A stretch of 64,000 nt of DNA from Rhodococcoides fascians A25f (lineage in GTDB: Bacteria; Actinomycetota; Actinomycetes; Mycobacteriales; Mycobacteriaceae). Below are positions 1 to 64,000 of this stretch, piece after piece. The first letter of the stretch is position 1, and every line of letters begins with the position of its first letter. The notes beneath the pieces are model-generated. The model did not search any database. It saw only the letters and a list, made by a program, of their open reading frames with translations, and was not told where the DNA came from. A program made the position numbers and the translations under genes. The stretch spans positions 682,001 through 746,000 of the forward strand of contig NZ_CP049744.1 of assembly GCF_000760935.2 (NCBI RefSeq), in the 5' to 3' direction.

Positions 1-1110
1 ATCGCCGAAATGGTTGTCCCTTATGGCGATCCATCGCCGGTGCGGTCGTGGCAGAACTACTTCGACACCGGTGAGTACCTGGTGGGACGGTATGCGAACT
101 CCCTCGAACTCGGCTGCGACTGCGTCGGGGACATCACGTATTTCGATGCTGTGATCGCCGACGAATTCGGGAATCCGAAAACGTTGACCAATGCCGTGTG
201 CATGCACGAGGAGGACTTCGGGGTGCTGTGGAAGCACACCGATCTGTGGTCGGGCTCGCACGAGACCCGCCGCCAGCGCCGACTTGTGATCTCCTTCTTC
301 ACCACCATCGGCAACTACGACTACGGCTTCTTCTGGTACCTGTACCTCGACGGCACCATCGAATTCGAGGTCAAAGCAACCGGAATCGTGTTCACGTCCG
401 GGCATCCCGGTGGTGACTACCCCTACGCAACAGAGATCGCCCCTGGACTCGGAGCGCCGTGTCACCAGCACCTGTTCAGCGCGCGACTCGACATGATGGT
501 CGACGGCATCGGCAACTCCGTCGAGGAGATCGAGACCCGCCGGGTGCCGATGGGGCCGGACAACCTGCACGGCAACGCCTTTGCTCTGCAACACACCCCG
601 CTCGCCACCGAATCCGAGGCCCAACGCGTTGCCGACGGTACGGTCGGCCGCGTCTGGCACGTCACCAATCCCACCTCGTTGAGCCGGCTCGGAAAGCCGG
701 TCGGATACACATTGCACCCCGAGGGTCAGCCGCTGCTGCTGGCCGATGACAACTCGTCGATCGCACGACGGGCCACGTTCGCCACCAAGCATCTGTGGGT
801 GACGCAGTTCGACCGGAGCGAACGTTATGCCGCAGGCGATTTCGTCAACCAACATCACGGGGGAGCGGGCCTGCCTGCATTCGTGGCATCGAACCGTAGC
901 CTCGTCGACGAGGACATCGTGCTGTGGCACACGTTCGGGCTCACCCATTTCCCGCGTCCCGAGGATTGGCCGATCATGCCGGTGGACTACACCGGCTTCA
1001 AGTTGAAGCCTGCAGGATTCTTCGACCGCAACCCCACCCTCGACGTGCCGCGCTCGACGTCTACGCACTGTGCCGTCTCCAGTTGCGCAGGCGGTGAGCA
1101 GAATGTCTGA
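1..1110 (+). CDS. Copper-containing primary amine oxidase, C-terminal part (5' end outside window)
   Basis: Oxidises primary amines to aldehydes, releasing ammonia and hydrogen peroxide. The frame is open through base 1, so the N-terminus is missing. What remains is the catalytic beta-sandwich domain and it closely follows the Arthrobacter phenylethylamine oxidase family. The catalytic-base Asp sits in [11 protein letters not shown]. The topaquinone precursor Tyr (codon 316-318) sits in TIGNYDYG. Copper ligands are the HQH pair and the late His in GLTHFPR, and two Cys (CDC and VCMHEED) match the family disulfide. The permease gene starts inside its last codons, so the two are probably co-transcribed. 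A paa cluster downstream makes phenylethylamine or tyramine plausible substrates, but this is inference. Confidence 0.95.
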
Positions 1111-2518
1111 AACACAGTCGAATTCGGCAGGCGCACTGCGCGGTTCCATCGGCGTCGTCGGGATCGTGTTCCTGGTCATCGCCGCTGCGGCACCGTTGAC
1201 CGCCATCGGTGGTGCTCTACCGGTCATGATTGCGACGGGCAACGGGGCAGGCGCTCCGCTCGCCTACATCGTCGCGGCGATCGTCCTGCTGATCTTCAGC
1301 GTCGGCTACGCGGCCATGAGCCGACACATGGTGGACACCGGTGCGTTCTACGCCTACGTGGAGAAGGGGCTCGGGAGAACCATGGGCCTCGGCGCTGCGG
1401 GTCTGGCGCTGCTGACCTATACCGCCATTCAAGCGGGCATCTACGGCCTCGCTGCGTCGACCGTCGACAGCCTCGTGGTGAAGTACGGCGGTCCCGATCT
1501 TCCGTGGTGGGTCTGGGCGCTCGGCCTCGTCGCGATCGTGGCGCTACTCGGCTACCGCAGCATCGATCTCGGTGCCAAGGTGCTCGGGGTCCTGCTGGTG
1601 CTCGAGATCGGCATCATCGTGATCCTGTCGGTCGCGGTGTTCGCCAAGGGCGGTGCCGCCGGCATCGACGTCGAATCCTTCACTCCCTCGGCCTTCTTCA
1701 GCGGATCCCCGGGAATCGCCCTGATGTTCGCCATTGCGTCGTTCATCGGTTTCGAGGCCACCGCGATCTACGGTGAGGAGGCACGTAACCCCACGCGGAC
1801 CGTTCCGATCGCGACCTACGCCGCTGTCGTCACCATCGGATTGGTGTATGCGGTGTCGAGTTGGGCCGTGGTGCTCGCCTTCGGCAGTGCGTCCGTCGCG
1901 CAGGCCGCTGCCGACGACACGGCGGGATTGACCTTCGCGGCTGCAGCCCAGTACCTGGGCCCGATGTCGGCGGACATCATGGAAATCATGTTGGTCACCA
2001 GTCTGTTCGCCGCCCTTCTCGCGTTCCACAACGCGATCGGCCGGTACGTCTTCGCGCTCGCTCGTAAAGGTGTCGCCCCGTCGATGCTGGCGCGCACGCA
2101 CTCTCGGCACGGCTCCCCACACATGGGGTCACTGTTCCAAACAGCCTCGGCGACGGTGGTTCTCGTGGTCTTCGCGGCCGCAGGCGCAGATCCGGTGTTG
2201 GAGCTGTTCACCTGGATGTCAGGACTGGCCACCGTGAGCATCCTGGTCCTGATGATCCTGACAGGCGCAGCGATCATCGCGTTCTTTCGTCGATCGACCG
2301 TGGACAGACGCACCTGGCACACCCTTGTCGCCCCGGCGCTCGGAACCATGGGTCTGGTGGCGATCCTCGGTCTCGTGTTGGACAATTTCACGCTGTTGAT
2401 CGGTGGTTCCGAAGTGCTCGCCGCCCTGTTGCTGATCGTCGTGGTGGCATTCTTCGTGGGAGGAACAGTGACGGCACGAGTGACTCGGAGTCGAACCCTC
2501 GAGACGACGGAGGTCTGA
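1103..2518 (+). CDS. APC-superfamily amino acid/amine permease
   Basis: Predicted 471-residue inner-membrane transporter with about twelve hydrophobic segments. The first holds [14 protein letters not shown], typical of the APC amino acid/polyamine/organocation superfamily, and [15 protein letters not shown] matches the conserved segment in the middle of these permeases. I chose the ATG at 1103, preceded by GGTGAG, over an ATG 33 bases upstream; it overlaps the amine oxidase stop by 8 bases. Translational coupling to the oxidase suggests it imports the amine that the oxidase consumes. The exact substrate cannot be read from sequence. Confidence 0.9.
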
Positions 2519-2523
2519 CGCCG

Positions 2524-3015
2524 ATGGTCATGACGGTGCTGATGGCGTTCGGTGCAGTGGGTGCTGTTCTTCCGCTGCTCGGACGCAGCAACCACACGGG
2601 GCGGGTGCGGTGGGCACACCTGTGCATGGCCATCGTCATGGCGGCCATGGTGGCGTTCGGTATGGATTCCACCATCGCAATGCTGGCGAGTCTTGCACTC
2701 ATCGTGGCGGCTCTGTATGTGACCACAGGCATTTCGCGGCCATCGCCGTCGGGTCCATGCGTCGTCGACCTGACCTGTATGGCTGTCCTGCTGTTGCTCA
2801 TGCCCTCGGTCCATACCCATTCGACAGCCGAGCCGGCCCCGGCGGCTCCGATGCATCGCCATGGGCCAGGTCTCGATCCGGGTCTCGTCGTAGTGGCCCT
2901 ACTCGCAGTTTGGATCGGATCGACGCTCTACATGTTTCACCGGAGCCACTCGGGCCGACGGGCCGCGGCCGGTTCCCTTCTCATGATCATCGGAATGGCA
3001 CCCGTAGCTATCTGA
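2524..3015 (+). CDS. His-rich small membrane protein (DUF5134-like)
   Basis: Predicted 163-residue protein with about five hydrophobic helices. Between the fourth and last helices lies a polar loop rich in His and Met (VHTHSTAEP... then MHRHGPG). It resembles actinobacterial DUF5134 membrane proteins by layout, and no function is established for these to my knowledge. The start is preceded by GGAGG inside the permease's last codons and the gap is only five bases, so it belongs to the amine-oxidase operon. The His/Met loop next to a copper enzyme invites the idea of copper handling, which is inference only. Confidence 0.7.
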   Translation: MVMTVLMAFGAVGAVLPLLGRSNHTGRVRWAHLCMAIVMAAMVAFGMDSTIAMLASLALIVAALYVTTGISRPSPSGPCVVDLTCMAVLLLLMPSVHTHSTAEPAPAAPMHRHGPGLDPGLVVVALLAVWIGSTLYMFHRSHSGRRAAAGSLLMIIGMAPVAI

Positions 3016-3037
3016 TTCCACTATCCAGGAGACAACA

Positions 3038-4747
3038 ATGACTACAGCAGACATCGTCTATCGCAACGGCGCAGTGTTCGTCGTGGACACGGATTTCACG
3101 ATCGCGAGTGCGCTCGCGATCGCCGATGGCGTTGTTCTGGCCGCCGGAACCGATACCGACATAGAGGCGTTCGTCGGGCCGCGAACCGTGACAGTCGATC
3201 TCGCAGGCAAGACCGTTCTGCCGGGCATCAACGATTCGCACCTGCACGCGGTGGCGTTCGGACTGGACACCCCACCGCTGTCGCTCGACCTGAGCTTTCC
3301 GACCGTTCGATCGATCGCCGACGTGGTCGACGCGGTGGCAGGCGCGGTGGCGAAAGCGGAGCCCGGAGAGTGGATCGTCGGAACAGGTTGGGACGAGGGC
3401 TATCTGGAGGAGTGTGTAGTCGACTCCGCAGTGCGACCGACGCGATTCGATCTCGACTCTGTCTCGCCCGGCAACCCGGTGTTCCTGCAGGACTTCTCCC
3501 GGCACGTCTCGTGGGTGAACACCGTCGCTCTCCAACACGCGGGGGTGGACGAGAAGACGGCCGTGCCGGACGGGGGAGTGATGCCGACGGACGCATCGGG
3601 CCGACTGATCGGCATCCTGCAGGAGGGGGCGCAGAGTCTCGTTCAGTCTGCCCTGCCGAAGCTGACACGCGAACGGCGAACGGAAGCAGTACGATCGGCG
3701 ATCTCCATCCTGCAGCGGGAAGGAATCACCAGCTTCACCGACCCAGCTCTCGGGCCGGGCGGCGAAGATCTGGCCGGCGGTGCGATGGGTGAGGAGGGCC
3801 TGTCGATCTACGCCGACCTCGCCGCGGCAGGTGACCTCGGCATTCGCGTCTCGGCGCTGATGCTGCCCACCGGAATGAGCGGAACTGCAGCAGAATTCGA
3901 GAAGAACCTCAGCACCATCGAACCGCCGTCGACCGCGGATCCGCGCATGTTTCGGATCCTTGGCGTGAAGGTGTTCGCCGACGGTATCCCGCCCAGCAAG
4001 ACGGCGTGGATGCACGAGGAGTACGTCGGTGGCGGGTGCGGATCACTCTGCGTGGGTGGTGACACCGACGAGCGTCGGGTGCACGAGGTGGCCGAGATGA
4101 TCCGGATCGGGCACGAGGCCGGTCATCAGATCGGCGTGCACGTCACCGGTGACAGAGCCATCGACACGGTCGCCGACGCATTGATCGCGGCGCAATCGTC
4201 CCATCCGCGTGACGACGCGCGGCATTACCTCATCCACGGCGATTTCATCAGTGCACAGACTCTTGCCCGGCTGGCCGAGCACAACATCGGCGTCAACATG
4301 AATCCGACGATCAAGTGGACGATCGCCGACTTGGAAGAAGGCGTCGTCGGGGTCGAGAGAGCAGCGTACGAGTGGCCGTACCGGAGTGCGATCGAGTCGG
4401 GCGTGGCCCTGATGAGCTCATCGGATGCGCCGGTCACCACACCGGACTGGCGTCAGGGCATCTCGACGATGATGCTGCGGGAGAGCCGGGCATCCGGCCG
4501 GGTCAGTGGGCCGGAGCAGACCATTGGATTGGCCGACGCCGTGCGGACCTACACGATCAACCCAGCGTGGCAGGACTTCGCGGAGGACTGGAAGGGCTCG
4601 CTCGAGCCGGGCAAGGTAGCCGACCTGTGCATTCTGGACGGTGATCTGACGGTCATGGATCCGCACGACATTCCCTCGGTCGAGGTTGTCTCGACCGTGG
4701 TCGGAGGTGTGGAGGTGTTCCGCAGCTCCACCTGGCTCGACCACTGA
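3038..4747 (+). CDS. Amidohydrolase-superfamily protein (YtcJ/NfdA-like)
   Basis: Metal-dependent hydrolase of 569 residues, the usual length for YtcJ-type amidohydrolases. Visible metal-site motifs are LPGINDSHLH (His68, His70), GVHVTGDRAID, YLIHGDF and the late Asp in SSSDAP. AGGAGA lies just before the ATG. The same family includes N-substituted formamide deformylase (NfdA), which releases amines such as benzylamine. Its place behind an amine oxidase and an amine permease makes an amine-releasing amidase role attractive. Other YtcJ-type proteins act on different amides or are uncharacterised, so substrate is open. Confidence 0.85.
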   Translation: MTTADIVYRNGAVFVVDTDFTIASALAIADGVVLAAGTDTDIEAFVGPRTVTVDLAGKTVLPGINDSHLHAVAFGLDTPPLSLDLSFPTVRSIADVVDAVAGAVAKAEPGEWIVGTGWDEGYLEECVVDSAVRPTRFDLDSVSPGNPVFLQDFSRHVSWVNTVALQHAGVDEKTAVPDGGVMPTDASGRLIGILQEGAQSLVQSALPKLTRERRTEAVRSAISILQREGITSFTDPALGPGGEDLAGGAMGEEGLSIYADLAAAGDLGIRVSALMLPTGMSGTAAEFEKNLSTIEPPSTADPRMFRILGVKVFADGIPPSKTAWMHEEYVGGGCGSLCVGGDTDERRVHEVAEMIRIGHEAGHQIGVHVTGDRAIDTVADALIAAQSSHPRDDARHYLIHGDFISAQTLARLAEHNIGVNMNPTIKWTIADLEEGVVGVERAAYEWPYRSAIESGVALMSSSDAPVTTPDWRQGISTMMLRESRASGRVSGPEQTIGLADAVRTYTINPAWQDFAEDWKGSLEPGKVADLCILDGDLTVMDPHDIPSVEVVSTVVGGVEVFRSSTWLDH

Positions 4748-4849
4748 GCGAGGGCGCATCTGGCCCAGAATGTGTGCGCTCAGCTACATGTTTCCGTCGC
4801 GGTGATCGGCGATTGTTGTGTCGACGGTCACAACAGAAAGAAGCAGCAC

Positions 4850-6379
4850 ATGTCGACGAATTCGACGGATTACATCGTAGTGGGAGCAGGTTCGGCGGGA
4901 AGCGTCATCGCCAGGAGGCTTCTCGACGCGGGACATACCGTGCACGTGATCGAGGCAGGTCCCGTGGACACCGACCCGGCGATCCACTCACCGCAGGGCT
5001 GGCCCACGCTGTTGGGTGGCTCGCAGGACTGGGGACTGTTCACCACTCCGCAGAAGCACGCCAACGATCGCCGGATCTTCTGGCCGCGCGGACGCGTACT
5101 CGGCGGCAGCTCGTCCCTCAACGGAATGATCTACGTGCGAGGGCATTCCAGTGACTACGACGGGTGGGCGTCCGCCACCGGCGATGCCGGGTGGGCTTGG
5201 GAGAACGTGCTGCCGCTGTTCAAGCGTTCGGAGTCACACGAGCTCGGTGCCAACGAGTTCCACGGCGGCGACGGGCCACTGCCGGTGTCCATCATGGGTA
5301 CCCCGCATCCGCTGGCTGCGGCCTTCGTCGATGCGGCAGTCGAACACGGGCACAAACTGATCGACGACTTCAACGCCGACGAGATGGTGGGTGCCGGCTA
5401 CAACCACACCACCACCCGCGACGGTGAACGAATGAGCGCGTGGAAGAGCTTCGTCGGCCCGGTGCTGGACAACCCCGATCTGACCGTCACCACCGGGGCC
5501 CTCGTGCACAAGGTGGTGCTCGAGAACGGCCGCGCGGTGGGAATCGAGTACAGCCTCGGTGGTTCCGAGCTGGAACGATCGTTCGCCGATCACGAGGTGA
5601 TCCTGTGTGGCGGAGCTCTCGGATCACCGAAGGCGTTGATGCTCAGTGGAATCGGGCCGTCCGGGCACTTGGCTGAATTAGGAATCGACACCGTCGTCGA
5701 CCTGCCGGGGGTCGGCGAGAATCTGCACGACCACCTGCTGCTCAGCAACATCTACGAGTCCCTCGAGCCGCTCGCAGCCGGTACGAACAATCTGCTCGAG
5801 GCGCAGCTGTACGCCCGCAGCAATGGATGGGCCGGTGCCGCACCGGATCTGCAACCGCTGTTCATGCACATTCCCTACCCGGCAGACGGATACCCGGTGC
5901 CCGAGAACGGCTACACGATCGCACCTGGCATCGTCGCTCCCCGCTCGCGTGGCACGCTGCGGTTGGCGTCCTCGGATCCGAGTGAACTGCCACTGGCGGA
6001 TCCGAACATTCTGGCCGATCCGTACGATCTCGAGGCCATGGTCGATGCGGTGGAGATCTGCCGCGAGATCGGTGCGTCCGACGCTTTCGCACCGTGGCGT
6101 AAGGCCGAGGTGGTTCCGGGACCGAGCGCGCGTACTCGTGACGACCTGCGAGCCTACGTTCGCCAAACCGCGGGCACGTACCACCACCAGGTCGGCACCT
6201 GCAAGATGGGTACCGAATCGGATGTCAATGCTGTTGTCGGAGGCGATCTTCGAGTGCGAGGCGTCGAAGGACTGCGAGTCGCGGATGCGTCGATCATGCC
6301 CACCGTGCCGTCGGGCAACACCAACGCGCCGTCGATCATGGTGGGTGAGCGGGCCTCGGATCTGATCCTGGGAAGCTAG
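4850..6379 (+). CDS. GMC-family FAD oxidoreductase (choline dehydrogenase-like)
   Basis: FAD-dependent alcohol oxidase or dehydrogenase of 509 residues. The N-terminus has the dinucleotide-binding motif [15 protein letters not shown]. The first GMC signature region is [19 protein letters not shown]. The C-terminus carries the catalytic His in [11 protein letters not shown] and the closing [16 protein letters not shown] chose the ATG at 4850, preceded by AGAAAGAAG; an upstream ATG would add 26 unrelated residues. It follows the amidohydrolase after about 100 bases on the same strand. Substrate is unknown; an amino-alcohol or aryl alcohol related to the amine pathway is possible. Confidence 0.9.
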
Positions 6380-6415
6380 GGAACGGACTGGGTTGTTGCA
6401 CCCGCGAAACGTGGA

Positions 6416-6446
6416 GGTGACGTCACCGAAGTGCGGTGACGTCACC
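6416..6446. promoter_or_regulatory. Two identical 12-bp palindromes upstream of the AraC-type gene
   Basis: GGTGACGTCACC occurs at 6416-6427 and again at 6435-6446, 19 bases start to start. Each copy is a perfect palindrome, so the pair can also pair with itself as a hairpin with a 7-base loop. They lie between the GMC oxidoreductase stop and the regulator start. Most likely a double operator; a terminator for the upstream operon is the alternative, but no T-run follows. Confidence 0.55.
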
Positions 6447-6498
6447 ATGGATGGTGCATGCCTCGTGCGGAGGTCATCGGTATTCGAGCGGAGTCGAC

Positions 6499-7452
6499 AT
6501 GGTCGTGCACGATTTGTCCACCCACCGTCGAAGCGATCGATTCGAGGTGTGGCGGGAGGTGATCTGCCGTGAGTTCACTCCACTCACACCCGAGACTGAG
6601 CCGACCGTTGACGGCGGTTTCGATGCCCGCGTCGAATTGAGGCCACTGGGTTCGACCAATCGCGCCGTGCTCGAATCGGTCGGGCAACGGATCGCGCACG
6701 GAGAGAAAGAAGTAGCGCACACCGGTGAAGGGGTGTTCTACGTGAACATCCAATTGGCCGGTACCTGTCGGGTCCGCACGGAATCTGCAGGTGTGACGAG
6801 TGTCGTCCCTGGTCAGTTCACCGTTGTGGACACCACTCGCCCGTTCTGGTTCGACTACGAGGGTCCTTGGCGCGTCATGTCCTACCAGGTGCCGCACAGC
6901 TGCCTGGCGGAGTCCGACCTGTTGCATACCGCGGCGATCGGGCGATCGATGGATACGGGTTCGGGTACCGGTCTGGCCGTGGCGTCGGTCATGAAAGCGC
7001 TGTGGGAGCACAGTTCCGGCGAGTCGACGCCGTGGTCGTCAGGCGCTCATCTCGAGCGCGCCTTTCACGCCACGGTGGCAGCAGTTCTCGGTGACACGTG
7101 GGGGACTGCTGCAGATTCGTCGAGCTCGATCACAGCGTCGGCAACCGAATACATTCGTACCCATCTGGGTGACCCCGACTTGTCTGTTTCGGTCGTCGCG
7201 CGCGCGTTGTCCGTGTCGCCGCGGACCGTCCACTACGCATTTTCCAAGGGCCCGTCGTTCGCCACGGTGGTGCGTGAGCACCGACTGGCTGCGATTGCCG
7301 CTGTGCTGCGAGATCCGAACAACTCGGCCGGCATCTCACGTATTGCGGTGCGCCACGGCATGATCGACGCGAGCTCGTTCAGTAGAGCCTTCCGGCAGAA
7401 GTACTCCATGTCTGCACGCGACTATCGGGCACAGGCGCGCTGCTCGGCGTGA
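6499..7452 (+). CDS. AraC-family transcriptional regulator (FeaR-like)
   Basis: Predicted 317-residue DNA-binding activator. The N-terminal part (about 1-200) is a cupin-like sensor domain as in FeaR-type regulators. The C-terminal hundred residues form the double helix-turn-helix with SVVARALSVSPRTVHYAF and the second helix in RHGMIDASSFSRAFRQKY. GAGCGGAG precedes the chosen ATG at 6499; a start 63 bases upstream would run through the palindromes. FeaR in Escherichia coli activates amine oxidase genes, which agrees with the upstream amine-oxidase operon. The direct target here is inferred. Confidence 0.88.
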   Translation: MVVHDLSTHRRSDRFEVWREVICREFTPLTPETEPTVDGGFDARVELRPLGSTNRAVLESVGQRIAHGEKEVAHTGEGVFYVNIQLAGTCRVRTESAGVTSVVPGQFTVVDTTRPFWFDYEGPWRVMSYQVPHSCLAESDLLHTAAIGRSMDTGSGTGLAVASVMKALWEHSSGESTPWSSGAHLERAFHATVAAVLGDTWGTAADSSSSITASATEYIRTHLGDPDLSVSVVARALSVSPRTVHYAFSKGPSFATVVREHRLAAIAAVLRDPNNSAGISRIAVRHGMIDASSFSRAFRQKYSMSARDYRAQARCSA

Positions 7453-7567
7453 GGGCGCGGGGGCGTTGCGCACACGGCACAGAGTCTTGCGCTGCACAGC
7501 AAGACCATCGGTTCCCTCCGGCGGTGTGATGGGAGTCTGCAACCCGCCGACTGGAAGAGGACGCCCC

Positions 7568-8803
7568 ATGCCCATCAGTTTCGATCTCACCGACCAGCAG
7601 GAAGCACTGAAGAAGGGCGCGCGTCAGTTCGCCGACACCTATCTCCACGACCTGTCCGCACAGGTGCGATCCACGCCCGACCCACTCGAACGCGCCCTGT
7701 TGGCCCGACCGGTATTCGAGAAAGCGGTGGAGGCGGGATTCCTCAAAGGCTTGATTCCGGTACCCTTCGGCGGACTCGCCTCGAGTGGTGTGGACGCGGC
7801 GCTGTTCGTCGAGGAATTCGCCTCTGCCAGTCCTGATTTCACGATCAGTCTGGCGGGGCCGTTGATTGCGCTCGCACCCGTGTACGAGGCCGGGACCCCG
7901 GAGCAGGTCGCTCGCTTCGTCGCACCGTTCCTGGTCGACGCCGGCAGCCCGGTCGCGGCCATGGCCTACAGCGAACCCGGTGGCAGTGCCAATTTCGACG
8001 CGCCGCCGCCTGCCGAAGGTACCCGGACGACCGCAATCCTCGACGGAGACCACTGGGTCCTCAACGGCGAAAAGATCTGGGCGTCACACCTGGGAGGGTG
8101 GGACGGGCTCGGACCGGACATCATGACGGTCGTCTGCCGGACTCCCGGTGGCGTGTCGATCATCGTCGTCGAGCGCGAACAGCTCTCGACCGGATTCTCG
8201 GTGGAAGAGGTGTACGACCTGCCTGGCCTCAAGGGCTGCCTGACCTCACGCGTCACATTCGACAACGTCCGCATCCCGAGGTCCAACCTGATCGGGGAAG
8301 AGGGACAGGGAGTGCAATTGACTCGCAATGCCTTCTTGGCGAGCGGTGCATCGATCGGAACGTTCTCCGTCGCTGCCATGCGCCAGGCCTTCGCTGCGGC
8401 ATTTGCGTTCGCCACGTCGGAGAAGAGGGGCGGGACGGTGCCGATCATCGATCATCAAGCGGTTGCCGACGTACTCACCGATGCGAAAGGCAAGATCGAA
8501 GCGGTGCGACTGCTGTCGTGGCGTGCGCTCGACGCGGTGCTGTCGCAACATCCCAGCGCGCTCGAAATGGCCCTGCACGCCAAGATTTTCGGATCCGAGA
8601 CGGCGGTCGCAGTGATCAACGACTTGGTCAAGATCGTCGGCGTCGAAGCATACAATCCGAGCTTTCCGATACTGCGATATCTCGCCGATGCCACTGCGTA
8701 CCCGATCATCGAGGGGAGCAACACCGGTGTACGTCGTCGGCAGATGCACGAGTTGATGCGGACTGTGGGATGGGATCCACTCGCTGCGTCCGGAATGGCC
8801 TGA
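7568..8803 (+). CDS. Acyl-CoA dehydrogenase family protein
   Basis: FAD enzyme of 411 residues with the acyl-CoA dehydrogenase layout: an alpha-helical N-terminus, a central beta domain (MAYSEPGGSANF and LNGEKIWASH), and a C-terminal helical domain ending near PIIEGSNTGVRRRQM. The ATG at 7568 follows GGAAGAGGA. It stands alone after the AraC-type gene and converges on the second AraC-type gene ten bases on. The family includes desaturases, nitroalkane oxidases and flavin monooxygenase-like members, and the substrate cannot be assigned. Confidence 0.85.
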   Translation: MPISFDLTDQQEALKKGARQFADTYLHDLSAQVRSTPDPLERALLARPVFEKAVEAGFLKGLIPVPFGGLASSGVDAALFVEEFASASPDFTISLAGPLIALAPVYEAGTPEQVARFVAPFLVDAGSPVAAMAYSEPGGSANFDAPPPAEGTRTTAILDGDHWVLNGEKIWASHLGGWDGLGPDIMTVVCRTPGGVSIIVVEREQLSTGFSVEEVYDLPGLKGCLTSRVTFDNVRIPRSNLIGEEGQGVQLTRNAFLASGASIGTFSVAAMRQAFAAAFAFATSEKRGGTVPIIDHQAVADVLTDAKGKIEAVRLLSWRALDAVLSQHPSALEMALHAKIFGSETAVAVINDLVKIVGVEAYNPSFPILRYLADATAYPIIEGSNTGVRRRQMHELMRTVGWDPLAASGMA

Positions 8804-8813
8804 GCTCGTCGGC

Positions 8814-9719
8814 TCACCCGGTTCGATACTCCCGGGGCGACATCCCGTACGTCTCCTTGAACAGCTTCGAGAAGTTCGAGGAATCGATCAAACCGTTACG
8901 CGCACAGATGGTTCCGATGCTGTCCGCGGCGAAACGAGGGTCACGCAGATCGCGGTGGCATCGATCCAGTCGCCTGGATCTGATCCAGCCGGCGACCGTG
9001 CGACCGTCGGACTCGAAGAGCTTCTGCAGGTAGCGCGTCGAAATGTGCAGACGCGCAGCCAGAGACGCCGTGGACAGCGAGGGATCGGACAGGTGTGATT
9101 CGACGAGAGCCTTGGCCTCGATCAGCAGAGTCGAACCTGGAGCCTCGTGCGGCGCTGCGTCGTCGAGAGCGGCACCGAGAAGGTCGAGTACAGCGTGCTC
9201 GAGCATCGGCGTGGTGGGCAGAGTGCCGTCGAGAGCGTTGCGGCGCAGCGTATGCAGAAACGGTGACACCAACGCGCCCACTCCCCGGGCACCCTCGATG
9301 CGCCGTGCCGCCACGGTCGTCAACTCCCGGGCGTCGATGCGCAGTTCTCGGCGCGGGAACATCACGACGAACATCTCGAAATTGCCGGAGAAATGCAGTT
9401 CGTACGGGGCGCTGGTGTCGTACACCGCGAAGTCGCCCGGACGCAGCACGGCCTCGCGCTCGTTCTGGACGATCGTGCCGCACCCCGTCAGTTGCAGACC
9501 CACCTTGATCAACCCGGGGTCGGACCGCCGGATGGTTGCGCGCGTGCGCCTGACGTCGACCTCTCGGCCGGTGACCTCACTCAGTTGCAAGGCCCCAAGC
9601 GTCGACGAGACCAGCGTGCCTTCGAACGACGACGGCCCGGTGGACACAGCGTCGAGCGGCACGAACGCCGTCGAGACGTTCTCGCGCCATTGCTCGAAAC
9701 TCTGTGCCACCGGGCTCAT
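8814..9719 (-). CDS. AraC-family transcriptional regulator (FeaR-like), last gene of the paa operon
   Basis: Predicted 301-residue regulator. Residues 1-190 are the FeaR-type sensor domain with LRPGDFAVYDTSAPYELHF. The C-terminal helix-turn-helix pair includes STASLAARLHISTRYLQKLF and the second helix in LIDSSNFSKLFKETYGMSPREY. Its ATG begins one base after the paaK stop on the same strand, so it is probably translated from the paaABCDEK transcript. A sensor of an aromatic amine, aldehyde or acid that links amine oxidation to phenylacetate use is a reasonable inference. It is a paralogue-type neighbour of the plus-strand AraC gene, not a copy. Confidence 0.88.
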   Translation of the reverse strand: MSPVAQSFEQWRENVSTAFVPLDAVSTGPSSFEGTLVSSTLGALQLSEVTGREVDVRRTRATIRRSDPGLIKVGLQLTGCGTIVQNEREAVLRPGDFAVYDTSAPYELHFSGNFEMFVVMFPRRELRIDARELTTVAARRIEGARGVGALVSPFLHTLRRNALDGTLPTTPMLEHAVLDLLGAALDDAAPHEAPGSTLLIEAKALVESHLSDPSLSTASLAARLHISTRYLQKLFESDGRTVAGWIRSRRLDRCHRDLRDPRFAADSIGTICARNGLIDSSNFSKLFKETYGMSPREYRTG

Positions 9720-9720
9720 G

Positions 9721-11028
9721 TCATACGGCTGGGCGGTTGTCGATCAGACGGCGGGCTTTACCGATGGAACGCTCGAGAGCTGCCGGTGCGACGACATCGA
9801 CCGCAATGCTGACGCCGATACGATCCTTGACCAGCTTCTTCAGCGTCGCCGCTGCTGTTGCGTGCGTGTCGAGGGGAACGTCTGGGCGGGCTTCGACGAG
9901 TACCGTCATCGAGTCCATGCGGCCTGCGCGCTCGAGCACGCACTGGAATTGCGGTGCCAGAGCGGGAACTGCCAGGATCAGCTCTTCGATCTGCGTCGGG
10001 AAGAGATTGACGCCGCGCAGAATGATCATGTCGTCGGTGCGGCCGGTGACCTTCTGCATCCGACGCATCGTGCGGGCAGTTCCGGGCAGCAGACGGGTCA
10101 GATCGCGGGTGCGGTAGCGGATGATCGGCATCGCTTCCTTGGACAAGGATGTGAACACCAGTTCACCCTCCTCACCGTCGGGCAGGACTTCGCCGGTCAC
10201 CGGATCGATGACCTCCGGGTAGAAATGATCCTCCCAAATGTGGAGTCCGTCCTTGGTTTCGACGCATTCCATCGCGACACCCGGTCCCATGACCTCGGAC
10301 AGGCCGTAGATGTCGACGGCGTCCATGTCGAGGGTCTTCTCGATCTCCTTGCGCATCTCCTCGGTCCAGGGCTCTGCGCCGAAGACACCGGTTCTCAGCG
10401 AGGTCTTGGCCGGGTCGATGCCCTTCTTGACCATCGCGTCCACGATCGTGAGCATGTAGGACGGCGTCACCATGATTGCGTCGGGCTCGAAGTCCTCGAT
10501 GAGCTGGATCTGACGATCGGTCATACCACCGGACATCGGAATGACGGTGCAGCCCAGTCGTTCTGCGCCGTAGTGCGCTCCGAGTCCGCCGGTGAAGAGT
10601 CCGTATCCGTAGGCCACGTGCACCTTGTCGGACGGCTTCACCCCGCCTGCGCGAAGGCTACGGGCGATGAGGTCCGCCCAATTGCTGATGTCGTTCGCGG
10701 TGTATCCGACGACGGTCGGTCGGCCGGTGGTGCCCGAGGACGCATGAATGCGCGAGACCTGGTTCTGCGGGACGGCGAACATGCCGAACGGATAGTTCTC
10801 GCGCAGATCCTTCTTCGCGGTGAACGGGAACTTCGCCAGATCCGACAGGTCCTTCAGATCGGTCGGATGCACACCGGCGTCGTCGAAGGCCTTCTTGTAA
10901 TGCGGAACGTTGTCGTAGGCGTGCTGCAGTGACCACTGCAGGCGCTCCAACTGGAGAGTGGAGATTCGATCCCGGGACGCGAATTCGATGTCGGGGGTGT
11001 CTGTGGGGGCGGACAGCACACTGGTCAT
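9721..11028 (-). CDS. paaK: Phenylacetate-CoA ligase
   Basis: Activates phenylacetate to phenylacetyl-CoA with ATP, the committing step of the paa pathway, in the cytoplasm. The 435-residue product has the expected family length. The adenylate-binding motif SSGTTGRP lies at about residues 97-104. Later motifs DIYGLSEVMGPGVAMEC, YRTRDL and GRTDDMIILRGVNLFP are the usual adenylation-domain signatures. I chose the ATG at 11028, preceded by GAGAGAG; the longer frame only reads back through paaE. It is the sixth gene of the paaABCDEK run. Confidence 0.97.
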   Translation of the reverse strand: MTSVLSAPTDTPDIEFASRDRISTLQLERLQWSLQHAYDNVPHYKKAFDDAGVHPTDLKDLSDLAKFPFTAKKDLRENYPFGMFAVPQNQVSRIHASSGTTGRPTVVGYTANDISNWADLIARSLRAGGVKPSDKVHVAYGYGLFTGGLGAHYGAERLGCTVIPMSGGMTDRQIQLIEDFEPDAIMVTPSYMLTIVDAMVKKGIDPAKTSLRTGVFGAEPWTEEMRKEIEKTLDMDAVDIYGLSEVMGPGVAMECVETKDGLHIWEDHFYPEVIDPVTGEVLPDGEEGELVFTSLSKEAMPIIRYRTRDLTRLLPGTARTMRRMQKVTGRTDDMIILRGVNLFPTQIEELILAVPALAPQFQCVLERAGRMDSMTVLVEARPDVPLDTHATAAATLKKLVKDRIGVSIAVDVVAPAALERSIGKARRLIDNRPAV

Positions 11029-11047
11029 GATTGCTCTCTCGTTGGTC

Positions 11048-12142
11048 TCAGGCGTCGAAGTCGACGGTGACGGTGTCGCTGAGTGGGTAGGTCTGGCAGG
11101 TGAGCACGAAGCCGGCATCGACTTCGTTGTCTTCCAATGCGTAGTTGCGCCGCATATCCGTCTCGCCGAACGTGATCTTCGCGCGGCAGGTGCCGCACAC
11201 CCCGCCCTTGCACGCGAAGGGAAGATCGGAGCGCAGTTGCTCGGCGGAGTCGAGGATCGACTCGTCCTGCGGCAGTGCACCTGTCACCTCACGGCCGTCG
11301 AGGATGATCGTGACCTCGCTGCTCGGGCCGGTGATGCCCGGTTCGCGATGCTTCTCCTGCGGCGGGGGCACGTCGTCGACATAGAACAGCTCGGCGTGGA
11401 TGCTGGTCTTCGCCACACCGAGGTCTCCGAGAACCTGTTGGGCATCGGTGACCATCCCGAACGGGCCACACAGCCAGAAATGATCGATATCCGGTGTGGC
11501 GACGACGGTGTCGAGTATCTCGCGCAGTCGTTCGGCGTCGAGTCTTCCGCTGAACAGTTCGACCTCGCGCGGCTCCCTGGACAGGACGTGAATGACGTCG
11601 AACCGGCTGCCGTACTGGTCTTTCAGGTCCGCGATCTCCTCGGCGAACATCACCGTTCGGGTCCGCCGATTACCGTACAGCAGAACGACTTCGGCGTCGG
11701 GGTTGGTCAGGACCGAGGCGGCGATCGAGAGCATCGGGGTGATGCCCGAGCCGGCCGCGATGAGAACGTGCCTGCCCGCCTCGGCCGGATCGGCGTGGAA
11801 GGTGCCGGTGGGCCCCTGAACATCGATTCGATCGCCTGCCTTGACGTCGTGGACCAACCACGAGGAGAACAGGCCGTCGCTCACCTCCCGCACGCCGACG
11901 CGGGGACGCGCGCCCACCGGTGCGCAGATCGAGTAGGAGCGGCGGTGCTCGACGCCGTCGACCGTACGGCTGAGCATCAGGGATTGTCCTGGGCGAAAGT
12001 CGAATTCGTCCGTGAGGTGTTCGGGCACGTCGAACGTGACGGCCACGGCGTCGTCGCACAGTGACTCGACGTCCGCGACGGTCAACGTGTGAAAAGGCTT
12101 GTTCCGCAGATTCTTCTGTACGGGTTCGGCGGTGACGGTCAT
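11048..12142 (-). CDS. paaE: Phenylacetyl-CoA epoxidase reductase subunit
   Basis: Reductase that passes electrons from NADPH to the PaaA diiron site. The 364-residue protein has an N-terminal ferredoxin-NADP reductase-type domain (RRSYSICAPVG for flavin, GSGITPML for nucleotide) and a C-terminal plant-type 2Fe-2S ferredoxin domain. The cluster cysteines are visible in FACKGGVCGTCRAK and LTCQTYP. The start ATG at 12142 overlaps the paaD stop by ATGA. This is the standard order paaABCDE. Confidence 0.97.
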   Translation of the reverse strand: MTVTAEPVQKNLRNKPFHTLTVADVESLCDDAVAVTFDVPEHLTDEFDFRPGQSLMLSRTVDGVEHRRSYSICAPVGARPRVGVREVSDGLFSSWLVHDVKAGDRIDVQGPTGTFHADPAEAGRHVLIAAGSGITPMLSIAASVLTNPDAEVVLLYGNRRTRTVMFAEEIADLKDQYGSRFDVIHVLSREPREVELFSGRLDAERLREILDTVVATPDIDHFWLCGPFGMVTDAQQVLGDLGVAKTSIHAELFYVDDVPPPQEKHREPGITGPSSEVTIILDGREVTGALPQDESILDSAEQLRSDLPFACKGGVCGTCRAKITFGETDMRRNYALEDNEVDAGFVLTCQTYPLSDTVTVDFDA

Positions 12143-12648
12143 CAGATTTCCTTCACGTGGTCGAAGGGCTCGAGGCAGTCGTCGCACCGGTACTGGGCTT
12201 TGCAGAGGGTGGCACCGAACTCGGAGGTGAGGCGGGTATTGGTGGAACTGCATTGGGGGCAGGCGATCTGCCGTGGTTTCACTGTCAGGGTCAACGGGAC
12301 CGGACCGCTCGTCCGCGCCGGGGCGGGGCCGGGTACGGAGTAGCCGGCTTCGCGAAGCTTGCGCAGGCCTTCCTCGGAGATCCAGTCGGTGCTCCACGCG
12401 GGGGAGAGGCTGGTGACGATCTCGACGTCGGAGTAGCCGTGGTCGGTGAGCTTGTGCGCGATGTCGTCGCGCATCGTCGCCATCGCCGGGCATCCCGAGT
12501 ACGTCGGAGTGATCGTGACGAGCACACTGCCGTTCTCGCGTACCTCGACGTCGCGCAGGACGCCGAGGTCGTCGAGAGTGAGCAACGGCATCTCGGGATC
12601 CATGACGGTCGCGGCGATCTCGCGTGCCGTTCGTTCGAGAGTGGTCAC
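12142..12648 (-). CDS. paaD: Phenylacetyl-CoA epoxidase assembly protein
   Basis: PaaD-type protein of 168 residues, thought to help metal-site maturation of the epoxidase. It has an N-terminal DUF59/MIP18-like domain (MDPEMPLLTLDDLGVLRDV, TPTYSGCPA) and a C-terminal zinc-ribbon-like tail with four Cys in CPQC and CDDC. The start is GTG at 12648, set by GGAGGGAG upstream and a GTGA overlap with the paaC stop. The frame stays open back through paaC, but that is overlap, not a fusion. Confidence 0.95.
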   Translation of the reverse strand: MTTLERTAREIAATVMDPEMPLLTLDDLGVLRDVEVRENGSVLVTITPTYSGCPAMATMRDDIAHKLTDHGYSDVEIVTSLSPAWSTDWISEEGLRKLREAGYSVPGPAPARTSGPVPLTLTVKPRQIACPQCSSTNTRLTSEFGATLCKAQYRCDDCLEPFDHVKEI

Positions 12649-13562
12649 CAGACTCCCTCCGGATGCGCTCTCGCCACGACCTGCATCTCGGCGATCAGCG
12701 GGCCGAATGCCTCGGTGTGGATACCGCACCTGCCGCCGCGGCCGCCGATGGTGCCGACCGACTTGCCCTCGGGTGCCTCCAACTCGGCGGCGTGCAGCAC
12801 CTGCGCGAGAACGGAATCGAACTCCTCGCGCACGTCGCGTGGGTCGACGCCGACACCGACCTTCGCGAGGGCGATCTCCTCGTCCGTCGGCACGAACAGT
12901 TCGGAGACGTACGGCCAGATCCGAGCCACGGCGTCGCGCACGCGTCGCTTCGATTCGTCCGTACCGCAGCCCAGGGTGACGACCCAGCGAGCCGAGTAGT
13001 CGCGGTGGTACGTCAGCTCTTTGACGCCCTTGTTCGCAACCGCGGCGAGAACGGGATCTCGGGAATCCTGCAGGCGAGTGAAGACTGCGAGCCGCCACGT
13101 CGAGAACACCAGCAGGCGCACCTGAGATTTGGCGAAGTCACCGTTGTCGAGCTCGGTGAGTCGTACGTTCCTGAATCCGGCCTCGTCGCGGAAGAACGTG
13201 AGCGCGTCCTCGGCCGGTGCGGGGGAGGTGTCCGAGATGAACGGCACGACCGTCGGATCGGCCTTGGCGGCACGGGCCAGCAGCAGCCGGGCCTGCCCGA
13301 GCAGGTCGAGGCCGACATTGGCCAGCGCCACTTCTTCTTCGAGTTCCGGTGCGCGGGTGCTCCACTCGGCGAGGCGCTGCGAGCTGATCAGCGCATCGTC
13401 GCCGAGCATGAGGCAGTATGCGGCAAGAGCTTTGAGGTCGACGTCGTCGGGAACGGTGGTGTCGACTCCGGCGAGTGGGTCGTCGAAGCTCGTGCCGAAT
13501 GCCCACTGCCCGTGCGAATCCTCGTCGACGAGGCCCTCGTAGGCGCTGTCGTGATCGGTCAT
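12645..13562 (-). CDS. paaC: Phenylacetyl-CoA epoxidase structural subunit
   Basis: Non-catalytic ferritin-like partner of PaaA, 305 residues. It follows the PaaC family across its length, including LAAYCLMLGDDALISSQRL and ALANVGLDLLGQARLLL near the N-terminus. It forms the core of the multicomponent monooxygenase with PaaA. It lies about 43 bases after paaB and overlaps paaD by GTGA, so the subunits are made in step. Confidence 0.96.
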   Translation of the reverse strand: MTDHDSAYEGLVDEDSHGQWAFGTSFDDPLAGVDTTVPDDVDLKALAAYCLMLGDDALISSQRLAEWSTRAPELEEEVALANVGLDLLGQARLLLARAAKADPTVVPFISDTSPAPAEDALTFFRDEAGFRNVRLTELDNGDFAKSQVRLLVFSTWRLAVFTRLQDSRDPVLAAVANKGVKELTYHRDYSARWVVTLGCGTDESKRRVRDAVARIWPYVSELFVPTDEEIALAKVGVGVDPRDVREEFDSVLAQVLHAAELEAPEGKSVGTIGGRGGRCGIHTEAFGPLIAEMQVVARAHPEGVW

Positions 13563-13605
13563 GAGTACTTGTCCTCGGATTAGTGGTGTTGCAGCGGTAC
13601 GGGTC

Positions 13606-13968
13606 TCACATGTGGGGAACGTTGTCGGGGATCTCGTAGAACGTCGGGTGGCGGTAGACCTTGTCGCCGCTCGGTGCGAAGAACGGATCCTTTTCCGACG
13701 GTGAGGACGCGACGATCGAGTTGGACGGAACCACCCAGATGCTGACGCCTTCGTTGCGGCGGGTGTAGACGTCGCGAGCGTGACGGAGGGCCATGTGGTC
13801 GTCGGCGGCGTGGAGTGATCCGACGTGCACGTGGTTCAGGCCGCGCTTGCCCCGGAGGAATACCTCGTACAACGGCCAATCGGCCTTGACCGCTTCCTTT
13901 TTGGGCTCTACCGGAACACCCTCGGTAGGCACTGCTCCGTGGCCGCCCTCTGCGGTGAACTCGCTCAT
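13606..13968 (-). CDS. paaB: Phenylacetyl-CoA epoxidase subunit B
   Basis: Small 120-residue subunit of the phenylacetyl-CoA 1,2-epoxidase. The PaaB signature runs from [20 protein letters not shown] through [12 protein letters not shown]. The first thirty residues are a polar, poorly conserved tail. Its ATG at 13968 overlaps the paaA stop by ATGA. The longer frame upstream is antisense-like sequence of paaA and is not used. Confidence 0.95.
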
Positions 13969-14912
13969 GATGCTGCGTTCCTCTCGGCAAAAGCGGTTGC
14001 GGCCTCGCGGACCCAGGCTCCGCCGTCGTGGGCTGCCCGACGGTTCGCGATGCGCTCGACGTTGGAGGCTCCGTTGCCCTTGATCACCTGCATGAACTCG
14101 GACCAGTCGGGCTCGCCGAAGTCGTGCGACTTGCGCTCCTCGTTCCACTTCAGGTCCGGGTCGGGGAAGGTGACGCCCAGTGCCTTCGCCTGCGGGATGG
14201 ACATGTCGACGAAGCGTTGGCGCAGTTCGTCGTTGGTGTGGCGCTTGATGCCCCACTTCATGGACTGCTCGGTGTTGGGGGACTCGTCGTCCGGCGGGCC
14301 GAACATCATCAGTGCGGGCCACCACCAACGGTTCACCGATTCCTGAACCATGGCGCGCTGTTCGTCGGTGCCGCGCATCATCGTGGCGAGCAGCTCGTAG
14401 CCCTGTCGCTGATGGAACGACTCCTCTTTGCAGACGCGGATCATCGCGCGTGCGTACGGGCCGAAGCTGCTGCGGCACAGGGGAACCTGGTTACAGATCG
14501 CTGCACCGTCGACGAGCCAGCCGATGGTGCCCACGTCGGCGTACGTCAGGGTGGGGTAGTTGAAGATCGAGGAGTACTTCTGCTTGCCCTCGATGAGCTT
14601 GACCGTCAGATCGGCGCGGTCTGCACCGAGCGTCTCGGCGGCGGAGTACAGGTATAGGCCGTGGCCGGCTTCGTCCTGCACCTTGGCCATCAGGATCGCC
14701 TTGCGGCGCAATGACGGCGCACGAGTGAGCCAGTTGCCCTCCGGCTGCATACCGATGATCTCGGAGTGCGCATGCTGGGCGATCTGGCGGATGAGCGACT
14801 TGCGGTAGCCGTCGGGCATCCAGTCGCGGGGCTCGACGCGCTGTTCGCGGGCGACGGTGTCATCGAACCCGTCCTGCAGCGTCTCGGCGGACAAGGTGTT
14901 TGACGTGGTCAT
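13965..14912 (-). CDS. paaA: Phenylacetyl-CoA epoxidase catalytic subunit
   Basis: Diiron oxygenase subunit that epoxidises the ring of phenylacetyl-CoA. The protein has 315 residues. Metal-site residues are visible in [14 protein letters not shown] and in the E-x2-H motif of [17 protein letters not shown] precedes the ATG at 14912; an ATG 15 bases upstream has no such site. It is the first gene of a six-gene coupled operon. A PaaR-type palindrome sits 16 bases before the start codon. Confidence 0.97.
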
Positions 14913-14928
14913 AAGTCCTACTTTCATT

Positions 14929-14942
14929 ACCGAATGATCGGT
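14929..14942. promoter_or_regulatory. PaaR-type operator upstream of paaA
   Basis: ACCGAATGATCGGT, an inverted repeat of ACCGA with a four-base centre, lies 16 bases before the paaA start. It matches the palindromes at 18611, 19435, 24885 and 43981. Repression of paaABCDEK until phenylacetyl-CoA builds up is the expected role for actinobacterial PaaR. Confidence 0.75.
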
Positions 14943-14969
14943 TGGTAACCAGTATGCCTCGAGTGCGGC

Positions 14970-15015
14970 TTCGCGCACAAGAGTGGCGAGAGCGGCTTCG
15001 CCGCACGTGCGCGAA
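14970..15015 (-). terminator. Hairpin between paaG and paaA
   Basis: TTCGCGCAC at 14970-14978 pairs with GTGCGCGAA at 15007-15015. A smaller GC-rich stem (GGCGA with TCGCC) lies inside the 28-base loop. It follows the paaG stop by about 27 bases and precedes the paaA operator. No T-run is visible, so it may slow or separate transcription rather than end it fully. Confidence 0.4.
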
Positions 15016-15042
15016 ACCTCGTAGCAGGGGTCGAGTTTCCGC

Positions 15043-15813
15043 TCACATGCCGACGAAGGAGGCTCTCTTTTTCGCCAGAAACGCATCCACCGCTGCCTTG
15101 TGGTCCTGCGTCTGGCCCAGAGCGGTCTGTGCCTGCGCCTCGCGGTCCAGTGCGTCGGACAGTCCGGAGCGCGCGATCAGCGACTTGACCTGCTTGAAGG
15201 CCTGGGTGGGGCCGGACGCGAGGGAGGTGGCCAGCGTGCGCGCTGTCTCGAGAACATCCGCATCGTCGACGACGCGGTGCACCAGGCCCCAGTCGAGGGC
15301 CTGCGCGGCGGTGATCTTGTCGCCGAGCAGCATCAGACCCGCGGCCCGGCTCGATCCCAGTGCCTCGACCAACGTGTAGCTCAATCCCGAGTCACTGGCC
15401 AGGGCGATGCCGGTGAAAGCCGTCGCGAACGACGACTTGGTGCCGGCCACTCGGATGTCTCCGGCCAGTGCGATCCCGAGACCTGCGCCGACGCATGCGC
15501 CGGGGATGGCCACGACGATCGGCACCTCGAGCGCTGCGAGCCCTCGGATGACAGGGTTGTAGTGCTCACCGACGGTGTCCATCGCCGTGGCCGGATCGGC
15601 CTCGAGCGCGGTGACGTGCTCACCCAGATCCTGGCCGACGCAGAAGTTCTTGCCCTCGGCGGTGATCAATACGGCACGGACCTCTGGTGCGGCGGCGTTC
15701 TGAACGGCCTCCGCCAACGCGAGCTTCGTCGTGACGTCGAGGGCGTTGTGTGCCTCGGGGCGCGCGACGGTGATGGTCGCCAGGCCGTCGGTGATGTCGA
15801 ACCGTACCGTCAT
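15043..15813 (-). CDS. paaG: Ring-1,2-epoxyphenylacetyl-CoA isomerase (enoyl-CoA hydratase/isomerase family)
   Basis: Crotonase-fold protein of 256 residues. PaaG converts the ring epoxide to the oxepin and later moves a double bond. The first hydratase Glu is absent ([15 protein letters not shown]) while an acidic residue is kept in [10 protein letters not shown], as expected for isomerases rather than hydratases. The ATG at 15813 overlaps the paaH stop by ATGA, so I prefer it to an in-frame TTG 12 bases upstream. It ends the paaJFHG run. Confidence 0.85.
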
Positions 15814-16661
15814 GCGTTCGTCCAATCGTGAAAGCCGCGACCGGACTTGCGTCCGATGTCACCGCGAGCAACCATGTCTCGCAACAACTGCGGGGGTGTG
15901 AACCTGTCGCCGAGGGTCGACGCCAGGTGTTCTGCGATCGCGAGCCGAACGTCCAACCCGACGAGGTCGGTGGACCGCAACGGACCCATCGGATGCTTGT
16001 ACCCGAGTTCCATGGCTCGATCGATGGATTCGGCGTCGGCGACGCCCTCCTCCAACATCCGAATGGCTTCGAGCCCGAGGCAGACGCCGAGGCGTGACGT
16101 CGCAAAACCGGGGGAGTCGTTGACGAGCACCTCGGTCTTGCCGAGGAGCGACACCCATTGCTGTACTCGCTGCACCACGTCCGGGGAGGTGGCCGGCGCG
16201 CGCACGATCTCGACGAGAGTCGACGCCGGAACCGGGTTGAAGAAGTGCATTCCGATGAAGCGGCTCGGATCACTCAGTGCTGCGCCGAGTTCGGCGATGG
16301 ATATCGAGCTCGTGTTCGACGCGATGACGGTTTCGGGCCCGGCGATCTTGTCGACGAGAGCAAGTACCTCGACCTTGAGCGACGGGATCTCGGGGACGGC
16401 TTCGACAACCAGGTCGAGGTCGGCCGGGAGATCGGCAGGCCCGGCAACGGTGGAGACCCGGGCGAGAATGGCCGACGGGTCCTCGCTGAGTTTGCCGCGC
16501 TCGTGCGCCCGGTCGAGTCCGGTCGAGACTCGACCGAGGGCTGCTTGTTGGTCGGCTGCCTCGGCGATGACGACGGTGGATCCGAGGGCTGCGAACACCT
16601 GCGCGATCCCCGCGCCCATCCGGCCGCCGCCGACGATGGCCACGTGCGTAGGAACTGTCAT
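15810..16661 (-). CDS. paaH: 3-hydroxyacyl-CoA dehydrogenase (3-hydroxyadipyl-CoA)
   Basis: NAD-dependent dehydrogenase of 283 residues, the short form. The N-terminal Rossmann motif is VAIVGGGRMGAGIAQVFA. The catalytic His lies in RFIGMHFFNPVP, followed by the C-terminal helical domain (MELGYKHPMGPLRSTDLVGLD). In the paa pathway it oxidises 3-hydroxyadipyl-CoA to 3-oxoadipyl-CoA. GGAGAAAAAG precedes the ATG, and it overlaps paaF by ATGA. Confidence 0.92.
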   Translation of the reverse strand: MTVPTHVAIVGGGRMGAGIAQVFAALGSTVVIAEAADQQAALGRVSTGLDRAHERGKLSEDPSAILARVSTVAGPADLPADLDLVVEAVPEIPSLKVEVLALVDKIAGPETVIASNTSSISIAELGAALSDPSRFIGMHFFNPVPASTLVEIVRAPATSPDVVQRVQQWVSLLGKTEVLVNDSPGFATSRLGVCLGLEAIRMLEEGVADAESIDRAMELGYKHPMGPLRSTDLVGLDVRLAIAEHLASTLGDRFTPPQLLRDMVARGDIGRKSGRGFHDWTNA

Positions 16662-17380
16662 TTCTTTTTCTCCAGAAATGCCGTCATTCGGCGTTGTTTG
16701 TCTTCGGTCTCGAACAGCACGGCCTGCGCGATGTCGTCGGCCCACGGGTGTGAACCAGGAGCATCGAGAATCTTCTTGGTCAGCTTCAGCGCCAGAGGTG
16801 CTTGCTTGGCAATGCGATCCGCGAGGGAATGCGCTGCGGCCAAGGGCTCGTCGACGACGTCGAGCACCAGGCCGGAACGGAGTGCCACCTGAGCGTCGAG
16901 CGTCCGGCCACCGAGGAGAACCTGCTTCGCGACGGACACTCCCACCAAAGTCGGTAGCCGGTAGCTGGCCCCGGCGGCAGCCATGATGCCCAGCCCTGGT
17001 TCGGGATTACCGAACACGGCCGTCGGCGACGCGATACGGATGTCGCAGGCGTAGGACAGCTCGGCTCCGCCCCCGAGTGCGTAGCCGCGCACCGCGGCGA
17101 TCGTCGGCAGGGGGAGTGCGGCGATGCGGTCGAACAGGTTTCGGTTGATGCCGCGCAACGCATCGTCGCGGGTGCGGGCCCGCAGCTGATTGATGTCGGC
17201 ACCCCCGGCGAAGTGCTCGCCCGCTCCGGTCAGAATGACGATTCTCGGATCCTGCTCCACGAGCGCGCACACCTCGTGCAGCTCACCGATCATCTCGGAA
17301 TCGATTGCGTTGCGCTGCTTCTCGCGATTCAGGGTGACGACAACGCGGTCCGTCAGCTCCTCCACGACGAGCGTGTTCAC
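16658..17380 (-). CDS. paaF: Enoyl-CoA hydratase (2,3-dehydroadipyl-CoA hydratase)
   Basis: Crotonase-family hydratase of 240 residues. Both catalytic Glu positions are kept, in GGGAELSYACDIRIAS and FGNPEPGLGI. That separates it from the isomerase-like paaG two genes on. In the pathway it hydrates 2,3-dehydroadipyl-CoA. The start is GTG at 17380, overlapping the thiolase stop by GTGA. Confidence 0.88.
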   Translation of the reverse strand: MNTLVVEELTDRVVVTLNREKQRNAIDSEMIGELHEVCALVEQDPRIVILTGAGEHFAGGADINQLRARTRDDALRGINRNLFDRIAALPLPTIAAVRGYALGGGAELSYACDIRIASPTAVFGNPEPGLGIMAAAGASYRLPTLVGVSVAKQVLLGGRTLDAQVALRSGLVLDVVDEPLAAAHSLADRIAKQAPLALKLTKKILDAPGSHPWADDIAQAVLFETEDKQRRMTAFLEKKK

Positions 17381-18576
17381 GGTGCCTCGATCAACATCGA
17401 CACGCCTTGCCCGACGCCGACGCAGAGCGTCGCGAGTCCGCGGGACGCTTTCTCACGTTCCATCCGGCCCAATAGCGTCAACAGAATTCGAGCACCCGAC
17501 GAGCCGAGAGGGTGGCCGAGAGCGATGGCACCGCCGTCGGCGTTGACGATGTTCTCGTCGAGCTTCAGCTGGCGGATGACGCCGAGGGACTGTGCCGCGA
17601 AGGCCTCGTTGAGTTCGACGGCACCCAGATCCTCGACCGACCATCCTGCGCGGGCGAGCGCCTTCTGTGTGGACGGCACCGGCCCGAGCCCCATGATGTG
17701 CGGTGCGATACCCGCACTCGCGCTGGTGACGATGCGTCCGCGAACCTCGAGGCCGTACTTGTTCACGGCTTCTTCCGATGCCACCACCAATGCCGACGCA
17801 CCGTCGGTGAACGGCGACGAGGTGCCTGCGGTGACGATGCCGTTCTTGCGGAAGACGGTCTTCAGCGTGCCGAGCTTCTCCAGTGTGGTGCCGCGACGGG
17901 GTGTTTCGTCCTCGGTGACCTCGCCGTTCTTGGTCGTGACGGGCACGATCTCGTCGGCGAAGCGTCCGGCGTCCTGGGCGGCGACGGCTCGCTGCTGACT
18001 GCGGAACGCGAAGGCGTCGGACTCCTCGCGGGTGATGCCCTCGCTGAGCGCAACCTCCTCGGCGGTTTCGCCCATCGACAGAGTGATCTTGGGATCGGTC
18101 CCCGCGTCGTGGGAGGCGAAGGTCGGATTGGTGAATCGCCAGCCGAGGGAGGTGTCGAAGATTTCTCCGGGCTTGGCCCACGCGGTTCCCGGCTTGGCCA
18201 TGACCCACGGCGCGCGTGTCATGGACTCGACGCCACCGGCGACGATGATGTCGGCCTCACCGCTGCGAATGGTGCTGGCGGCATTCGCAACTGCAGTCAG
18301 TCCGCTCGCGCACAGGCGGTTGACGGTATATCCCGGCACCGTGTGCGGAAGACCCGCGAGCAGAACGGCCATTCTCGCCACATCACGATTGTCCTCGCCT
18401 GCCTGGTTCGCGGCGCCCAGAATCACCTCGTCGATCCGGTCGACGGGCACACCCGCGCGCCGGACCGCCTCCGCGACGACCAGCCCGGCCAGATCGTCGG
18501 GGCGCACCGAGGCCAGTGCTCCGCCGTAGCGTCCGTGCGGCGTGCGTGCGCCGGCCACGAGAAATACTTCGCCCAC
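17377..18576 (-). CDS. paaJ: 3-oxoadipyl-CoA/3-oxo-5,6-dehydrosuberyl-CoA thiolase
   Basis: Thiolase of 399 residues that ends the pathway by releasing acetyl-CoA and succinyl-CoA. The nucleophilic Cys is at about residue 89 in NRLCASG. The catalytic His is in GGAIALGHPLGSSGAR (about 355) and the second Cys is in LCVGVGQG (about 385). The start is GTG at 18576, fixed by GGAGGAG eight bases upstream; the longer frame crosses the operator and paaR. It opens the paaJFHG operon. Confidence 0.94.
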   Translation of the reverse strand: MGEVFLVAGARTPHGRYGGALASVRPDDLAGLVVAEAVRRAGVPVDRIDEVILGAANQAGEDNRDVARMAVLLAGLPHTVPGYTVNRLCASGLTAVANAASTIRSGEADIIVAGGVESMTRAPWVMAKPGTAWAKPGEIFDTSLGWRFTNPTFASHDAGTDPKITLSMGETAEEVALSEGITREESDAFAFRSQQRAVAAQDAGRFADEIVPVTTKNGEVTEDETPRRGTTLEKLGTLKTVFRKNGIVTAGTSSPFTDGASALVVASEEAVNKYGLEVRGRIVTSASAGIAPHIMGLGPVPSTQKALARAGWSVEDLGAVELNEAFAAQSLGVIRQLKLDENIVNADGGAIALGHPLGSSGARILLTLLGRMEREKASRGLATLCVGVGQGVSMLIEAP

Positions 18577-18605
18577 TTGAAATCTCCTCCGTACGGTTGC
18601 GTCAT

Positions 18606-18634
18606 TAATAACCGAACATTCGGTCGTTTGGCAA
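18606..18634 (-). promoter_or_regulatory. Predicted paaJ promoter
   Basis: On the minus strand TTGCCA (18629-18634) and TTATTA (18606-18611) are separated by 17 bases. The PaaR-type operator fills the spacer, an arrangement that would block RNA polymerase when the repressor is bound. Confidence 0.5.
18611..18624. promoter_or_regulatory. PaaR-type operator between paaJ and paaR
   Basis: ACCGAACATTCGGT has full ACCGA/TCGGT arms. It lies in the divergent region, 35 bases before paaJ and about 63 before paaR, so it may control both the catabolic operon and the regulator itself. Confidence 0.8.
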
Positions 18635-18687
18635 GGTTTGCTGCCCACGGTGCTGTGGAATCGGGCGTCGACTGAGAAGATGTGGCA

Positions 18688-19299
18688 ATGACAACCGCAC
18701 GCGCGCCGCGCAAGACCGGACAGCCAGGGCGGCCGGGATACGACCTGGACTCGCTCTTGGCAGTGGCGGTCAAGGTCTTCAACGACCGTGGATACGACGG
18801 CACCAGCATGGAAGTTCTGGCGAAGCGGCTCGGCATCACCAAGTCCTCGATCTACCACCACGTATCGGGCAAGTCCGAGTTGCTCGAACTCGCGCTGTCG
18901 AGGGCGCTCAATGCACTCTTCGCGGTGACGACCGAGGATCGGGCGACGACCGGGCGATACATCGACCGCCTCGAATACCTGGTGCGACGCAGTGTGGACA
19001 TCCTGTGTGCGGAACTGCCCTACGTGACGCTGCTGCTGCGAGTGCGAGGCAACACCGACGTCGAGCGGCGTGCCCTCGCCCGTCGGCGCGAATTCGACTC
19101 GTTCGTCACCGGGCTCGTGGTCGCCGCGGCCGAAGAAGGCGACCTGCGTCCCGGTGTCGACCCGGCGCTCGCGTCCAAGCTGGTCTTCGGCACGGTCAAC
19201 TCGCTCATCGAGTGGTATCGCCCGCGCACCGGTGGATCGGTCGAGGAATTGGCCGACGCCGTGGTGGCCCTGACCTTCGACGGGTTGCGTCGCACGTAG
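18688..19299 (+). CDS. paaR: TetR-family regulator of the phenylacetate regulon
   Basis: Predicted 203-residue repressor. The N-terminal helix-turn-helix is TSMEVLAKRLGITKSSIYHH, the rest is an all-helical ligand domain. It is divergent from paaJ and precedes paaZ, the usual position of actinobacterial PaaR, which responds to phenylacetyl-CoA. GAGAAG precedes the ATG at 18688; a GTG six bases upstream is possible but too close to that site. Five similar palindromes in the window fit a TetR dimer. Confidence 0.88.
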   Translation: MTTARAPRKTGQPGRPGYDLDSLLAVAVKVFNDRGYDGTSMEVLAKRLGITKSSIYHHVSGKSELLELALSRALNALFAVTTEDRATTGRYIDRLEYLVRRSVDILCAELPYVTLLLRVRGNTDVERRALARRREFDSFVTGLVVAAAEEGDLRPGVDPALASKLVFGTVNSLIEWYRPRTGGSVEELADAVVALTFDGLRRT

Positions 19300-19397
19300 A
19301 CCCGGTGCCCCCGCACCTGAGTGTTCGGCATCGGCGACCGTGCGCGGCTTTCCGCCGATCGGCTCCGATCGTGAACAACCAGGTCCGCTGTCGAGTC

Positions 19398-19448
19398 TTG
19401 ACATCTCGGCGTCCGACGGCGATGGTAATTACCGACCGAACGTACGGT
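19398..19448 (+). promoter_or_regulatory. paaZ promoter and PaaR-type operator
   Basis: A perfect TTGACA (19398-19403) is followed by a -10-like TGGTAAT near 19423-19429. The operator ACCGAACGTACGGT follows at 19435-19448, with an extra ACCG directly before it. The distance from TTGACA to operator is 37 bases, almost the same as at the permease promoter (38). Confidence 0.7.
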
Positions 19449-19462
19449 GAGATGGAGGCGTT

Positions 19463-21490
19463 GTGAGCAGACTTCTGGAAAGCTATGCCCAGGGCACGTG
19501 GTATTCCGCAACCGATGAGGGAGCGCCGCTGTTGAGCGCCGTCGACGGCAGCGAGATCGCTCGGGTGTCATCCAGCGGACTCGACGTCGCAGGCATGGTG
19601 GACTACGCCCGCACCGTCGGAGGGCCCGCGCTCGCAGCCCTGACGTTCCACGAGCGTGCAGCCCTGCTCAAGCAACTGGGCCTGACGCTGATGGCCGGCA
19701 AGGAGGAGTTCTACCAACTCTCCCGGCACACCGGAGCCACCACCCGCGATTCCGGCGTCGACATCGACGGCGGATTCGGCACCGTCCTGAGCTACGCGAG
19801 CAAGGCCCGACGCGAACTCCCCAACGAGACGGTCTATCTCGACGGCGCGATCGAGCAGCTCGGTAAGAAGGGCACCTTCCTCGGTCAGCACATCTACACC
19901 TCGCGGCGCGGCGTCGCCGTCCAGATCAATGCGTTCAACTTCCCGGTCTGGGGCTTCCTCGAGAAGCTGGCCCCCGCGTTCATCGCGGGCGTGCCGTCGA
20001 TCGTCAAGCCCGCCAGCCAAACTGCGTACCTCACCGAGCTGGTGTTCCGACGGATCATCGAGTCGGGATTGCTGCCCGAGGGTTCGGTGCAGCTGCTGTG
20101 TGGCAGTGCCCGCGGTGTGCTCGACCACCTCGGTGGTCAGGACTCGGTGGCGTTCACCGGATCCGCCGATACCGCTGCGACCCTGCGCTCACACCCCAAC
20201 GTCGTCGGCGAAGGACTGCATTTCACGGCCGAGGCCGACTCTCTCAATGCGTCGATATTGGCATCCGATGTGGCACCGGATGATCCAGAGTTCGACCTCT
20301 TCATCAAGGGTGTCTTCACCGAGATGACGTCCAAGGCCGGTCAGAAGTGCACGGCGATCCGCCGTGTACTGGTGCCGCAAGACTCGGTCGAGCCCGTCAT
20401 CGAGGCGCTGAAGGCAAAGCTGGAGAAGGTCGTCGTCGGTGATCCGGCAGACGAGGGTGTCACCATGGGTGCACTCGCCAGTATCGATCAGCGCGACGAA
20501 GTCCTCAAATCCATTCGTGGACTGACCAAGTCCGCATCGGTGGTCTTCGGCGATCCCGACGCGGTGGATCAGCGAGCGGGGGCATTCATGGCACCGGTAC
20601 TGCTGAAGGCCGGCGACAAGACCGCCTCCGAACCGCACGAGATCGAGGCGTTCGGGCCGGTATCGACCGTCATCGGGTACGACAGCACCGCAGACCTGCT
20701 CGACCTCGTAGCCCGCGGAAAGGGCTCTCTGGTTGCATCTCTCGTGACCAAGGACTCTGCGATCGCGCGTGAGATCGTCCTGGGCAGTGCTCCGTACCAC
20801 GGCCGCATTCTGGTGCTGAACTCCGAGGATGCGAAAGAATCGACCGGCCACGGCTCGCCACTGCCGGTACTGGTGCACGGTGGGCCGGGCCGAGCAGGCG
20901 GCGGTGAAGAACTCGGCGGTATCCGCGGCGTCCTGCACCACATGCAGCGCACTGCAATTCAGGGAACACCGGATGTCCTGACGGCCGTCGGAAACAAGTG
21001 GGTTGCCGGGGCGAAGCAGACGGCCGGCGACGTCCACCCGTTCCGCAAGAACCTTGGTGAGCTGAAACTGGGCGACACCATCATCGGTGGACCACGGCAG
21101 GTCACCCGCGCTGATATCGATCATTTCGCCGAGTTCACCGGGGATACGTTCTACGCTCATACCGATCCTGAAGCGGCAGCGGCCAATCCGCTGTTCGGTG
21201 GAATCGTGGCCCACGGCTACCTGGTGGTCTCGCTCGCTGCTGGACTGTTCGTCGACCCGGCACCGGGCCCTGTCCTGGCGAACTTCGGCGTCGACAGCCT
21301 TCGCTTCCTGACGCCGGTCAAGGCCGAGGATTCGTTGACGGTGACGCTGACCGCCAAGCTCATCACTCCGCGTCAGAGTGCCGATTACGGCGAAGTACGT
21401 TGGGATGCAGTGGTTGTCAACCAGGACGGCGATCCCGTAGCCACCTACGACGTTCTCACTCTCGTCGCGAAGCCCGAGGCCGCGTCATGA
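19463..21490 (+). CDS. paaZ: Bifunctional oxepin-CoA hydrolase / 3-oxo-5,6-dehydrosuberyl-CoA semialdehyde dehydrogenase
   Basis: Ring-opening enzyme of the paa pathway, 675 residues. The N-terminal aldehyde dehydrogenase domain (about 1-510) has INAFNFP, Glu257 in HFTAEAD and Cys296 in AGQKCTAI. The C-terminal R-hydratase hotdog domain holds Asp561 and His566 in GDTFYAHTD. Both active sites are complete. The start is GTG at 19463, set by GGAGG at 19454. It leads a coupled run with the EthD-like gene and paaI. Confidence 0.96.
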   Translation: MSRLLESYAQGTWYSATDEGAPLLSAVDGSEIARVSSSGLDVAGMVDYARTVGGPALAALTFHERAALLKQLGLTLMAGKEEFYQLSRHTGATTRDSGVDIDGGFGTVLSYASKARRELPNETVYLDGAIEQLGKKGTFLGQHIYTSRRGVAVQINAFNFPVWGFLEKLAPAFIAGVPSIVKPASQTAYLTELVFRRIIESGLLPEGSVQLLCGSARGVLDHLGGQDSVAFTGSADTAATLRSHPNVVGEGLHFTAEADSLNASILASDVAPDDPEFDLFIKGVFTEMTSKAGQKCTAIRRVLVPQDSVEPVIEALKAKLEKVVVGDPADEGVTMGALASIDQRDEVLKSIRGLTKSASVVFGDPDAVDQRAGAFMAPVLLKAGDKTASEPHEIEAFGPVSTVIGYDSTADLLDLVARGKGSLVASLVTKDSAIAREIVLGSAPYHGRILVLNSEDAKESTGHGSPLPVLVHGGPGRAGGGEELGGIRGVLHHMQRTAIQGTPDVLTAVGNKWVAGAKQTAGDVHPFRKNLGELKLGDTIIGGPRQVTRADIDHFAEFTGDTFYAHTDPEAAAANPLFGGIVAHGYLVVSLAAGLFVDPAPGPVLANFGVDSLRFLTPVKAEDSLTVTLTAKLITPRQSADYGEVRWDAVVVNQDGDPVATYDVLTLVAKPEAAS

Positions 21491-21804
21491 GCGTACGAGT
21501 AGCCGTCTGTTACGGGATGCCCGAGGACACCGCCGCATTCGATCGTCACTACGCCGAGGTGCACGTGCCCCTCGCGCGGGCAGTCCCCGGTTTGGTCGAC
21601 TTCACCTGGGGCACGCTCGACTCGCTCGACGATTCACCGCCGCCGTACTACGCGATCGCCAGCCTGTACTTCGCGGACGAGACATCGCTGAAGGCAGGAT
21701 TGTCCTCGCCCGAGATGAAGGCCGCGGGCAAGGATCTGCGCAACTTCGCAACCGGTGGCGTCACGATGTTCACCCAGAACGAGCAGTCGGTGTTGCAGCC
21801 GTGA
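21487..21804 (+). CDS. EthD-family small protein
   Basis: Predicted 105-residue ferredoxin-like alpha+beta protein of the EthD type, with DRHYAEVHVPLARAVPGL and the C-terminal VTMFTQNE. EthD relatives are small, often dimeric proteins needed for some oxidative pathways, and their chemistry is mostly unknown. Its ATG overlaps the paaZ stop by ATGA, and its own stop overlaps paaI by GTGA. It is therefore made with paaZ and paaI. It could act on an unstable ring-opened intermediate, which is inference. Confidence 0.85.
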   Translation: MSVRVAVCYGMPEDTAAFDRHYAEVHVPLARAVPGLVDFTWGTLDSLDDSPPPYYAIASLYFADETSLKAGLSSPEMKAAGKDLRNFATGGVTMFTQNEQSVLQP

Positions 21805-22196
21805 CGGATTCGATGATCGCGCGAGAGATGTTCGAGGTCGACGCCGCGTCCCGCAAGCTCGGTATCGAATTGATCGAGCTGTCACCTGGACACGCGAGGA
21901 TGTCGATGGTCGTGACCGAGGACATGGTCAACGGCTATGCCATCACCCACGGCGGCTACGTGTTCCTTCTGGCGGACACGACGTTCGCAATGGCCTGTAA
22001 TTCGCACGACGATTCGGCCGTCGCGGCACGTTGCGACATCCGATACCTCCGTCCGACGACGGCCGGGGACGTGCTGGTTGCAGATGCCGTCGAGCGTGCG
22101 CGGTTCGGCCGGAACGGCCTCTACGACGTGTCGGTGACGTGTCGAGACGAGCTGGTCGCCGAATTCCGAGGTGACAGTCGGACCGTGGCCAGGTAG
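21801..22196 (+). CDS. paaI: Hydroxyphenylacetyl-CoA thioesterase
   Basis: Hotdog-fold thioesterase of 131 residues. The family core is Asn44, HGG at 50-52 and Asp59 in NGYAITHGGYVFLLADT. PaaI frees CoA from dead-end or overloaded phenylacetyl-CoA derivatives. The GTG start at 21801 overlaps the upstream stop; an ATG 12 bases on is also possible. Confidence 0.92.
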   Translation: MTDSMIAREMFEVDAASRKLGIELIELSPGHARMSMVVTEDMVNGYAITHGGYVFLLADTTFAMACNSHDDSAVAARCDIRYLRPTTAGDVLVADAVERARFGRNGLYDVSVTCRDELVAEFRGDSRTVAR

Positions 22197-22225
22197 TCGG
22201 ATCTGTTCGGAAGTACGGTGAGTCG

Positions 22226-23335
22226 ATGACCACTGCCGATCTGTCTGCCTTGGCCGACGCCACGGCGGCTGCTGTGGGCGGCGCGGTATCGGTGATGGAC
22301 CCGGCCGGCTACGTCGTGGCCTACTCGTCGCTGCCCGGGCAACCGATCGACGACGTGCGGCGCGACGGGATTCTCGGCAAGCAGGTTCCGGCCGAGTACA
22401 TGGCGCACCATACCGACGAGGACTTCCGGCGCAGCTGCACTGTGCGGGTCGTCGCCGTAGCCGGGGTGCTTCCTCGCCTGGCCGTGCCGGTGACCAGTGG
22501 CGGCGAATATCTCGGTTCGATCTGGTGCATCGTCCCCACCGTGGCAGTGTCGCCGCCCGATCCGGCCGCGGTGGCGGCATTGCAACGGGCAGCAGCGGAA
22601 GCAATACCGTTGCTGAGCCAGCGACCGCAGGCTGTGGGTGTCGAAAAGCCCAGGGCACGTGAACTACTGACCGATCCAACTGCCGTCACACCCGATGGGC
22701 AGCTGTATACGGTGCTGGCGACCCGGGTGCAGTCGGACCGGCCGGACGCCGCCGCGTCGCGACTGCGGGGGATGCTCGACCTGACCTTCGGGCAACAGCT
22801 CGACTCGGGTGCTGTCGTGATCGACGGCGCTGCCTTCCTCGTGATGCGTTCCGAAATCCCAATCACCGTAGACGAATTCGAGCATGTTCGACGCAGGGCT
22901 GTATCTGCCCTCGGAATTCCGGTGACGTTCGCGCTCGGTGGACCGGACGAGCGCCCGATGACTGCTCGAGTGCATGCGCAGTGGGCGCTCGACGGCTGCG
23001 AGGACGGTTCTCCGACCATCATGTTCGAGGAGGTCCGAGTCCACGCCACGCTGCGCAGGGCAGGGAAAGCTCTGTCGGAAGTCTCGTTGGCGTTGCCTGC
23101 CGTCGAACGGATGCTTTCCTGCGATGCTTCGGAAGGTACCGAGTACGCCGCGACGGTGCTGGCGTTGTTGGCGCACGAGTCCAACGTTGCCGCCGCAGCA
23201 ACATCGCTGTACCTGCACCCCAACACCTTCCGCTACCGACTCCGGCGTACCAAGGAGTTGTTCGGTCTCGATCTCGACGACGCGGACACCCGGTTGCTGG
23301 TGTGGATGTCGCTACGGCTCAGGGCCGGGCGGTGA
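22226..23335 (+). CDS. PucR/CdaR-type transcriptional regulator
   Basis: Predicted 369-residue regulator. Residues 1-130 look like a GAF/sugar-diacid-type sensor (VSVMDPAGYVVAYSS). The C-terminus has the PucR helix-turn-helix with NVAAAATSLYLHPNTFRYRLRR. It lies 29 bases after paaI on the same strand, so it may be read from the paaZ transcript. It could be an extra activator for phenylacetate genes or for the convergent FAD oxidase. Its end overlaps that gene's end by 17 bases. Confidence 0.85.
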   Translation: MTTADLSALADATAAAVGGAVSVMDPAGYVVAYSSLPGQPIDDVRRDGILGKQVPAEYMAHHTDEDFRRSCTVRVVAVAGVLPRLAVPVTSGGEYLGSIWCIVPTVAVSPPDPAAVAALQRAAAEAIPLLSQRPQAVGVEKPRARELLTDPTAVTPDGQLYTVLATRVQSDRPDAAASRLRGMLDLTFGQQLDSGAVVIDGAAFLVMRSEIPITVDEFEHVRRRAVSALGIPVTFALGGPDERPMTARVHAQWALDGCEDGSPTIMFEEVRVHATLRRAGKALSEVSLALPAVERMLSCDASEGTEYAATVLALLAHESNVAAAATSLYLHPNTFRYRLRRTKELFGLDLDDADTRLLVWMSLRLRAGR

Positions 23336-24728
23336 GGACCTTCCCGGGGTTGAGCAAGTAGTGCGGGTCGAGCAATTCCTTGATGCCGCGTTGCAGTTCC
23401 GCTGCAACCGAGTCGAGTTCGGTCTCGAGCAGATCGCGTTTGAGCAAGCCGACGCCGTGCTCCCCGGTAATGGTCCCGCCGAGTGAGAGGGCGAATGCCG
23501 CGATCTCGTCGAACGCGCTGTGCGCCTTGGCCAACGATGAGGGGTCGAGGGGGTCGACGATGACCGTCGGATGGATGTTGCCGTCCCCTGCGTGGCCGAC
23601 GACTCCGATGACGATGCCCAGCCGGTCTGCCACCCGGCCCACCTCGTCGATCATCGTGGCGAGTTGCGAAATGGGTACGGACACATCGTCGACCAACGGC
23701 GAACCGAGACCCTCGAGTGCCGGGTACGCCAGTCGACGGGCCTGCACGAGCTGCTCCGATTCGACCTCGTCCTCGGCAACGGCCACATCGGTCGCACCGG
23801 CTGCGGTGCACAGTGCGGCGATAGCCTCGAGCTCCTGCACTGCACCGTCACCGATGTCGGATTGGGCGATCAGCACGGCCGCGGCGTCGGTGCCGAAGTC
23901 CATACGGGCGTAGGCGTCGATAGCGGCGATGGTGGTGCGGTCCAACAACTCGAACAGGCTCGGGGTGATACCTGCCGCACGAATTCTCGACACTGCCTCT
24001 CCTGCAGCGACAGTGGAGGGGAAGGTCGCAGCCATCGTGAGTGGTACGGCGCTGGGGAAATCGAGGCCGACGGTGGCCTCGGTGATGATGCCGAGCGTTC
24101 CCTCGGAGCCGACGAACAGCTCTGCCAGGGAGAGCCCAGCCACGCCTTTGACGGTGCGTCGCCCGACGAACGTGGCGCGGCCGTCGGCAAGCACGACGCG
24201 CAGCCCACGGACGAATCGTGCTGTGACGCCGTATTTCACGCAGCACAGGCCGCCGGCGTTGGTGGCGATGTTGCCGCCGATCGTCGACGCCTCCCAGCTG
24301 GATGGATCCGGGAGGTACGTCAGTCCCTGCTGCACGGCAGCATCTTTCAACTCTTTGTTGGTGACACCGGGTTGCACGACGGCGGTGCGGTTGACGACGT
24401 CCAGCTCGACGATCTTGTTCATGCGCCGGGTATTGAGGGCGATGGCTCCCACGCTGGCGTTCGCTGCTCCGGCCAGGCCGGTCAATGCTCCCTGTGGCAC
24501 AACGGGAATGCGGTGTGCCGACGCGATGCTCATGACGGCCTGGACGTCCGACTCCGTGGTCGGCAGTACCGCCACCAGTGGCAGGGTGGATTCGCACAAC
24601 GCTGCCGAGTCGTGCCGGTAACTGGCGAGGATGTCGGGGTCGGTCACCACCGCGTCGGCACCGAGGGCGCGCATCAGTTCGTCGATGACCGGCGAGGGGG
24701 GAACGAGAGTCGACGTAGGTGCGGCCAT
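23319..24728 (-). CDS. FAD-linked oxidase (GlcD/D-2-hydroxyacid dehydrogenase-like)
   Basis: Flavoenzyme of 469 residues, of the length and layout of glycolate oxidase subunit GlcD and D-lactate dehydrogenases. The FAD domain has VVPQGALTGLAGAANA and ASTIGGNIATNAGGLCCVKYG. The C-terminal domain has VVGHAGDGNIHPTV and GTITGEHGVGLLKR. I chose the ATG at 24728; a start 117 bases upstream adds non-family sequence. It is divergent from the permease, and the PaaR-type operator at 24885 lies between them. An aromatic 2-hydroxyacid such as phenyllactate or mandelate would fit the context but is not shown. Confidence 0.85.
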   Translation of the reverse strand: MAAPTSTLVPPSPVIDELMRALGADAVVTDPDILASYRHDSAALCESTLPLVAVLPTTESDVQAVMSIASAHRIPVVPQGALTGLAGAANASVGAIALNTRRMNKIVELDVVNRTAVVQPGVTNKELKDAAVQQGLTYLPDPSSWEASTIGGNIATNAGGLCCVKYGVTARFVRGLRVVLADGRATFVGRRTVKGVAGLSLAELFVGSEGTLGIITEATVGLDFPSAVPLTMAATFPSTVAAGEAVSRIRAAGITPSLFELLDRTTIAAIDAYARMDFGTDAAAVLIAQSDIGDGAVQELEAIAALCTAAGATDVAVAEDEVESEQLVQARRLAYPALEGLGSPLVDDVSVPISQLATMIDEVGRVADRLGIVIGVVGHAGDGNIHPTVIVDPLDPSSLAKAHSAFDEIAAFALSLGGTITGEHGVGLLKRDLLETELDSVAAELQRGIKELLDPHYLLNPGKVLTARP

Positions 24729-24846
24729 GAGTTCGAGTATGACCGGCGTCACTGTCGACGTCTGCGTCGTTTCGGACGAAGCGAGAGGCCCTGATCGGTA
24801 GTTTCCGACAAAGTGCGTCCATCGCCTTGTTATGTACGCGACCACC

Positions 24847-24898
24847 TTGACAAACTACGGTGGCGCCGGTCACAGTATTTACCGACCGAATGGACGGT
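24847..24898 (+). promoter_or_regulatory. Permease promoter with PaaR-type operator
   Basis: TTGACA (24847-24852) is followed by AGTATT near 24874-24879. The operator ACCGAATGGACGGT (24885-24898) again has a preceding ACCG and a following GAGT. The layout copies the paaZ promoter. Confidence 0.65.
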
Positions 24899-25023
24899 GA
24901 GTTTTATCCGATTCTGCGGATGCACGTAGTCGCCGTCCTTCACTCATCGCAACCCGCCCCGCCCCACTCCGAACGGCCGCTCGATGCCCGAGCGCCGGAG
25001 CCCGAACGAAACGAGACAAGTCG

Positions 25024-26325
25024 ATGTCAACTCAGGTCGAGACGCCCACCGGGGTGTCGCGTGAGCATCGCCGCGCCGCCATGGCCAGCATGGTCGGTAC
25101 CACCGTCGAGTGGTACGACTTCTTCATCTACGCGCAGGCGGCGTCGCTCATCTTCGCCCAACTGTTCTTTGCGCCCATGGGGTCGTCCGGACAGCTGGTC
25201 GCCTACGTCACCATCGGTATCAGCTTCGTCTTCCGTCCTCTCGGGGCCATCGTCGCCGGCTACTTCGGCGACAAGATCGGTCGCAAGAAGGTCCTCATCG
25301 CGACCCTCACCCTGATGGGTGCTGCCACGGTCGGTATGGGACTGCTGCCGACCTACGCGACCATCGGCATCTGGGCTCCGATCATTCTGATCGTGCTGCG
25401 CATTCTGCAGGGGTTCTCCACCGGCGGCGAGTGGGGCGGCGCAGCGCTGATGGCCGTCGAGCACGCCCCGAAGGGCAAGCGTGGAATCTACGGCGCAGCA
25501 ACCCAGATGGGTGTTCCACTCGGCATGCTCATTGCGGTGGGAACGTTGGCACTGTGCACCGGCTTGCTCAGTGAGGAGCAGTTCGAGGCCTGGGGCTGGC
25601 GTATTCCGTTCCTCATCAGCTTCGTGCTGATCCTCGTTGGTTTCTACATTCGACGCCGCGTCGAGGAGACTCCGGTGTTCAAGGAGCTCGCAGAACGCAA
25701 GGAGCGCAACCACACGCCGGTCCGCGCACTGTGGCGCACCAACAAGAAGCAGGTCATGCTGGCCGCGCTGTCGTTCATCGGCACCAACGGAAACGGCTAC
25801 ATCATCGTGGGCGGATTCATCGTGGCGTACTCGACGCGTGAACACGGACTTGCTCGCGTGGATGTGTTGGTGGCCAGCTTGTTCGCAGCCATCGTCTGGG
25901 GAGTGTTCACTCTCCTCGGCGCGCATCTGTCCGATCGCTACGCCCGAACCACCATCATGAATCTCGGCAACGCGGCAATGGTGTTGTGCGCCATTCCTTT
26001 CTTCCTGCTCGTCGACACCGGGGAGTTGCACTGGATCTACGTGGCCCTCGGTCTCTTCGCCGTCGGACTCGGGCTTTCGTACGGCCCGCAGCCGGCTCTG
26101 TACGCCGAGATGTTCCCCGCAGCAGTCAGATTCAGCGGCGCATCCATCGGCTACGCCATCGGCACGGTGCTCGGTGGAGCTTTCGTTCCGACCATCTCTG
26201 AGGCACTGTTCAAGGGAACCGGCACGTCGATGTCGATCTCGATCTACCTGATGATCCTGGCCGCAATCTCCTTCGTGGCGACTTCGCGGATCAAGAACCG
26301 TCGAGACGAGGAGTTGAACGTCTGA
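25024..26325 (+). CDS. MFS permease, metabolite:H+ symporter type (likely phenylacetate or related acid uptake)
   Basis: Predicted 433-residue membrane protein with twelve hydrophobic segments. Family marks are VEWYDFFIYAQAASL in the first helix, FRPLGAIVAGYFGDKIGRKK for the loop 2-3 motif, and LQGFSTGGEWGGAAL in helix 4-5, as in shikimate/alpha-ketoglutarate-type symporters. Its promoter carries the PaaR-type operator, so it is probably part of the phenylacetate regulon and the best candidate importer. A strong hairpin follows its stop. Confidence 0.88.
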   Translation: MSTQVETPTGVSREHRRAAMASMVGTTVEWYDFFIYAQAASLIFAQLFFAPMGSSGQLVAYVTIGISFVFRPLGAIVAGYFGDKIGRKKVLIATLTLMGAATVGMGLLPTYATIGIWAPIILIVLRILQGFSTGGEWGGAALMAVEHAPKGKRGIYGAATQMGVPLGMLIAVGTLALCTGLLSEEQFEAWGWRIPFLISFVLILVGFYIRRRVEETPVFKELAERKERNHTPVRALWRTNKKQVMLAALSFIGTNGNGYIIVGGFIVAYSTREHGLARVDVLVASLFAAIVWGVFTLLGAHLSDRYARTTIMNLGNAAMVLCAIPFFLLVDTGELHWIYVALGLFAVGLGLSYGPQPALYAEMFPAAVRFSGASIGYAIGTVLGGAFVPTISEALFKGTGTSMSISIYLMILAAISFVATSRIKNRRDEELNV

Positions 26326-26335
26326 CGCGTTCACG

Positions 26336-26377
26336 ACGAAGGCCCCGAAACCGCTCCAATGGTTTCGGGGCCTTCGT
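26336..26377. terminator. Strong hairpin terminator after the permease
   Basis: A 17-base stem starting ACGAAGGCCCCG (26336-26352) pairs with 26361-26377 around the loop GCTCCAAT. It lies ten bases after the permease stop. Only a short T-poor tail follows, which is common in high-GC actinobacteria. Confidence 0.85.
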
Positions 26378-26420
26378 CGCTCGCGGCGACGCCGATCGCC
26401 CTTCGCGTCCTCGTCGACGA

Positions 26421-26593
26421 GCCTGTCCGCATCGGGCCAGTGGGCCACCGCAAGGTCACGGCTTCGCGCAGCAGCTCGTCGAGTCCGCGCTGACGGCCTA
26501 CCCGGGCGTCGTGGCGACTTCTTCATGCAGGGGGACTGTGTGGAAGTGGGAATGCCGATGTGCACGGGCGAGCGTCCGATGCTCATCATGTGA
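26421..26593 (+). pseudogene. Remnant of a GNAT acetyltransferase C-terminus, frameshifted
   Basis: One frame reads QGHGFAQQLVESALTAYPGV, like the acetyl-CoA-binding helix region of a GNAT. After a frame change the sequence continues DFFMQGDCVEVGMPMCTGER and then PMLIM with a stop at 26591-26593. No start codon or N-terminal half is present in the window. It is a decayed fragment; the only stretch over 300 bases without an intact gene (26326-26801) consists of the terminator, this remnant, an inverted repeat and the next promoter. Confidence 0.5.
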
Positions 26594-26602
26594 CGCATCA
26601 CA

Positions 26603-26625
26603 AACCGAGATTCTAGTTCTCGGTT
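26603..26625. repeat. 8-bp inverted repeat after the GNAT remnant
   Basis: AACCGAGA (26603-26610) and TCTCGGTT (26618-26625) flank a 7-base loop. It may be the old terminator of the decayed gene or an operator for the next gene. The following 80 bases are unusually AT-rich for the window. Confidence 0.4.
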
Positions 26626-26715
26626 CAGCCTGTGATACTCCACAGTCCGATAACTAGTAAGTGAATCAAAGTATGTTTTGAACCATTTCCTTGGTCCTGG
26701 GGTCGTTTTCTGCGC

Positions 26716-26742
26716 ACAATAGGTTTGACGATTGTTCAGGAA
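26716..26742 (+). promoter_or_regulatory. Shared motif upstream of the acyltransferase gene
   Basis: ATTGTTCAGGAA (26731-26742) recurs with one change (ATTGTTCAGTAA) on the minus strand before the E1-like gene. ACAAT at 26716-26720 forms an inverted repeat with ATTGT ten bases on. TTGACG at 26726 overlaps the motif and could be a -35 element. Confidence 0.45.
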
Positions 26743-26801
26743 TCGACCATGCACTCGATATGGCCCCAGAAGGGTTTCGAGTAACACCCAGGAGTTCGCC
26801 C

Positions 26802-27560
26802 ATGACCACCCCCCTCCTCCCCAGCGCGCCTTCGGCACGCTCCATCGGATCTGCAGGCGGCCCCGGCTACGGGCTCGACTCCGTTCACCGGTCGACGCTG
26901 TGCGCGGAGGGGGCACTGACGTTGACAGCTGCGACGCCGTCGGGTTCGCCCGAACTGTGGTCCCGTTACGTCGCCGGAGCATGGGCGTCGTACTCACGTC
27001 ACGGGGTCACCGCTGCGCTGGACATGGACGAAGTCGCCTCGGGTGCCACGACAACCCTGTTCTACGTCGTGCTCGATCCGACGGGAAAGATGCTCGGTGG
27101 CGTTCGAGCACAGGGGCCGTACGCGATGGTCGAGCAATCCCATGTCCTGACCGAGTGGAAGGATTCGCCTGGACTGGCACCTGTCACCGACCTGCTTCGG
27201 TCTCGGCTTTCCCACGGAATCGTGGAAATGAAAAGCGCGTGGGTCGATGCGGGGGCCGCAGGGCGGACGGTGTCGAATGTCCTGGCTCGAACAGCGTTGC
27301 CGACGCTCGAACTGACCGGCAGCCGGTACCTGTTCGCCAGCGCGGCCGATCATGTCCTGCGCTTGTGGGAGAGCTCCGGTGGGCGGATCGACCACACCAT
27401 CCCTGCCGCGGCGTACCCGACCGAGCAATACCGGACCGTCATGATGTGGTGGGACCGGGACACTCTCGCCCACACCGCACGGCCCGGGGTATGGCAGTCG
27501 ATGGTCGACGAGGCACGCTCACTGTGCGGCAACGATCGGCACGTGCGGTGCGTGGCGTGA
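26802..27560 (+). CDS. LuxI/FeeM-like GNAT acyltransferase
   Basis: Predicted 252-residue protein resembling N-acyl amino acid synthases (FeeM) and acyl-homoserine-lactone synthase-like GNATs. Marks are TLFYVVLDPTGKMLGGVRAQ (88-105), VEMKSAWVD (141-149) and ELTGSRYLFASAADHVLRLW (170-189). No signal peptide or membrane segment is seen. GGAG precedes the ATG at 26802; an ATG 111 bases upstream would run through the promoter motif. Its role would be joining an acyl group to an amino acid or similar amine. Its partner gene is probably the E1-like enzyme on the other strand, which shares its promoter motif. The substrate is unknown. Confidence 0.7.
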   Translation: MTTPLLPSAPSARSIGSAGGPGYGLDSVHRSTLCAEGALTLTAATPSGSPELWSRYVAGAWASYSRHGVTAALDMDEVASGATTTLFYVVLDPTGKMLGGVRAQGPYAMVEQSHVLTEWKDSPGLAPVTDLLRSRLSHGIVEMKSAWVDAGAAGRTVSNVLARTALPTLELTGSRYLFASAADHVLRLWESSGGRIDHTIPAAAYPTEQYRTVMMWWDRDTLAHTARPGVWQSMVDEARSLCGNDRHVRCVA

Positions 27561-27573
27561 CGGATCGCCGCCG

Positions 27574-28734
27574 CTAGCTACATTCGGCGTGCCCGGTCTG
27601 CGTGTCGGCCTGCCATGTGATCGTCAGAGTCCCGGCGTGGCAGGCGCGGTCTCGACCGTCGGTTTTGGCTCGGTAGAGCGCGGCATCGGCGGCGCGCACG
27701 ACGGCGTCGAGCACCTGATCGAGACCGCTCGATTCGCTCGAAGCGACGTCTGCGGTGGGTAACGCCGGGTCACCGGGTGCGATGGGCCGTACGTCGAGCG
27801 TCACCGTTCCGATGCTGACGGTGACCGTGCAGTCGGACCGGATCCGATCGAGTATCTGCTGTGTGAGCTCGTGACCGTCTCGGTGAGAGGCGAGGATCAG
27901 GAACTCTTCGCCACCGGTTCGAGCGACGACCGCGCCGGTGGTGCCGACCACCGCGTGCACTGCACGAGCCAGAGTGTCGGCGACTGCTGCGAGCGTTCGG
28001 TCCCCGGCTGTATGACCGGCGGTGTCGTTGACGGTCTTGAAGTAGTCGACATCGATCACGAGGGCAGACAGCGGGTTCCTTCGCTCGCAGGCCTCGTGCA
28101 CGAGGGCCTGGGCATTCGAGAGCAGTCCACGGCGGTTCACCAGACCGGTCAACGGGTCCGTGTCGGCCAGCCTTTGCAATTTCTCGTTGACCGAGGACAG
28201 GGTTCGGCGCAAGCCGCCGATGAGCGCCACCGGCACCAGCACCGTGGTCGCCGCGGCACCGATCGCAACGGCGGTCACCGCCCACCCGGAGGACCCCACA
28301 CTGACCACCGAGAGCACCGTGGCCATGACCACCGAGGCCGCAGACAGTCCGGCGGTGACCCGAGGCGGTGAACTCGACGCGGCGATGGCGGGAACGATCG
28401 CCAGCATGGAGGTGACCGCGCGTGTTCCGGCAGGATCTGCGATCAGGTAGGCACTGATCGCGACTCCGGTCATGCCTCCGAACCCCAGGACGGCGAATTG
28501 GCGTTCACTCAACCGCCCCACTTTGGCAGCGAAGAGCACGGTGATTGCGGTGAACGTCAGCACCCCGATGAGAACCGGAAGCGCGTTCGGCCGCAAGAAC
28601 GTTGGAGACAACAGGGCAATGGCCAGCAGCGGTACGGCACCGGTGGCGCTGGCAATGACCGCGGTAGTGCGGGTGTCGAGCCGTGACCGCCAGGATTTCG
28701 CGCGTCGACCAGACGACTTGTCGATCACGTTCAT
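27574..28734 (-). CDS. Membrane-bound diguanylate cyclase (GGDEF)
   Basis: Makes cyclic di-GMP from two GTP. Residues 25-175 hold about six membrane segments, then a short coiled linker, then the GGDEF domain (about 190-375). Conserved parts are DPLTGLVNRR (193-202), DVDYFKTVND (228-237) and the active-site GGEEF (274-278). The RxxD product-inhibition site five residues before GGEEF is absent (TTGA instead), so feedback inhibition is unlikely. GAGGA precedes the ATG. It lies 78 bases after the E1-like gene on the same strand. Confidence 0.93.
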   Translation of the reverse strand: MNVIDKSSGRRAKSWRSRLDTRTTAVIASATGAVPLLAIALLSPTFLRPNALPVLIGVLTFTAITVLFAAKVGRLSERQFAVLGFGGMTGVAISAYLIADPAGTRAVTSMLAIVPAIAASSSPPRVTAGLSAASVVMATVLSVVSVGSSGWAVTAVAIGAAATTVLVPVALIGGLRRTLSSVNEKLQRLADTDPLTGLVNRRGLLSNAQALVHEACERRNPLSALVIDVDYFKTVNDTAGHTAGDRTLAAVADTLARAVHAVVGTTGAVVARTGGEEFLILASHRDGHELTQQILDRIRSDCTVTVSIGTVTLDVRPIAPGDPALPTADVASSESSGLDQVLDAVVRAADAALYRAKTDGRDRACHAGTLTITWQADTQTGHAECS

Positions 28735-28812
28735 CGGGTGATTCCTCAGATCAATTTCGGGCGAACCCCATGAACAGTATCTGTCGATGCCTCCGGCCGG
28801 GGTTGCGCCCGT

Positions 28813-29841
28813 TCATGCGTTCGCAGTGTCGGCTGCCGGGTCGAGTCCGATGCGCACCAACGCATCCAGGTCGATTCGCCGCCGACCGGACGAGAGCGGT
28901 TCACCGCGGCCGAATGCTCTCACAGCAGCGGTCACAGCGGCACCACCGAGCGCGACGTCGCCGCCGAGCTGCGGCCAGGTCGAGAGCGTGCGCCCGATTT
29001 CCGGCAACGATGCAGTCATTCGCGGTGTCAGTTTGCTCGGGTCGAGCAGGGTCGCCGCGATTGTGCTCTTTTGTTCGATGGTCATTCCGGCAACATCCGC
29101 GGTATCCATCTCTCCGAGCAGTCCGTGGAACACAGGTCGGTCGGGTTCGAGATCGAAGCGTTCGACATCGAGGACGCCGCCATCGCTGGTCTCCATCACC
29201 ACGGGAATGCCTCGGGCTCGGGCGTGATGGCGGATCAGCAGCTTGGTATCGATCGAGTCGCATTCCTCGACAACGAGATCGAGCCCGTCCAGAAAGCCGT
29301 CGAGCGTCTCTGCCGTCACACCATCCGAGAACACCTGCACCCTCAGGTAAGGGTCGAGTTCAGCGATCCGTCGGGCCGCGACGACCGCCTTGTTCACGCC
29401 CAAGTCGAGCACCGAGGACGGGACTCGGTTGAGATTCGAGAGATCGAGTTCGTCGAAGTCTGCCAGACGCAACTCGCCGCACAGTCCTTCCAACGCAAGG
29501 GTGTGGGCGACGGCGTGGCCGACGCTCAACCCGACAACTCCCACCCGTAGGCCTCTGAGTCGACCTTGTTCCTCGGTGGTGATCTTGTTTCTGTTGCGGT
29601 CCAGTCGTAGCCGATCGAAGTCGCGTGGGCCGAGGACCCGCACCAGGGCGCGCCGCCAGGGGTAGTGCACCCACCGCGGTTCTTCCGCTTCGGTGTCGGC
29701 GACGGTGGGAAGCAGTTGTCGTAGCGAGTGCAGCTGACCGGGTGTCGTGTCGACGACACCGACGGTGGGGTCGTCGAGCAGTCCACGGACGATCGAGTCG
29801 TCTTCGTGCCGGGACGGGTCGAACACCCTGTGCTCTGACAT
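28813..29841 (-). CDS. ThiF/E1-like adenylating enzyme (Rv1355c/MoeY N-terminal type)
   Basis: Predicted 342-residue ATP-dependent adenylyltransferase of the E1/ThiF fold. Marks are LDRNRNKIT (80-88), the nucleotide loop VGVVGLSVGHAVAH (100-113), ADFDELDLSNLNR (127-139) and VEECDSIDTK (191-200). The zinc-binding CxxC pairs of MoeB/ThiF are missing. The layout recalls mycobacterial Rv1355c (annotated MoeY), which has an added nitroreductase domain that is absent here. GGAGG precedes the ATG. Activation of a carboxyl group for a small-molecule conjugate is inferred; a classic molybdopterin role is unlikely because no sulfur-carrier protein is near. Confidence 0.8.
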   Translation of the reverse strand: MSEHRVFDPSRHEDDSIVRGLLDDPTVGVVDTTPGQLHSLRQLLPTVADTEAEEPRWVHYPWRRALVRVLGPRDFDRLRLDRNRNKITTEEQGRLRGLRVGVVGLSVGHAVAHTLALEGLCGELRLADFDELDLSNLNRVPSSVLDLGVNKAVVAARRIAELDPYLRVQVFSDGVTAETLDGFLDGLDLVVEECDSIDTKLLIRHHARARGIPVVMETSDGGVLDVERFDLEPDRPVFHGLLGEMDTADVAGMTIEQKSTIAATLLDPSKLTPRMTASLPEIGRTLSTWPQLGGDVALGGAAVTAAVRAFGRGEPLSSGRRRIDLDALVRIGLDPAADTANA

Positions 29842-29931
29842 TGCTGAGCCTCCGCATCTTTTGGATGATTGTCGGCGATAGCCGGCACCGATCACGCCCC
29901 ACAGCCGGACGCAACGCCGGACTGCTTCACG

Positions 29932-29957
29932 TTACTGAACAATGACGGGCGATTGTT
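29932..29957 (-). promoter_or_regulatory. Shared motif and inverted repeat upstream of the E1-like gene
   Basis: On the minus strand ATTGTTCAGTAA (29943-29932) matches 11 of 12 bases of the motif at 26731. AACAAT (29938-29943) and ATTGTT (29952-29957) form an inverted repeat with an 8-base centre. It lies about 90 bases before the E1-like gene and 146 before the divergent EAL gene. Confidence 0.45.
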
Positions 29958-30103
29958 GCCAAGGATGCACATCGCTTGATAAGAACTAAGCAGAGCCGAC
30001 CAGCCCGCTGTGGCAGAGCCCGCGTACGGACAAAGCCCCGTGTGCCGAGGCACAGGTAACGAATACCTCTGCGTACGTGTAGCGGTGGTATCGAGAACGT
30101 GGG

Positions 30104-31375
30104 GTGAGAGTGGGCGTCGACAGTGGCTTGGATCAGCGTCTCAACTCACTGACCTCAGTTTTTCAGCCAATCGTCGACTTGAGGACCGGTCTGGTCGTTG
30201 CGCACGAGGCACTCACCAGGTGGTCGGCTTTTCCGGACACCTCGCCGGAACAGATCTTCGACGTCGCTCGCACGATGGGGGTGGTCGACGAGCTGGACCG
30301 CAGATGCATATCGTCGGCAGTCACCACAGCGGCACAGTTCACCCCCGCAGACCACCCGCCGCGTACGTTGTTCGTCAACATCGAGGCCGACTCGATGTCC
30401 TCCCAGAACTCCTCGACCTCGGCCCGCCACCTCGGCGAGCTGTTACGTGCAGGCGGCTCGGGAGTTCGGCCCGTCGCGGAATTCGCCGAGCGTTCCCTGC
30501 TCACGGACCCGGCTCGATTGCTCCGATCGGCCGATCAACTGCGGAGCGGCGGCATCGCCATCGCGCTCGACGACGTCGGTGCCGACCCCGACTCGATGGT
30601 GGTTCTACCCCTTCTGTCCCCTGAGGTGATCAAACTCGACCGATCGTTGCTCGACGACAACCTCTCCCCTGACAGGCTCACCACGCTGCTTGCCGTGCTC
30701 GCGTACTCGAGCAGGTTCGATGTGGCACTTATCGCCGAAGGAATCGAAACCGAGCGGCAGAAGGAAAAAGCAATTGCATGGGGTGCCGCGTACGGCCAAG
30801 GATTTCACCTCGGACGGCCCGCCCCGATCGATTCGTCCCCGACGTCGTTGTTCCCCGTGGAACCGCGTTGGTCCGTACCGAGACCTTTGACAGACATTCT
30901 CGACGACCGCAACACCGATACGACGTCCATCACGCTACTCACGTCCATCTCGGACCATCTGCTCGACTTCGCCATGACCGCAAGCGAAACCCTGACGATC
31001 GTCATTGCGTTTCGCGAACCAGAACTGTGCAGCACAGACATGGCGCGCAAACTGCAGCATCTGGCGCACCGGCACCCGTATGTCAAAGCGCTGGACGCAC
31101 CTCGTGCACTGTTCATGGCCGCTGACAGAGTGCGCCACGCCGAACTGGTACAACCTTCGCAAAGAATCGGTGCCATCGCCGTCATCGGCCAACGGTTCTA
31201 CTGCGCCCTGGTCGCACGTCCGGTCGACCCCGACAATTCGGAGTCGCCGTCCAACCAGTGGATGTACTTCTTCACCGTCGATCCAGCTGAGGTCTGCGAC
31301 GTCGCGCGCACGCTGATCGTGCACAGTACGAGCCCCGCTCGTCCCGGGCCCGACCGACCGACGGATCGACCCTGA
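30104..31375 (+). CDS. EAL-domain cyclic di-GMP phosphodiesterase with C-terminal DICT-like domain
   Basis: Hydrolyses cyclic di-GMP. The EAL domain (about 15-245) keeps the key residues: EALTR (35-39), Asn92 in FVNIEAD, Glu in EFAERSLL, LDDVGA (155-160), Lys177 in IKLDR, AEGIE (211-215) and Gln232 in GQGFHLGRP. The remaining part (about 260-400) resembles the DICT sensory domain often found in such proteins. The start is GTG; a second GTG six bases on is equally possible. It is divergent from the E1-like gene. The window thus has both a maker and a breaker of cyclic di-GMP around that gene. Confidence 0.9.
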   Translation: MRVGVDSGLDQRLNSLTSVFQPIVDLRTGLVVAHEALTRWSAFPDTSPEQIFDVARTMGVVDELDRRCISSAVTTAAQFTPADHPPRTLFVNIEADSMSSQNSSTSARHLGELLRAGGSGVRPVAEFAERSLLTDPARLLRSADQLRSGGIAIALDDVGADPDSMVVLPLLSPEVIKLDRSLLDDNLSPDRLTTLLAVLAYSSRFDVALIAEGIETERQKEKAIAWGAAYGQGFHLGRPAPIDSSPTSLFPVEPRWSVPRPLTDILDDRNTDTTSITLLTSISDHLLDFAMTASETLTIVIAFREPELCSTDMARKLQHLAHRHPYVKALDAPRALFMAADRVRHAELVQPSQRIGAIAVIGQRFYCALVARPVDPDNSESPSNQWMYFFTVDPAEVCDVARTLIVHSTSPARPGPDRPTDRP

Positions 31376-31394
31376 CGAAATCTGTTCGAGCAGG

Positions 31395-32762
31395 TCAAGT
31401 GTGGGCGTATAGTGGACGTCCCGACAGCGCCATCATTGCTTCACCGAGAGCCTCGTTCTGCGTGGGGTGAGCATGAACGAAACTACCGACCTCCGACGGC
31501 AATGCTTCCCACGCAACCGCGAGTTGCGCCTCACCGATCAATTCACCGACACGGTCGCCGACGAGGTGGATGCCGACGACCGGACCGTCGTCTCGTGCTC
31601 GAATCACCTTGACTCCGCCGGCGCTGGACAGAATGCGGCTCTTGCCGTTGCCGCCGAGGTCGTAGACCACCGACGTCACGGTTCCGTACTTCTCCTCCGC
31701 GGCCTTCTCTGTGAGACCGACCGACGCCACCTCGGGATGCGAATAGGTAACGCGCGGAACGAGATCACCGTCGATGCGTGCCGGTGCGAGGCCGGCGATG
31801 TGCTCGGCGACGAACATGCCGTGCTGAAAGCCGCGATGAGCCAACTGATACCCCGCCACGATATCGCCGACGGCGTAGACGCCCTCCGCGGTGGTGAGCA
31901 GGTTGTCGTCGACGGGGACGAAGCCACGTTCGGTAGCGATGCCCTGCTCGGCCAGCCCGAGACCGTCGGTACGGGGCCCGCGTCCGACGGACACCAGCAC
32001 GACATCGGCCGAGAGGGTGTCGCCGGATGACAAGATCACCGCGACATCATCGGAAGATTCGGTGACGGTCTCGACCTTGGTCCCGGTACGAATGTCGATG
32101 CCGCGCTTGAGTAATGCCTTGGTCAACTGCTTCGACGACCATTCGTCTTCGCCCGGAACGATGCGATCCAGTGCTTCGACGACGGTGACCCTGGCACCGA
32201 ATGATGCCCAGATACTGGCGAATTCGATACCGATGACCCCGCCGCCGAGTACGACGACAGATTCCGGAACTCGATCGAGCGCCAACGCTCCGTCGCTCGT
32301 GAGGACACGAGGTCCAAGCTCGATGCCCGGGATGGTGCGCGAATACGATCCGGTCGCGAGAACGAGTGAGGCCCCGGTGATGCGTCGACCGTCCACCTCG
32401 ACGGTACGAGGACCGACGACCTGACCACGGCCCGAGACGATCTCGATGCTCGGACGCTTCAACAAACCCTGCAGCCCGCTGTACAGGCCGGCGACCACGC
32501 TGCGCTGATAGTCCAGCGCCGCAGGCATGTCCACACCAGTCAACGATGCGGTAACGCCGACATGAGCAGCCCCGTGCACCGCATCGGCCACCTCGGCCGT
32601 GTGCAGCAGCGCCTTGGTGGGGATGCACCCGCGGTGCAGGCAGGTGCCACCGAGCTTGTCTTCCTCGATCAATGCCACGGACAGGCCGAGCTGTTCGGCG
32701 CGCAGGGCGCAGGAGTACCCACCCGATCCGGCACCGAGGATGAGAACGTCCACGTCACTCAT
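31395..32762 (-). CDS. lpdA: Dihydrolipoyl dehydrogenase (E3 of branched-chain 2-oxoacid dehydrogenase)
   Basis: Reoxidises lipoamide on the E2 core with NAD. The 455-residue protein has FAD-binding LILGAGSGGYSCALRAEQ at the N-terminus, the redox-active Cys pair in GGTCLHRGCIPTKALL, NAD-binding VVLGGGVIGIEFA, and the C-terminal His-Glu pair in HAHPTQNEALGEA. Its ATG overlaps the E2 stop by ATGA. It is the last gene of the four-gene bkd-type operon. Confidence 0.94.
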   Translation of the reverse strand: MSDVDVLILGAGSGGYSCALRAEQLGLSVALIEEDKLGGTCLHRGCIPTKALLHTAEVADAVHGAAHVGVTASLTGVDMPAALDYQRSVVAGLYSGLQGLLKRPSIEIVSGRGQVVGPRTVEVDGRRITGASLVLATGSYSRTIPGIELGPRVLTSDGALALDRVPESVVVLGGGVIGIEFASIWASFGARVTVVEALDRIVPGEDEWSSKQLTKALLKRGIDIRTGTKVETVTESSDDVAVILSSGDTLSADVVLVSVGRGPRTDGLGLAEQGIATERGFVPVDDNLLTTAEGVYAVGDIVAGYQLAHRGFQHGMFVAEHIAGLAPARIDGDLVPRVTYSHPEVASVGLTEKAAEEKYGTVTSVVYDLGGNGKSRILSSAGGVKVIRARDDGPVVGIHLVGDRVGELIGEAQLAVAWEALPSEVGSFVHAHPTQNEALGEAMMALSGRPLYAHT

Positions 32763-34039
32763 CGGACGGATCCCAAAGCCACGACGGGATTTTCGACGAA
32801 ATCGGCAACAGTGCGCAGGAACCCGCCGGCCACTCCGCCGTCGCACACGCGGTGATCGAAGGCCAACGACAGCTGCGCGACCTTGCGGACGGCCAATCGG
32901 CCGTCGACCACCCACGGGCGGTCGATGATGCGTCCGATGCCCAGGATCGCGGCCTCGGGATGGTTGATGATCGCGGCCGAGCCGTCGACCCCGAACACTC
33001 CGTAGTTGTTGAGCGTGAACGTTCCGCCGCTCAGTCGAGCTGCAGGGAGAGAACCGGTCCGTGAGAGTTCGGTCAACTCGGCCAACCGCTCGGACAGTTC
33101 CTTCAGATCGGCCTTGTCGGCCTGCGGCACAACGGGAACCATCAATCCGCGATCGGTCTGTGCGGCAATGCCGAGTCCGACGTTCTCGTAGCGCAGGATC
33201 TCGCCGGCTGCGGTGTCGACCGTGCTGTTGAGCTCGGGGAACTTGGCCAGCGCGATCATCGTCAGCTTTGCCAGCACCGCCAGCAGCGTCACCTTGACTC
33301 CGTCGATGGAGGCATCGAGGTCGCGGCGGGCCTGCAGCAGAGCCGTCGCGTCGACGTCGACCCAGACGGTGGCCTCGGGGATTTCCGCGCGACTGCGAGA
33401 GAGCTTGTCGGCGATGGTCTTACGAATCCCGGTGATCGGGATTCGAGTGACGCCCTCCGGTGAGGAAGCAACGGTCGAACCGGCCATGGCGCGCTCGACG
33501 TCCGCGCGGGTGATCACTCCGTGGCCGCCGGCTGTATCGATAGATGTCAGATCCAGCCCACCCTGCAGTGCCATGCTGCGGACGATGGGGGAGAGCACCT
33601 TCGGTGCTGAGGTGTGCTGCGCAGTGGTGCGGTTAAGTGCCTCAGGGGGCACTTTTTCACGCCACTGCGGCGCAGCCGCACTTCGTCGACGGCGGCCGGT
33701 AGGGCCGTGGCCGGTTCCGTAGCCGATGAGGACGTTGCCCGAACCGGCGCGCTCTTCTTCGCGGTAACGCTCGTGGGCCGCAGGCGTATCGGCGACGGCA
33801 CCGCCGGTGATGCTGATCAGGGGAGCGCCGACGGCAAGTGAGGTGCCCTCGGCCGCATGCAATTCGCCGACGACACCCTCGAACGGGCAGGGCACCTCGA
33901 CGGAGGCTTTCGCGGTCTCCACTTCGACGACAACCTGATCGATGGTGACCGTATCGCCGGGCTTGACCTTCCACTCGACAATCTCGGCCTCGGTCAGTCC
34001 TTCACCGAGATCGGGGAGCAGGAATACCTGCATGCTCAT
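32759..34039 (-). CDS. bkdC: Branched-chain 2-oxoacid dehydrogenase E2 (dihydrolipoyl acyltransferase)
   Basis: Core acyltransferase, 426 residues. The N-terminal lipoyl domain has the lipoylated Lys in VEVETAKASVEVP. A peripheral-subunit-binding domain follows near 155-190 (LSPIVRSMALQGGLDL). The catalytic domain ends with the active-site DHRVCDGGVAGGF. One lipoyl domain only. The ATG at 34039 overlaps the E1beta stop by ATGA. Confidence 0.93.
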   Translation of the reverse strand: MSMQVFLLPDLGEGLTEAEIVEWKVKPGDTVTIDQVVVEVETAKASVEVPCPFEGVVGELHAAEGTSLAVGAPLISITGGAVADTPAAHERYREEERAGSGNVLIGYGTGHGPTGRRRRSAAAPQWREKVPPEALNRTTAQHTSAPKVLSPIVRSMALQGGLDLTSIDTAGGHGVITRADVERAMAGSTVASSPEGVTRIPITGIRKTIADKLSRSRAEIPEATVWVDVDATALLQARRDLDASIDGVKVTLLAVLAKLTMIALAKFPELNSTVDTAAGEILRYENVGLGIAAQTDRGLMVPVVPQADKADLKELSERLAELTELSRTGSLPAARLSGGTFTLNNYGVFGVDGSAAIINHPEAAILGIGRIIDRPWVVDGRLAVRKVAQLSLAFDHRVCDGGVAGGFLRTVADFVENPVVALGSVR

Positions 34040-35040
34040 ACCGTGACCGCCTTGCTGAGGTCGGGAGCGTCGTTCCACTGCAGACGGTCCATAGCGTCGA
34101 GAACGCGGTCCGCGGACGGCAGGTGGAAGTGCTCGAGTTTCGGTGCAGGATAGGGAATGTCGAGTCCGGTCACCCGCAGTACCGGAGCGTGCAGGTGATG
34201 GAAGCAGCGCTCGGATACGCGTGAGGCGATCTCCGCTGCGACGCCGGCGAAGCCCTGCGCCTCCTGAATCACGATGCAGCGACCGGTCTTACGTACCGAG
34301 GCCGCGACGGTCACGTCGTCGAACGGATTGAGCGAACGTAGGTCGATCACCTCGACGCTCCGGCCGTCCTCGGCCGCGAACTCGGCTGCCTGCATGGCAA
34401 CCGACACGGTGGGGCCGTACGCGAGCAGAGTGACGTCGGTACCGGCACGACGCACGACGGCGGTGCCGATCGGCTCGGTCTTGGCCAGCTCGATGTCGTC
34501 CTTGGAGAAGTACAACCGCTTCGGTTCGAGGAAGATCACCGGATCGGGATCTGCGATGGCGTCACGCATCAGCGAATACGCGTCGGCGACGGTGGACGGG
34601 GAGACGACCTTCAAACCTGGGGTGTGGGCGTAGTAGGCCTCGGACGAGTCGCAGTGGTGCTCGACGCCGCCGATACCACCGGCGAACGGAATCCGAATGA
34701 CCATCGGCGCGGTGAGCGATCCACGAGTTCTGTTGCGCAGCTTGGCAACGTGAGACACGATCTGCTCGAAGGCCGGGTAGGCGAAGGCGTCGAACTGCAT
34801 CTCGACGACGGGCTTGTAGCCCGACATGGCCATTCCGATCGCGAATCCCACGATGCCCGACTCCGCGAGCGGGGTGTCGAAGCAGCGATCGTCACCGAAG
34901 TCTCGGGTCAGTCCGTCGGTGACGCGAAAGACGCCGCCGAGCGTGCCGACGTCCTCGCCGAACACAACGACCTTGTCGTCCTCGGTCAACGCGTCGCGCA
35001 GGGCGGCGTTGAGGGCTCCGGCCATGGTCATCGTGGTCAT
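34036..35040 (-). CDS. bkdB: Branched-chain 2-oxoacid dehydrogenase E1 beta subunit
   Basis: Beta chain of the thiamine-diphosphate E1 decarboxylase, 334 residues. Family marks are VFGEDVGTLGGVFRVTDGL, TPLAESGIVGFAIGMAM and FEQIVSHVAK. It binds the thiamine ring side of the cofactor with the alpha chain. It overlaps both neighbours by ATGA, so subunit balance is set by coupled translation. Confidence 0.94.
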   Translation of the reverse strand: MTTMTMAGALNAALRDALTEDDKVVVFGEDVGTLGGVFRVTDGLTRDFGDDRCFDTPLAESGIVGFAIGMAMSGYKPVVEMQFDAFAYPAFEQIVSHVAKLRNRTRGSLTAPMVIRIPFAGGIGGVEHHCDSSEAYYAHTPGLKVVSPSTVADAYSLMRDAIADPDPVIFLEPKRLYFSKDDIELAKTEPIGTAVVRRAGTDVTLLAYGPTVSVAMQAAEFAAEDGRSVEVIDLRSLNPFDDVTVAASVRKTGRCIVIQEAQGFAGVAAEIASRVSERCFHHLHAPVLRVTGLDIPYPAPKLEHFHLPSADRVLDAMDRLQWNDAPDLSKAVTV

Positions 35041-36152
35041 GACAGTTCTCCTGCAGCGATTTCGGCGGCAACCTGATTGCGTTGTTCGGTCAGGCCGGGG
35101 GTGGGGGAGGAGTAGACGAACCGGAACAGATCCTCGGGGTCGACATCCTGCTCGACGTTCATGCCTGCGCGAAGTACCGCGGCGTCGGCGTCGGCAGATA
35201 CGGCCATCTGCTCGCGGAGCTCGTCGGTGAGCAGACCCTGGGCTTCGAGGTAGGAATCGAGGCGCGAGAGCGGATCTCGGGCCAGCCAGCCCTCGACCTC
35301 GTCTGCCTTGCGGTAGCGGGTGGCGTCGTCGGCATTGGTGTGGGCATCCATGCGGTAGGTGTGCGCCTCGACGACCACCGGTCCCTTGCCTGCTCGGACG
35401 TACTTCACAGCCTCGTCCATCACGGCCATCATCGCGATCGGGTCGTTGCCGTCGACCTGCTCGCTGCCGATGCCGTAGCCGACTCCCTTGTGCGACAACG
35501 AGGGAGCTGCACTCTGACGGGCGAGGGGAACGCTGATGGCGAAGCCGTTGTTCTGTACCAGAAAGATCACCGGGGCGCGGAACACTGCGGCGAAGTTGAG
35601 GGCTTCGTGGAAGTCGCCCTCACTCGTGGCTCCGTCGCCACAGAACGCGAGGGCGATGGTGTCTCGGCCCTGCTTGGCCTCGGCATAGGCGAAACCGGTC
35701 GCGTGCAGCAATTGTGTTGCCAGAGGGGTGCATTGCGGGGCGACCTTGTAGGCGGTCGGGTCGTAGCCGCAGTGCCAGTACCCGGCGAGCATGCCGAGCA
35801 ATTCCACTTGGTCAACGCCTCGCGCCGCGAGAGCCATCGAGTCACGGTACGTCGGGAACATCCAGTCCTGCTCACCCAGGCACAAGGCGGCGGCGATCTG
35901 ACACGCCTCCTGTCCGCGCGAGGACGGATAGACCGCGAGCCGGCCCTGCTTGGTCAATGCCGTTGCCTGCTGGTCGAATCGGCGACCGTGGACCATCGAG
36001 CGATACATCTCGAGCAGCCGCTCGTTCGACGGGTGTGCGTAGCGGGCGGCACTGTCCACGCCCGTCCCATCGGGTGCGAGATATTGCACGGGACGGTCGG
36101 CAGGCATGAACTGTTGGTAGGACGTTGCCGGAACCTTCTCGACGGTCGTCAT
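35037..36152 (-). CDS. bkdA: Branched-chain 2-oxoacid dehydrogenase E1 alpha subunit
   Basis: Alpha chain of the E1 component, 371 residues, first gene of the operon. The thiamine diphosphate motif is GDGATSEGDFHEALNFAA, followed by FLVQNNGFAIS. The phosphorylation-loop region YRMDAHTNADDATRYR is also typical. AGGAGAG precedes the ATG. The substrates would be 2-oxo acids from Val, Leu and Ile, supplying branched starter units or acyl-CoA; a pyruvate role is less likely given the alpha/beta type and the divergent Lrp regulator. Confidence 0.92.
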   Translation of the reverse strand: MTTVEKVPATSYQQFMPADRPVQYLAPDGTGVDSAARYAHPSNERLLEMYRSMVHGRRFDQQATALTKQGRLAVYPSSRGQEACQIAAALCLGEQDWMFPTYRDSMALAARGVDQVELLGMLAGYWHCGYDPTAYKVAPQCTPLATQLLHATGFAYAEAKQGRDTIALAFCGDGATSEGDFHEALNFAAVFRAPVIFLVQNNGFAISVPLARQSAAPSLSHKGVGYGIGSEQVDGNDPIAMMAVMDEAVKYVRAGKGPVVVEAHTYRMDAHTNADDATRYRKADEVEGWLARDPLSRLDSYLEAQGLLTDELREQMAVSADADAAVLRAGMNVEQDVDPEDLFRFVYSSPTPGLTEQRNQVAAEIAAGELS

Positions 36153-36310
36153 GTCGCACTCTCCTGAAATAGGCTTGTACGGTGATTCTGGTCGATTCGG
36201 TGAGGAAGAAGTCCGATGGTCGTAGAATTGCAGACATATGGCTGCCGATCTCGACGCAGGCCTCGAAAGTGTCCGATCGGCACAATGAACCACGAGGTAG
36301 GAGCGGACGA

Positions 36311-36796
36311 ATGGACGACGTCTCGAGACGTGTGGAATTGGACGACACGGATCGGCACATTCTCACCGAGCTGACCTCCGACGGTCGGGTCTCGATGCGG
36401 GTGCTGGCCGATCGTCTCAATCTCTCTCGTGCACATACCTATACGCGGGTGGACAGGCTCAAGGATGCGGGCGTCATCGAACGGTTCACCGTGCAGGTGG
36501 ACCACGCGGCGTCCGGGCTCGGTACCTCTGCATTCATCGCGATGTCCATCCGTCAGGACTCGTGGCGCAGTGTGTCCGAGGGTTTGCGATCGATGGAGTT
36601 CGTCGACCATTTCAGTTTGCTCGGAGGGGATTTCGACGTGCTGGTACTCATCAGGACTCCCGACAACGAGAGTCTGCGGCAAGTGGTGCTGGAGGGGCTG
36701 CAATCGCTCGACGGCGTTCGGGCGACCCGCACGTGGCTGATCTTCGACGAGGACCGAGGTGGTCTAGGACGAACGACGCCGCCCACCGAACGATGA
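36311..36796 (+). CDS. Lrp/AsnC-family regulator of the bkd operon
   Basis: Predicted 161-residue regulator with an N-terminal helix-turn-helix (SMRVLADRLNLSRAHTYTRV) and a C-terminal RAM ligand domain (FSLLGGDFDVLVLIRTPD). GGAG precedes the ATG at 36311; a start 129 bases upstream would enter the shared promoter. It is divergent from the bkd operon across about 160 bases, where no clear palindrome was found. Branched-chain amino or oxo acids are the likely ligands. Confidence 0.88.
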   Translation: MDDVSRRVELDDTDRHILTELTSDGRVSMRVLADRLNLSRAHTYTRVDRLKDAGVIERFTVQVDHAASGLGTSAFIAMSIRQDSWRSVSEGLRSMEFVDHFSLLGGDFDVLVLIRTPDNESLRQVVLEGLQSLDGVRATRTWLIFDEDRGGLGRTTPPTER

Positions 36797-36810
36797 CAGT
36801 GGGCGGCGTC
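36775..36810. terminator. Bidirectional hairpin terminator between Lrp-type gene and HPPD gene
   Basis: GACGCCGCCCAC (36775-36786) pairs with GTGGGCGGCGTC (36799-36810), a 12-base perfect stem with a 12-base loop. It overlaps the Lrp-type gene's stop codon and ends 15 bases before the end of the convergent HPPD gene, so it can serve both. Confidence 0.75.
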
Positions 36811-36824
36811 GAACAGATCACGAG

Positions 36825-38225
<1,401 letters not shown>

Positions 38226-38237
38226 CGGAGGTATACG

Positions 38238-38750
38238 ATGGAATCCACAATGGACGAGTTGGACCGGGCAATGCTCGCTGCGCTGCATGACAATTCGAGG
38301 ATCGGCGTACTCGAGCTGTCGCGAGCGCTCGGTGTTGCACGCGCGACTGTGTCGGCCCGTCTGCAGCGTTTGGAGGACAGTGGTGTCATCACCGGCTATC
38401 AGCCTCGAATCGGTTTGGCAGCAGCCGGTTACGGCGTTCAGGCGTTCGTCACATTGGAGATTGCCCAGGGCGCGCTCGGTGACGTCGTCGCCGTCCTGGA
38501 GCAGATACCCGGGGTGTTGGAGGCGTTCGCGACGACCGGAGCCGGAGATGTGTTGTGCCGGGTCGCCGCGGCGTCGCATGACGACCTACAGCGAACCCTG
38601 ATCGTACTCAACCAATCTCGTACGATTGCGCGGTCCACCAGTGTGGTCGTGCTCTCGGAGTTGGTCGCGTTTCGAGCGATGCCATTGCTGAACACCGCCG
38701 AGCCCGAGAGAACGCCGAAGGCCCCTGCCTATCGACGAACGCACGACTGA
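38238..38750 (+). CDS. Lrp/AsnC-family regulator divergent from hpd
   Basis: Predicted 170-residue regulator. The helix-turn-helix is GVLELSRALGVARATVSARL, followed by a RAM domain (AFATTGAGDVLCRVAA). GGAGG at 38226 sets the ATG at 38238. Divergence from hpd across 207 bases with two inverted repeats points to control of tyrosine breakdown and of itself. Tyrosine or hydroxyphenylpyruvate is the likely signal. Confidence 0.88.
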   Translation: MESTMDELDRAMLAALHDNSRIGVLELSRALGVARATVSARLQRLEDSGVITGYQPRIGLAAAGYGVQAFVTLEIAQGALGDVVAVLEQIPGVLEAFATTGAGDVLCRVAAASHDDLQRTLIVLNQSRTIARSTSVVVLSELVAFRAMPLLNTAEPERTPKAPAYRRTHD

Positions 38751-38788
38751 GCGCGTACGGGTCGAGGCAGGGGCCGGGCGAGGCGTTC
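38710..38788. terminator. Nested hairpin between Lrp-type gene and permease gene
   Basis: GGCCCCTGCCT (38720-38730) pairs with AGGCAGGGGCC (38765-38775). An outer pair, GAACGCC (38710-38716) with GGCGTTC (38782-38788), extends it. It spans the gap between two convergent genes. Confidence 0.6.
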
Positions 38789-38791
38789 GGG

Positions 38792-40171
38792 TCAGGTCAT
38801 CGAGGGCGCAACCACCGTCAGCAGCCATACGGTCGGCGGAGCGATGAGAACGACCAATCCGCAGTAGCCGAGCATCTTTCGTTGGAATCGGGCCTTGTCG
38901 TCCACTCGGGCTTCGGCCAGAACCATGACCCCGTTGGTGGAGAACGGGCTCACGTCCACCACGGTAGCCGAGAAAGCAATGGCAGCAACGAATCCGATGG
39001 CTCCGAGTTCGCCGGCCGCGAGCAAGGGTGCGGCAAGCGGTAGTGCGATACCGATGGTGCCGATCGACGACCCGAAAGCCGAGATGATCGCCACCGCGTA
39101 GCACAGGATGAGCGCCGTCAACAGGGGTGAACCGAGGGCCGAGGCGGCGTCGCCGAGGAATCCCAATGTGCCGTTCTGGGTCATGACCGCCATGTACGTC
39201 TGAACACCGCAGACCAGAACCACGGCAGGCCAGGCGATGTTGTCGACCACCTTGGGGTGGGTCTTGGGCGCCAACAGCAGTAACACGACCGACACGCAGA
39301 TCGCGCTGACGCCGATGTCGACTCCCAGCGTCACGGACAACAGAACCAGTGCTGCGATCCCGAGCAGGGTGAGTACCCGTACTCGGGTGAGCGGGACGTT
39401 CTCGTTCGGAACTGTTGTGACCGAGGAGGATTCGATGTGGTCGACCTCGACCTTCACGGAAGTGCCACCACCGCTACCCTCGGGCAGTCCGGTATGACCC
39501 GGGCGTGGGCCCGACGGGACGGGCAGTCCGCCTTCGTTGTCGCGCAAGTCCTGGACGTCGAACGCACGCGTGCGGTCTCGGATGAGGTCGCGGCCGAGAA
39601 CCAGGAAGAGTACGAGCGCGATGAGCGTGTTGAGCACGAACGGGATGAGGAACAGCGCCAGTGGGTGTGAGCCGACACCGGTGGAGTCCATCAGGCCGTT
39701 AACGAAGGCACCGTAAAGGTTGATCGGCGAGAAGCAGCAGGCGAGAGCGCCGTGGCTGACGACCATGCCCATCAGGAAGGGATTGATGTTGTTGCGCTTG
39801 GCGAGTGGCATCGCGATCGGGGCCAGCATGCCCACGGCCAGAACGGATCCGAGAGCCATCAGCAGCCCGGACAACAGGAACATCATCCACAGGATCGCCC
39901 AGCGTCGTCCGCCCACCAGTCGGAGCGAGCGGTCGATGACGACGTCGATGGTTCCGTTGGCTTTGGCGATGGCGAACAGCAGCGTGATGCCGCCGACGAT
40001 GATGAAGGTGCTACCAGGGAAGGCGTCGATGACGTCTTCTACGGGTATGCCGGATATTGCGCCACCGACGATGAAGGCACCGGCGAAGGCGAGTAGACCC
40101 ATGTTGATGGGTGTGATCGTGGCGACCGTGAAGATGGCGATCAGGGCGACGATCGAGATTGCGTAGACCAT
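38792..40171 (-). CDS. SLC13/MatC-like dicarboxylate permease
   Basis: Predicted 459-residue membrane transporter with about eleven hydrophobic segments. Marks are GLLAFAGAFIVGG, GGITLLFAIAKANGTID and the C-terminal FSATVVDVSPFSTNG, as in MatC-type malonate carriers and related ion-transporter permeases. A polar loop near 205-255 splits the two halves. It is the last gene of a run after the HMG-CoA-lyase-like and CoA-transferase genes, so its cargo is probably the dicarboxylate or branched acid they act on. Confidence 0.82.
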   Translation of the reverse strand: MVYAISIVALIAIFTVATITPINMGLLAFAGAFIVGGAISGIPVEDVIDAFPGSTFIIVGGITLLFAIAKANGTIDVVIDRSLRLVGGRRWAILWMMFLLSGLLMALGSVLAVGMLAPIAMPLAKRNNINPFLMGMVVSHGALACCFSPINLYGAFVNGLMDSTGVGSHPLALFLIPFVLNTLIALVLFLVLGRDLIRDRTRAFDVQDLRDNEGGLPVPSGPRPGHTGLPEGSGGGTSVKVEVDHIESSSVTTVPNENVPLTRVRVLTLLGIAALVLLSVTLGVDIGVSAICVSVVLLLLAPKTHPKVVDNIAWPAVVLVCGVQTYMAVMTQNGTLGFLGDAASALGSPLLTALILCYAVAIISAFGSSIGTIGIALPLAAPLLAAGELGAIGFVAAIAFSATVVDVSPFSTNGVMVLAEARVDDKARFQRKMLGYCGLVVLIAPPTVWLLTVVAPSMT

Positions 40172-40243
40172 GGCTGGCCTTTCGGGCAGGGGGATGAGGT
40201 GGGCCGCGGGAGCGCGGCGGCGTACGGGCCGTAGCCCGCGACA

Positions 40244-41116
40244 TCAGTGCGTGGGTGTGAGGAGTGGACGGCCGCGGCCGACCACCGTGCGAGCGAGAGC
40301 GGCGGCGGTAGCCAGGGCCGACGTATCGATACCGGTGTCGATTCCGGCACGATGGAATGTGTCGACCAGTTCTTCGGTAGCGAGATTTCCGTGTGCGCCC
40401 GGAGCGAATGGGCAACCGCCGTACCCGGCGAGTGCACTGTCGAAGTACTCGATGTCCAGATCGATCGCCGCCCGTACTGCTGTCTCGAGGGCCTGATCTC
40501 GAGCGTTGTGTAGGTGCAGACTGATCGTCAACTCGGGCAACGCTGTTCGGACGGCGTCGACACCGGCGAGGACCTGATCTGTGGTCGCGATGCCAAGAGT
40601 GTCCGCCAGACCGAGGCTCGATACACCGGTGTCGGCCATGCGTTCACACACCTCGACGAGCCGCTCGGGTGCAATGACGCCGTCGAACGGGCACACGAAG
40701 GCGGTGCTGACTCCGCCGATGAATGTACGGTCGGGGTGCAGCGCGACCGCGGAACTCAGGTCGCGCAAGGCATCGTCGGACGAGCGGCCGGCGTTGGCGC
40801 GGCTGTGGCCCTCGCTGGCCGAGGTGACTATCTGGATCACGTCGATGTCCGTCTCGGCGGCCCGATGGACGCCACGACCGTTCAACGTCAATGCACTGTA
40901 ACGGGTTCCGGCTCGGTGGGGTGCACGCGCGACGACGTCCTCCGCATCGGCCATCTGAGGCACTCGGGTGGCAGAGACGAACGACGCGATCTCGAGGGAC
41001 GTGATGCCCGATGCAAGGGTGGCGTCGAGCACCGCCAGCTTGTCCTCGGTGGGGACGATGCACTTCTCGTCCTGCAAACCGTCGCGGAGATAGACGTCGG
41101 TGATGTGTACGCGCAT
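40244..41116 (-). CDS. HMG-CoA lyase-like aldolase
   Basis: TIM-barrel lyase of 290 residues in the HMG-CoA lyase/citramalyl-CoA lyase family. It has the metal-site DVYLRDGLQDEK at the N-terminus, HLHNARDQAL for two His metal ligands, and the catalytic-Cys signature GYGGCPFAPGAHGNLATEEL. RDGLQDE replaces the commoner RDGLQNE. The ATG comes two bases after the CoA-transferase stop. Cleavage of a 3-hydroxy-3-methyl-type acyl-CoA is expected, but HMG-CoA itself is not proven. Confidence 0.87.
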   Translation of the reverse strand: MRVHITDVYLRDGLQDEKCIVPTEDKLAVLDATLASGITSLEIASFVSATRVPQMADAEDVVARAPHRAGTRYSALTLNGRGVHRAAETDIDVIQIVTSASEGHSRANAGRSSDDALRDLSSAVALHPDRTFIGGVSTAFVCPFDGVIAPERLVEVCERMADTGVSSLGLADTLGIATTDQVLAGVDAVRTALPELTISLHLHNARDQALETAVRAAIDLDIEYFDSALAGYGGCPFAPGAHGNLATEELVDTFHRAGIDTGIDTSALATAAALARTVVGRGRPLLTPTH

Positions 41117-41117
41117 C

Positions 41118-42341
41118 TCAGATCACCTTTCTGGCGCGGAGATCGTCCAGCTGCTCTTCGGTGAGCCCGAGTGTGCGTCCGAGGACATCGTCGGTGTGCT
41201 CGCCCAGGTCCGGCCCCGCCCATCTCACGGCGGTCGGCTCGTCGCCGAATCGCGGAACCACTCCGGGAAAGCGAACTTCCTCGGTACTGCCCTGTTCCAC
41301 AGAGACTTTCAGCGGTTGCACCATTCCGCGTGAAACGAAGTGTTCGTCCTCGGCGATCTGAGCTGCATCGAATACTTCTCCGACGGGTATACCGGCGGCA
41401 CCGAGTTCGTCGACGACAACAGCTGTCGGCCTTACCGACGTCCAGTCGAAGATCGCTCCGTCGAGTTCGGCCTCGCGCGCAAATCGCTTGTCGCCGTCGG
41501 CCAATTCCGGGTCGGCGGCCAGGTCTGCTCGCCCTACCGCAGTCATGAGCCGTCCGAACACGCTGCTCGAGTTTCCAGCAATCATGACGCTGCCGTCCTG
41601 GGACCGATAGATGCCACTGGGGACCACGCCGGGGAGATTGCCCGCTGTGCGCTGGCGAACCGTGCCGTATGCGTCGTAGTCCGGGACCAGCGATTCCATG
41701 GCCATGAACACCGCCTCGTACAGGGCGACGTCGGCAACCTTGGGCCGGGAATGATCTCCGCTTCGTTCGCGAGCCAGGAGCATCACCAGAGCGCCGACGG
41801 CACCGTGTAATCCGGCCAGCACGTCGCCGATCGGTGCTGCCGGCCGCACCGGCTCGCGATCTGCGTGACCGGTGACGTGGCGCAATCCGCCGAATGCTTC
41901 TGCTACTCCGCCGAAGCCGGCTCGGTCCCGATGCGGGCCGGTTTGGCCGTAACCCGAGATGCGGACCATGACCACGTCGGGATTGGCTTCCTGGAGGCGG
42001 TCGGGTCCGAGGCCCCAGCGCTCGAGGGTTCCGGGCCGGAAGTTCTCCACGACGACATCGGCGGTCTCGACCAACTTCAGCGCGAGATCGCGGCCTTCGT
42101 CGGTACGCAGATCGAGAGTCACCGAATGTTTGTTGCGAGCAATGGTCCTGAACATCATGGAGGTGTCTCCGCGGGTTCGACGCCAGCCGCGGAGTTCGTC
42201 GCCGACGCCAGGGCGTTCGATCTTGATGACGTCGGCACCGAAGTCCGCGAAAAGTCGACTGGCGAACGGTGCGGCGATGAAGTTGCCCAGCTCGATCACA
42301 CGGATTCCGTGCAATGGGCCGTTCTCAGTGGTGGTGGACAC
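41118..42341 (-). CDS. Class III (CaiB/BaiF) CoA-transferase
   Basis: Moves CoA to a carboxylic acid. The 407-residue protein has VIELGNFIAAPFASRLFADF and DVIKIERPGVGDELRGW at the N-terminus. The catalytic Asp follows in APIGDVLAGLHGAVG. The start is GTG at 42341 with GGGAGTGA upstream. It is the first gene of the minus-strand run and would activate the acid that the lyase then cleaves. Confidence 0.9.
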   Translation of the reverse strand: MSTTTENGPLHGIRVIELGNFIAAPFASRLFADFGADVIKIERPGVGDELRGWRRTRGDTSMMFRTIARNKHSVTLDLRTDEGRDLALKLVETADVVVENFRPGTLERWGLGPDRLQEANPDVVMVRISGYGQTGPHRDRAGFGGVAEAFGGLRHVTGHADREPVRPAAPIGDVLAGLHGAVGALVMLLARERSGDHSRPKVADVALYEAVFMAMESLVPDYDAYGTVRQRTAGNLPGVVPSGIYRSQDGSVMIAGNSSSVFGRLMTAVGRADLAADPELADGDKRFAREAELDGAIFDWTSVRPTAVVVDELGAAGIPVGEVFDAAQIAEDEHFVSRGMVQPLKVSVEQGSTEEVRFPGVVPRFGDEPTAVRWAGPDLGEHTDDVLGRTLGLTEEQLDDLRARKVI

Positions 42342-42392
42342 CGATGGTCACTCCCTGCAGTTGGGTAGTAGGTCCGAGCGAAGATTGCTTGA

Positions 42393-42409
42393 TTATCATT
42401 ATTTGATAA
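42393..42409. promoter_or_regulatory. AT-rich palindrome in the CoA-transferase/gamma-CA divergent region
   Basis: TTATCA (42393-42398) and TGATAA (42404-42409) flank five bases. It lies in a stretch of about 40 bases much richer in AT than the rest of the window. It is a candidate operator for the IclR-type protein encoded two genes away. Confidence 0.45.
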
Positions 42410-42514
42410 CTCCATTATCTTCTGGTAGGAATGACCGTAGTGTGCTGGATCACTGATGGCAACCACTGTGACGTGGATTCCGAAATTACTGTGCCGATGG
42501 AAGGACAGGAACTC

Positions 42515-43054
42515 ATGGCCGATACAAGCTCAGGGTCGATGCTGCTCGCGCTCGAGTGCGGATCACCGACGGTCGACGCGTCCGCGTGGGTCGCCCCCAC
42601 TGCAACGCTCGTCGGACGAGTGAATCTGGGCCCGGACAGCAGTGTCTGGTACCAGGCCGTTCTGCGTGCCGACTCGGAGGAGATCACGATCGGCGGTGGG
42701 TCCAATATTCAGGACGGTGTTGTCGCACATGTGGATCCGGGCTTTCCGCTCACGATCGGTGCGAACGTGAGTGTGGGACACAATGCCGTCTTGCATGGTT
42801 GCACCGTCGGGGACGGAACCTTGGTCGGCATGGCTGCCGTCATCATGAACGGCGCAGTGGTGGGAGAGAACTGCCTCGTTGCAGCGGGCGCGCTGGTGAC
42901 CGAAGGCGCTCGTATTCCACCCAGATCATTGGTGGCGGGTGTCCCCGCCAAGGTTCGGCGGGAATTGACCGACGAGGAGGTCGAGCACTGCACAGTCAAC
43001 GCGCTCACCTACCGCGATCTGGCCGGCGTCCACCGTGGCGCTCGGCCCTGCTGA
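42515..43054 (+). CDS. Gamma-carbonic anhydrase-like hexapeptide-repeat protein
   Basis: Left-handed beta-helix protein of 179 residues. The three candidate zinc His lie in VVAHVDPG and GHNAVLHGCTVGDG, as in gamma-class carbonic anhydrase-like proteins (PaaY/CaiE type). AAGGACAGGA precedes the ATG at 42515; upstream ATGs give no family sequence. PaaY/CaiE relatives sit in CoA-thioester pathways, which fits the divergent CoA-transferase. Thioesterase, carbonic anhydrase or other metal-site activity cannot be told apart here. Confidence 0.85.
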   Translation: MADTSSGSMLLALECGSPTVDASAWVAPTATLVGRVNLGPDSSVWYQAVLRADSEEITIGGGSNIQDGVVAHVDPGFPLTIGANVSVGHNAVLHGCTVGDGTLVGMAAVIMNGAVVGENCLVAAGALVTEGARIPPRSLVAGVPAKVRRELTDEEVEHCTVNALTYRDLAGVHRGARPC

Positions 43055-43147
43055 CGGCGTCGTAGACCGCCGAACGCCTATGCTGCGTAGGCAGTGTCGG
43101 CCATGTTGCCGATGCTGAGTGGGAATCGAAAACGGAGGTCGACAGCA

Positions 43148-43807
43148 GTGACGGACGGTAGCGCCGACACCACTACCGGGGTTTTGGCTCGGGCCGCGGC
43201 GATTCTCAATGCGGTCGAGGCATGTCCACGGACCACCGGCGACCTCGCCAAAATGCTTGGCCTGTCTGCATCGACGGTCTATCGGCTGGTCGGCGAGATG
43301 GTGCGGTACTCGATGCTCCGCCGGGACAACGACGGCCTTCTTCACCCCGGCGATCGCTTCGGTACCTCCACTCTCGGCGGGCTCGCCGTACCGATTCTCA
43401 GGCGCCTGCGGCAGGAGACCGGAGAATCCGCGCAGTTATGGGTACTGCGGGGATCGCATCGGCTGTGCCTGGTATCGGAGGATTCACAACACGAACTCCG
43501 GGCGTCGTTGCCCGTGGGTGCGTTACTTCCCCTCGGAGCGGGGTCGGCGGGCCACGTGTTGGCAGGCGATCTCGACGCCGACGCCGACAGTCGCGCACTC
43601 GGCTGGTGGGAATCGGTGTCCGAGCGAACCCCAGGACTGACCTCGGTGAGTGCACCGGTCCGCCGGGACGAGCGCATCGTTGCCGCCGTCTGCGTGGCGG
43701 GTCCGATAGAGAGGGTGCCGACGTCTGCCGGCAAGATGTGGGGTGAGGCCGTGCGTGATGCTGCACTCGAAATCGAGCAGTCCCTGGTCGTTCGATCCGA
43801 GTGGTAG
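43148..43807 (+). CDS. IclR-family transcriptional regulator
   Basis: Predicted 219-residue regulator with the N-terminal winged helix (TTGDLAKMLGLSASTVYRLV) and an IclR ligand domain (LPLGAGSAGHVLAGD). The ligand domain is slightly short. GGAGG before a GTG at 43148 sets the start. It follows the gamma-carbonic-anhydrase-like gene and probably controls the dicarboxylate island. Confidence 0.87.
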   Translation: MTDGSADTTTGVLARAAAILNAVEACPRTTGDLAKMLGLSASTVYRLVGEMVRYSMLRRDNDGLLHPGDRFGTSTLGGLAVPILRRLRQETGESAQLWVLRGSHRLCLVSEDSQHELRASLPVGALLPLGAGSAGHVLAGDLDADADSRALGWWESVSERTPGLTSVSAPVRRDERIVAAVCVAGPIERVPTSAGKMWGEAVRDAALEIEQSLVVRSEW

Positions 43808-43980
43808 CGGCCTTCGGGTGAGAACAATTCGTTGACCGATGTTGCCGTCGCATCTACGAGACCTGTTGGGCCTCGGTGTCTTTGCGACCCGATGCCGCAC
43901 AAACGTCCGCGGCAGCGTCGCCACCGAGTTTCATATTCCTGCACCCGTTGGGCTTCTGTTGGTTAAGGTGTGCATTGTAG

Positions 43981-43994
43981 ACCGAACGATCGGT
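43981..43994. promoter_or_regulatory. PaaR-type operator upstream of the PheC-like gene
   Basis: ACCGAACGATCGGT has full ACCGA/TCGGT arms and lies 79 bases before the start. It is identical in pattern to the four operators in the paa cluster, about 20 kb away. The rest of the 266-base gap (43808-44073) shows nothing else clear. Confidence 0.7.
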
Positions 43995-44073
43995 TGTTAA
44001 ATTGCGCCGACACGAAGCCGAGTGCGTACGCCACAAGACGCACGAGAAGTACTGTGCCGAGGAGACATTGGGT

Positions 44074-44901
44074 ATGAAGAGAACCGCCACACTCTCGTCC
44101 ACTCTGACCGCCGCCGGGATGGCGCTCTGCGTGGGCGTGCTCGGTGCCTGCAGCGGGTCCAGCGACGCTGCCGAGGCCACGGAGCCACCCGCAACCACGT
44201 CGAGGCTGGATTCTGTACTCGAGAGCGGAACGCTGAAAGTGTGTACGACCGGTGATTATCGGCCGTATTCGTACCTCGACCCCGCCACCCAGGAATACGA
44301 GGGAATCGACATCACGATGGTCGAGGACCTTGCCTCCCGGATGGATGTGAAGGTCGACTACGTGCACACCACGTGGCCGAACCTCAGTCAGGACTTTCTC
44401 GACCAGTGCGATATCGCGGTGGGAGGCATTACCGTATCGACGGATCGTGCTGCGATAGCCTATTTTTCGTCGGCCACCGTCGAGGATGGAAAGACGCCGA
44501 TCACGTTGTGCACCAACGTCGACAAGTACGACACGATCGACGAGATCAACCGGGCAGGAGTCCGGTCGATCACCCCGCCCGGTGCGACCAACGAGAAGTT
44601 CGCCGAAGCGAATTACCCGAACGGTGAGATCATTCGGTTCGCGGACAACAACGCCATCTTCGATGAAATCATCGCCGGCCGCGCCGATGTCATGACCACG
44701 GACGCGTCGGAAACCCTGTGGGTACAGAACGAGCACCCCGAACTGTGCGCTGTTCATCCCGACAACCCCTTCACGCACACGCAGAAGGCATACATGCTTC
44801 CACGCGGAGACGGTGTGATGCAGCAGTACGTCGACAGTTGGCTCTCGATCGCGGAGCGTGATGGCACGTTCGATGCGGCCAAGAAGCCATGGTGGGGCTG
44901 A
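44074..44901 (+). CDS. Lipoprotein resembling cyclohexadienyl dehydratase (PheC-like solute-binding fold)
   Basis: Predicted 275-residue lipoprotein with lipobox LGAC (Cys26) and a periplasmic-binding-protein fold. It follows the PheC group closely: TGDYRPYSY (59-67), Trp101 in WPNL, Lys140 in GKTPITLC, Asn173 in TNEKFA, Glu213 in TTDASE, and HPELCAVHP. These are the positions known from PheC, an extracytoplasmic enzyme turning prephenate or arogenate to phenylpyruvate or phenylalanine. GAGGAGA precedes the ATG. No ABC permease or ATPase is next to it, which argues against simple amino-acid uptake. A solute-binding role cannot be ruled out. Confidence 0.75.
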   Translation: MKRTATLSSTLTAAGMALCVGVLGACSGSSDAAEATEPPATTSRLDSVLESGTLKVCTTGDYRPYSYLDPATQEYEGIDITMVEDLASRMDVKVDYVHTTWPNLSQDFLDQCDIAVGGITVSTDRAAIAYFSSATVEDGKTPITLCTNVDKYDTIDEINRAGVRSITPPGATNEKFAEANYPNGEIIRFADNNAIFDEIIAGRADVMTTDASETLWVQNEHPELCAVHPDNPFTHTQKAYMLPRGDGVMQQYVDSWLSIAERDGTFDAAKKPWWG

Positions 44902-44918
44902 CCGCGCGACAGCGGCCC

Positions 44919-46085
44919 TCAGGCGGGTGCTATCCGGCCACGGACGTCACCGAAGCCGATGCGAGATCCATTGGGCCCCGGAGCACTCGCGGCAATGACG
45001 ACGTCGTCGCCATCCTCGAGGAAGGTGCGGGTCTCCGATCCGAGTGACACCGGTTCCTTACCACCCCAGGTCAATTCGATGAATGCCCCGCGCTGATTCT
45101 TCTCGGGTCCCGAGATGGTGCCCGACGCGAACAGGTCACCGGTTCGGCTGCTCGCGCCGTTGACGGTTTCGTGGGCAAGCATCTGGGCCGGCGACCAGTA
45201 CATCGCACTGTAGGGCGGGTGAGAGACGACATGGCCGTTCCAGGACACGGTCAGATCGATATCGAGAGCCCAGGAGCGGGTTTCGCGCAGGTACTCGAGC
45301 GGCTCGGGATCCTGAACCGGCGTCGAGGTTCGCGCGTGCTCGAGCGCGAGCAGGGGAACCACCCACGGAGAGATGGACGTCGCGAAACTCTTGCCGAGAT
45401 TCGGTCCCAGCGGCACGTACTCCCAGGCCTGGATGTCGCGAGCCGACCAGTCGTTGACGATGACGGCACCGAACACGTGCTCGGAGAATTGATCCGGAGA
45501 GATGGGACCATCCGCGGGGACGCCGACGATGAAGCCCATCTCTGCTTCGATATCGAGTCGCCGACTCGGACCGAACGTGGGCGACGGCTCGTCGGGTGCC
45601 TTGCGTTGCCCTCGAGGCCGGGTGATGTCGGTCCCGGAGACGACCACTGTCCCTGCCCGGCCGTGATACGCCACGGGCAGGTGCTTCCAATTCGGTAGCA
45701 GCGGTTCGGCATCGGGCCGGAAGAGTCGACCGAGATTGGACGCGTGGTGCTCGGACGCGTAGAAGTCCACGTAGTCCGCAACTTCGAACGGCAGGTGCAT
45801 CGTGACGTCGGAAACCGAGACGATCGCTTCCGCGGGGGTCGTGCCACTGACGATCATGGCGGTGACGGACTCGCGGACCTCGACCCACCGACTGCGGCCG
45901 CGCGCCATGAAAGCATTGAGGCTGGGGGAGGCGAAAACCGAATCGTTCAGAGCGGCAGAAAGATCGATCACATTGTCGCCGTACCGGACTCCGACTCGAG
46001 CGTCCGAACCAGGAGTACTGAAAATGCCGTAAGGCAGGTTGTCGATTCCGAACTCGGAGTCGGCGGGGATGTCGATGTGCGTCAT
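44919..46085 (-). CDS. fahA: Fumarylacetoacetase
   Basis: Last step of homogentisate breakdown, giving fumarate and acetoacetate. The 388-residue protein has an N-terminal SH3-like domain and the FAH catalytic domain. Metal-site residues are in DYVDFYASEHHASN, DIEAEMGFIVG and VNDWSARDIQAWEY, with Lys in NLGKSFATSISPWV. AGGAG precedes the ATG at 46085. It is the third gene of the hmgA operon. Confidence 0.94.
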   Translation of the reverse strand: MTHIDIPADSEFGIDNLPYGIFSTPGSDARVGVRYGDNVIDLSAALNDSVFASPSLNAFMARGRSRWVEVRESVTAMIVSGTTPAEAIVSVSDVTMHLPFEVADYVDFYASEHHASNLGRLFRPDAEPLLPNWKHLPVAYHGRAGTVVVSGTDITRPRGQRKAPDEPSPTFGPSRRLDIEAEMGFIVGVPADGPISPDQFSEHVFGAVIVNDWSARDIQAWEYVPLGPNLGKSFATSISPWVVPLLALEHARTSTPVQDPEPLEYLRETRSWALDIDLTVSWNGHVVSHPPYSAMYWSPAQMLAHETVNGASSRTGDLFASGTISGPEKNQRGAFIELTWGGKEPVSLGSETRTFLEDGDDVVIAASAPGPNGSRIGFGDVRGRIAPA

Positions 46086-46104
46086 GAACGGCGCGCTCCT
46101 TGGT

Positions 46105-46893
46105 TCACTGAGGTGGGACGAGTCCGAGGCGGACCAGGTCGTCCAGGGGTTCGCGGATGCTGCAGGTGCCGAAAGATGCGAAGGCGCGTTGACCCTCGAT
46201 CCCGGCGACGAGACCGGCGAGGACGTCGGCGTCCCGGATCGCCAGGATCTTCTCGAGCTCACCGACGCGTGCGCCGCTGTGTGCGGCCTGCGCGGCGAGG
46301 ATCACGTTGAGGAAACCGTGTTGCTCGAAACCGTTGTGGGGATCGGTGTTACGGGCGGCATGGTGCAGACCCGCGGTGGCTTTGAAGTGGACCTCGCGTT
46401 GTGCCGCCTCGTAGATGGACGCGGCAAGCTCCCGCTCGTCCGGGTACTCGACGGCCGTGACGCCGCCGGTCCTGAATTTGGCTCGATACCCGAACTCGTC
46501 GACTGCGTCGAAGATGTCGTCTCGTCGGGAGTCTCGGGGGATTTCGACGTAGATGTCGATGTCCTGAGTGATGTTGCGCAAGGCGTCGATGTTCGTGCCC
46601 TCGGGTACGGCCACTTCGACGGCAACGACCGTGACCCCGGCGGTGCGGTCGGCGACCCGCAGGCCCGCTTCTACGCTGCCCGGGCCTGCAGGTGCGGTCA
46701 ACGCGACCTCCATCCGAGCGCCCAGGACGAGCTCGTTCACCCGGTCCATCGGAACGACCAACGGTCCGACGAGGTCTGCGAAAGAACTCGCCCGGTACTC
46801 GAGATGTTGTGCTGCAGCAACATCGAGTGGTGTATTGCCGGGAGGAAAGACAGCGGCGTCGTCGCACAGGCGGTGGAAGAACTTCGGGATCAT
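46105..46893 (-). CDS. Conserved protein of unknown function between hmgA and fahA
   Basis: Predicted 262-residue soluble protein that I do not recognise. It starts MIPKFFHRLCDDAAVFPPG and ends with FGTCSIREPLDDLVRLGLV; alternating strands and helices suggest a TIM-barrel-like fold. Its ATG overlaps the hmgA stop by ATGA, and fahA follows after 19 bases. No maleylacetoacetate isomerase gene is in the window, although that step lies between HmgA and FahA. This protein is therefore a candidate, but it lacks visible GST or DinB features, so the role is inference. Confidence 0.85.
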   Translation of the reverse strand: MIPKFFHRLCDDAAVFPPGNTPLDVAAAQHLEYRASSFADLVGPLVVPMDRVNELVLGARMEVALTAPAGPGSVEAGLRVADRTAGVTVVAVEVAVPEGTNIDALRNITQDIDIYVEIPRDSRRDDIFDAVDEFGYRAKFRTGGVTAVEYPDERELAASIYEAAQREVHFKATAGLHHAARNTDPHNGFEQHGFLNVILAAQAAHSGARVGELEKILAIRDADVLAGLVAGIEGQRAFASFGTCSIREPLDDLVRLGLVPPQ

Positions 46894-48083
46894 CGGTTCG
46901 GCCCCCGGCCTGCCCACGTCCACGCGTACCCGGTGTCCTCGCACGCGAGCGCTCCTTCGCCGAGTTCGAGGGGGCGGAAGGTATCGACCATGACGGCCAG
47001 TTCGTCGAAGAACTCGGCGCCGATACTGCGTTCGTAGGCACCGGGTTGCGGACCGTGAGCATGACCGCCCGGATGCACCGAGATCGATCCCTGGCCGATT
47101 CCGGAACCCTTGCGGGCCTCGTAGTCGCCGCCGACGTAGAACATGATCTCGTCGGAGTCGACGTTGGAGTGGTAGTACGGCACCGGGATTGCGAGCGGGT
47201 GGTAGTCGACCTTGCGCGGAACGAAATTACAGATCACGAAGTTGGCCCCCTCGAATGCCTGATGCGCAGGCGGCGGTTGATGCACACGGCCGGTGATCGG
47301 TTCGTAGTCGGAGATGTTGAACGTGTACGGATACAGGCAGCCGTCCCACCCCACTACGTCGAACGGGTGTTGCGGGTAGACGTAGCGGGTTCCGACGATG
47401 CCCGTCGAACCACGGTGCTTGACAAGTACTTCGATGTCTTCGCCGTCGGCGAGTAGAGGCTCGGTGGGGCCGTGCAGATCGCGTTCGCAGTAGGGAGCGT
47501 TCTCGAGCAACTGGCCGTACTTCGACAGGAACCGCTTCGGTGGAGCGATGTGACTGTTGGCCTCGATGGCGTAGGCGCGCAGGGGGCCGTCGGGAATCCA
47601 ACGGTGCGTCGTCGCACGCGGAATGAGCACGTAGTCACCCTGCTGCGCCTGGAGAGTACCGAACACCGTTTCGACGGTGGCAGAACCGGATTCGACGTAG
47701 ACCATCTCGTCACCGATCGAATTGCGATACAGCGGTGAAGTTTTCGATGCGACGACGTAGGACAGTCTGACGTCGGCGTTGCCCAGAACGAGGCGTCGTC
47801 CGGTGACCACGTCGGTGTCCGCCACCGTGGATTCGGGAAACAGCTCGTGCAACTTCAGGTGCCGCGGCACGAGCGGATGGTTGGGCGTCGTCGATTGATC
47901 GGGCAGGTCCCACACCGTGGCATCGACGATGGCCGACGGTATGTGGCGGTGGTACAGCAGAGACGAGTCCGAGGAGAAGCCCTCTTCGCCCATCAGCTCC
48001 TCGTAATAGAGGTTGCCGTCGGGAGTTCGGTGCTGGGTGTGCCGCTTCGGCGGAACCGATCCGAGCTGCCGGTAGTAGGCCAC
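46890..48083 (-). CDS. hmgA: Homogentisate 1,2-dioxygenase
   Basis: Opens the homogentisate ring to maleylacetoacetate. The 397-residue protein has a cupin core; iron-site residues lie in YYHSNVDSDEIMFYVGGDY and the later HPGGHAHGPQPG. I chose the GTG at 48083 because AGGAGAGAG lies right before it. The ATG 42 bases upstream has no ribosome site and falls inside the MarR-type operator. First gene of the homogentisate operon. Confidence 0.93.
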   Translation of the reverse strand: MAYYRQLGSVPPKRHTQHRTPDGNLYYEELMGEEGFSSDSSLLYHRHIPSAIVDATVWDLPDQSTTPNHPLVPRHLKLHELFPESTVADTDVVTGRRLVLGNADVRLSYVVASKTSPLYRNSIGDEMVYVESGSATVETVFGTLQAQQGDYVLIPRATTHRWIPDGPLRAYAIEANSHIAPPKRFLSKYGQLLENAPYCERDLHGPTEPLLADGEDIEVLVKHRGSTGIVGTRYVYPQHPFDVVGWDGCLYPYTFNISDYEPITGRVHQPPPAHQAFEGANFVICNFVPRKVDYHPLAIPVPYYHSNVDSDEIMFYVGGDYEARKGSGIGQGSISVHPGGHAHGPQPGAYERSIGAEFFDELAVMVDTFRPLELGEGALACEDTGYAWTWAGRGPNR

Positions 48084-48112
48084 GTGCTCTCTCCTGAGTT
48101 CTGTCACCGCTT

Positions 48113-48132
48113 GTAGTAAAGACATTAACTAC
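48113..48132. promoter_or_regulatory. MarR-type operator upstream of hmgA
   Basis: A 20-base site starting GTAGTAAAGACATT and ending ACTAC, an inverted repeat of GTAGT. It lies 30 bases before the hmgA start and matches the site before the MarR gene in GTAGTAAAGA and following positions. Confidence 0.6.
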
Positions 48133-48154
48133 TTTCACGTGATCTACGCAACCT

Positions 48155-48682
48155 TCAGTTGCGCCCCCGTACGTCGAACTGGCTGCGGTTGGTGATCAGT
48201 TTGGTCAACAGCATCACCAGGATTCGCTGTTCGGGTTCGGTGAGCGCGCTGGCCCATGCGTTCTCCCGTTCGTTCTGTTCGGCGAACGCCGCGACCATCT
48301 CGTCGTGCCCCAGCGCGGTCAGGGCGAGGCGCACCGAACGTCCGTCCTTCTCGTCGGGCGTGCTGGCGAGCAGGCCGCCGGAGATGAGTGTCTTGGACAG
48401 GTTCGACACGGCGGCGCGGCTCATGCCGGTCAATTCGGCTGCTCGTCGCGGCTCGATCGGGCCGGCGAGCCACGTGACGAACATCAGCCGAAACGACGAC
48501 CATGACCAGCCTCGCGGGCGATGAACCGTCGACTCGAGGTCGTACGTGACAATGTTCGACGCTCGGTTCAGTGTCAGCAGAACCTCGGTGGCCAGCTGAT
48601 GCTCGAACCCGTACTCCCGGGCCAGTGTGGTGTTGGCGGTGTCGATGAACGACCAGAAATCGGGCTTGGGTGCGTCGGTCAC
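48155..48682 (-). CDS. MarR-family regulator of homogentisate genes
   Basis: Predicted 175-residue winged-helix regulator. The recognition region is RRAAELTGMSRAAVSNLSKT and the wing is TPDEKDGRSVRLALT. The start is GTG at 48682; no strong ribosome site is visible. It lies just upstream of hmgA on the same strand. Matching operators before hmgA and before itself support local control by homogentisate or a related acid. Confidence 0.87.
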   Translation of the reverse strand: MTDAPKPDFWSFIDTANTTLAREYGFEHQLATEVLLTLNRASNIVTYDLESTVHRPRGWSWSSFRLMFVTWLAGPIEPRRAAELTGMSRAAVSNLSKTLISGGLLASTPDEKDGRSVRLALTALGHDEMVAAFAEQNERENAWASALTEPEQRILVMLLTKLITNRSQFDVRGRN

Positions 48683-48707
48683 GGATTCACTGTAGCCACG
48701 AACTCAT

Positions 48708-48727
48708 CTGATCAACATCTTTACTAC
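48708..48727. promoter_or_regulatory. MarR-type operator upstream of the MarR gene
   Basis: On the minus strand this reads GTAGTAAAGATGTTGATCAG. The first ten bases equal those of the hmgA operator, and it lies 25 bases before the MarR start, fitting autoregulation. It also lies before the divergent small membrane gene. Confidence 0.55.
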
Positions 48728-48775
48728 TCACGCAGCGAGATTCGTGTCCCACCGAGGAGGGGCCATGATGGACCC

Positions 48776-48985
48776 ATGAGCTCGAAGAACCTGTTCGGTG
48801 GCCCCCGCACCCTGCTGATCGTGGCAGCAGTGGTCATCGTGATCGCACTCGTCGCTGCTGCCGCGACCCTGATCGTCCGCGCCGTGCTCGGACCGCCCGG
48901 AGGGGAGAACAAGTTCGAGATCCAGGGTTACTCTCTCGTACAGGTCGATCCCCAGGTCAGCGACCTCGCGCTCGCCACACGCTAG
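48776..48985 (+). CDS. Small single-span membrane protein, unknown
   Basis: Predicted 69-residue protein with one membrane helix (TLLIVAAVVIVIALVAAAAT) and a short outward or inward tail. GAGGAGGGG lies 13 bases upstream, a wide spacing. A four-codon frame MMDP begins at 48765, better spaced from that site, and its stop overlaps this ATG, so coupled re-start is possible. The end overlaps the convergent gene by 29 bases. No function is assigned. Confidence 0.6.
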   Translation: MSSKNLFGGPRTLLIVAAVVIVIALVAAAATLIVRAVLGPPGGENKFEIQGYSLVQVDPQVSDLALATR

Positions 48986-49355
48986 CCGACTCTGCACCGA
49001 CCTGCGGGTCGTGTGTCTGCTGAAAATTTCGCCCGCCGCGCGCGAATGTGCGCAGCGTCGCGGCGGGTACCTCGTGCTCGGGAACAGGCTCGCCGATCCA
49101 CTCGCAGTCACGGACGAAGATCATGTTCGACGCCACCGCGTCGACGCTGTGATCTTCCCGCAGTGGGCCGAAAATTCGGCCGAGAAAGTACTCGCCGTGC
49201 TCGGTTCGCGTCCAGACGAAAGATCCGTCCGCGACCTGCTCGAAACGCTCGACCCGTCGTAGCGAGCGTTCGTCGTTCGCCGACATACCGCAGAGTCCGT
49301 AGGTGAGGGCACGCTCGACGCCATTCGGCATCGGGGCGCGATAGACATCCGGCAT
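48957..49355 (-). CDS. Conserved protein of unknown function
   Basis: Predicted 132-residue soluble protein without a signal peptide. Features are VERALTYGLCGM near the N-terminus, then a strand-rich middle (GSFVWTRTEHGEYFLGRIFGP) and a charged C-terminus. I do not recognise the family. The ATG at 49355 is the first that avoids the secreted-protein gene on the other strand. Confidence 0.6.
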   Translation of the reverse strand: MPDVYRAPMPNGVERALTYGLCGMSANDERSLRRVERFEQVADGSFVWTRTEHGEYFLGRIFGPLREDHSVDAVASNMIFVRDCEWIGEPVPEHEVPAATLRTFARGGRNFQQTHDPQVGAESASVWRARGR

Positions 49356-49450
49356 ACAGCCGAGCCTAGGACCCGAGGGGGCTACATACCGCTTGGTCCG
49401 TTGCAGGATGTTCTCGAACAGCGGACGAATTCGACGAAATGGGGAGCATC

Positions 49451-49891
49451 GTGTTTTCGAGAAATAGAGTCTTTCGCCTCGTGGCGGTGCCACTGGTGGC
49501 GGGAGCCCTGACGCTGGGGTCGGCGGGCATCGCGTCGGCCGCAACCACCACGGAGCTCAGGCCGGTACAGGCATTCGTCTTCTTGCAACACGGCGTCAGT
49601 TTCGGGTCGGGGCCGGTCGAGGCAACGGCGACGGTGATCGAGGCAGGGGAGGTCACGGTGACGACAGTGAGCAAGATTTCTGGTGCGGGTGACATGGGCT
49701 CGTCAGCGGTCGGCCTGCTGCCGGTTCCGGTGACCGTGGTGTGGACGAACATCGACAACGGCCGATCCGGTTCGGCGGGTGGGATATCGACCGAGCCGAT
49801 CACTCTCGCTACCGGTGCGGGCCGTGTCGATCTCACGATCACGACGGACACGCCCAACCTTCCCGGTGGTGGCCGCGTCGTCGTGGAGTAG
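49451..49891 (+). CDS. Small secreted protein, unknown
   Basis: Predicted 146-residue exported protein. A signal peptide ends near GSAGIASAA, then comes a strand-rich mature part with Thr, Val and Gly repeats (VIEAGEVTVTTVSKISGAG). GGGGAG four bases before the GTG at 49451 favours it over an ATG 12 bases upstream. No cysteine or catalytic motif is seen, and no family is recognised. Confidence 0.65.
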   Translation: MFSRNRVFRLVAVPLVAGALTLGSAGIASAATTTELRPVQAFVFLQHGVSFGSGPVEATATVIEAGEVTVTTVSKISGAGDMGSSAVGLLPVPVTVVWTNIDNGRSGSAGGISTEPITLATGAGRVDLTITTDTPNLPGGGRVVVE

Positions 49892-50051
49892 CCGTGTCCT
49901 CGGCGTGGAGCACTGACGTGAGCGTCCACAATTCGCTCTCACAAACGGGAAAAGGTATTTCAGCACTGATAGTGGGCGCTGAGATCACCCACAGTGTGGT
50001 TCGGTCCAGACCGGCTGGTCCGATGTTGTCGTGATTGGACTCCAGTGGTAG

Positions 50052-50071
50052 GTTGAAGGTTCAACTTGAAC
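50052..50071. promoter_or_regulatory. Overlapping palindromes upstream of the LigB-type dioxygenase gene
   Basis: GTTGAAGGTTCAAC (50052-50065) and GTTCAACTTGAAC (50059-50071) are both perfect palindromes sharing seven bases. They end 16 bases before the start codon. A MerR- or MarR-type binding site is likely, with no matching regulator next door. Confidence 0.5.
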
Positions 50072-50087
50072 ACTCGAAGGACCCGCC

Positions 50088-50969
50088 ATGACTTCTGTGA
50101 TGAACCCGCCCGTCGCGGGTGCCGCATTCGATGCGTTTCTCGCCGACGTAGCACCCACGAGCCGGTCGCAGCAGATGTGGACCCCGAACGACGGCCCGAT
50201 GCCTGCCCTGTACATCAGCCATGGCGCGCCCCCGGTTTTCGACGATGCACTCTGGATGGACCAGCTGTTCACCTGGTCGCAGTCGATGCCCAAGCCGAAG
50301 GCGATCCTCATCGTCAGCGCGCACTGGGAAGAGGCTCCGCTGAGCCTGTCTGCCTCGGCGGCCGCGACCCCACTGGTCTACGACTTCGGTGGTTTTGCTC
50401 AGCGGTACTTTTCGATGGAATACCGGACGCCCGACGCCGAGGTCTTGGCCGCTCGCGTTGCTGCGGCCATACCGGCGTCGGAAAATCTGCACCGACACAC
50501 CTCTCGCGGCCTCGATCACGGTGCCTGGGTTCCGCTGAAGGTGATGTACCCGTACGCCGATGTCCCCGTTCTGCAGTTGAGCCTGCCGACGCATGCTCCC
50601 GATCGGCTGATGGCGATAGGCGCTGCGCTGAAAGAGCTTCGCGCCGAGGGCGTCTTGGTCATCGGATCCGGATTCATGACGCATGGGTTGCCGTTCCTGT
50701 CCCGTGAGAACTTCGTGACCAATACCGTCCCGACGTGGTCCGAGGACTTCGATCTCTGGGCGGCCGACGCGTTGGCGCGCGGTGACGTCGCAACGCTGGC
50801 GGACTTCCGCAGTGCCGCACCGGGAATGCCGTATGCCCACCCGACCGTCGAACACTTCACGCCGCTGTTCGTCACGCTCGGTGCCGCCGAGAATCCGGAA
50901 GCCCCGGTGAACACGGCGATCACCGGCTTCCAGTTCGGTTTGGCGAAGCGGTCGTTCGCGGTCGCGTGA
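50088..50969 (+). CDS. LigB-type extradiol dioxygenase (4,5-DOPA dioxygenase/YgiD-like)
   Basis: Class III ring-opening dioxygenase of 293 residues. Candidate metal and active-site His are in ALYISHGAPP, ILIVSAHWEE and SRGLDHGAWVPL, with a later GSGFMTHGL. AAGGAC precedes the ATG. YgiD-type proteins act on catechols such as DOPA. No ring hydroxylase lies beside it, so it may act on host-of-plant or soil catechols; the substrate is unknown. Confidence 0.87.
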   Translation: MTSVMNPPVAGAAFDAFLADVAPTSRSQQMWTPNDGPMPALYISHGAPPVFDDALWMDQLFTWSQSMPKPKAILIVSAHWEEAPLSLSASAAATPLVYDFGGFAQRYFSMEYRTPDAEVLAARVAAAIPASENLHRHTSRGLDHGAWVPLKVMYPYADVPVLQLSLPTHAPDRLMAIGAALKELRAEGVLVIGSGFMTHGLPFLSRENFVTNTVPTWSEDFDLWAADALARGDVATLADFRSAAPGMPYAHPTVEHFTPLFVTLGAAENPEAPVNTAITGFQFGLAKRSFAVA

Positions 50970-51171
50970 CGAACGGGCGCAGCCCAGTGCACTTGGGATC
51001 GGTTCACTTCTGAATCTCTTTCGATTCGGGGATTGTTATCCACGCCACTTCGCTCTACAGTTCTGAGCACCATCTCGGACATCGGTGTCCAAGATGGACG
51101 GATGCGCTGTACGAACCGTCGCCGGGCGCGCCTCCTGTGGATCCCGTCCTCCGGCGCGAAGGAGTACACCC

Positions 51172-52584
51172 GTGTCTTCTGCCCGCTCTTGGACGCTGCG
51201 TACAGCGATCAGCGTGATGACCGCCGCTGCGGCTTTCGCCGCCATGACGACGCCCGCTGCTGCTGCACCCGATGCGAGCGAGGTGGACATTCAGCCGCCT
51301 CTGGCACCGTTCACGTGGCCGAAGATTCCGGAGTTCGACACCGACTTCTACCTTCCGCCCGCCGACGTGGTGGCCGCGACCGCGCCGGGCCAGATCATCG
51401 CTGCGCGGCCGGTCGAGCTGGCCACTCTCAACGTCATCCCCACGCAGGTCGACGCGTGGCAGTTGTCGTTCCGGTCCAACAACGGTCGCGACGAGCCGAT
51501 CGCTGCGGTGACCACCGTCATCAAGCCCCGTGGCGTCCCCGCGGCATCGCGGCCATTGATCTCCATCCAGTTGGCCGAGGATTCTCTCGCTGCCTACTGC
51601 GCGCCTTCGTATGCGATGCGAGCGGGTGCGATTCCCTGGCCGGTGACGGGCGCGGTGACCTCGGGTGCTCAATTCCTCGAAGTGCAGGCAGCGTTGGCGC
51701 AGGGATGGGCAGTATCGGTACCTGATCACCAAGGTCCGAACAACTCGTTCGCCGCAGGGCCGGTCGCCGGTCGGATCACACTCGACGGAATCCGAGCGGC
51801 CGAGAACTTCGAGCCGATGCAGTTGGCCGGGGAGGCCACCAAGGTGGGGATGAGCGGCTACTCCGGTGGCGCGATAGCGACCGGGCATGCAGCCGAACTG
51901 GCCGAACGCTACGCCCCCGAGCTCGACATCGTCGGAGTCACCGAGGGTGGAACTCCCGCTGAACTCGGGGCGCTGGTGGACAACGCGAACAACACACTCG
52001 GTTCGGGAATCGTCGCTGCCGGGATCATCGGTGCCAGTCGTGAAGATCCCGAGTTGGCCGATTTCGTCGACGAACATATCGATCCGCTCGGCCGGGCGTT
52101 GTTCGCGGCGAAGGACAATCTCTGTGTCGGTTACAGCTCGGCACTGCTGCCGTTCGTCAACCTGAAGGGCTTCCTGCACACCGACGGCGACCCGATTCAA
52201 CAACCGGTGGTGAAGAAGGCCCTGTCTGCGATGCAGCTCGGCGGCACCACACCGAATATGCCGCTCTACGTCTACCATTCCAACCCGGACTGGCTGGTGC
52301 CGATCGGACCGGTCAACGCGATGGTCGATTCGTACTGCAGCCGTCCGGGTGCCGATGTCACGTACACCCGTGATCATTTCAGCGAGCACATCACGCTGGA
52401 GTTGATCGCTTTTCCGAGCGCGGTGCTGTGGATGCGCGACCGGTTCGCCGGTGTTCCGGTGGAAGCGGGTTGCCGAACGAACGACGTCGGCTCGATGGCG
52501 CTCGACACACGTGCACACCCGCTCTTCGTCGACGCTGTAGGCGAGATAGTCGCCGGACTGTTCGGTAAGCCGATCGGGGCGTGA
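51172..52584 (+). CDS. Secreted lipase (LIP/triacylglycerol lipase family)
   Basis: Predicted 470-residue exported alpha/beta hydrolase. A signal peptide ends near TTPAAAAP. The nucleophile Ser is in GMSGYSGGAIA (GYSGG), and the C-terminal acid and His regions lie in YVYHSNPDWLVP and RDHFSEHITLE. GGAG nine bases upstream sets the GTG at 51172. It belongs to the actinobacterial/fungal secretory lipase group. It is followed by a TetR gene on the same strand. Confidence 0.88.
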   Translation: MSSARSWTLRTAISVMTAAAAFAAMTTPAAAAPDASEVDIQPPLAPFTWPKIPEFDTDFYLPPADVVAATAPGQIIAARPVELATLNVIPTQVDAWQLSFRSNNGRDEPIAAVTTVIKPRGVPAASRPLISIQLAEDSLAAYCAPSYAMRAGAIPWPVTGAVTSGAQFLEVQAALAQGWAVSVPDHQGPNNSFAAGPVAGRITLDGIRAAENFEPMQLAGEATKVGMSGYSGGAIATGHAAELAERYAPELDIVGVTEGGTPAELGALVDNANNTLGSGIVAAGIIGASREDPELADFVDEHIDPLGRALFAAKDNLCVGYSSALLPFVNLKGFLHTDGDPIQQPVVKKALSAMQLGGTTPNMPLYVYHSNPDWLVPIGPVNAMVDSYCSRPGADVTYTRDHFSEHITLELIAFPSAVLWMRDRFAGVPVEAGCRTNDVGSMALDTRAHPLFVDAVGEIVAGLFGKPIGA

Positions 52585-52637
52585 GGGAACCGATCGGCGT
52601 ACGGCAGGCGAGGTGTCGCCGGCGGTAGACTCCGCCG

Positions 52638-53279
52638 GTGACTGTCGCCGACGATCAGGGCCGCATCTACGCGGGACGATCGTCCGCCGCGCGAAAAGCC
52701 GATCGCCGCGCGCGGTTCTTGCACGCCGGGATCGAGGTCATCGGGGTACGCGGATACGCAGCCACCTCGGTTGCGCATATCTGCGCTGCAGCCGGTCTGG
52801 CGCGCAGTCAGTTCTACAGTGAGTTCGCCAACCGTGAGGCGCTGCTCGTGGATGTGTACGACCTGATCCAAGACGACGCCCTGGCTGCAGTCGTCGCCGC
52901 ACTCGACGGGCAACTCGACCGAGATCGACGCGCGCTGGTTGTTGCTGCGATGACGGCCTTGGTCGGATCGATCGGAGGGGACCCACGCCGAGCACGAATT
53001 TCCTATCTGGAGATGCTGGGTGTCAGCGATGCCGTCGAGCAGCACCGGACGCGCCGTCGTGCACAGTGGGTACAGTTCTTCGAGAACACCCTGCGCTCGG
53101 AAGTCGGTTCTGATTTCGTTCCGCCAGGTGGATACCGTTTGGCCGCAACGGCATTCCTCGGTGCGCTCACCGAGATCGTCTCCGACTGGTCGCGCACCGA
53201 TCCCCCTCGCCCACCTATCGAGCACATCGTGGAGACGATGGTTGCCGTTCTGGGAGCGTTCGTTCCGGACCTGAACTGA
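52638..53279 (+). CDS. TetR-family transcriptional regulator
   Basis: Predicted 213-residue regulator. The DNA-binding helices are ATSVAHICAAAGLARSQFYS, then a helical ligand domain. The start is GTG at 52638. It sits 53 bases after the lipase and 31 before a CoA-transferase, so either could be its target. No clear palindrome was seen in the short gaps. Confidence 0.86.
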   Translation: MTVADDQGRIYAGRSSAARKADRRARFLHAGIEVIGVRGYAATSVAHICAAAGLARSQFYSEFANREALLVDVYDLIQDDALAAVVAALDGQLDRDRRALVVAAMTALVGSIGGDPRRARISYLEMLGVSDAVEQHRTRRRAQWVQFFENTLRSEVGSDFVPPGGYRLAATAFLGALTEIVSDWSRTDPPRPPIEHIVETMVAVLGAFVPDLN

Positions 53280-53310
53280 ACTGCGGCGTGTCGCGCAATA
53301 CAGTGGACCG

Positions 53311-54420
53311 ATGACACCTGCCACCGGTCCACTCGCAGGCCTCGTGGTCGCGGACTTCTCCCGTGTGCTCGCCGGCCCGTACGCGACGATGATGCTCGGC
53401 GACATGGGCGCCGACGTGATCAAGATCGAGCGACCCGGAATCGGTGACGACACCCGATCGTGGGGCCCGCCATACGACTCTTCCGGTACGGCAACATATT
53501 TCAACTCGGTCAATCGCAACAAGACATCGCGGTTCATCGACCTGCAGTCCGAGAGCGGGGTCGCCCAGGCACGTGAGATCGTCTCGGGCGCGGACATCGT
53601 GATCGAGAACTTCCGCGCCGGAACGATGGAACGCCTCGGTCTGGGCTATTCGACTGTGTCGCAATCGAACCGGGGCCTGATCTACTGCTCGATCTCTGGC
53701 TTCGGCACCGGGGGAGGAGCTGCGCTCCCCGGATACGATCTGGTGGTCCAAGCCGTCGGCGGGCTGATGAGCGTCACCGGACCCGACGCCTCGACACCGA
53801 CCAAGGTGGGAGTGGCGATGGTCGATATCGTCACCGGTCTACATGCACTGAGCGGAGTCCTTGCGGCACTGCATCATCGATCACAGACCGGTGCGGGCCA
53901 GCAGGTACACACCTCGCTGATGGCGTCGGTGCTGTCCGCGTTGAGCAACCAGTCGGCGGCGTACCTCGGGGCAGGCGTTGTGCCCGTCCCGATGGGAAAC
54001 AAGCATCCCTCGCTCGTGCCGTACGAGGTGTTCGAGACTGCCGACCGTCCATTGGCACTGGCCGTGGGAAACGACCGGCAATTCGCGGCCCTGGTCGAGG
54101 TGCTCGGATTGCCTGCGTTGGCCGAGGACGATCGCTTCTCGTCCAATTCTGCTCGCGTCGAACATCGCGATCACCTGGTCGACGCGTTGACCTCGGCGCT
54201 GCGGGCACGGACCGCGGACGAATGGTACCGAGATCTGATGGCCCGCAACGTCCCCGCGGGTCCGGTCAATTCCATCGAAGAGGCGTTTGCTTTCGCGGAC
54301 TCGCTCGGTCTCGAACCGCGAGTGCAGGTTCCGGGTTCAGTGGCCGACGGCGTCCGTAATCCTCTGGACTTCTCGGCCACTCCGGTGAACTACCGCTTTC
54401 CACCGCCCGCCCGGTCCTAG
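53311..54420 (+). CDS. Class III (CaiB/BaiF) CoA-transferase
   Basis: Predicted 369-residue CoA-transferase. Marks are VVADFSRVLAGPYATMMLGD and DVIKIERPGIGDDTRSW near the N-terminus, with the catalytic Asp in VAMVDIVTGLHALSG. It is a different subfamily from the one at 41118 (first residues and lengths differ). It may form an operon with the TetR gene. Its stop overlaps the convergent SIMPL gene's stop by four bases. Confidence 0.88.
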   Translation: MTPATGPLAGLVVADFSRVLAGPYATMMLGDMGADVIKIERPGIGDDTRSWGPPYDSSGTATYFNSVNRNKTSRFIDLQSESGVAQAREIVSGADIVIENFRAGTMERLGLGYSTVSQSNRGLIYCSISGFGTGGGAALPGYDLVVQAVGGLMSVTGPDASTPTKVGVAMVDIVTGLHALSGVLAALHHRSQTGAGQQVHTSLMASVLSALSNQSAAYLGAGVVPVPMGNKHPSLVPYEVFETADRPLALAVGNDRQFAALVEVLGLPALAEDDRFSSNSARVEHRDHLVDALTSALRARTADEWYRDLMARNVPAGPVNSIEEAFAFADSLGLEPRVQVPGSVADGVRNPLDFSATPVNYRFPPPARS

Positions 54421-55163
54421 TTCAACGCCCACTTCACCGACACGGACACGGACACGGTCTGCTGTCCCGGTTCGATAGGCACCGCCATGTCTGCCGAACT
54501 GGCGGACTCGCCGAAGGTCCGCGCCTGCTCCTGGCCGCTGATCGACTCGGTGATCGACAGAACGTCACCGAGTTCCCCGCCTGCGAGCGATGCGTACTGC
54601 TCGGCGCGATCGCGGGCGTCGGCGAACGCCCTGGACCGGGCATCGGAGATCAGTTCGGAATCGTCGTCGATCTTGAAGGAGACTCCCGAGATGCGGGTCG
54701 CGTTTCCGCCGGCCGTTGTGGCGTCGCCCAACACCGCGGAGGCCTTCGACAGGTCGCGAACCGTGACCTGCAAGGTGTTGGTGGCTTGGTATCCGGAGAT
54801 AGCCGAGGTGCCGCCCGGTAGTGCGCCCGAGTACTGCGGATCGATCGACACCTGTTGAGTCTGGATGTCCTCGCGGGCGACGCCGGCTGCAATCACTGCG
54901 TCCGTGACCTCACTGACGGCAGAATTGGCCTGTTCGATGGCGGCGGTGACGTCCTCGGCTGTGGCCTGAACACCGATCTGCGTCGTCAACGTATCCGGTG
55001 CGCCCTGGACTTCTCCCACGCCGTTGACGTTCACTCCGGGAGGTCCATCGGGGGACGACGTCGCTGGGCTGCTGCACCCCGCGGTCAAGGCCACGGTCAG
55101 CAACAGGGCCGATGCGCACGATCCGATCATCCATCGATTTCGACTCATCGCCGTAGTGTCCAT
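54417..55163 (-). CDS. SIMPL-domain lipoprotein
   Basis: Predicted 248-residue lipoprotein with lipobox TAGC near residue 24-27 and a DUF541/SIMPL domain (VNVNGVGEVQGAPDTLTTQI, ARDRAEQYASLAGGELGDVL). SIMPL proteins are surface or periplasmic oligomers, often linked to oxidative or envelope stress. ATG at 55166, 55163 or 55148 could each be the start; no ribosome site decides. It follows the YceI gene by about 20 bases on the same strand. Confidence 0.8.
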   Translation of the reverse strand: MDTTAMSRNRWMIGSCASALLLTVALTAGCSSPATSSPDGPPGVNVNGVGEVQGAPDTLTTQIGVQATAEDVTAAIEQANSAVSEVTDAVIAAGVAREDIQTQQVSIDPQYSGALPGGTSAISGYQATNTLQVTVRDLSKASAVLGDATTAGGNATRISGVSFKIDDDSELISDARSRAFADARDRAEQYASLAGGELGDVLSITESISGQEQARTFGESASSADMAVPIEPGQQTVSVSVSVKWALN

Positions 55164-55186
55164 CATGACAGGCGAATTGGGAAGGC

Positions 55187-55738
55187 TCAGGCCTTGCGAT
55201 ACTCGGCGTCGAACGTCACGGTCACCTCGTCCACCACCTTCATGGCTCCGAACATCTGCGAATACGGAGTGATCTTGTAATCCGATTGGCGCACAATAGT
55301 TTCGGACTCGATGTGCCATCGATCACCGAGGTCGGTGGCGGTCACATCCACGGTGATCTCCCTGGACACGCCGTGAATCTCGGCCGTGCCGGCCAGTCGA
55401 AATCCGGAGTCGACGGCGGTGATCTCCTCCGAAACGAATCGGATCGATGGATGTCGGTCGGCCTCGAAACTCTTGAGCGCGTTTGCCTTCGCCACTATCT
55501 TCTCCGGTCCGATCAAGGGTGTCAGTCCACCCTCGCCATGGACCACCTCGAGTGAACTCACCTCGGCAACGAGGGAGACCGCGGTGGGCGCGTCCCCCGA
55601 CCACTCGACCGTCGCGGTCCAGGAGGTCACCGCAATCGTGAGGCGATGGCCCATCTTGGCTGCCCGTCCGGTGACATCCGTCCGAACGGCCAACTGTCCA
55701 CCGTCCGATGCGTCGAGCGTCCAGGTCGCGGTAGTCAT
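55187..55738 (-). CDS. YceI-family protein
   Basis: Predicted 183-residue lipocalin-like protein that binds isoprenoid-type lipids in known relatives. Marks are RAAKMGHRLTIAVTSW and SFEADRHPSIRFVSEEI. No signal peptide is seen with the ATG at 55738, so it would be cytoplasmic. It probably forms a two-gene unit with the SIMPL lipoprotein. Confidence 0.85.
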   Translation of the reverse strand: MTTATWTLDASDGGQLAVRTDVTGRAAKMGHRLTIAVTSWTATVEWSGDAPTAVSLVAEVSSLEVVHGEGGLTPLIGPEKIVAKANALKSFEADRHPSIRFVSEEITAVDSGFRLAGTAEIHGVSREITVDVTATDLGDRWHIESETIVRQSDYKITPYSQMFGAMKVVDEVTVTFDAEYRKA

Positions 55739-55803
55739 GCCCCGACTGTATCGGTCCCGCAGAACCGAGGAAGGGACGCGGCGCAGGTGGTTAGGGTGGA
55801 GCC

Positions 55804-57459
55804 ATGTTCTCCAATTCCCCTCGAACATTCGTTGCCGACGCCCTCCGCGGCTTCGTCGCCGCCACCGACGACGTCACCTGGCATGCCGATCCCGGATTTC
55901 TCACCCGCCGCTATCGCATCTCCGACGGTCAGGTTGCCCTCCTGTCCGGTGGGGGATCGGGCCACGAGCCGATGCATGCCGGTTTCATCGGTCGCGGCAT
56001 GCTCACCGGAGCCTGCCCCGGTCTGGTCTTCACCTCACCGAACGCCCTTCAGGTGCACGAGGCATCCAAGGCGGTGGACTCCGGCGGCGGCGTGGTGCAC
56101 ATCGTGAAGAACTACACCGGCGACGTGATGAACTTCAAGATCGCCCGAGAATTGTTGCAGGAGGACGGCATCGTCGCCGACGTGATTCTCGTCGACGACG
56201 ACGTGGCCAGTGAGAGCGAGGACGGCCCGGGGCGTCGCGGCACCGCGGCGACCATCGTCGTCGAAAAGGTATGCGGTGCAGCGGCAGAACGCGGCGACAG
56301 TCTGCAGGCGGTCGTTGCACTGGGGCGTCGAACAGCGGTGAACGCGCGCAGTATGGCTGTCGCGCTGAACCCGCCGACGCTACCGGGCGCCGACGGTCCG
56401 TCGTTCGAATTACCCAAGGAGGAAATCGAACTCGGCATCGGTATCCACGGAGAACGCGGCACCGACCGCGTGCCCCGGCTGCCCGCTCGGGAGATCGTGG
56501 AGAAGCTGACCGAGCCCATCGTGGGCTCGCTCGGATTGAATTCGGGCGAATCGGTGATTGCGATCGTCAACGGGCTCGGTGCAACGCATCCGCTCGAGCT
56601 ACATCTGCTGTTCGGCGAGCTCTCGGAGTACCTGCAGGGCAAGGGTATCGAGATTTCCCGCTCACTCGTCGGAAGTTTCGTCACTGCACTCAACATGGGC
56701 GGCGCGTCGATCACACTCGTGCGCGCCGACGACGAGATGCTCGAACTGTGGGACGAGCCGACCGACGCACCCGGTTGGCCCAACGCTCAGAGCCGGGGCG
56801 CGAAGCCGGTGGCCGAACGCGGAGCATTCGGGCCGACGTTCTCACCGTCCGACACCGGTGGGAAGTCGACCTTCGTTTCCGAGTGGATCGGGTCGTGGGC
56901 GCAGCGTGTGCTCGACGAGGAGCCGGCTCTGACCGAGTTGGATCGCAAGGCGGGCGACGGCGACTTCGGAACCAACATGGTGGCCGCGCTCGAACAACTC
57001 GATCTGGGCGCAGTGAAGGAAACCTATTCGGCAGCAACGGTATTCGAGGCAGTGAGCGAGGCCTACCTGGGCCATGCGGGCGGTACGTCCGGCGCACTGT
57101 TCGGCATCTGGTTCCGCCAGTTCTACCGGACGATGCTCGAATCCGAGCCGGATCCCGCGGCTATCGGGCAGGCCGCCCGTGCCGGGCTGGACAGCATCAC
57201 CGAACTCGGCGGCGCACGGGTGGGCGACAAGACGATGGTCGACGCCATCGCCCCGGCCGTCGAGGCGCTCGAGAAGGACGGCGGCACCCTGCAGAATGCA
57301 GCAGACGCCGCAAAGGCCGGAGCCGAATCGACCGAGGACATGACCGCCAACCGCGGTCGCGCCAGCTACGTCGGCGAAGCCGCGCGAGGCGTCGTCGACC
57401 CCGGTGCGCTCGTCATGGCCTGGTTCTTCGAGGCGGCAGCTTCTAACGGATCGAACTGA
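55804..57459 (+). CDS. dhaK: Dihydroxyacetone kinase (DhaK-DhaL fusion, ATP-dependent)
   Basis: Phosphorylates dihydroxyacetone with ATP. The 551-residue single chain joins the DhaK domain (about 1-330: ALLSGGGSGHEPMHAGFIGR, His in IGIHGERG) to the DhaL nucleotide domain (about 365-551: DRKAGDGDFGTNM, GHAGGTSGALFG). The whole-chain form is typical of ATP-dependent kinases rather than the phosphotransferase-linked type. No glycerol dehydrogenase is adjacent. Confidence 0.92.
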   Translation: MFSNSPRTFVADALRGFVAATDDVTWHADPGFLTRRYRISDGQVALLSGGGSGHEPMHAGFIGRGMLTGACPGLVFTSPNALQVHEASKAVDSGGGVVHIVKNYTGDVMNFKIARELLQEDGIVADVILVDDDVASESEDGPGRRGTAATIVVEKVCGAAAERGDSLQAVVALGRRTAVNARSMAVALNPPTLPGADGPSFELPKEEIELGIGIHGERGTDRVPRLPAREIVEKLTEPIVGSLGLNSGESVIAIVNGLGATHPLELHLLFGELSEYLQGKGIEISRSLVGSFVTALNMGGASITLVRADDEMLELWDEPTDAPGWPNAQSRGAKPVAERGAFGPTFSPSDTGGKSTFVSEWIGSWAQRVLDEEPALTELDRKAGDGDFGTNMVAALEQLDLGAVKETYSAATVFEAVSEAYLGHAGGTSGALFGIWFRQFYRTMLESEPDPAAIGQAARAGLDSITELGGARVGDKTMVDAIAPAVEALEKDGGTLQNAADAAKAGAESTEDMTANRGRASYVGEAARGVVDPGALVMAWFFEAAASNGSN

Positions 57460-57928
57460 GAAAGACCTCCGCGATCGCTTCGAGGCCGGCCTGATCGTCG
57501 GCGTCGAAGCGATTCGGCACGGGGCTGTCCAAGTCGAACACACCGATCAGAGTGTCGCCCTGGTACAGCGGTACGACGACCTCGGAGCGAGTGTTGGCAT
57601 CGCACGCGATGTGGCCCGGGAAGGCGTGGACATCGGCAACTCGCTGCGTCTCGCGGGTGGTGGCGGCAGAGCCGCAGACGCCTTTGCTCAGCGCGATGCG
57701 CACGCAGGCGGGCTGACCTTGAAAGGGACCGACGACGAGTTCGGTGCCGTCGAAGAGGTAGAAGCCGACCCAATTGACCTCCGGCAGAGCGTGATAGACC
57801 AACGCGGAGAGATTGGCGGCATTGGCGATCAGGTTCGACTCTTCGTATACGAGGCCCTTGGCCTGCTCGGCGAGCTGCTGATACTGCTCTACCTTGGACC
57901 CGTTCAGTTCGGTCGCGGTGAAGGACAT
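57443..57928 (-). CDS. msrC: Free methionine-(R)-sulfoxide reductase (GAF domain)
   Basis: Reduces free methionine-(R)-sulfoxide. The 161-residue protein is one GAF domain with the three family cysteines in QPACVRIALSKGVCG and HIACDANTRSEVVVPL. It overlaps the convergent kinase gene's end by 17 bases and overlaps the DUF998 gene upstream by 25 bases. Confidence 0.92.
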   Translation of the reverse strand: MSFTATELNGSKVEQYQQLAEQAKGLVYEESNLIANAANLSALVYHALPEVNWVGFYLFDGTELVVGPFQGQPACVRIALSKGVCGSAATTRETQRVADVHAFPGHIACDANTRSEVVVPLYQGDTLIGVFDLDSPVPNRFDADDQAGLEAIAEVFLSSIR

Positions 57929-58593
57929 GCACCGAGTCTAAGCGCACACCCCAACACCACCAGATACGCCGACATGCCGCCCACCTGAACCCGCTGGGCA
58001 ACACCGAGGCCGTGATCGCCGGGAAGATTGTCGGCGATCATCAGCCATGCCGTTGCCAGGGTCGTGACAGCCAGCACCGCGACACCGAGCGTCCGAAGGA
58101 GGGGATAGGGCTCATAGCGGAATGCAGCGAGCGTGAACGCGATCATGACCGTGAAGATCGCGAACACCGCGATGGTGCTGGTGAGTGCGTGCAGGTGATG
58201 GAGTTGCGGGAACAATCCGCTGGGCTCGATCGGACAGGTCGGATCGTCGGCGGCCACACACTCGAGTGGAAGTTTCGCGTCGGCGATGGTGGCGATACCG
58301 AAGATGCCCGACGCCACCCAGCCGGTGACGACGAGCCGTCGACGCTGGGTGGCGAGAAAGCCGAGTACTGCTGCGACGACCATCAGTGAACCGGTGACGA
58401 CGTCTGCGGTGGAGAAGAATTCGCGGTACGGCTGATCGCGGGCGTCGAGTTCGCTGAGAAACGAGGTGGTGGGGTCGAGACCGGTGTCGATTAAGAATTC
58501 GGCCACCCACGCGGAGTACAGCAGTCCGGCGAGGATCAAGCAGATCGCCACTACGACGCGGCGGATATCAACGCCTTCAGTTCTCGAACGCAC
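57904..58593 (-). CDS. DUF998-family membrane protein
   Basis: Predicted 229-residue integral membrane protein with about six helices. FLSELDARDQPYREFFSTADV between the first two helices is typical of DUF998. The start is GTG at 58593. It overlaps the next gene (msrC) by 25 bases. No function is known to me for this family. Confidence 0.8.
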   Translation of the reverse strand: MRSRTEGVDIRRVVVAICLILAGLLYSAWVAEFLIDTGLDPTTSFLSELDARDQPYREFFSTADVVTGSLMVVAAVLGFLATQRRRLVVTGWVASGIFGIATIADAKLPLECVAADDPTCPIEPSGLFPQLHHLHALTSTIAVFAIFTVMIAFTLAAFRYEPYPLLRTLGVAVLAVTTLATAWLMIADNLPGDHGLGVAQRVQVGGMSAYLVVLGCALRLGACPSPRPN

Positions 58594-58602
58594 CGATCAA
58601 GG

Positions 58603-59664
58603 CTAGCCAGTCAGTACATCGGCAGCTGCCACCGCCAGTGCGACCGCGGACTCGCACTGGTCGGTCAGGACGGTCAGAGTGGGAACCGTGCGGGCAAAAA
58701 GGGCGGCAGTGTCGTCTTTCTCCGGCATACCGAGCACGGGGTTGCCCAACACGATGTCCGCGAAGCACGCCGAATCCGAGCCGCGTGTTTCGACGGTGTA
58801 GCCGCCCTGCTCGACGGTCGTGCGGTCATTCGAGCGCATGTCACCGTCGACGTAGTCGAGAGTGACGTCGAGCATCGCCACGTTGTCCTCGAACGTTGCC
58901 GAGGACGCCGTGAAGTGGCAACGGTACGGATCGGAGGGAGGGTTCCAGCGGTCCACCGTCCAGGTTGCGGGCAAGTGTTCCAAGACGCCGCATAAATCTT
59001 TCGAGGCAAGCGGCAGGTTGTACTTGGAATCGGCGCGCAGCGGTGGATCCTCCAACAGACCCAGTGCGGTCTCGGTAATGGATTTTGCTGCAGAGCACGC
59101 GTCCGAGTCGGCGCGATAGACGTCGACCGTGGCGAAGCCGCGGCCGGATTCAGTGAGGAAACCGTCCATGGGCCCCGGGGTGGTGCCGTCGAACTCGTCG
59201 CGAAGCGGAAAGCCGATACGGCACGACCCCTGCGACGAGTTGTCCAGATACACCTGTTCGTCACCGATCGTGATCTGCTCGTAGTCCGTGTCGTCGGACG
59301 TCGGTTGATATCCGTTCAGATCGATCGAGACGGAGTCGGTGGCGCTCGATCTTGCGGGGCTCAGGCTGGCCGAGCACGTGCTCAATTCGCCCTCGGGGCG
59401 GAGCTGGACCACGGTGCCGAGGGCAGCGAGATCGTCTTCCGTGAGAAAGCCACAGGGATCGAGACTGCGTACGAATTCTGCCGTGTCGGCCAGATATTGG
59501 TCTGCCTCCGACATCTCGAATCCGTACCTGTTCTGCGGTAAAGAACTGCCGGTGGGCGACGAACTGCCTGCGGGGAACGCGCTGCCGAGCAACACCACCG
59601 CGCATCCGCTCGTCGATACCGACATCGCCAGCGCCACCGCCGCGAGCAACCAATTTCTACGCAC
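58603..59664 (-). CDS. DUF3558-type lipoprotein
   Basis: Predicted 353-residue lipoprotein with lipobox STSGC (Cys near 21). The first of two similar halves begins at LDPCGFLTEDDLAALG, the DUF3558 pattern; the second has DLCGVLEHLP. Such lipoproteins are common in mycolate actinobacteria and their role is unknown. The start is GTG at 59664 with a GGGGGA upstream. Confidence 0.82.
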   Translation of the reverse strand: MRRNWLLAAVALAMSVSTSGCAVVLLGSAFPAGSSSPTGSSLPQNRYGFEMSEADQYLADTAEFVRSLDPCGFLTEDDLAALGTVVQLRPEGELSTCSASLSPARSSATDSVSIDLNGYQPTSDDTDYEQITIGDEQVYLDNSSQGSCRIGFPLRDEFDGTTPGPMDGFLTESGRGFATVDVYRADSDACSAAKSITETALGLLEDPPLRADSKYNLPLASKDLCGVLEHLPATWTVDRWNPPSDPYRCHFTASSATFEDNVAMLDVTLDYVDGDMRSNDRTTVEQGGYTVETRGSDSACFADIVLGNPVLGMPEKDDTAALFARTVPTLTVLTDQCESAVALAVAAADVLTG

Positions 59665-59708
59665 CGTTTCCCCCGAACTCGAATCGACCGATCATGGGGT
59701 TGGACGCG

Positions 59709-59748
59709 CGCGGGCTCGAAATGGTTTCAGGCGGGAGTGGAGCCCGCG
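59709..59748 (-). terminator. Hairpin after vsr
   Basis: CGCGGGCTC (59709-59717) pairs with GAGCCCGCG (59740-59748) around a 22-base loop. It lies 12 bases past the vsr stop and before the lipoprotein start. It is a likely end for the methyltransferase-vsr transcript. Confidence 0.5.
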
Positions 59749-59760
59749 GAATGACCCAGA

Positions 59761-60177
59761 TTATTCAGCTTGGAGTTCGTTCTCAACGCGGTCGGCGGCG
59801 ATAGCGGGGTCTTCGTGTTCCCAGATGCGCACCACGCGCCAGCCCTCCGCGAGAAGCTTCTCGTCGGTGTCGCGATCGCGGGCGACGTTGGCGGCCAATT
59901 TGTCGGCCCACCACTGAGCGTTGTTGCGGGGCTTGGTCGCGTGCACCGGGCAGCTGTGCCAGAAGCAGCCGTCGACGTAGACCGCGACCTTGCGTCGGGG
60001 AAAGACCAGATCTGCTCGACGCCGCATGCCCTTCAGCGGAGCACGATCGACGAAATACCGGAGACCTCGGCGGTGCAGTGCTCGTCGCAGGGCCACCTCG
60101 GGTTTGGTGTCGCGGCGTTTCTGCTTGCTCAGTCTCGCGCTGGTTTTCGCATCGGTTATCGGCCGGGAAGCGCTCAC
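59761..60177 (-). CDS. vsr: Very short patch repair endonuclease
   Basis: Nicks next to T:G mismatches made when 5-methylcytosine deaminates. The 138-residue protein has Asp56 in RRRADLVFPRRK and DGCFWHSCP (69-77), the core of Vsr. The GTG start overlaps the methyltransferase stop by GTGA, so both are made together. No restriction enzyme gene is adjacent. Confidence 0.93.
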   Translation of the reverse strand: MSASRPITDAKTSARLSKQKRRDTKPEVALRRALHRRGLRYFVDRAPLKGMRRRADLVFPRRKVAVYVDGCFWHSCPVHATKPRNNAQWWADKLAANVARDRDTDEKLLAEGWRVVRIWEHEDPAIAADRVENELQAE

Positions 60178-61337
60178 ACTGGGACCCGCTCGGCGTACCC
60201 GCCCATGCGCTCGAGGTGGGCGTCGAGATCGTCGAGGAATCCCGGAGCGAAACGGAGGCTACCGGCCCGGGCCCGTTTGAGAAATCCGGCGGTCGCGCGA
60301 GCGGAGAGCAGCTTGGAGTCGTCCAGAAAGCCGGCCAGGTCCTCGTAGGGCTCGTGCACCGGCATGGCCGAGATCGTCACCTTGAACGTCGTCCGGTCAC
60401 GTCCCCAGGCTGCTGTCGGCCAGGCCTGGCCAGGCAGAACAGTCGCATCGTTCGAGGCGTCATAGGGCTTCGGGTCGTCGAGAGCGCGCGCGGCCCATGA
60501 CGCCATCCGCACACTGACGGCATTGCCGACGAGCTTCCAGCGATGTCCGCTGCGGACGCCGGGCTGCTGGACGGCAGGCAGCGTCCAGTCCGGATCGAAT
60601 CCCTGCAGACGCTCGGCCCCGATGATGCCGGGCGTGACGATTTCCCCGGACGGCAACCGCACCGCCGGGGGACTGGCAATGCCGAGCGAGGACCCGCCCT
60701 TGAGCGTCGGGACCGCGTTGACGGCCCAGCCCAGTCCGCGGATTCCCTCGGTCCAGTAGAACCCGCACGGCTGGGTGCTCGGATCGCCGTCGGGCAACGG
60801 GCCGGCATCCTGGGAGAACAGCACCTCGCGCGGATCGTCGGTGCGCGAGGCCAGCATCACCACCCGCTGCCGACGCTGCGGCAATCCGAACGCTCGGGCG
60901 TCGACGACGCGGTAGGCCCACATGTAACCGAGGTCCTCGAGCGCGTCGGTGATGTGCCGCATGGCGGCCCCGCGGCCGAGTTGCAGCATGAACGGCACGT
61001 TCTCGATGAGCAGCCAGCGCGGGCCGCGCCGCCGCGTGACCAGCCGGAACACCTCGTCGACCAGGCCGGATCGGGCACCGGTGATGCCCGCGGTGCGTCC
61101 AGCCTGGGAGAGGTCTTGGCACGGGAAGCCCGCTGCTACCAGTTCGGTGTCGGCAGGCAGGCTCCGGAGTGTGGTGACATCGCTGTGCAGGGGGACGTCG
61201 GGCATACGGGCGGTGAGGACGGCTTGGGCTCCGGGATCGACCTCGCACAGCAACTGCGTCGACCAGCCCGCCTCGGCCAACCCCAGCTCGAGCCCGCCGA
61301 TTCCCGCGAACAACCCGACCATCGACCGTGCGCTCAC
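60174..61337 (-). CDS. DNA (cytosine-5) methyltransferase
   Basis: Predicted 387-residue C5 methyltransferase. Motif I is FAGIGG (10-15), motif IV is GFPCQDLS with Cys73, motif VI is ENV (112-114), motif VIII is QRRQRVVML and motif X is VGNAVSV. A tail of about 95 residues past motif X is extra compared with minimal enzymes. The start is GTG at 61337. Target sequence is unknown. With vsr but no nuclease it may be a solitary or decayed restriction-modification unit. Confidence 0.93.
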   Translation of the reverse strand: MSARSMVGLFAGIGGLELGLAEAGWSTQLLCEVDPGAQAVLTARMPDVPLHSDVTTLRSLPADTELVAAGFPCQDLSQAGRTAGITGARSGLVDEVFRLVTRRRGPRWLLIENVPFMLQLGRGAAMRHITDALEDLGYMWAYRVVDARAFGLPQRRQRVVMLASRTDDPREVLFSQDAGPLPDGDPSTQPCGFYWTEGIRGLGWAVNAVPTLKGGSSLGIASPPAVRLPSGEIVTPGIIGAERLQGFDPDWTLPAVQQPGVRSGHRWKLVGNAVSVRMASWAARALDDPKPYDASNDATVLPGQAWPTAAWGRDRTTFKVTISAMPVHEPYEDLAGFLDDSKLLSARATAGFLKRARAGSLRFAPGFLDDLDAHLERMGGYAERVPV

Positions 61338-61500
61338 GTGTGCCCTTCTCTCGCCCGACGGTCCTACGGTACTCGAGAGTGGTCGGCCTTGACCTCGACC
61401 TAGCTCGAGGTTTCACACTGGAATGCGAGGGCCGAAAAATCGGTTGGAAACTGAGCCTGTGCAATGAAATCATTCGAGCACAGCAATAAGGAGAAGAACT

Positions 61501-63294
61501 GTGTCTACGGGTGTGCTCGATCCCGAAACCCGAACCCTCGATCAGCCATACCTGGACACGGCGAAGGCGCCCAGCTCACTGCAGCGTTTTGCGCCGTTCC
61601 TGGCCCCGTACAAGTGGTTCTACATCGGCTCGATCGTGGTCTCACTCATCGCGACTTTGACCGGTCTGGTGATTCCGCTGGTGATGCAACGCGTCATCGA
61701 CGGCCCCATCACCGATCGCGATTTCTCAGCTGTCTGGTGGCCTGCGGCATTCGTCCTGTTGCTCGGCACCATCGACGCGGCCGGAATCTGGGTGCGGCGT
61801 TACCTGGTGTCCAGGCCGTCGAGTCAATTTGAAATCACAGCTCGTGCAACAGTATTCGACAAATTGCAGCGGCTCTCGGTCGCAGCGCACGAAAGTTGGG
61901 AATCGGGGCAGCTGCTCTCGCGCGCCATCGCCGATCTCGGTTCGCTACGCCGGTTCATGGCGTTCATCGGCCCGTTCATCATCATCAACGCCGTCACGCT
62001 CGTTGTGGGTATCGGCGTATTGCTGGTCCAGTCCTGGCAATTGGGGCTGATCATGCTGGCGACGTCGGTGCCGCTGGTGATCGCCTGCACCAAGTTCGAG
62101 ACGCTGTACCGCGTCGTAGCGCGTGACGCCCAGGATCAGGCGGGCGATGTCACGACGACGGTCGAGGAATCCATTCAAGGCATTCGTGTTCTGAAGGCCT
62201 TCGGTCGAAGTGCGCACCTGGGCAAGCAGTTTCTTCGCCAGGCTCGCACTCTGCGCGGGACCGAGCTGAAGAAGGTGCGCTACCTCGCGATCATCTGGGC
62301 CGTCATCGTGGGGCTGCAACCGATCACCATCGGAGCGATTCTGGCCGTGGGGACGTACTCGATCGTGCAGGGCACGATGACGGTCGGCACCCTCGTCGCC
62401 GCCATCGCCATCGTCACGTTCCTGTTGTGGCCGATCGAGTCGTTCGGTTACCTGCTGGCCGAGCTGAACAATGCACGTACGGCAGCGGATCGGTACTGGG
62501 AGATCATGGACACTCCCGAAACCGTCACCGATCCGGACGATCCCATCGAACTGCCCGAAAGAATCCGCGGCCGAGTGCAATTCGACCGTGTCGGATTCAC
62601 CTTTCCCGACGCGTCCTCGCCGCTGCTCGAGGATGTCAGTTTTGTCATCGAGCCGGGGGAGACCGTTGCGCTCGTCGGTAACACCGGCAGCGGCAAGACT
62701 GCACTGACCAACCTCGTTCCTCGGCTGTTCGACGTCACCGAGGGGTCCATCACGATCGACGGTATCGACGTGACGTCGATGCGATTGTCGGACCTGCGTT
62801 CCATCGTGTCGGTGGCCTTCGAGGATCCGGTGCTGTTCTCGGCCAGTGCTCGCGAGAACATCGCGCTCGGTTCTCCCGGTGCGTCCGATGCCGAGATCGC
62901 CGAGGCGTTGGAGATCGCGCACGCAACGGATTTCGTCGAGCGGCTGCCGTGGGGTTTGGCCACTCGCATCGGCGAGCAGGGCATGAGCCTGTCCGGCGGA
63001 CAGCGGCAGCGGCTCGCGTTGGCGCGCGCGGTGCTGGGCAAGCCACGGGTGCTGGTGCTCGACGACCCGCTGTCCGCGCTCGACGTGGACACCGAAGCGA
63101 AAGTACAGAAGGAGTTGCGGCGCGTATTGGCGCATTCGACGACAGTGCTGGTGGCACACCGGCCGTCGACCGCTGCGTTGGCCGACCGCGTGCTCTATCT
63201 CGAGAACGGAAGAATTGTGGAGCAGGGAACGCACGAGGGACTGTTGGCGTCGTCGCCGCGGTACCGCGAGGTGATGGGGTCGGTCCATGAGTGA
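61501..63294 (+). CDS. ABC exporter half, degenerate nucleotide site (membrane + ATPase)
   Basis: Predicted 597-residue membrane-ATPase fusion with six helices (about 35-310) then the nucleotide-binding domain. Walker A is GNTGSGKT (about 393), the signature is LSGGQRQRLALARA and Walker B is LVLDDPLSALD with Asp522 in place of the catalytic Glu. The Q-loop also reads AFEDPVLF. Such loss in one half is usual in heterodimeric type IV exporters. GGAG precedes the GTG. The partner gene starts inside its last codons. Confidence 0.93.
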   Translation: MSTGVLDPETRTLDQPYLDTAKAPSSLQRFAPFLAPYKWFYIGSIVVSLIATLTGLVIPLVMQRVIDGPITDRDFSAVWWPAAFVLLLGTIDAAGIWVRRYLVSRPSSQFEITARATVFDKLQRLSVAAHESWESGQLLSRAIADLGSLRRFMAFIGPFIIINAVTLVVGIGVLLVQSWQLGLIMLATSVPLVIACTKFETLYRVVARDAQDQAGDVTTTVEESIQGIRVLKAFGRSAHLGKQFLRQARTLRGTELKKVRYLAIIWAVIVGLQPITIGAILAVGTYSIVQGTMTVGTLVAAIAIVTFLLWPIESFGYLLAELNNARTAADRYWEIMDTPETVTDPDDPIELPERIRGRVQFDRVGFTFPDASSPLLEDVSFVIEPGETVALVGNTGSGKTALTNLVPRLFDVTEGSITIDGIDVTSMRLSDLRSIVSVAFEDPVLFSASARENIALGSPGASDAEIAEALEIAHATDFVERLPWGLATRIGEQGMSLSGGQRQRLALARAVLGKPRVLVLDDPLSALDVDTEAKVQKELRRVLAHSTTVLVAHRPSTAALADRVLYLENGRIVEQGTHEGLLASSPRYREVMGSVHE

Positions 63295-64000
63295 TCAGAG
63301 CTCCACCGAGGATTGGCGGGGTGTCGGCGGGGAGGAATCCGAGGTCGACGCCACCGGAAACCTGGTGCTGGCCGGACGTTCTCGTCGTTTGCTCGCATCT
63401 CTGGTGCGCCCGTACAAGAAGCAGGCCCTGCTGTCGTTCCTGATCATCCTGGTCGACAACATCACCTACGTGGCGGGCCCACTGTTCATCGCCTATGCGC
63501 TGGACAACGGCGTCGGTGCTGCGGGACAGGGTGATTGGGGCCCGCTGCTGTGGGCCGTCGGCGGCTACACCGGCTTCGGGCTGCTCGGAATGTTCACCAC
63601 CTATGCGTTTCTCACCGTCTCGGGGCGGCTGAGCCAGAACATCCTGTACGACCTGCGCGGCCGGGTGTTCGATCATGCGCAGAAGCTGAGCCTGTCGTTC
63701 CACGAGAAATACACCTCGGGGCGGCTGATCTCGCGACTGACCAGCGACGTCGAGTCTCTGCAGACCTTGCTCGAAAGTGCGCTCAACGATGCACTGACGG
63801 CCATCCTGTCGATGGTGTCGATCGCGATCATCCTGGTGTATCTCGATGTACCGATGGCGCTGATCGTGCTGGCCGGCTTCGTTCCCCTGGTGCTCGTCAC
63901 GCGGTGGTCGCAGCGTCGCCAACGCCAGGGATACCGTCGAACACGGGTGGCGATCGCGCGTGTCGTGGTCCACTTCGTGGAGTCGATGGGCGGCATTCGC
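63287..64000 (+). CDS. ABC exporter partner half (3' end outside window)
   Basis: The frame is open to the last base, giving 238 residues: an N-terminal tail, then the first membrane segments (LLSFLIILVDNITYVAGPL) and the coupling region FHEKYTSGRLISRLTSDVESL, typical of lipid/drug exporters. The ATG overlaps the first gene's stop by 8 bases. It should carry the intact ATP site, but that lies beyond the window. Confidence 0.88.
   Translation, partial: MSDQSSTEDWRGVGGEESEVDATGNLVLAGRSRRLLASLVRPYKKQALLSFLIILVDNITYVAGPLFIAYALDNGVGAAGQGDWGPLLWAVGGYTGFGLLGMFTTYAFLTVSGRLSQNILYDLRGRVFDHAQKLSLSFHEKYTSGRLISRLTSDVESLQTLLESALNDALTAILSMVSIAIILVYLDVPMALIVLAGFVPLVLVTRWSQRRQRQGYRRTRVAIARVVVHFVESMGGIR

Follow-up and report, generated by a model that had tools for sequence, protein, structure and literature searches.

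Described oxazolone pathways and the layout of the locus

In 2025, Rv1355c was identified as TrzS, which together with TrzA (Rv1356c) makes N-acyl tryptazolones. According to that report (PMC12856293), the cyclised, non-desaturated intermediate accumulates under limited O2 or with an impaired flavin half, the c-di-GMP genes rv1354c and rv1357c adjoin the trz genes in one species, and the physiological role of oxazolones is named a major unresolved question. The tyz pathway, as described in PMC10404671, operates with separate cyclase and desaturase proteins, and FeeM is among the top fold matches of the TyzA model.

The window analysed here, a stretch of 64,000 nucleotides from Rhodococcoides fascians A25f, contains an acyltransferase, a GGDEF, a ThiF/E1-like and an EAL gene, all located in one island as a sequence-only reading had proposed (Table 1). 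The ThiF gene, for which an alternative open GTG start is present at 29895, is co-directional with the GGDEF gene and starts its side of a 78-bp gap upstream of it, and the acyltransferase gene adjoins the ThiF gene, as in a trzAS pathway. Because full-length relatives of these proteins form the published TrzA/TrzS oxazolone pathway (PMC12856293), the system is not an undescribed one, as had been suggested; its kind is known, and the earlier interpretation as a whole is partly supported. The window locus is a variant of the trz kind in which the cyclase lacks the flavin desaturase half. With moderate confidence, we regard it as a second version of the trz route to N-acyl oxazolones, one that is desaturase-free and is accompanied by a dedicated diguanylate cyclase. 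Neighbouring genes for 2-oxoacid dehydrogenase E2 and E3 components (labels assigned by eye) were considered as an acyl-CoA source and rejected because they are not conserved across stretches: apart from the window, a single stretch (L065) has the pair, and each occurs alone in one further stretch.

Table 1. Genes of the island, with positions in the window and the basis of each assignment.
Feature	Position	Strand	Basis
TrzA-like acyltransferase, predicted N-acyl amino acid synthase	26802..27560	+	relatives across genomes; no Pfam family
Membrane diguanylate cyclase, N-terminal hydrophobic region and GGDEF	27574..28734	-	PF00990 97.7 bits, motifs, hydropathy
ThiF/E1-like adenylating cyclase, resembles TrzS/Rv1355c front half	28813..29841	-	NF005901, conserved columns
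EAL phosphodiesterase, accessory, C-terminal region without Pfam family	30104..31375	+	PF00563 132.9 bits

The short ThiF protein and its acyltransferase partner

The ThiF protein of the window matches Pfam ThiF above the cut-off (85.5 bits) and NF005901 ('Rv1355c family') with 510 bits (cut-off, 476), which agrees with the proposed likeness to the front part of Rv1355c. The NF005901 match spans only positions 13-348 of the 722 profile positions, and the nitroreductase half is therefore truly lost, also as proposed. Since the match ends at this point and no flavin oxidase was found near the window ThiF gene, the protein was not filed as TrzS. It is 59% identical to the ThiF half encoded by a full trz-like cluster present elsewhere in the same genome. 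D195 resides within an EECD motif, and this Asp probably corresponds to Asp217 of TrzS. The ThiF adenylation residues, including the EECD Asp, are kept in all 18 short proteins of the genus, and 61 of 64 conserved columns are kept in 18/18 short-form cyclase relatives. With dN/dS values of 0.11-0.17, the short cyclase is under purifying selection.

Protein C-termini are adenylated by enzymes of the ThiF, MoeB and E1 types, which counts in favour of a reading in which the substrate of the ThiF protein is a small protein or peptide, adenylated at its C-terminus, or another small acid, and the acyltransferase acts separately; the fused ThiF domains mentioned below, which lack several residues kept in TrzS, point the same way. 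This reading is nevertheless quite improbable, and MoeB- or ThiF-type protein activation is disfavoured, as the protein exceeds the cut-off of the Rv1355c family but scores far below the cut-offs of the best MoeB/ThiF equivalogs, and as zinc CxxC pairs are absent, only two Cys residues (C121 and C194) being present, in line with the sequence-only reading. In addition, the acyltransferase was never found without ThiF in 115 genomes.

Relatives of the acyltransferase were detected in 115 of 251 genomes of the family and in all 37 genomes of the genus. Each of the 115 also encodes a ThiF protein matching NF005901 with at least 200 bits; no genome contains the acyltransferase alone and five contain ThiF alone, and this co-occurrence exceeds chance. 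Against the pathway reading, the acyltransferase gene is unlinked in six genomes, and the acyltransferase and ThiF trees conflict at one locus (L092). The window acyltransferase shares 44% identity with its counterpart in the full trz-like cluster. Its earlier description as a LuxI/FeeM-like GNAT was not borne out by sequence: the whole protein matched no Pfam family, its core gave a single Pfam match taken as chance, a profile-profile comparison with six FeeM-family proteins yielded a probability of 0.85 percent (not significant), and a profile search of PDB sequences returned only beta-lactamases at E values of at least 0.41, also taken as chance.

The short ThiF form is present in 28 genomes of the genus; 19 of these, including that of the window, also encode a full TrzS, and nine (of the 37 genus genomes) carry the short form only. 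It is possible, though unlikely, that full TrzS desaturates in trans and that the products of the locus are ordinary desaturated oxazolones differing in the choice of acyl group or amino acid; the 19 genomes with both forms are consistent with such an arrangement, as is the separation of cyclase and desaturase in the tyz pathway (PMC10404671). The nine short-only genomes argue against it, because a TrzS desaturase query found no match at E<=0.001 in six of them and only weak matches (E values of 4e-7 to 5e-4) in the other three. None of the stretches with a complete short locus contains an oxidase. Points against a desaturase-free pathway are the full TrzS of the 19 genomes and the more distant nitroreductase-family proteins, scoring below the cut-off (approximately 64-74 bits), of the short-only genomes G056, G252, G258 and G262.

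Linkage to GGDEF and EAL genes

The GGDEF domain of the window scores above the PF00990 cut-off, and approximately five hydrophobic stretches were identified by hydropathy in the first 175 amino acids of the protein. The earlier statement that the GGDEF residues are kept and the RxxD inhibition site is absent was confirmed, as GGEEF is intact and no RxxD occurs within the nine preceding residues. Of the 121 loci containing both the acyltransferase and ThiF, 118 have a GGDEF gene no more than 6 kb away (about five expected by chance), and the three loci without such a neighbour are all cut by contig ends. These loci come from 15 genera, and the GG(D/E)EF motif is intact in 116 of the 118. The short ThiF adjoins GGDEF at all 18 genus loci included in the tree. 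GGDEF and ThiF form a single polypeptide in 4 of 59 genomes of the sister genus, where one further fusion is interrupted by an in-frame stop. The linkage to c-di-GMP proposed by the sequence-only reading is thus upheld by both proximity and fusion.

The GGDEF gene might instead be a bystander retained by shared ancestry, with no functional tie to the cyclase, given that related genomes are not independent and that the GGDEF domains within each layout are related to each other. Moreover, of the 11 acyltransferases whose stretch lacks ThiF, 9 are also without a GGDEF or EAL gene within 6 kb, so the GGDEF link does not hold for the acyltransferase alone. We consider this explanation very improbable, however, because GGDEF proximity persists while gene order and strand vary among layouts, for four genes next to the window locus relatives occur in no more than 1 to 7 of 141 stretches, ThiF still adjoins GGDEF in the six genomes with the acyltransferase elsewhere, and the two are fused in the sister genus. 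The GGDEF-cyclase gene linkage is an observed feature of these loci; either of the two may control the other.

The EAL domain also scores above the cut-off (PF00563), and its key residues are kept as claimed: EAL, DDV, IKLDR and AEGIET were found by string, and the remaining residues were assessed by eye. The C-terminal region, which had been called a DICT domain, matched no Pfam family at E<=10 (window positions 30824-31372). An EAL orthologue adjoins the short ThiF in 4 of the 28 genus genomes, one of these loci being cut by a contig end; in a fifth short-ThiF genome, the orthologue is split into two frames and lies 2.2 kb away. The EAL gene is thus an occasional neighbour and is not conserved at this locus type, so that a conserved bracket of c-di-GMP 'maker and breaker' does not stand.

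Proposed pathway and comparison with known systems

In the desaturase-free pathway that we favour, the acyltransferase would use an acyl-CoA to acylate an amino acid, which by analogy with TrzA is probably aromatic. From TrzS and the residues kept, the ThiF-like enzyme would then adenylate the carboxylate with ATP and bring about ring closure, yielding a 5(4H)-oxazolone. As there is no flavin oxidase half, the ring would stay saturated; the resulting azlactone would be reactive and may either be the final product or undergo further reaction. The GGDEF enzyme, encoded together with the cyclase in one gene block, would make c-di-GMP. The earlier proposal of an acyl-amine step and carboxylate adenylation leading to a small lipidic product was judged right, the product being predicted. 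More tentatively, and with less confidence than in the pathway itself, we suggest that the ThiF cyclase acts with its GGDEF partner as a family-wide unit, and that in the window lineage the desaturase-free azlactone may act as, or control, the GGDEF input.

Adjacency to c-di-GMP genes was noted in one species in PMC12856293; here it extends to 118 of 121 loci from 15 genera, persists through rearrangement and, in the sister genus, takes the form of a gene fusion, and the physiological role of oxazolones thereby becomes directly testable. Because the cyclase is under selection without a TrzS-type desaturase, a saturated oxazolone is predicted as a natural product.

Among known systems, the FeeM N-acyl amino acid synthase (PF21926) resembles the window acyltransferase in predicted reaction type, but not in any significant sequence or profile match. 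OxzA/OxzB of Pseudoalteromonas rubra likewise combine an acyltransferase and a ThiF-containing protein, but OxzB is a ThiF-oxidase fusion, unlike the window cyclase (compared by the descriptions in PMC12856293 and PMC10404671). TyzA/TyzB/TyzC, which make an N-acyl tyrazolone, share with the window a cyclase unfused to an oxidase and an acyltransferase on the opposite strand, whereas their separate desaturase gene, TyzC, is absent at the window locus; this comparison also follows a published description (PMC10404671). Relative to TrzA/TrzS, as described in PMC12856293, the window locus has a cyclase without the flavin oxidase half, a GGDEF-only membrane protein instead of a GGDEF-EAL protein and an opposite-strand layout, but the two systems share an acyltransferase, a ThiF cyclase of the Rv1355c family and adjacent c-di-GMP genes.

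Composition of the window island

All four genes of the island were found where the sequence-only reading had placed them, and families matched by Pfam search are listed in the table. The ThiF protein, which contains two cysteines, scored 510 bits against the NCBIfam Rv1355c family (NF005901; cut-off, 476). This match spans only profile positions 13-348 of 722, in agreement with the earlier description of the protein as resembling the front part of Rv1355c, and the gene is hereafter referred to as a short form, i.e. a ThiF cyclase gene without the flavin oxidase (desaturase, nitroreductase-type) half. The GGDEF protein has approximately five hydrophobic stretches within its first 175 residues, an intact GGEEF motif and, as also noted previously, no RxxD site. 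The DICT label given to part of the EAL protein was not supported: a Pfam search with that part yielded no family at E ≤ 10. The acyltransferase had been called LuxI/FeeM-like; in a profile comparison with six FeeM-family proteins, the probability was 0.85 percent and the E value for one pair was 0.065, which is not significant, and four control profiles scored lower than the FeeM family (0.07-0.2 percent).

Features of the window locus and related loci
Feature	Location	Strand	Content or match
Transporter-like gene	window 25024-26325	+	label by eye
Acyltransferase gene	window 26802-27560	+	no family matched (Pfam search)
GGDEF gene	window 27574-28734	-	Pfam GGDEF, 97.7 bits
ThiF/E1 gene	window 28813-29841	-	Pfam ThiF, 85.5 bits
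EAL gene	window 30104-31375	+	Pfam EAL, 132.9 bits
E3-/E2-like genes	window 31395-34078	-	2-oxoacid dehydrogenase complex (labels by eye)
Full cluster, window genome	G000:C1:5315917-5320586		acyltransferase, ThiF-oxidase, then GAF-GGDEF-EAL protein
EAL orthologue, G256	G256:C4:91271-92328		in two frames, 2.2 kb from locus
EAL orthologue, G201	G201:C23:123153-124210		similarly split, other contig

The transporter-like gene and the E3-/E2-like genes adjoin the island. The latter, both of which are present in one other stretch only (L065), could be a source of short acyl-CoA. Relatives of the transporter-like gene occur in six stretches (L106-L111) where short ThiF and GGDEF genes lie away from the acyltransferase gene, perhaps as a trace of an older arrangement. 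The EAL orthologue adjoins the short ThiF gene in the window genome (G000), G140, G263 and G257 (contig-cut), and the split orthologues of G256 and G201 perhaps represent a decayed gene. In G265, the locus has a more distantly related EAL gene (36% identity) nearby. G201 carries two window-type loci (L067 and L068) on two contigs.

Distribution and conservation of the short form

The window genome also contains a full cluster, to which the window ThiF protein (compared with the ThiF half) and acyltransferase show 59 and 44% identity, respectively. Among the 251 genomes of the family, 115 contain both the acyltransferase and ThiF (an NF005901 match of ≥200 bits being taken as ThiF), 5 contain ThiF only, none contains the acyltransferase only and 131 contain neither. 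In total, 136 acyltransferase places were found; after exclusion of three fragments (two in G013 and one in G207) and of a weak place below threshold, 132 (113 genomes, window included) were classified with profiles built for this analysis. Full ThiF-oxidase genes accompany 96 of these, 25 have ThiF with no oxidase found (three, L138, L153 and L182, being cut by contig ends) and 11 have no ThiF in the stretch. Four full trz-like clusters (L119, L120, L121 and L122) contain two GGDEF-EAL genes in tandem.

Short and full ThiF genes were each found in 28 of the 37 genomes of the genus (both in 19, short only in 9 and full only in 9). All 28 short-form genomes have an acyltransferase nearer to that of the window than full-cluster acyltransferases are, genomes not in the tree being judged by identity alone. 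A TrzS oxidase query returned nothing at E ≤ 0.001 in six of the nine short-only genomes and matches at E values of 4e-7 to 5e-4 in the other three; among the matches listed, distant nitroreductase-family matches (approximately 64-74 bits) occurred in at least four of the nine.

In the ThiF tree, the genus is represented by 18 short proteins, which group as a single clade (SH-aLRT, 98), and at least four changes are needed to explain the short state over the whole tree. The gene is under selection, with dN/dS of 0.11-0.17 in three comparisons. The short proteins (18/18) retain 61 of the 64 columns conserved in ≥95% of the 96 full proteins. The ThiF and acyltransferase trees are not fully congruent, as ThiF of L092 (G036) groups with the window clade and its acyltransferase with another. 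Six Rhodococcus sp. loci likewise contain acyltransferase, GGDEF and short ThiF genes with no oxidase gene, and an EAL gene is present in two.

Linkage and fusion with GGDEF genes

Of the 121 loci containing both acyltransferase and ThiF genes, 118 have a GGDEF gene no more than 6 kb away, and the three misses are contig-cut loci; approximately 4.8 are expected by chance, assuming uniform placement and 32 GGDEF genes per genome wherever ≥14 were counted. In single-GGDEF genomes with such a locus, the sole GGDEF gene is in the locus in 18/19, and the nineteenth locus is contig-cut. As a control, relatives of four genes adjoining the window locus were sought and occur in 1 to 7 of 141 stretches. 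Neither GGDEF nor EAL genes were found within 6 kb of 9 of the 11 acyltransferases lacking ThiF, and six genomes carry the acyltransferase alone elsewhere with ThiF still beside GGDEF. The cyclic di-GMP link is thus with ThiF, not with the acyltransferase as such. In the short loci of the genus, the ThiF and GGDEF frames overlap or lie 10-87 bp apart in 12/18, and the acyltransferase gene lies between them in the other 6.

GG(D/E)EF is intact in 116 and RxxD present in 3 of the 118 loci. Two layouts predominate: 71 loci encode a ThiF-oxidase and a GGDEF-EAL protein, with acyltransferase and ThiF on the same strand, and 35 (22 full and 13 short) encode a GGDEF-only protein, with the acyltransferase on the other strand; the remainder of the 121 loci comprise 3 fused, 9 of other kinds and 3 cut. 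GGDEF domains from these two main layouts form separate clades with few exceptions, which, because the tree was built without unrelated GGDEF domains, falls short of showing separate recruitment.

GGDEF and ThiF share a single open frame of 771-775 aa in three genomes belonging to a sister genus (g8), and no oxidase was detected in the stretches around these three fusions. With one fusion protein as query, near full-length matches were obtained in 5 of 59 sister-genus genomes, without an inner stop in G228, G236, G211 and G270 and with one in G281; in G104, G284, G285 and G271 the two genes are separate but neighbouring. The fused ThiF domains scored 241-252 bits against the Rv1355c model, under the cut-off, and lack several columns kept by TrzS-like proteins, suggesting that their substrate may differ. 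Because ThiF-type proteins and GGDEF domains both act as dimers, a fused or partnered ThiF might, as a guess, be the input of the diguanylate cyclase.

Comparison with published oxazolone pathways

By analogy, the window acyltransferase would form an acyl amino acid, the short ThiF protein would close it to a saturated oxazolone, and this pathway may be coupled to cyclic di-GMP. According to PMC12856293, Rv1356c (TrzA) acylates L-tryptophan with acyl-CoA as donor, and Rv1355c (TrzS) performs ATP-driven cyclisation of the acyl tryptophan and then desaturation to yield N-acyl tryptazolone; limited O2 or a flavin-half variant leads to build-up of the cyclised, not desaturated intermediate. Its Discussion points out the adjacent cyclic di-GMP genes rv1354c and rv1357c, and the physiological role is termed unresolved. 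Most ThiF nodes in its network adjoin a gene for an oxidase, an acyltransferase or both, so oxidase-free loci may be among its data; no discussion of such loci was found in the sections consulted. A literature search, with most subscription journals outside its scope, found nothing among the papers listed on a desaturase-free trz locus or a GGDEF-ThiF fusion. In the tyz pathway, as described in PMC10404671, the modelled fold of the acyltransferase resembles FeeM, and the cyclase and desaturase are separate proteins.
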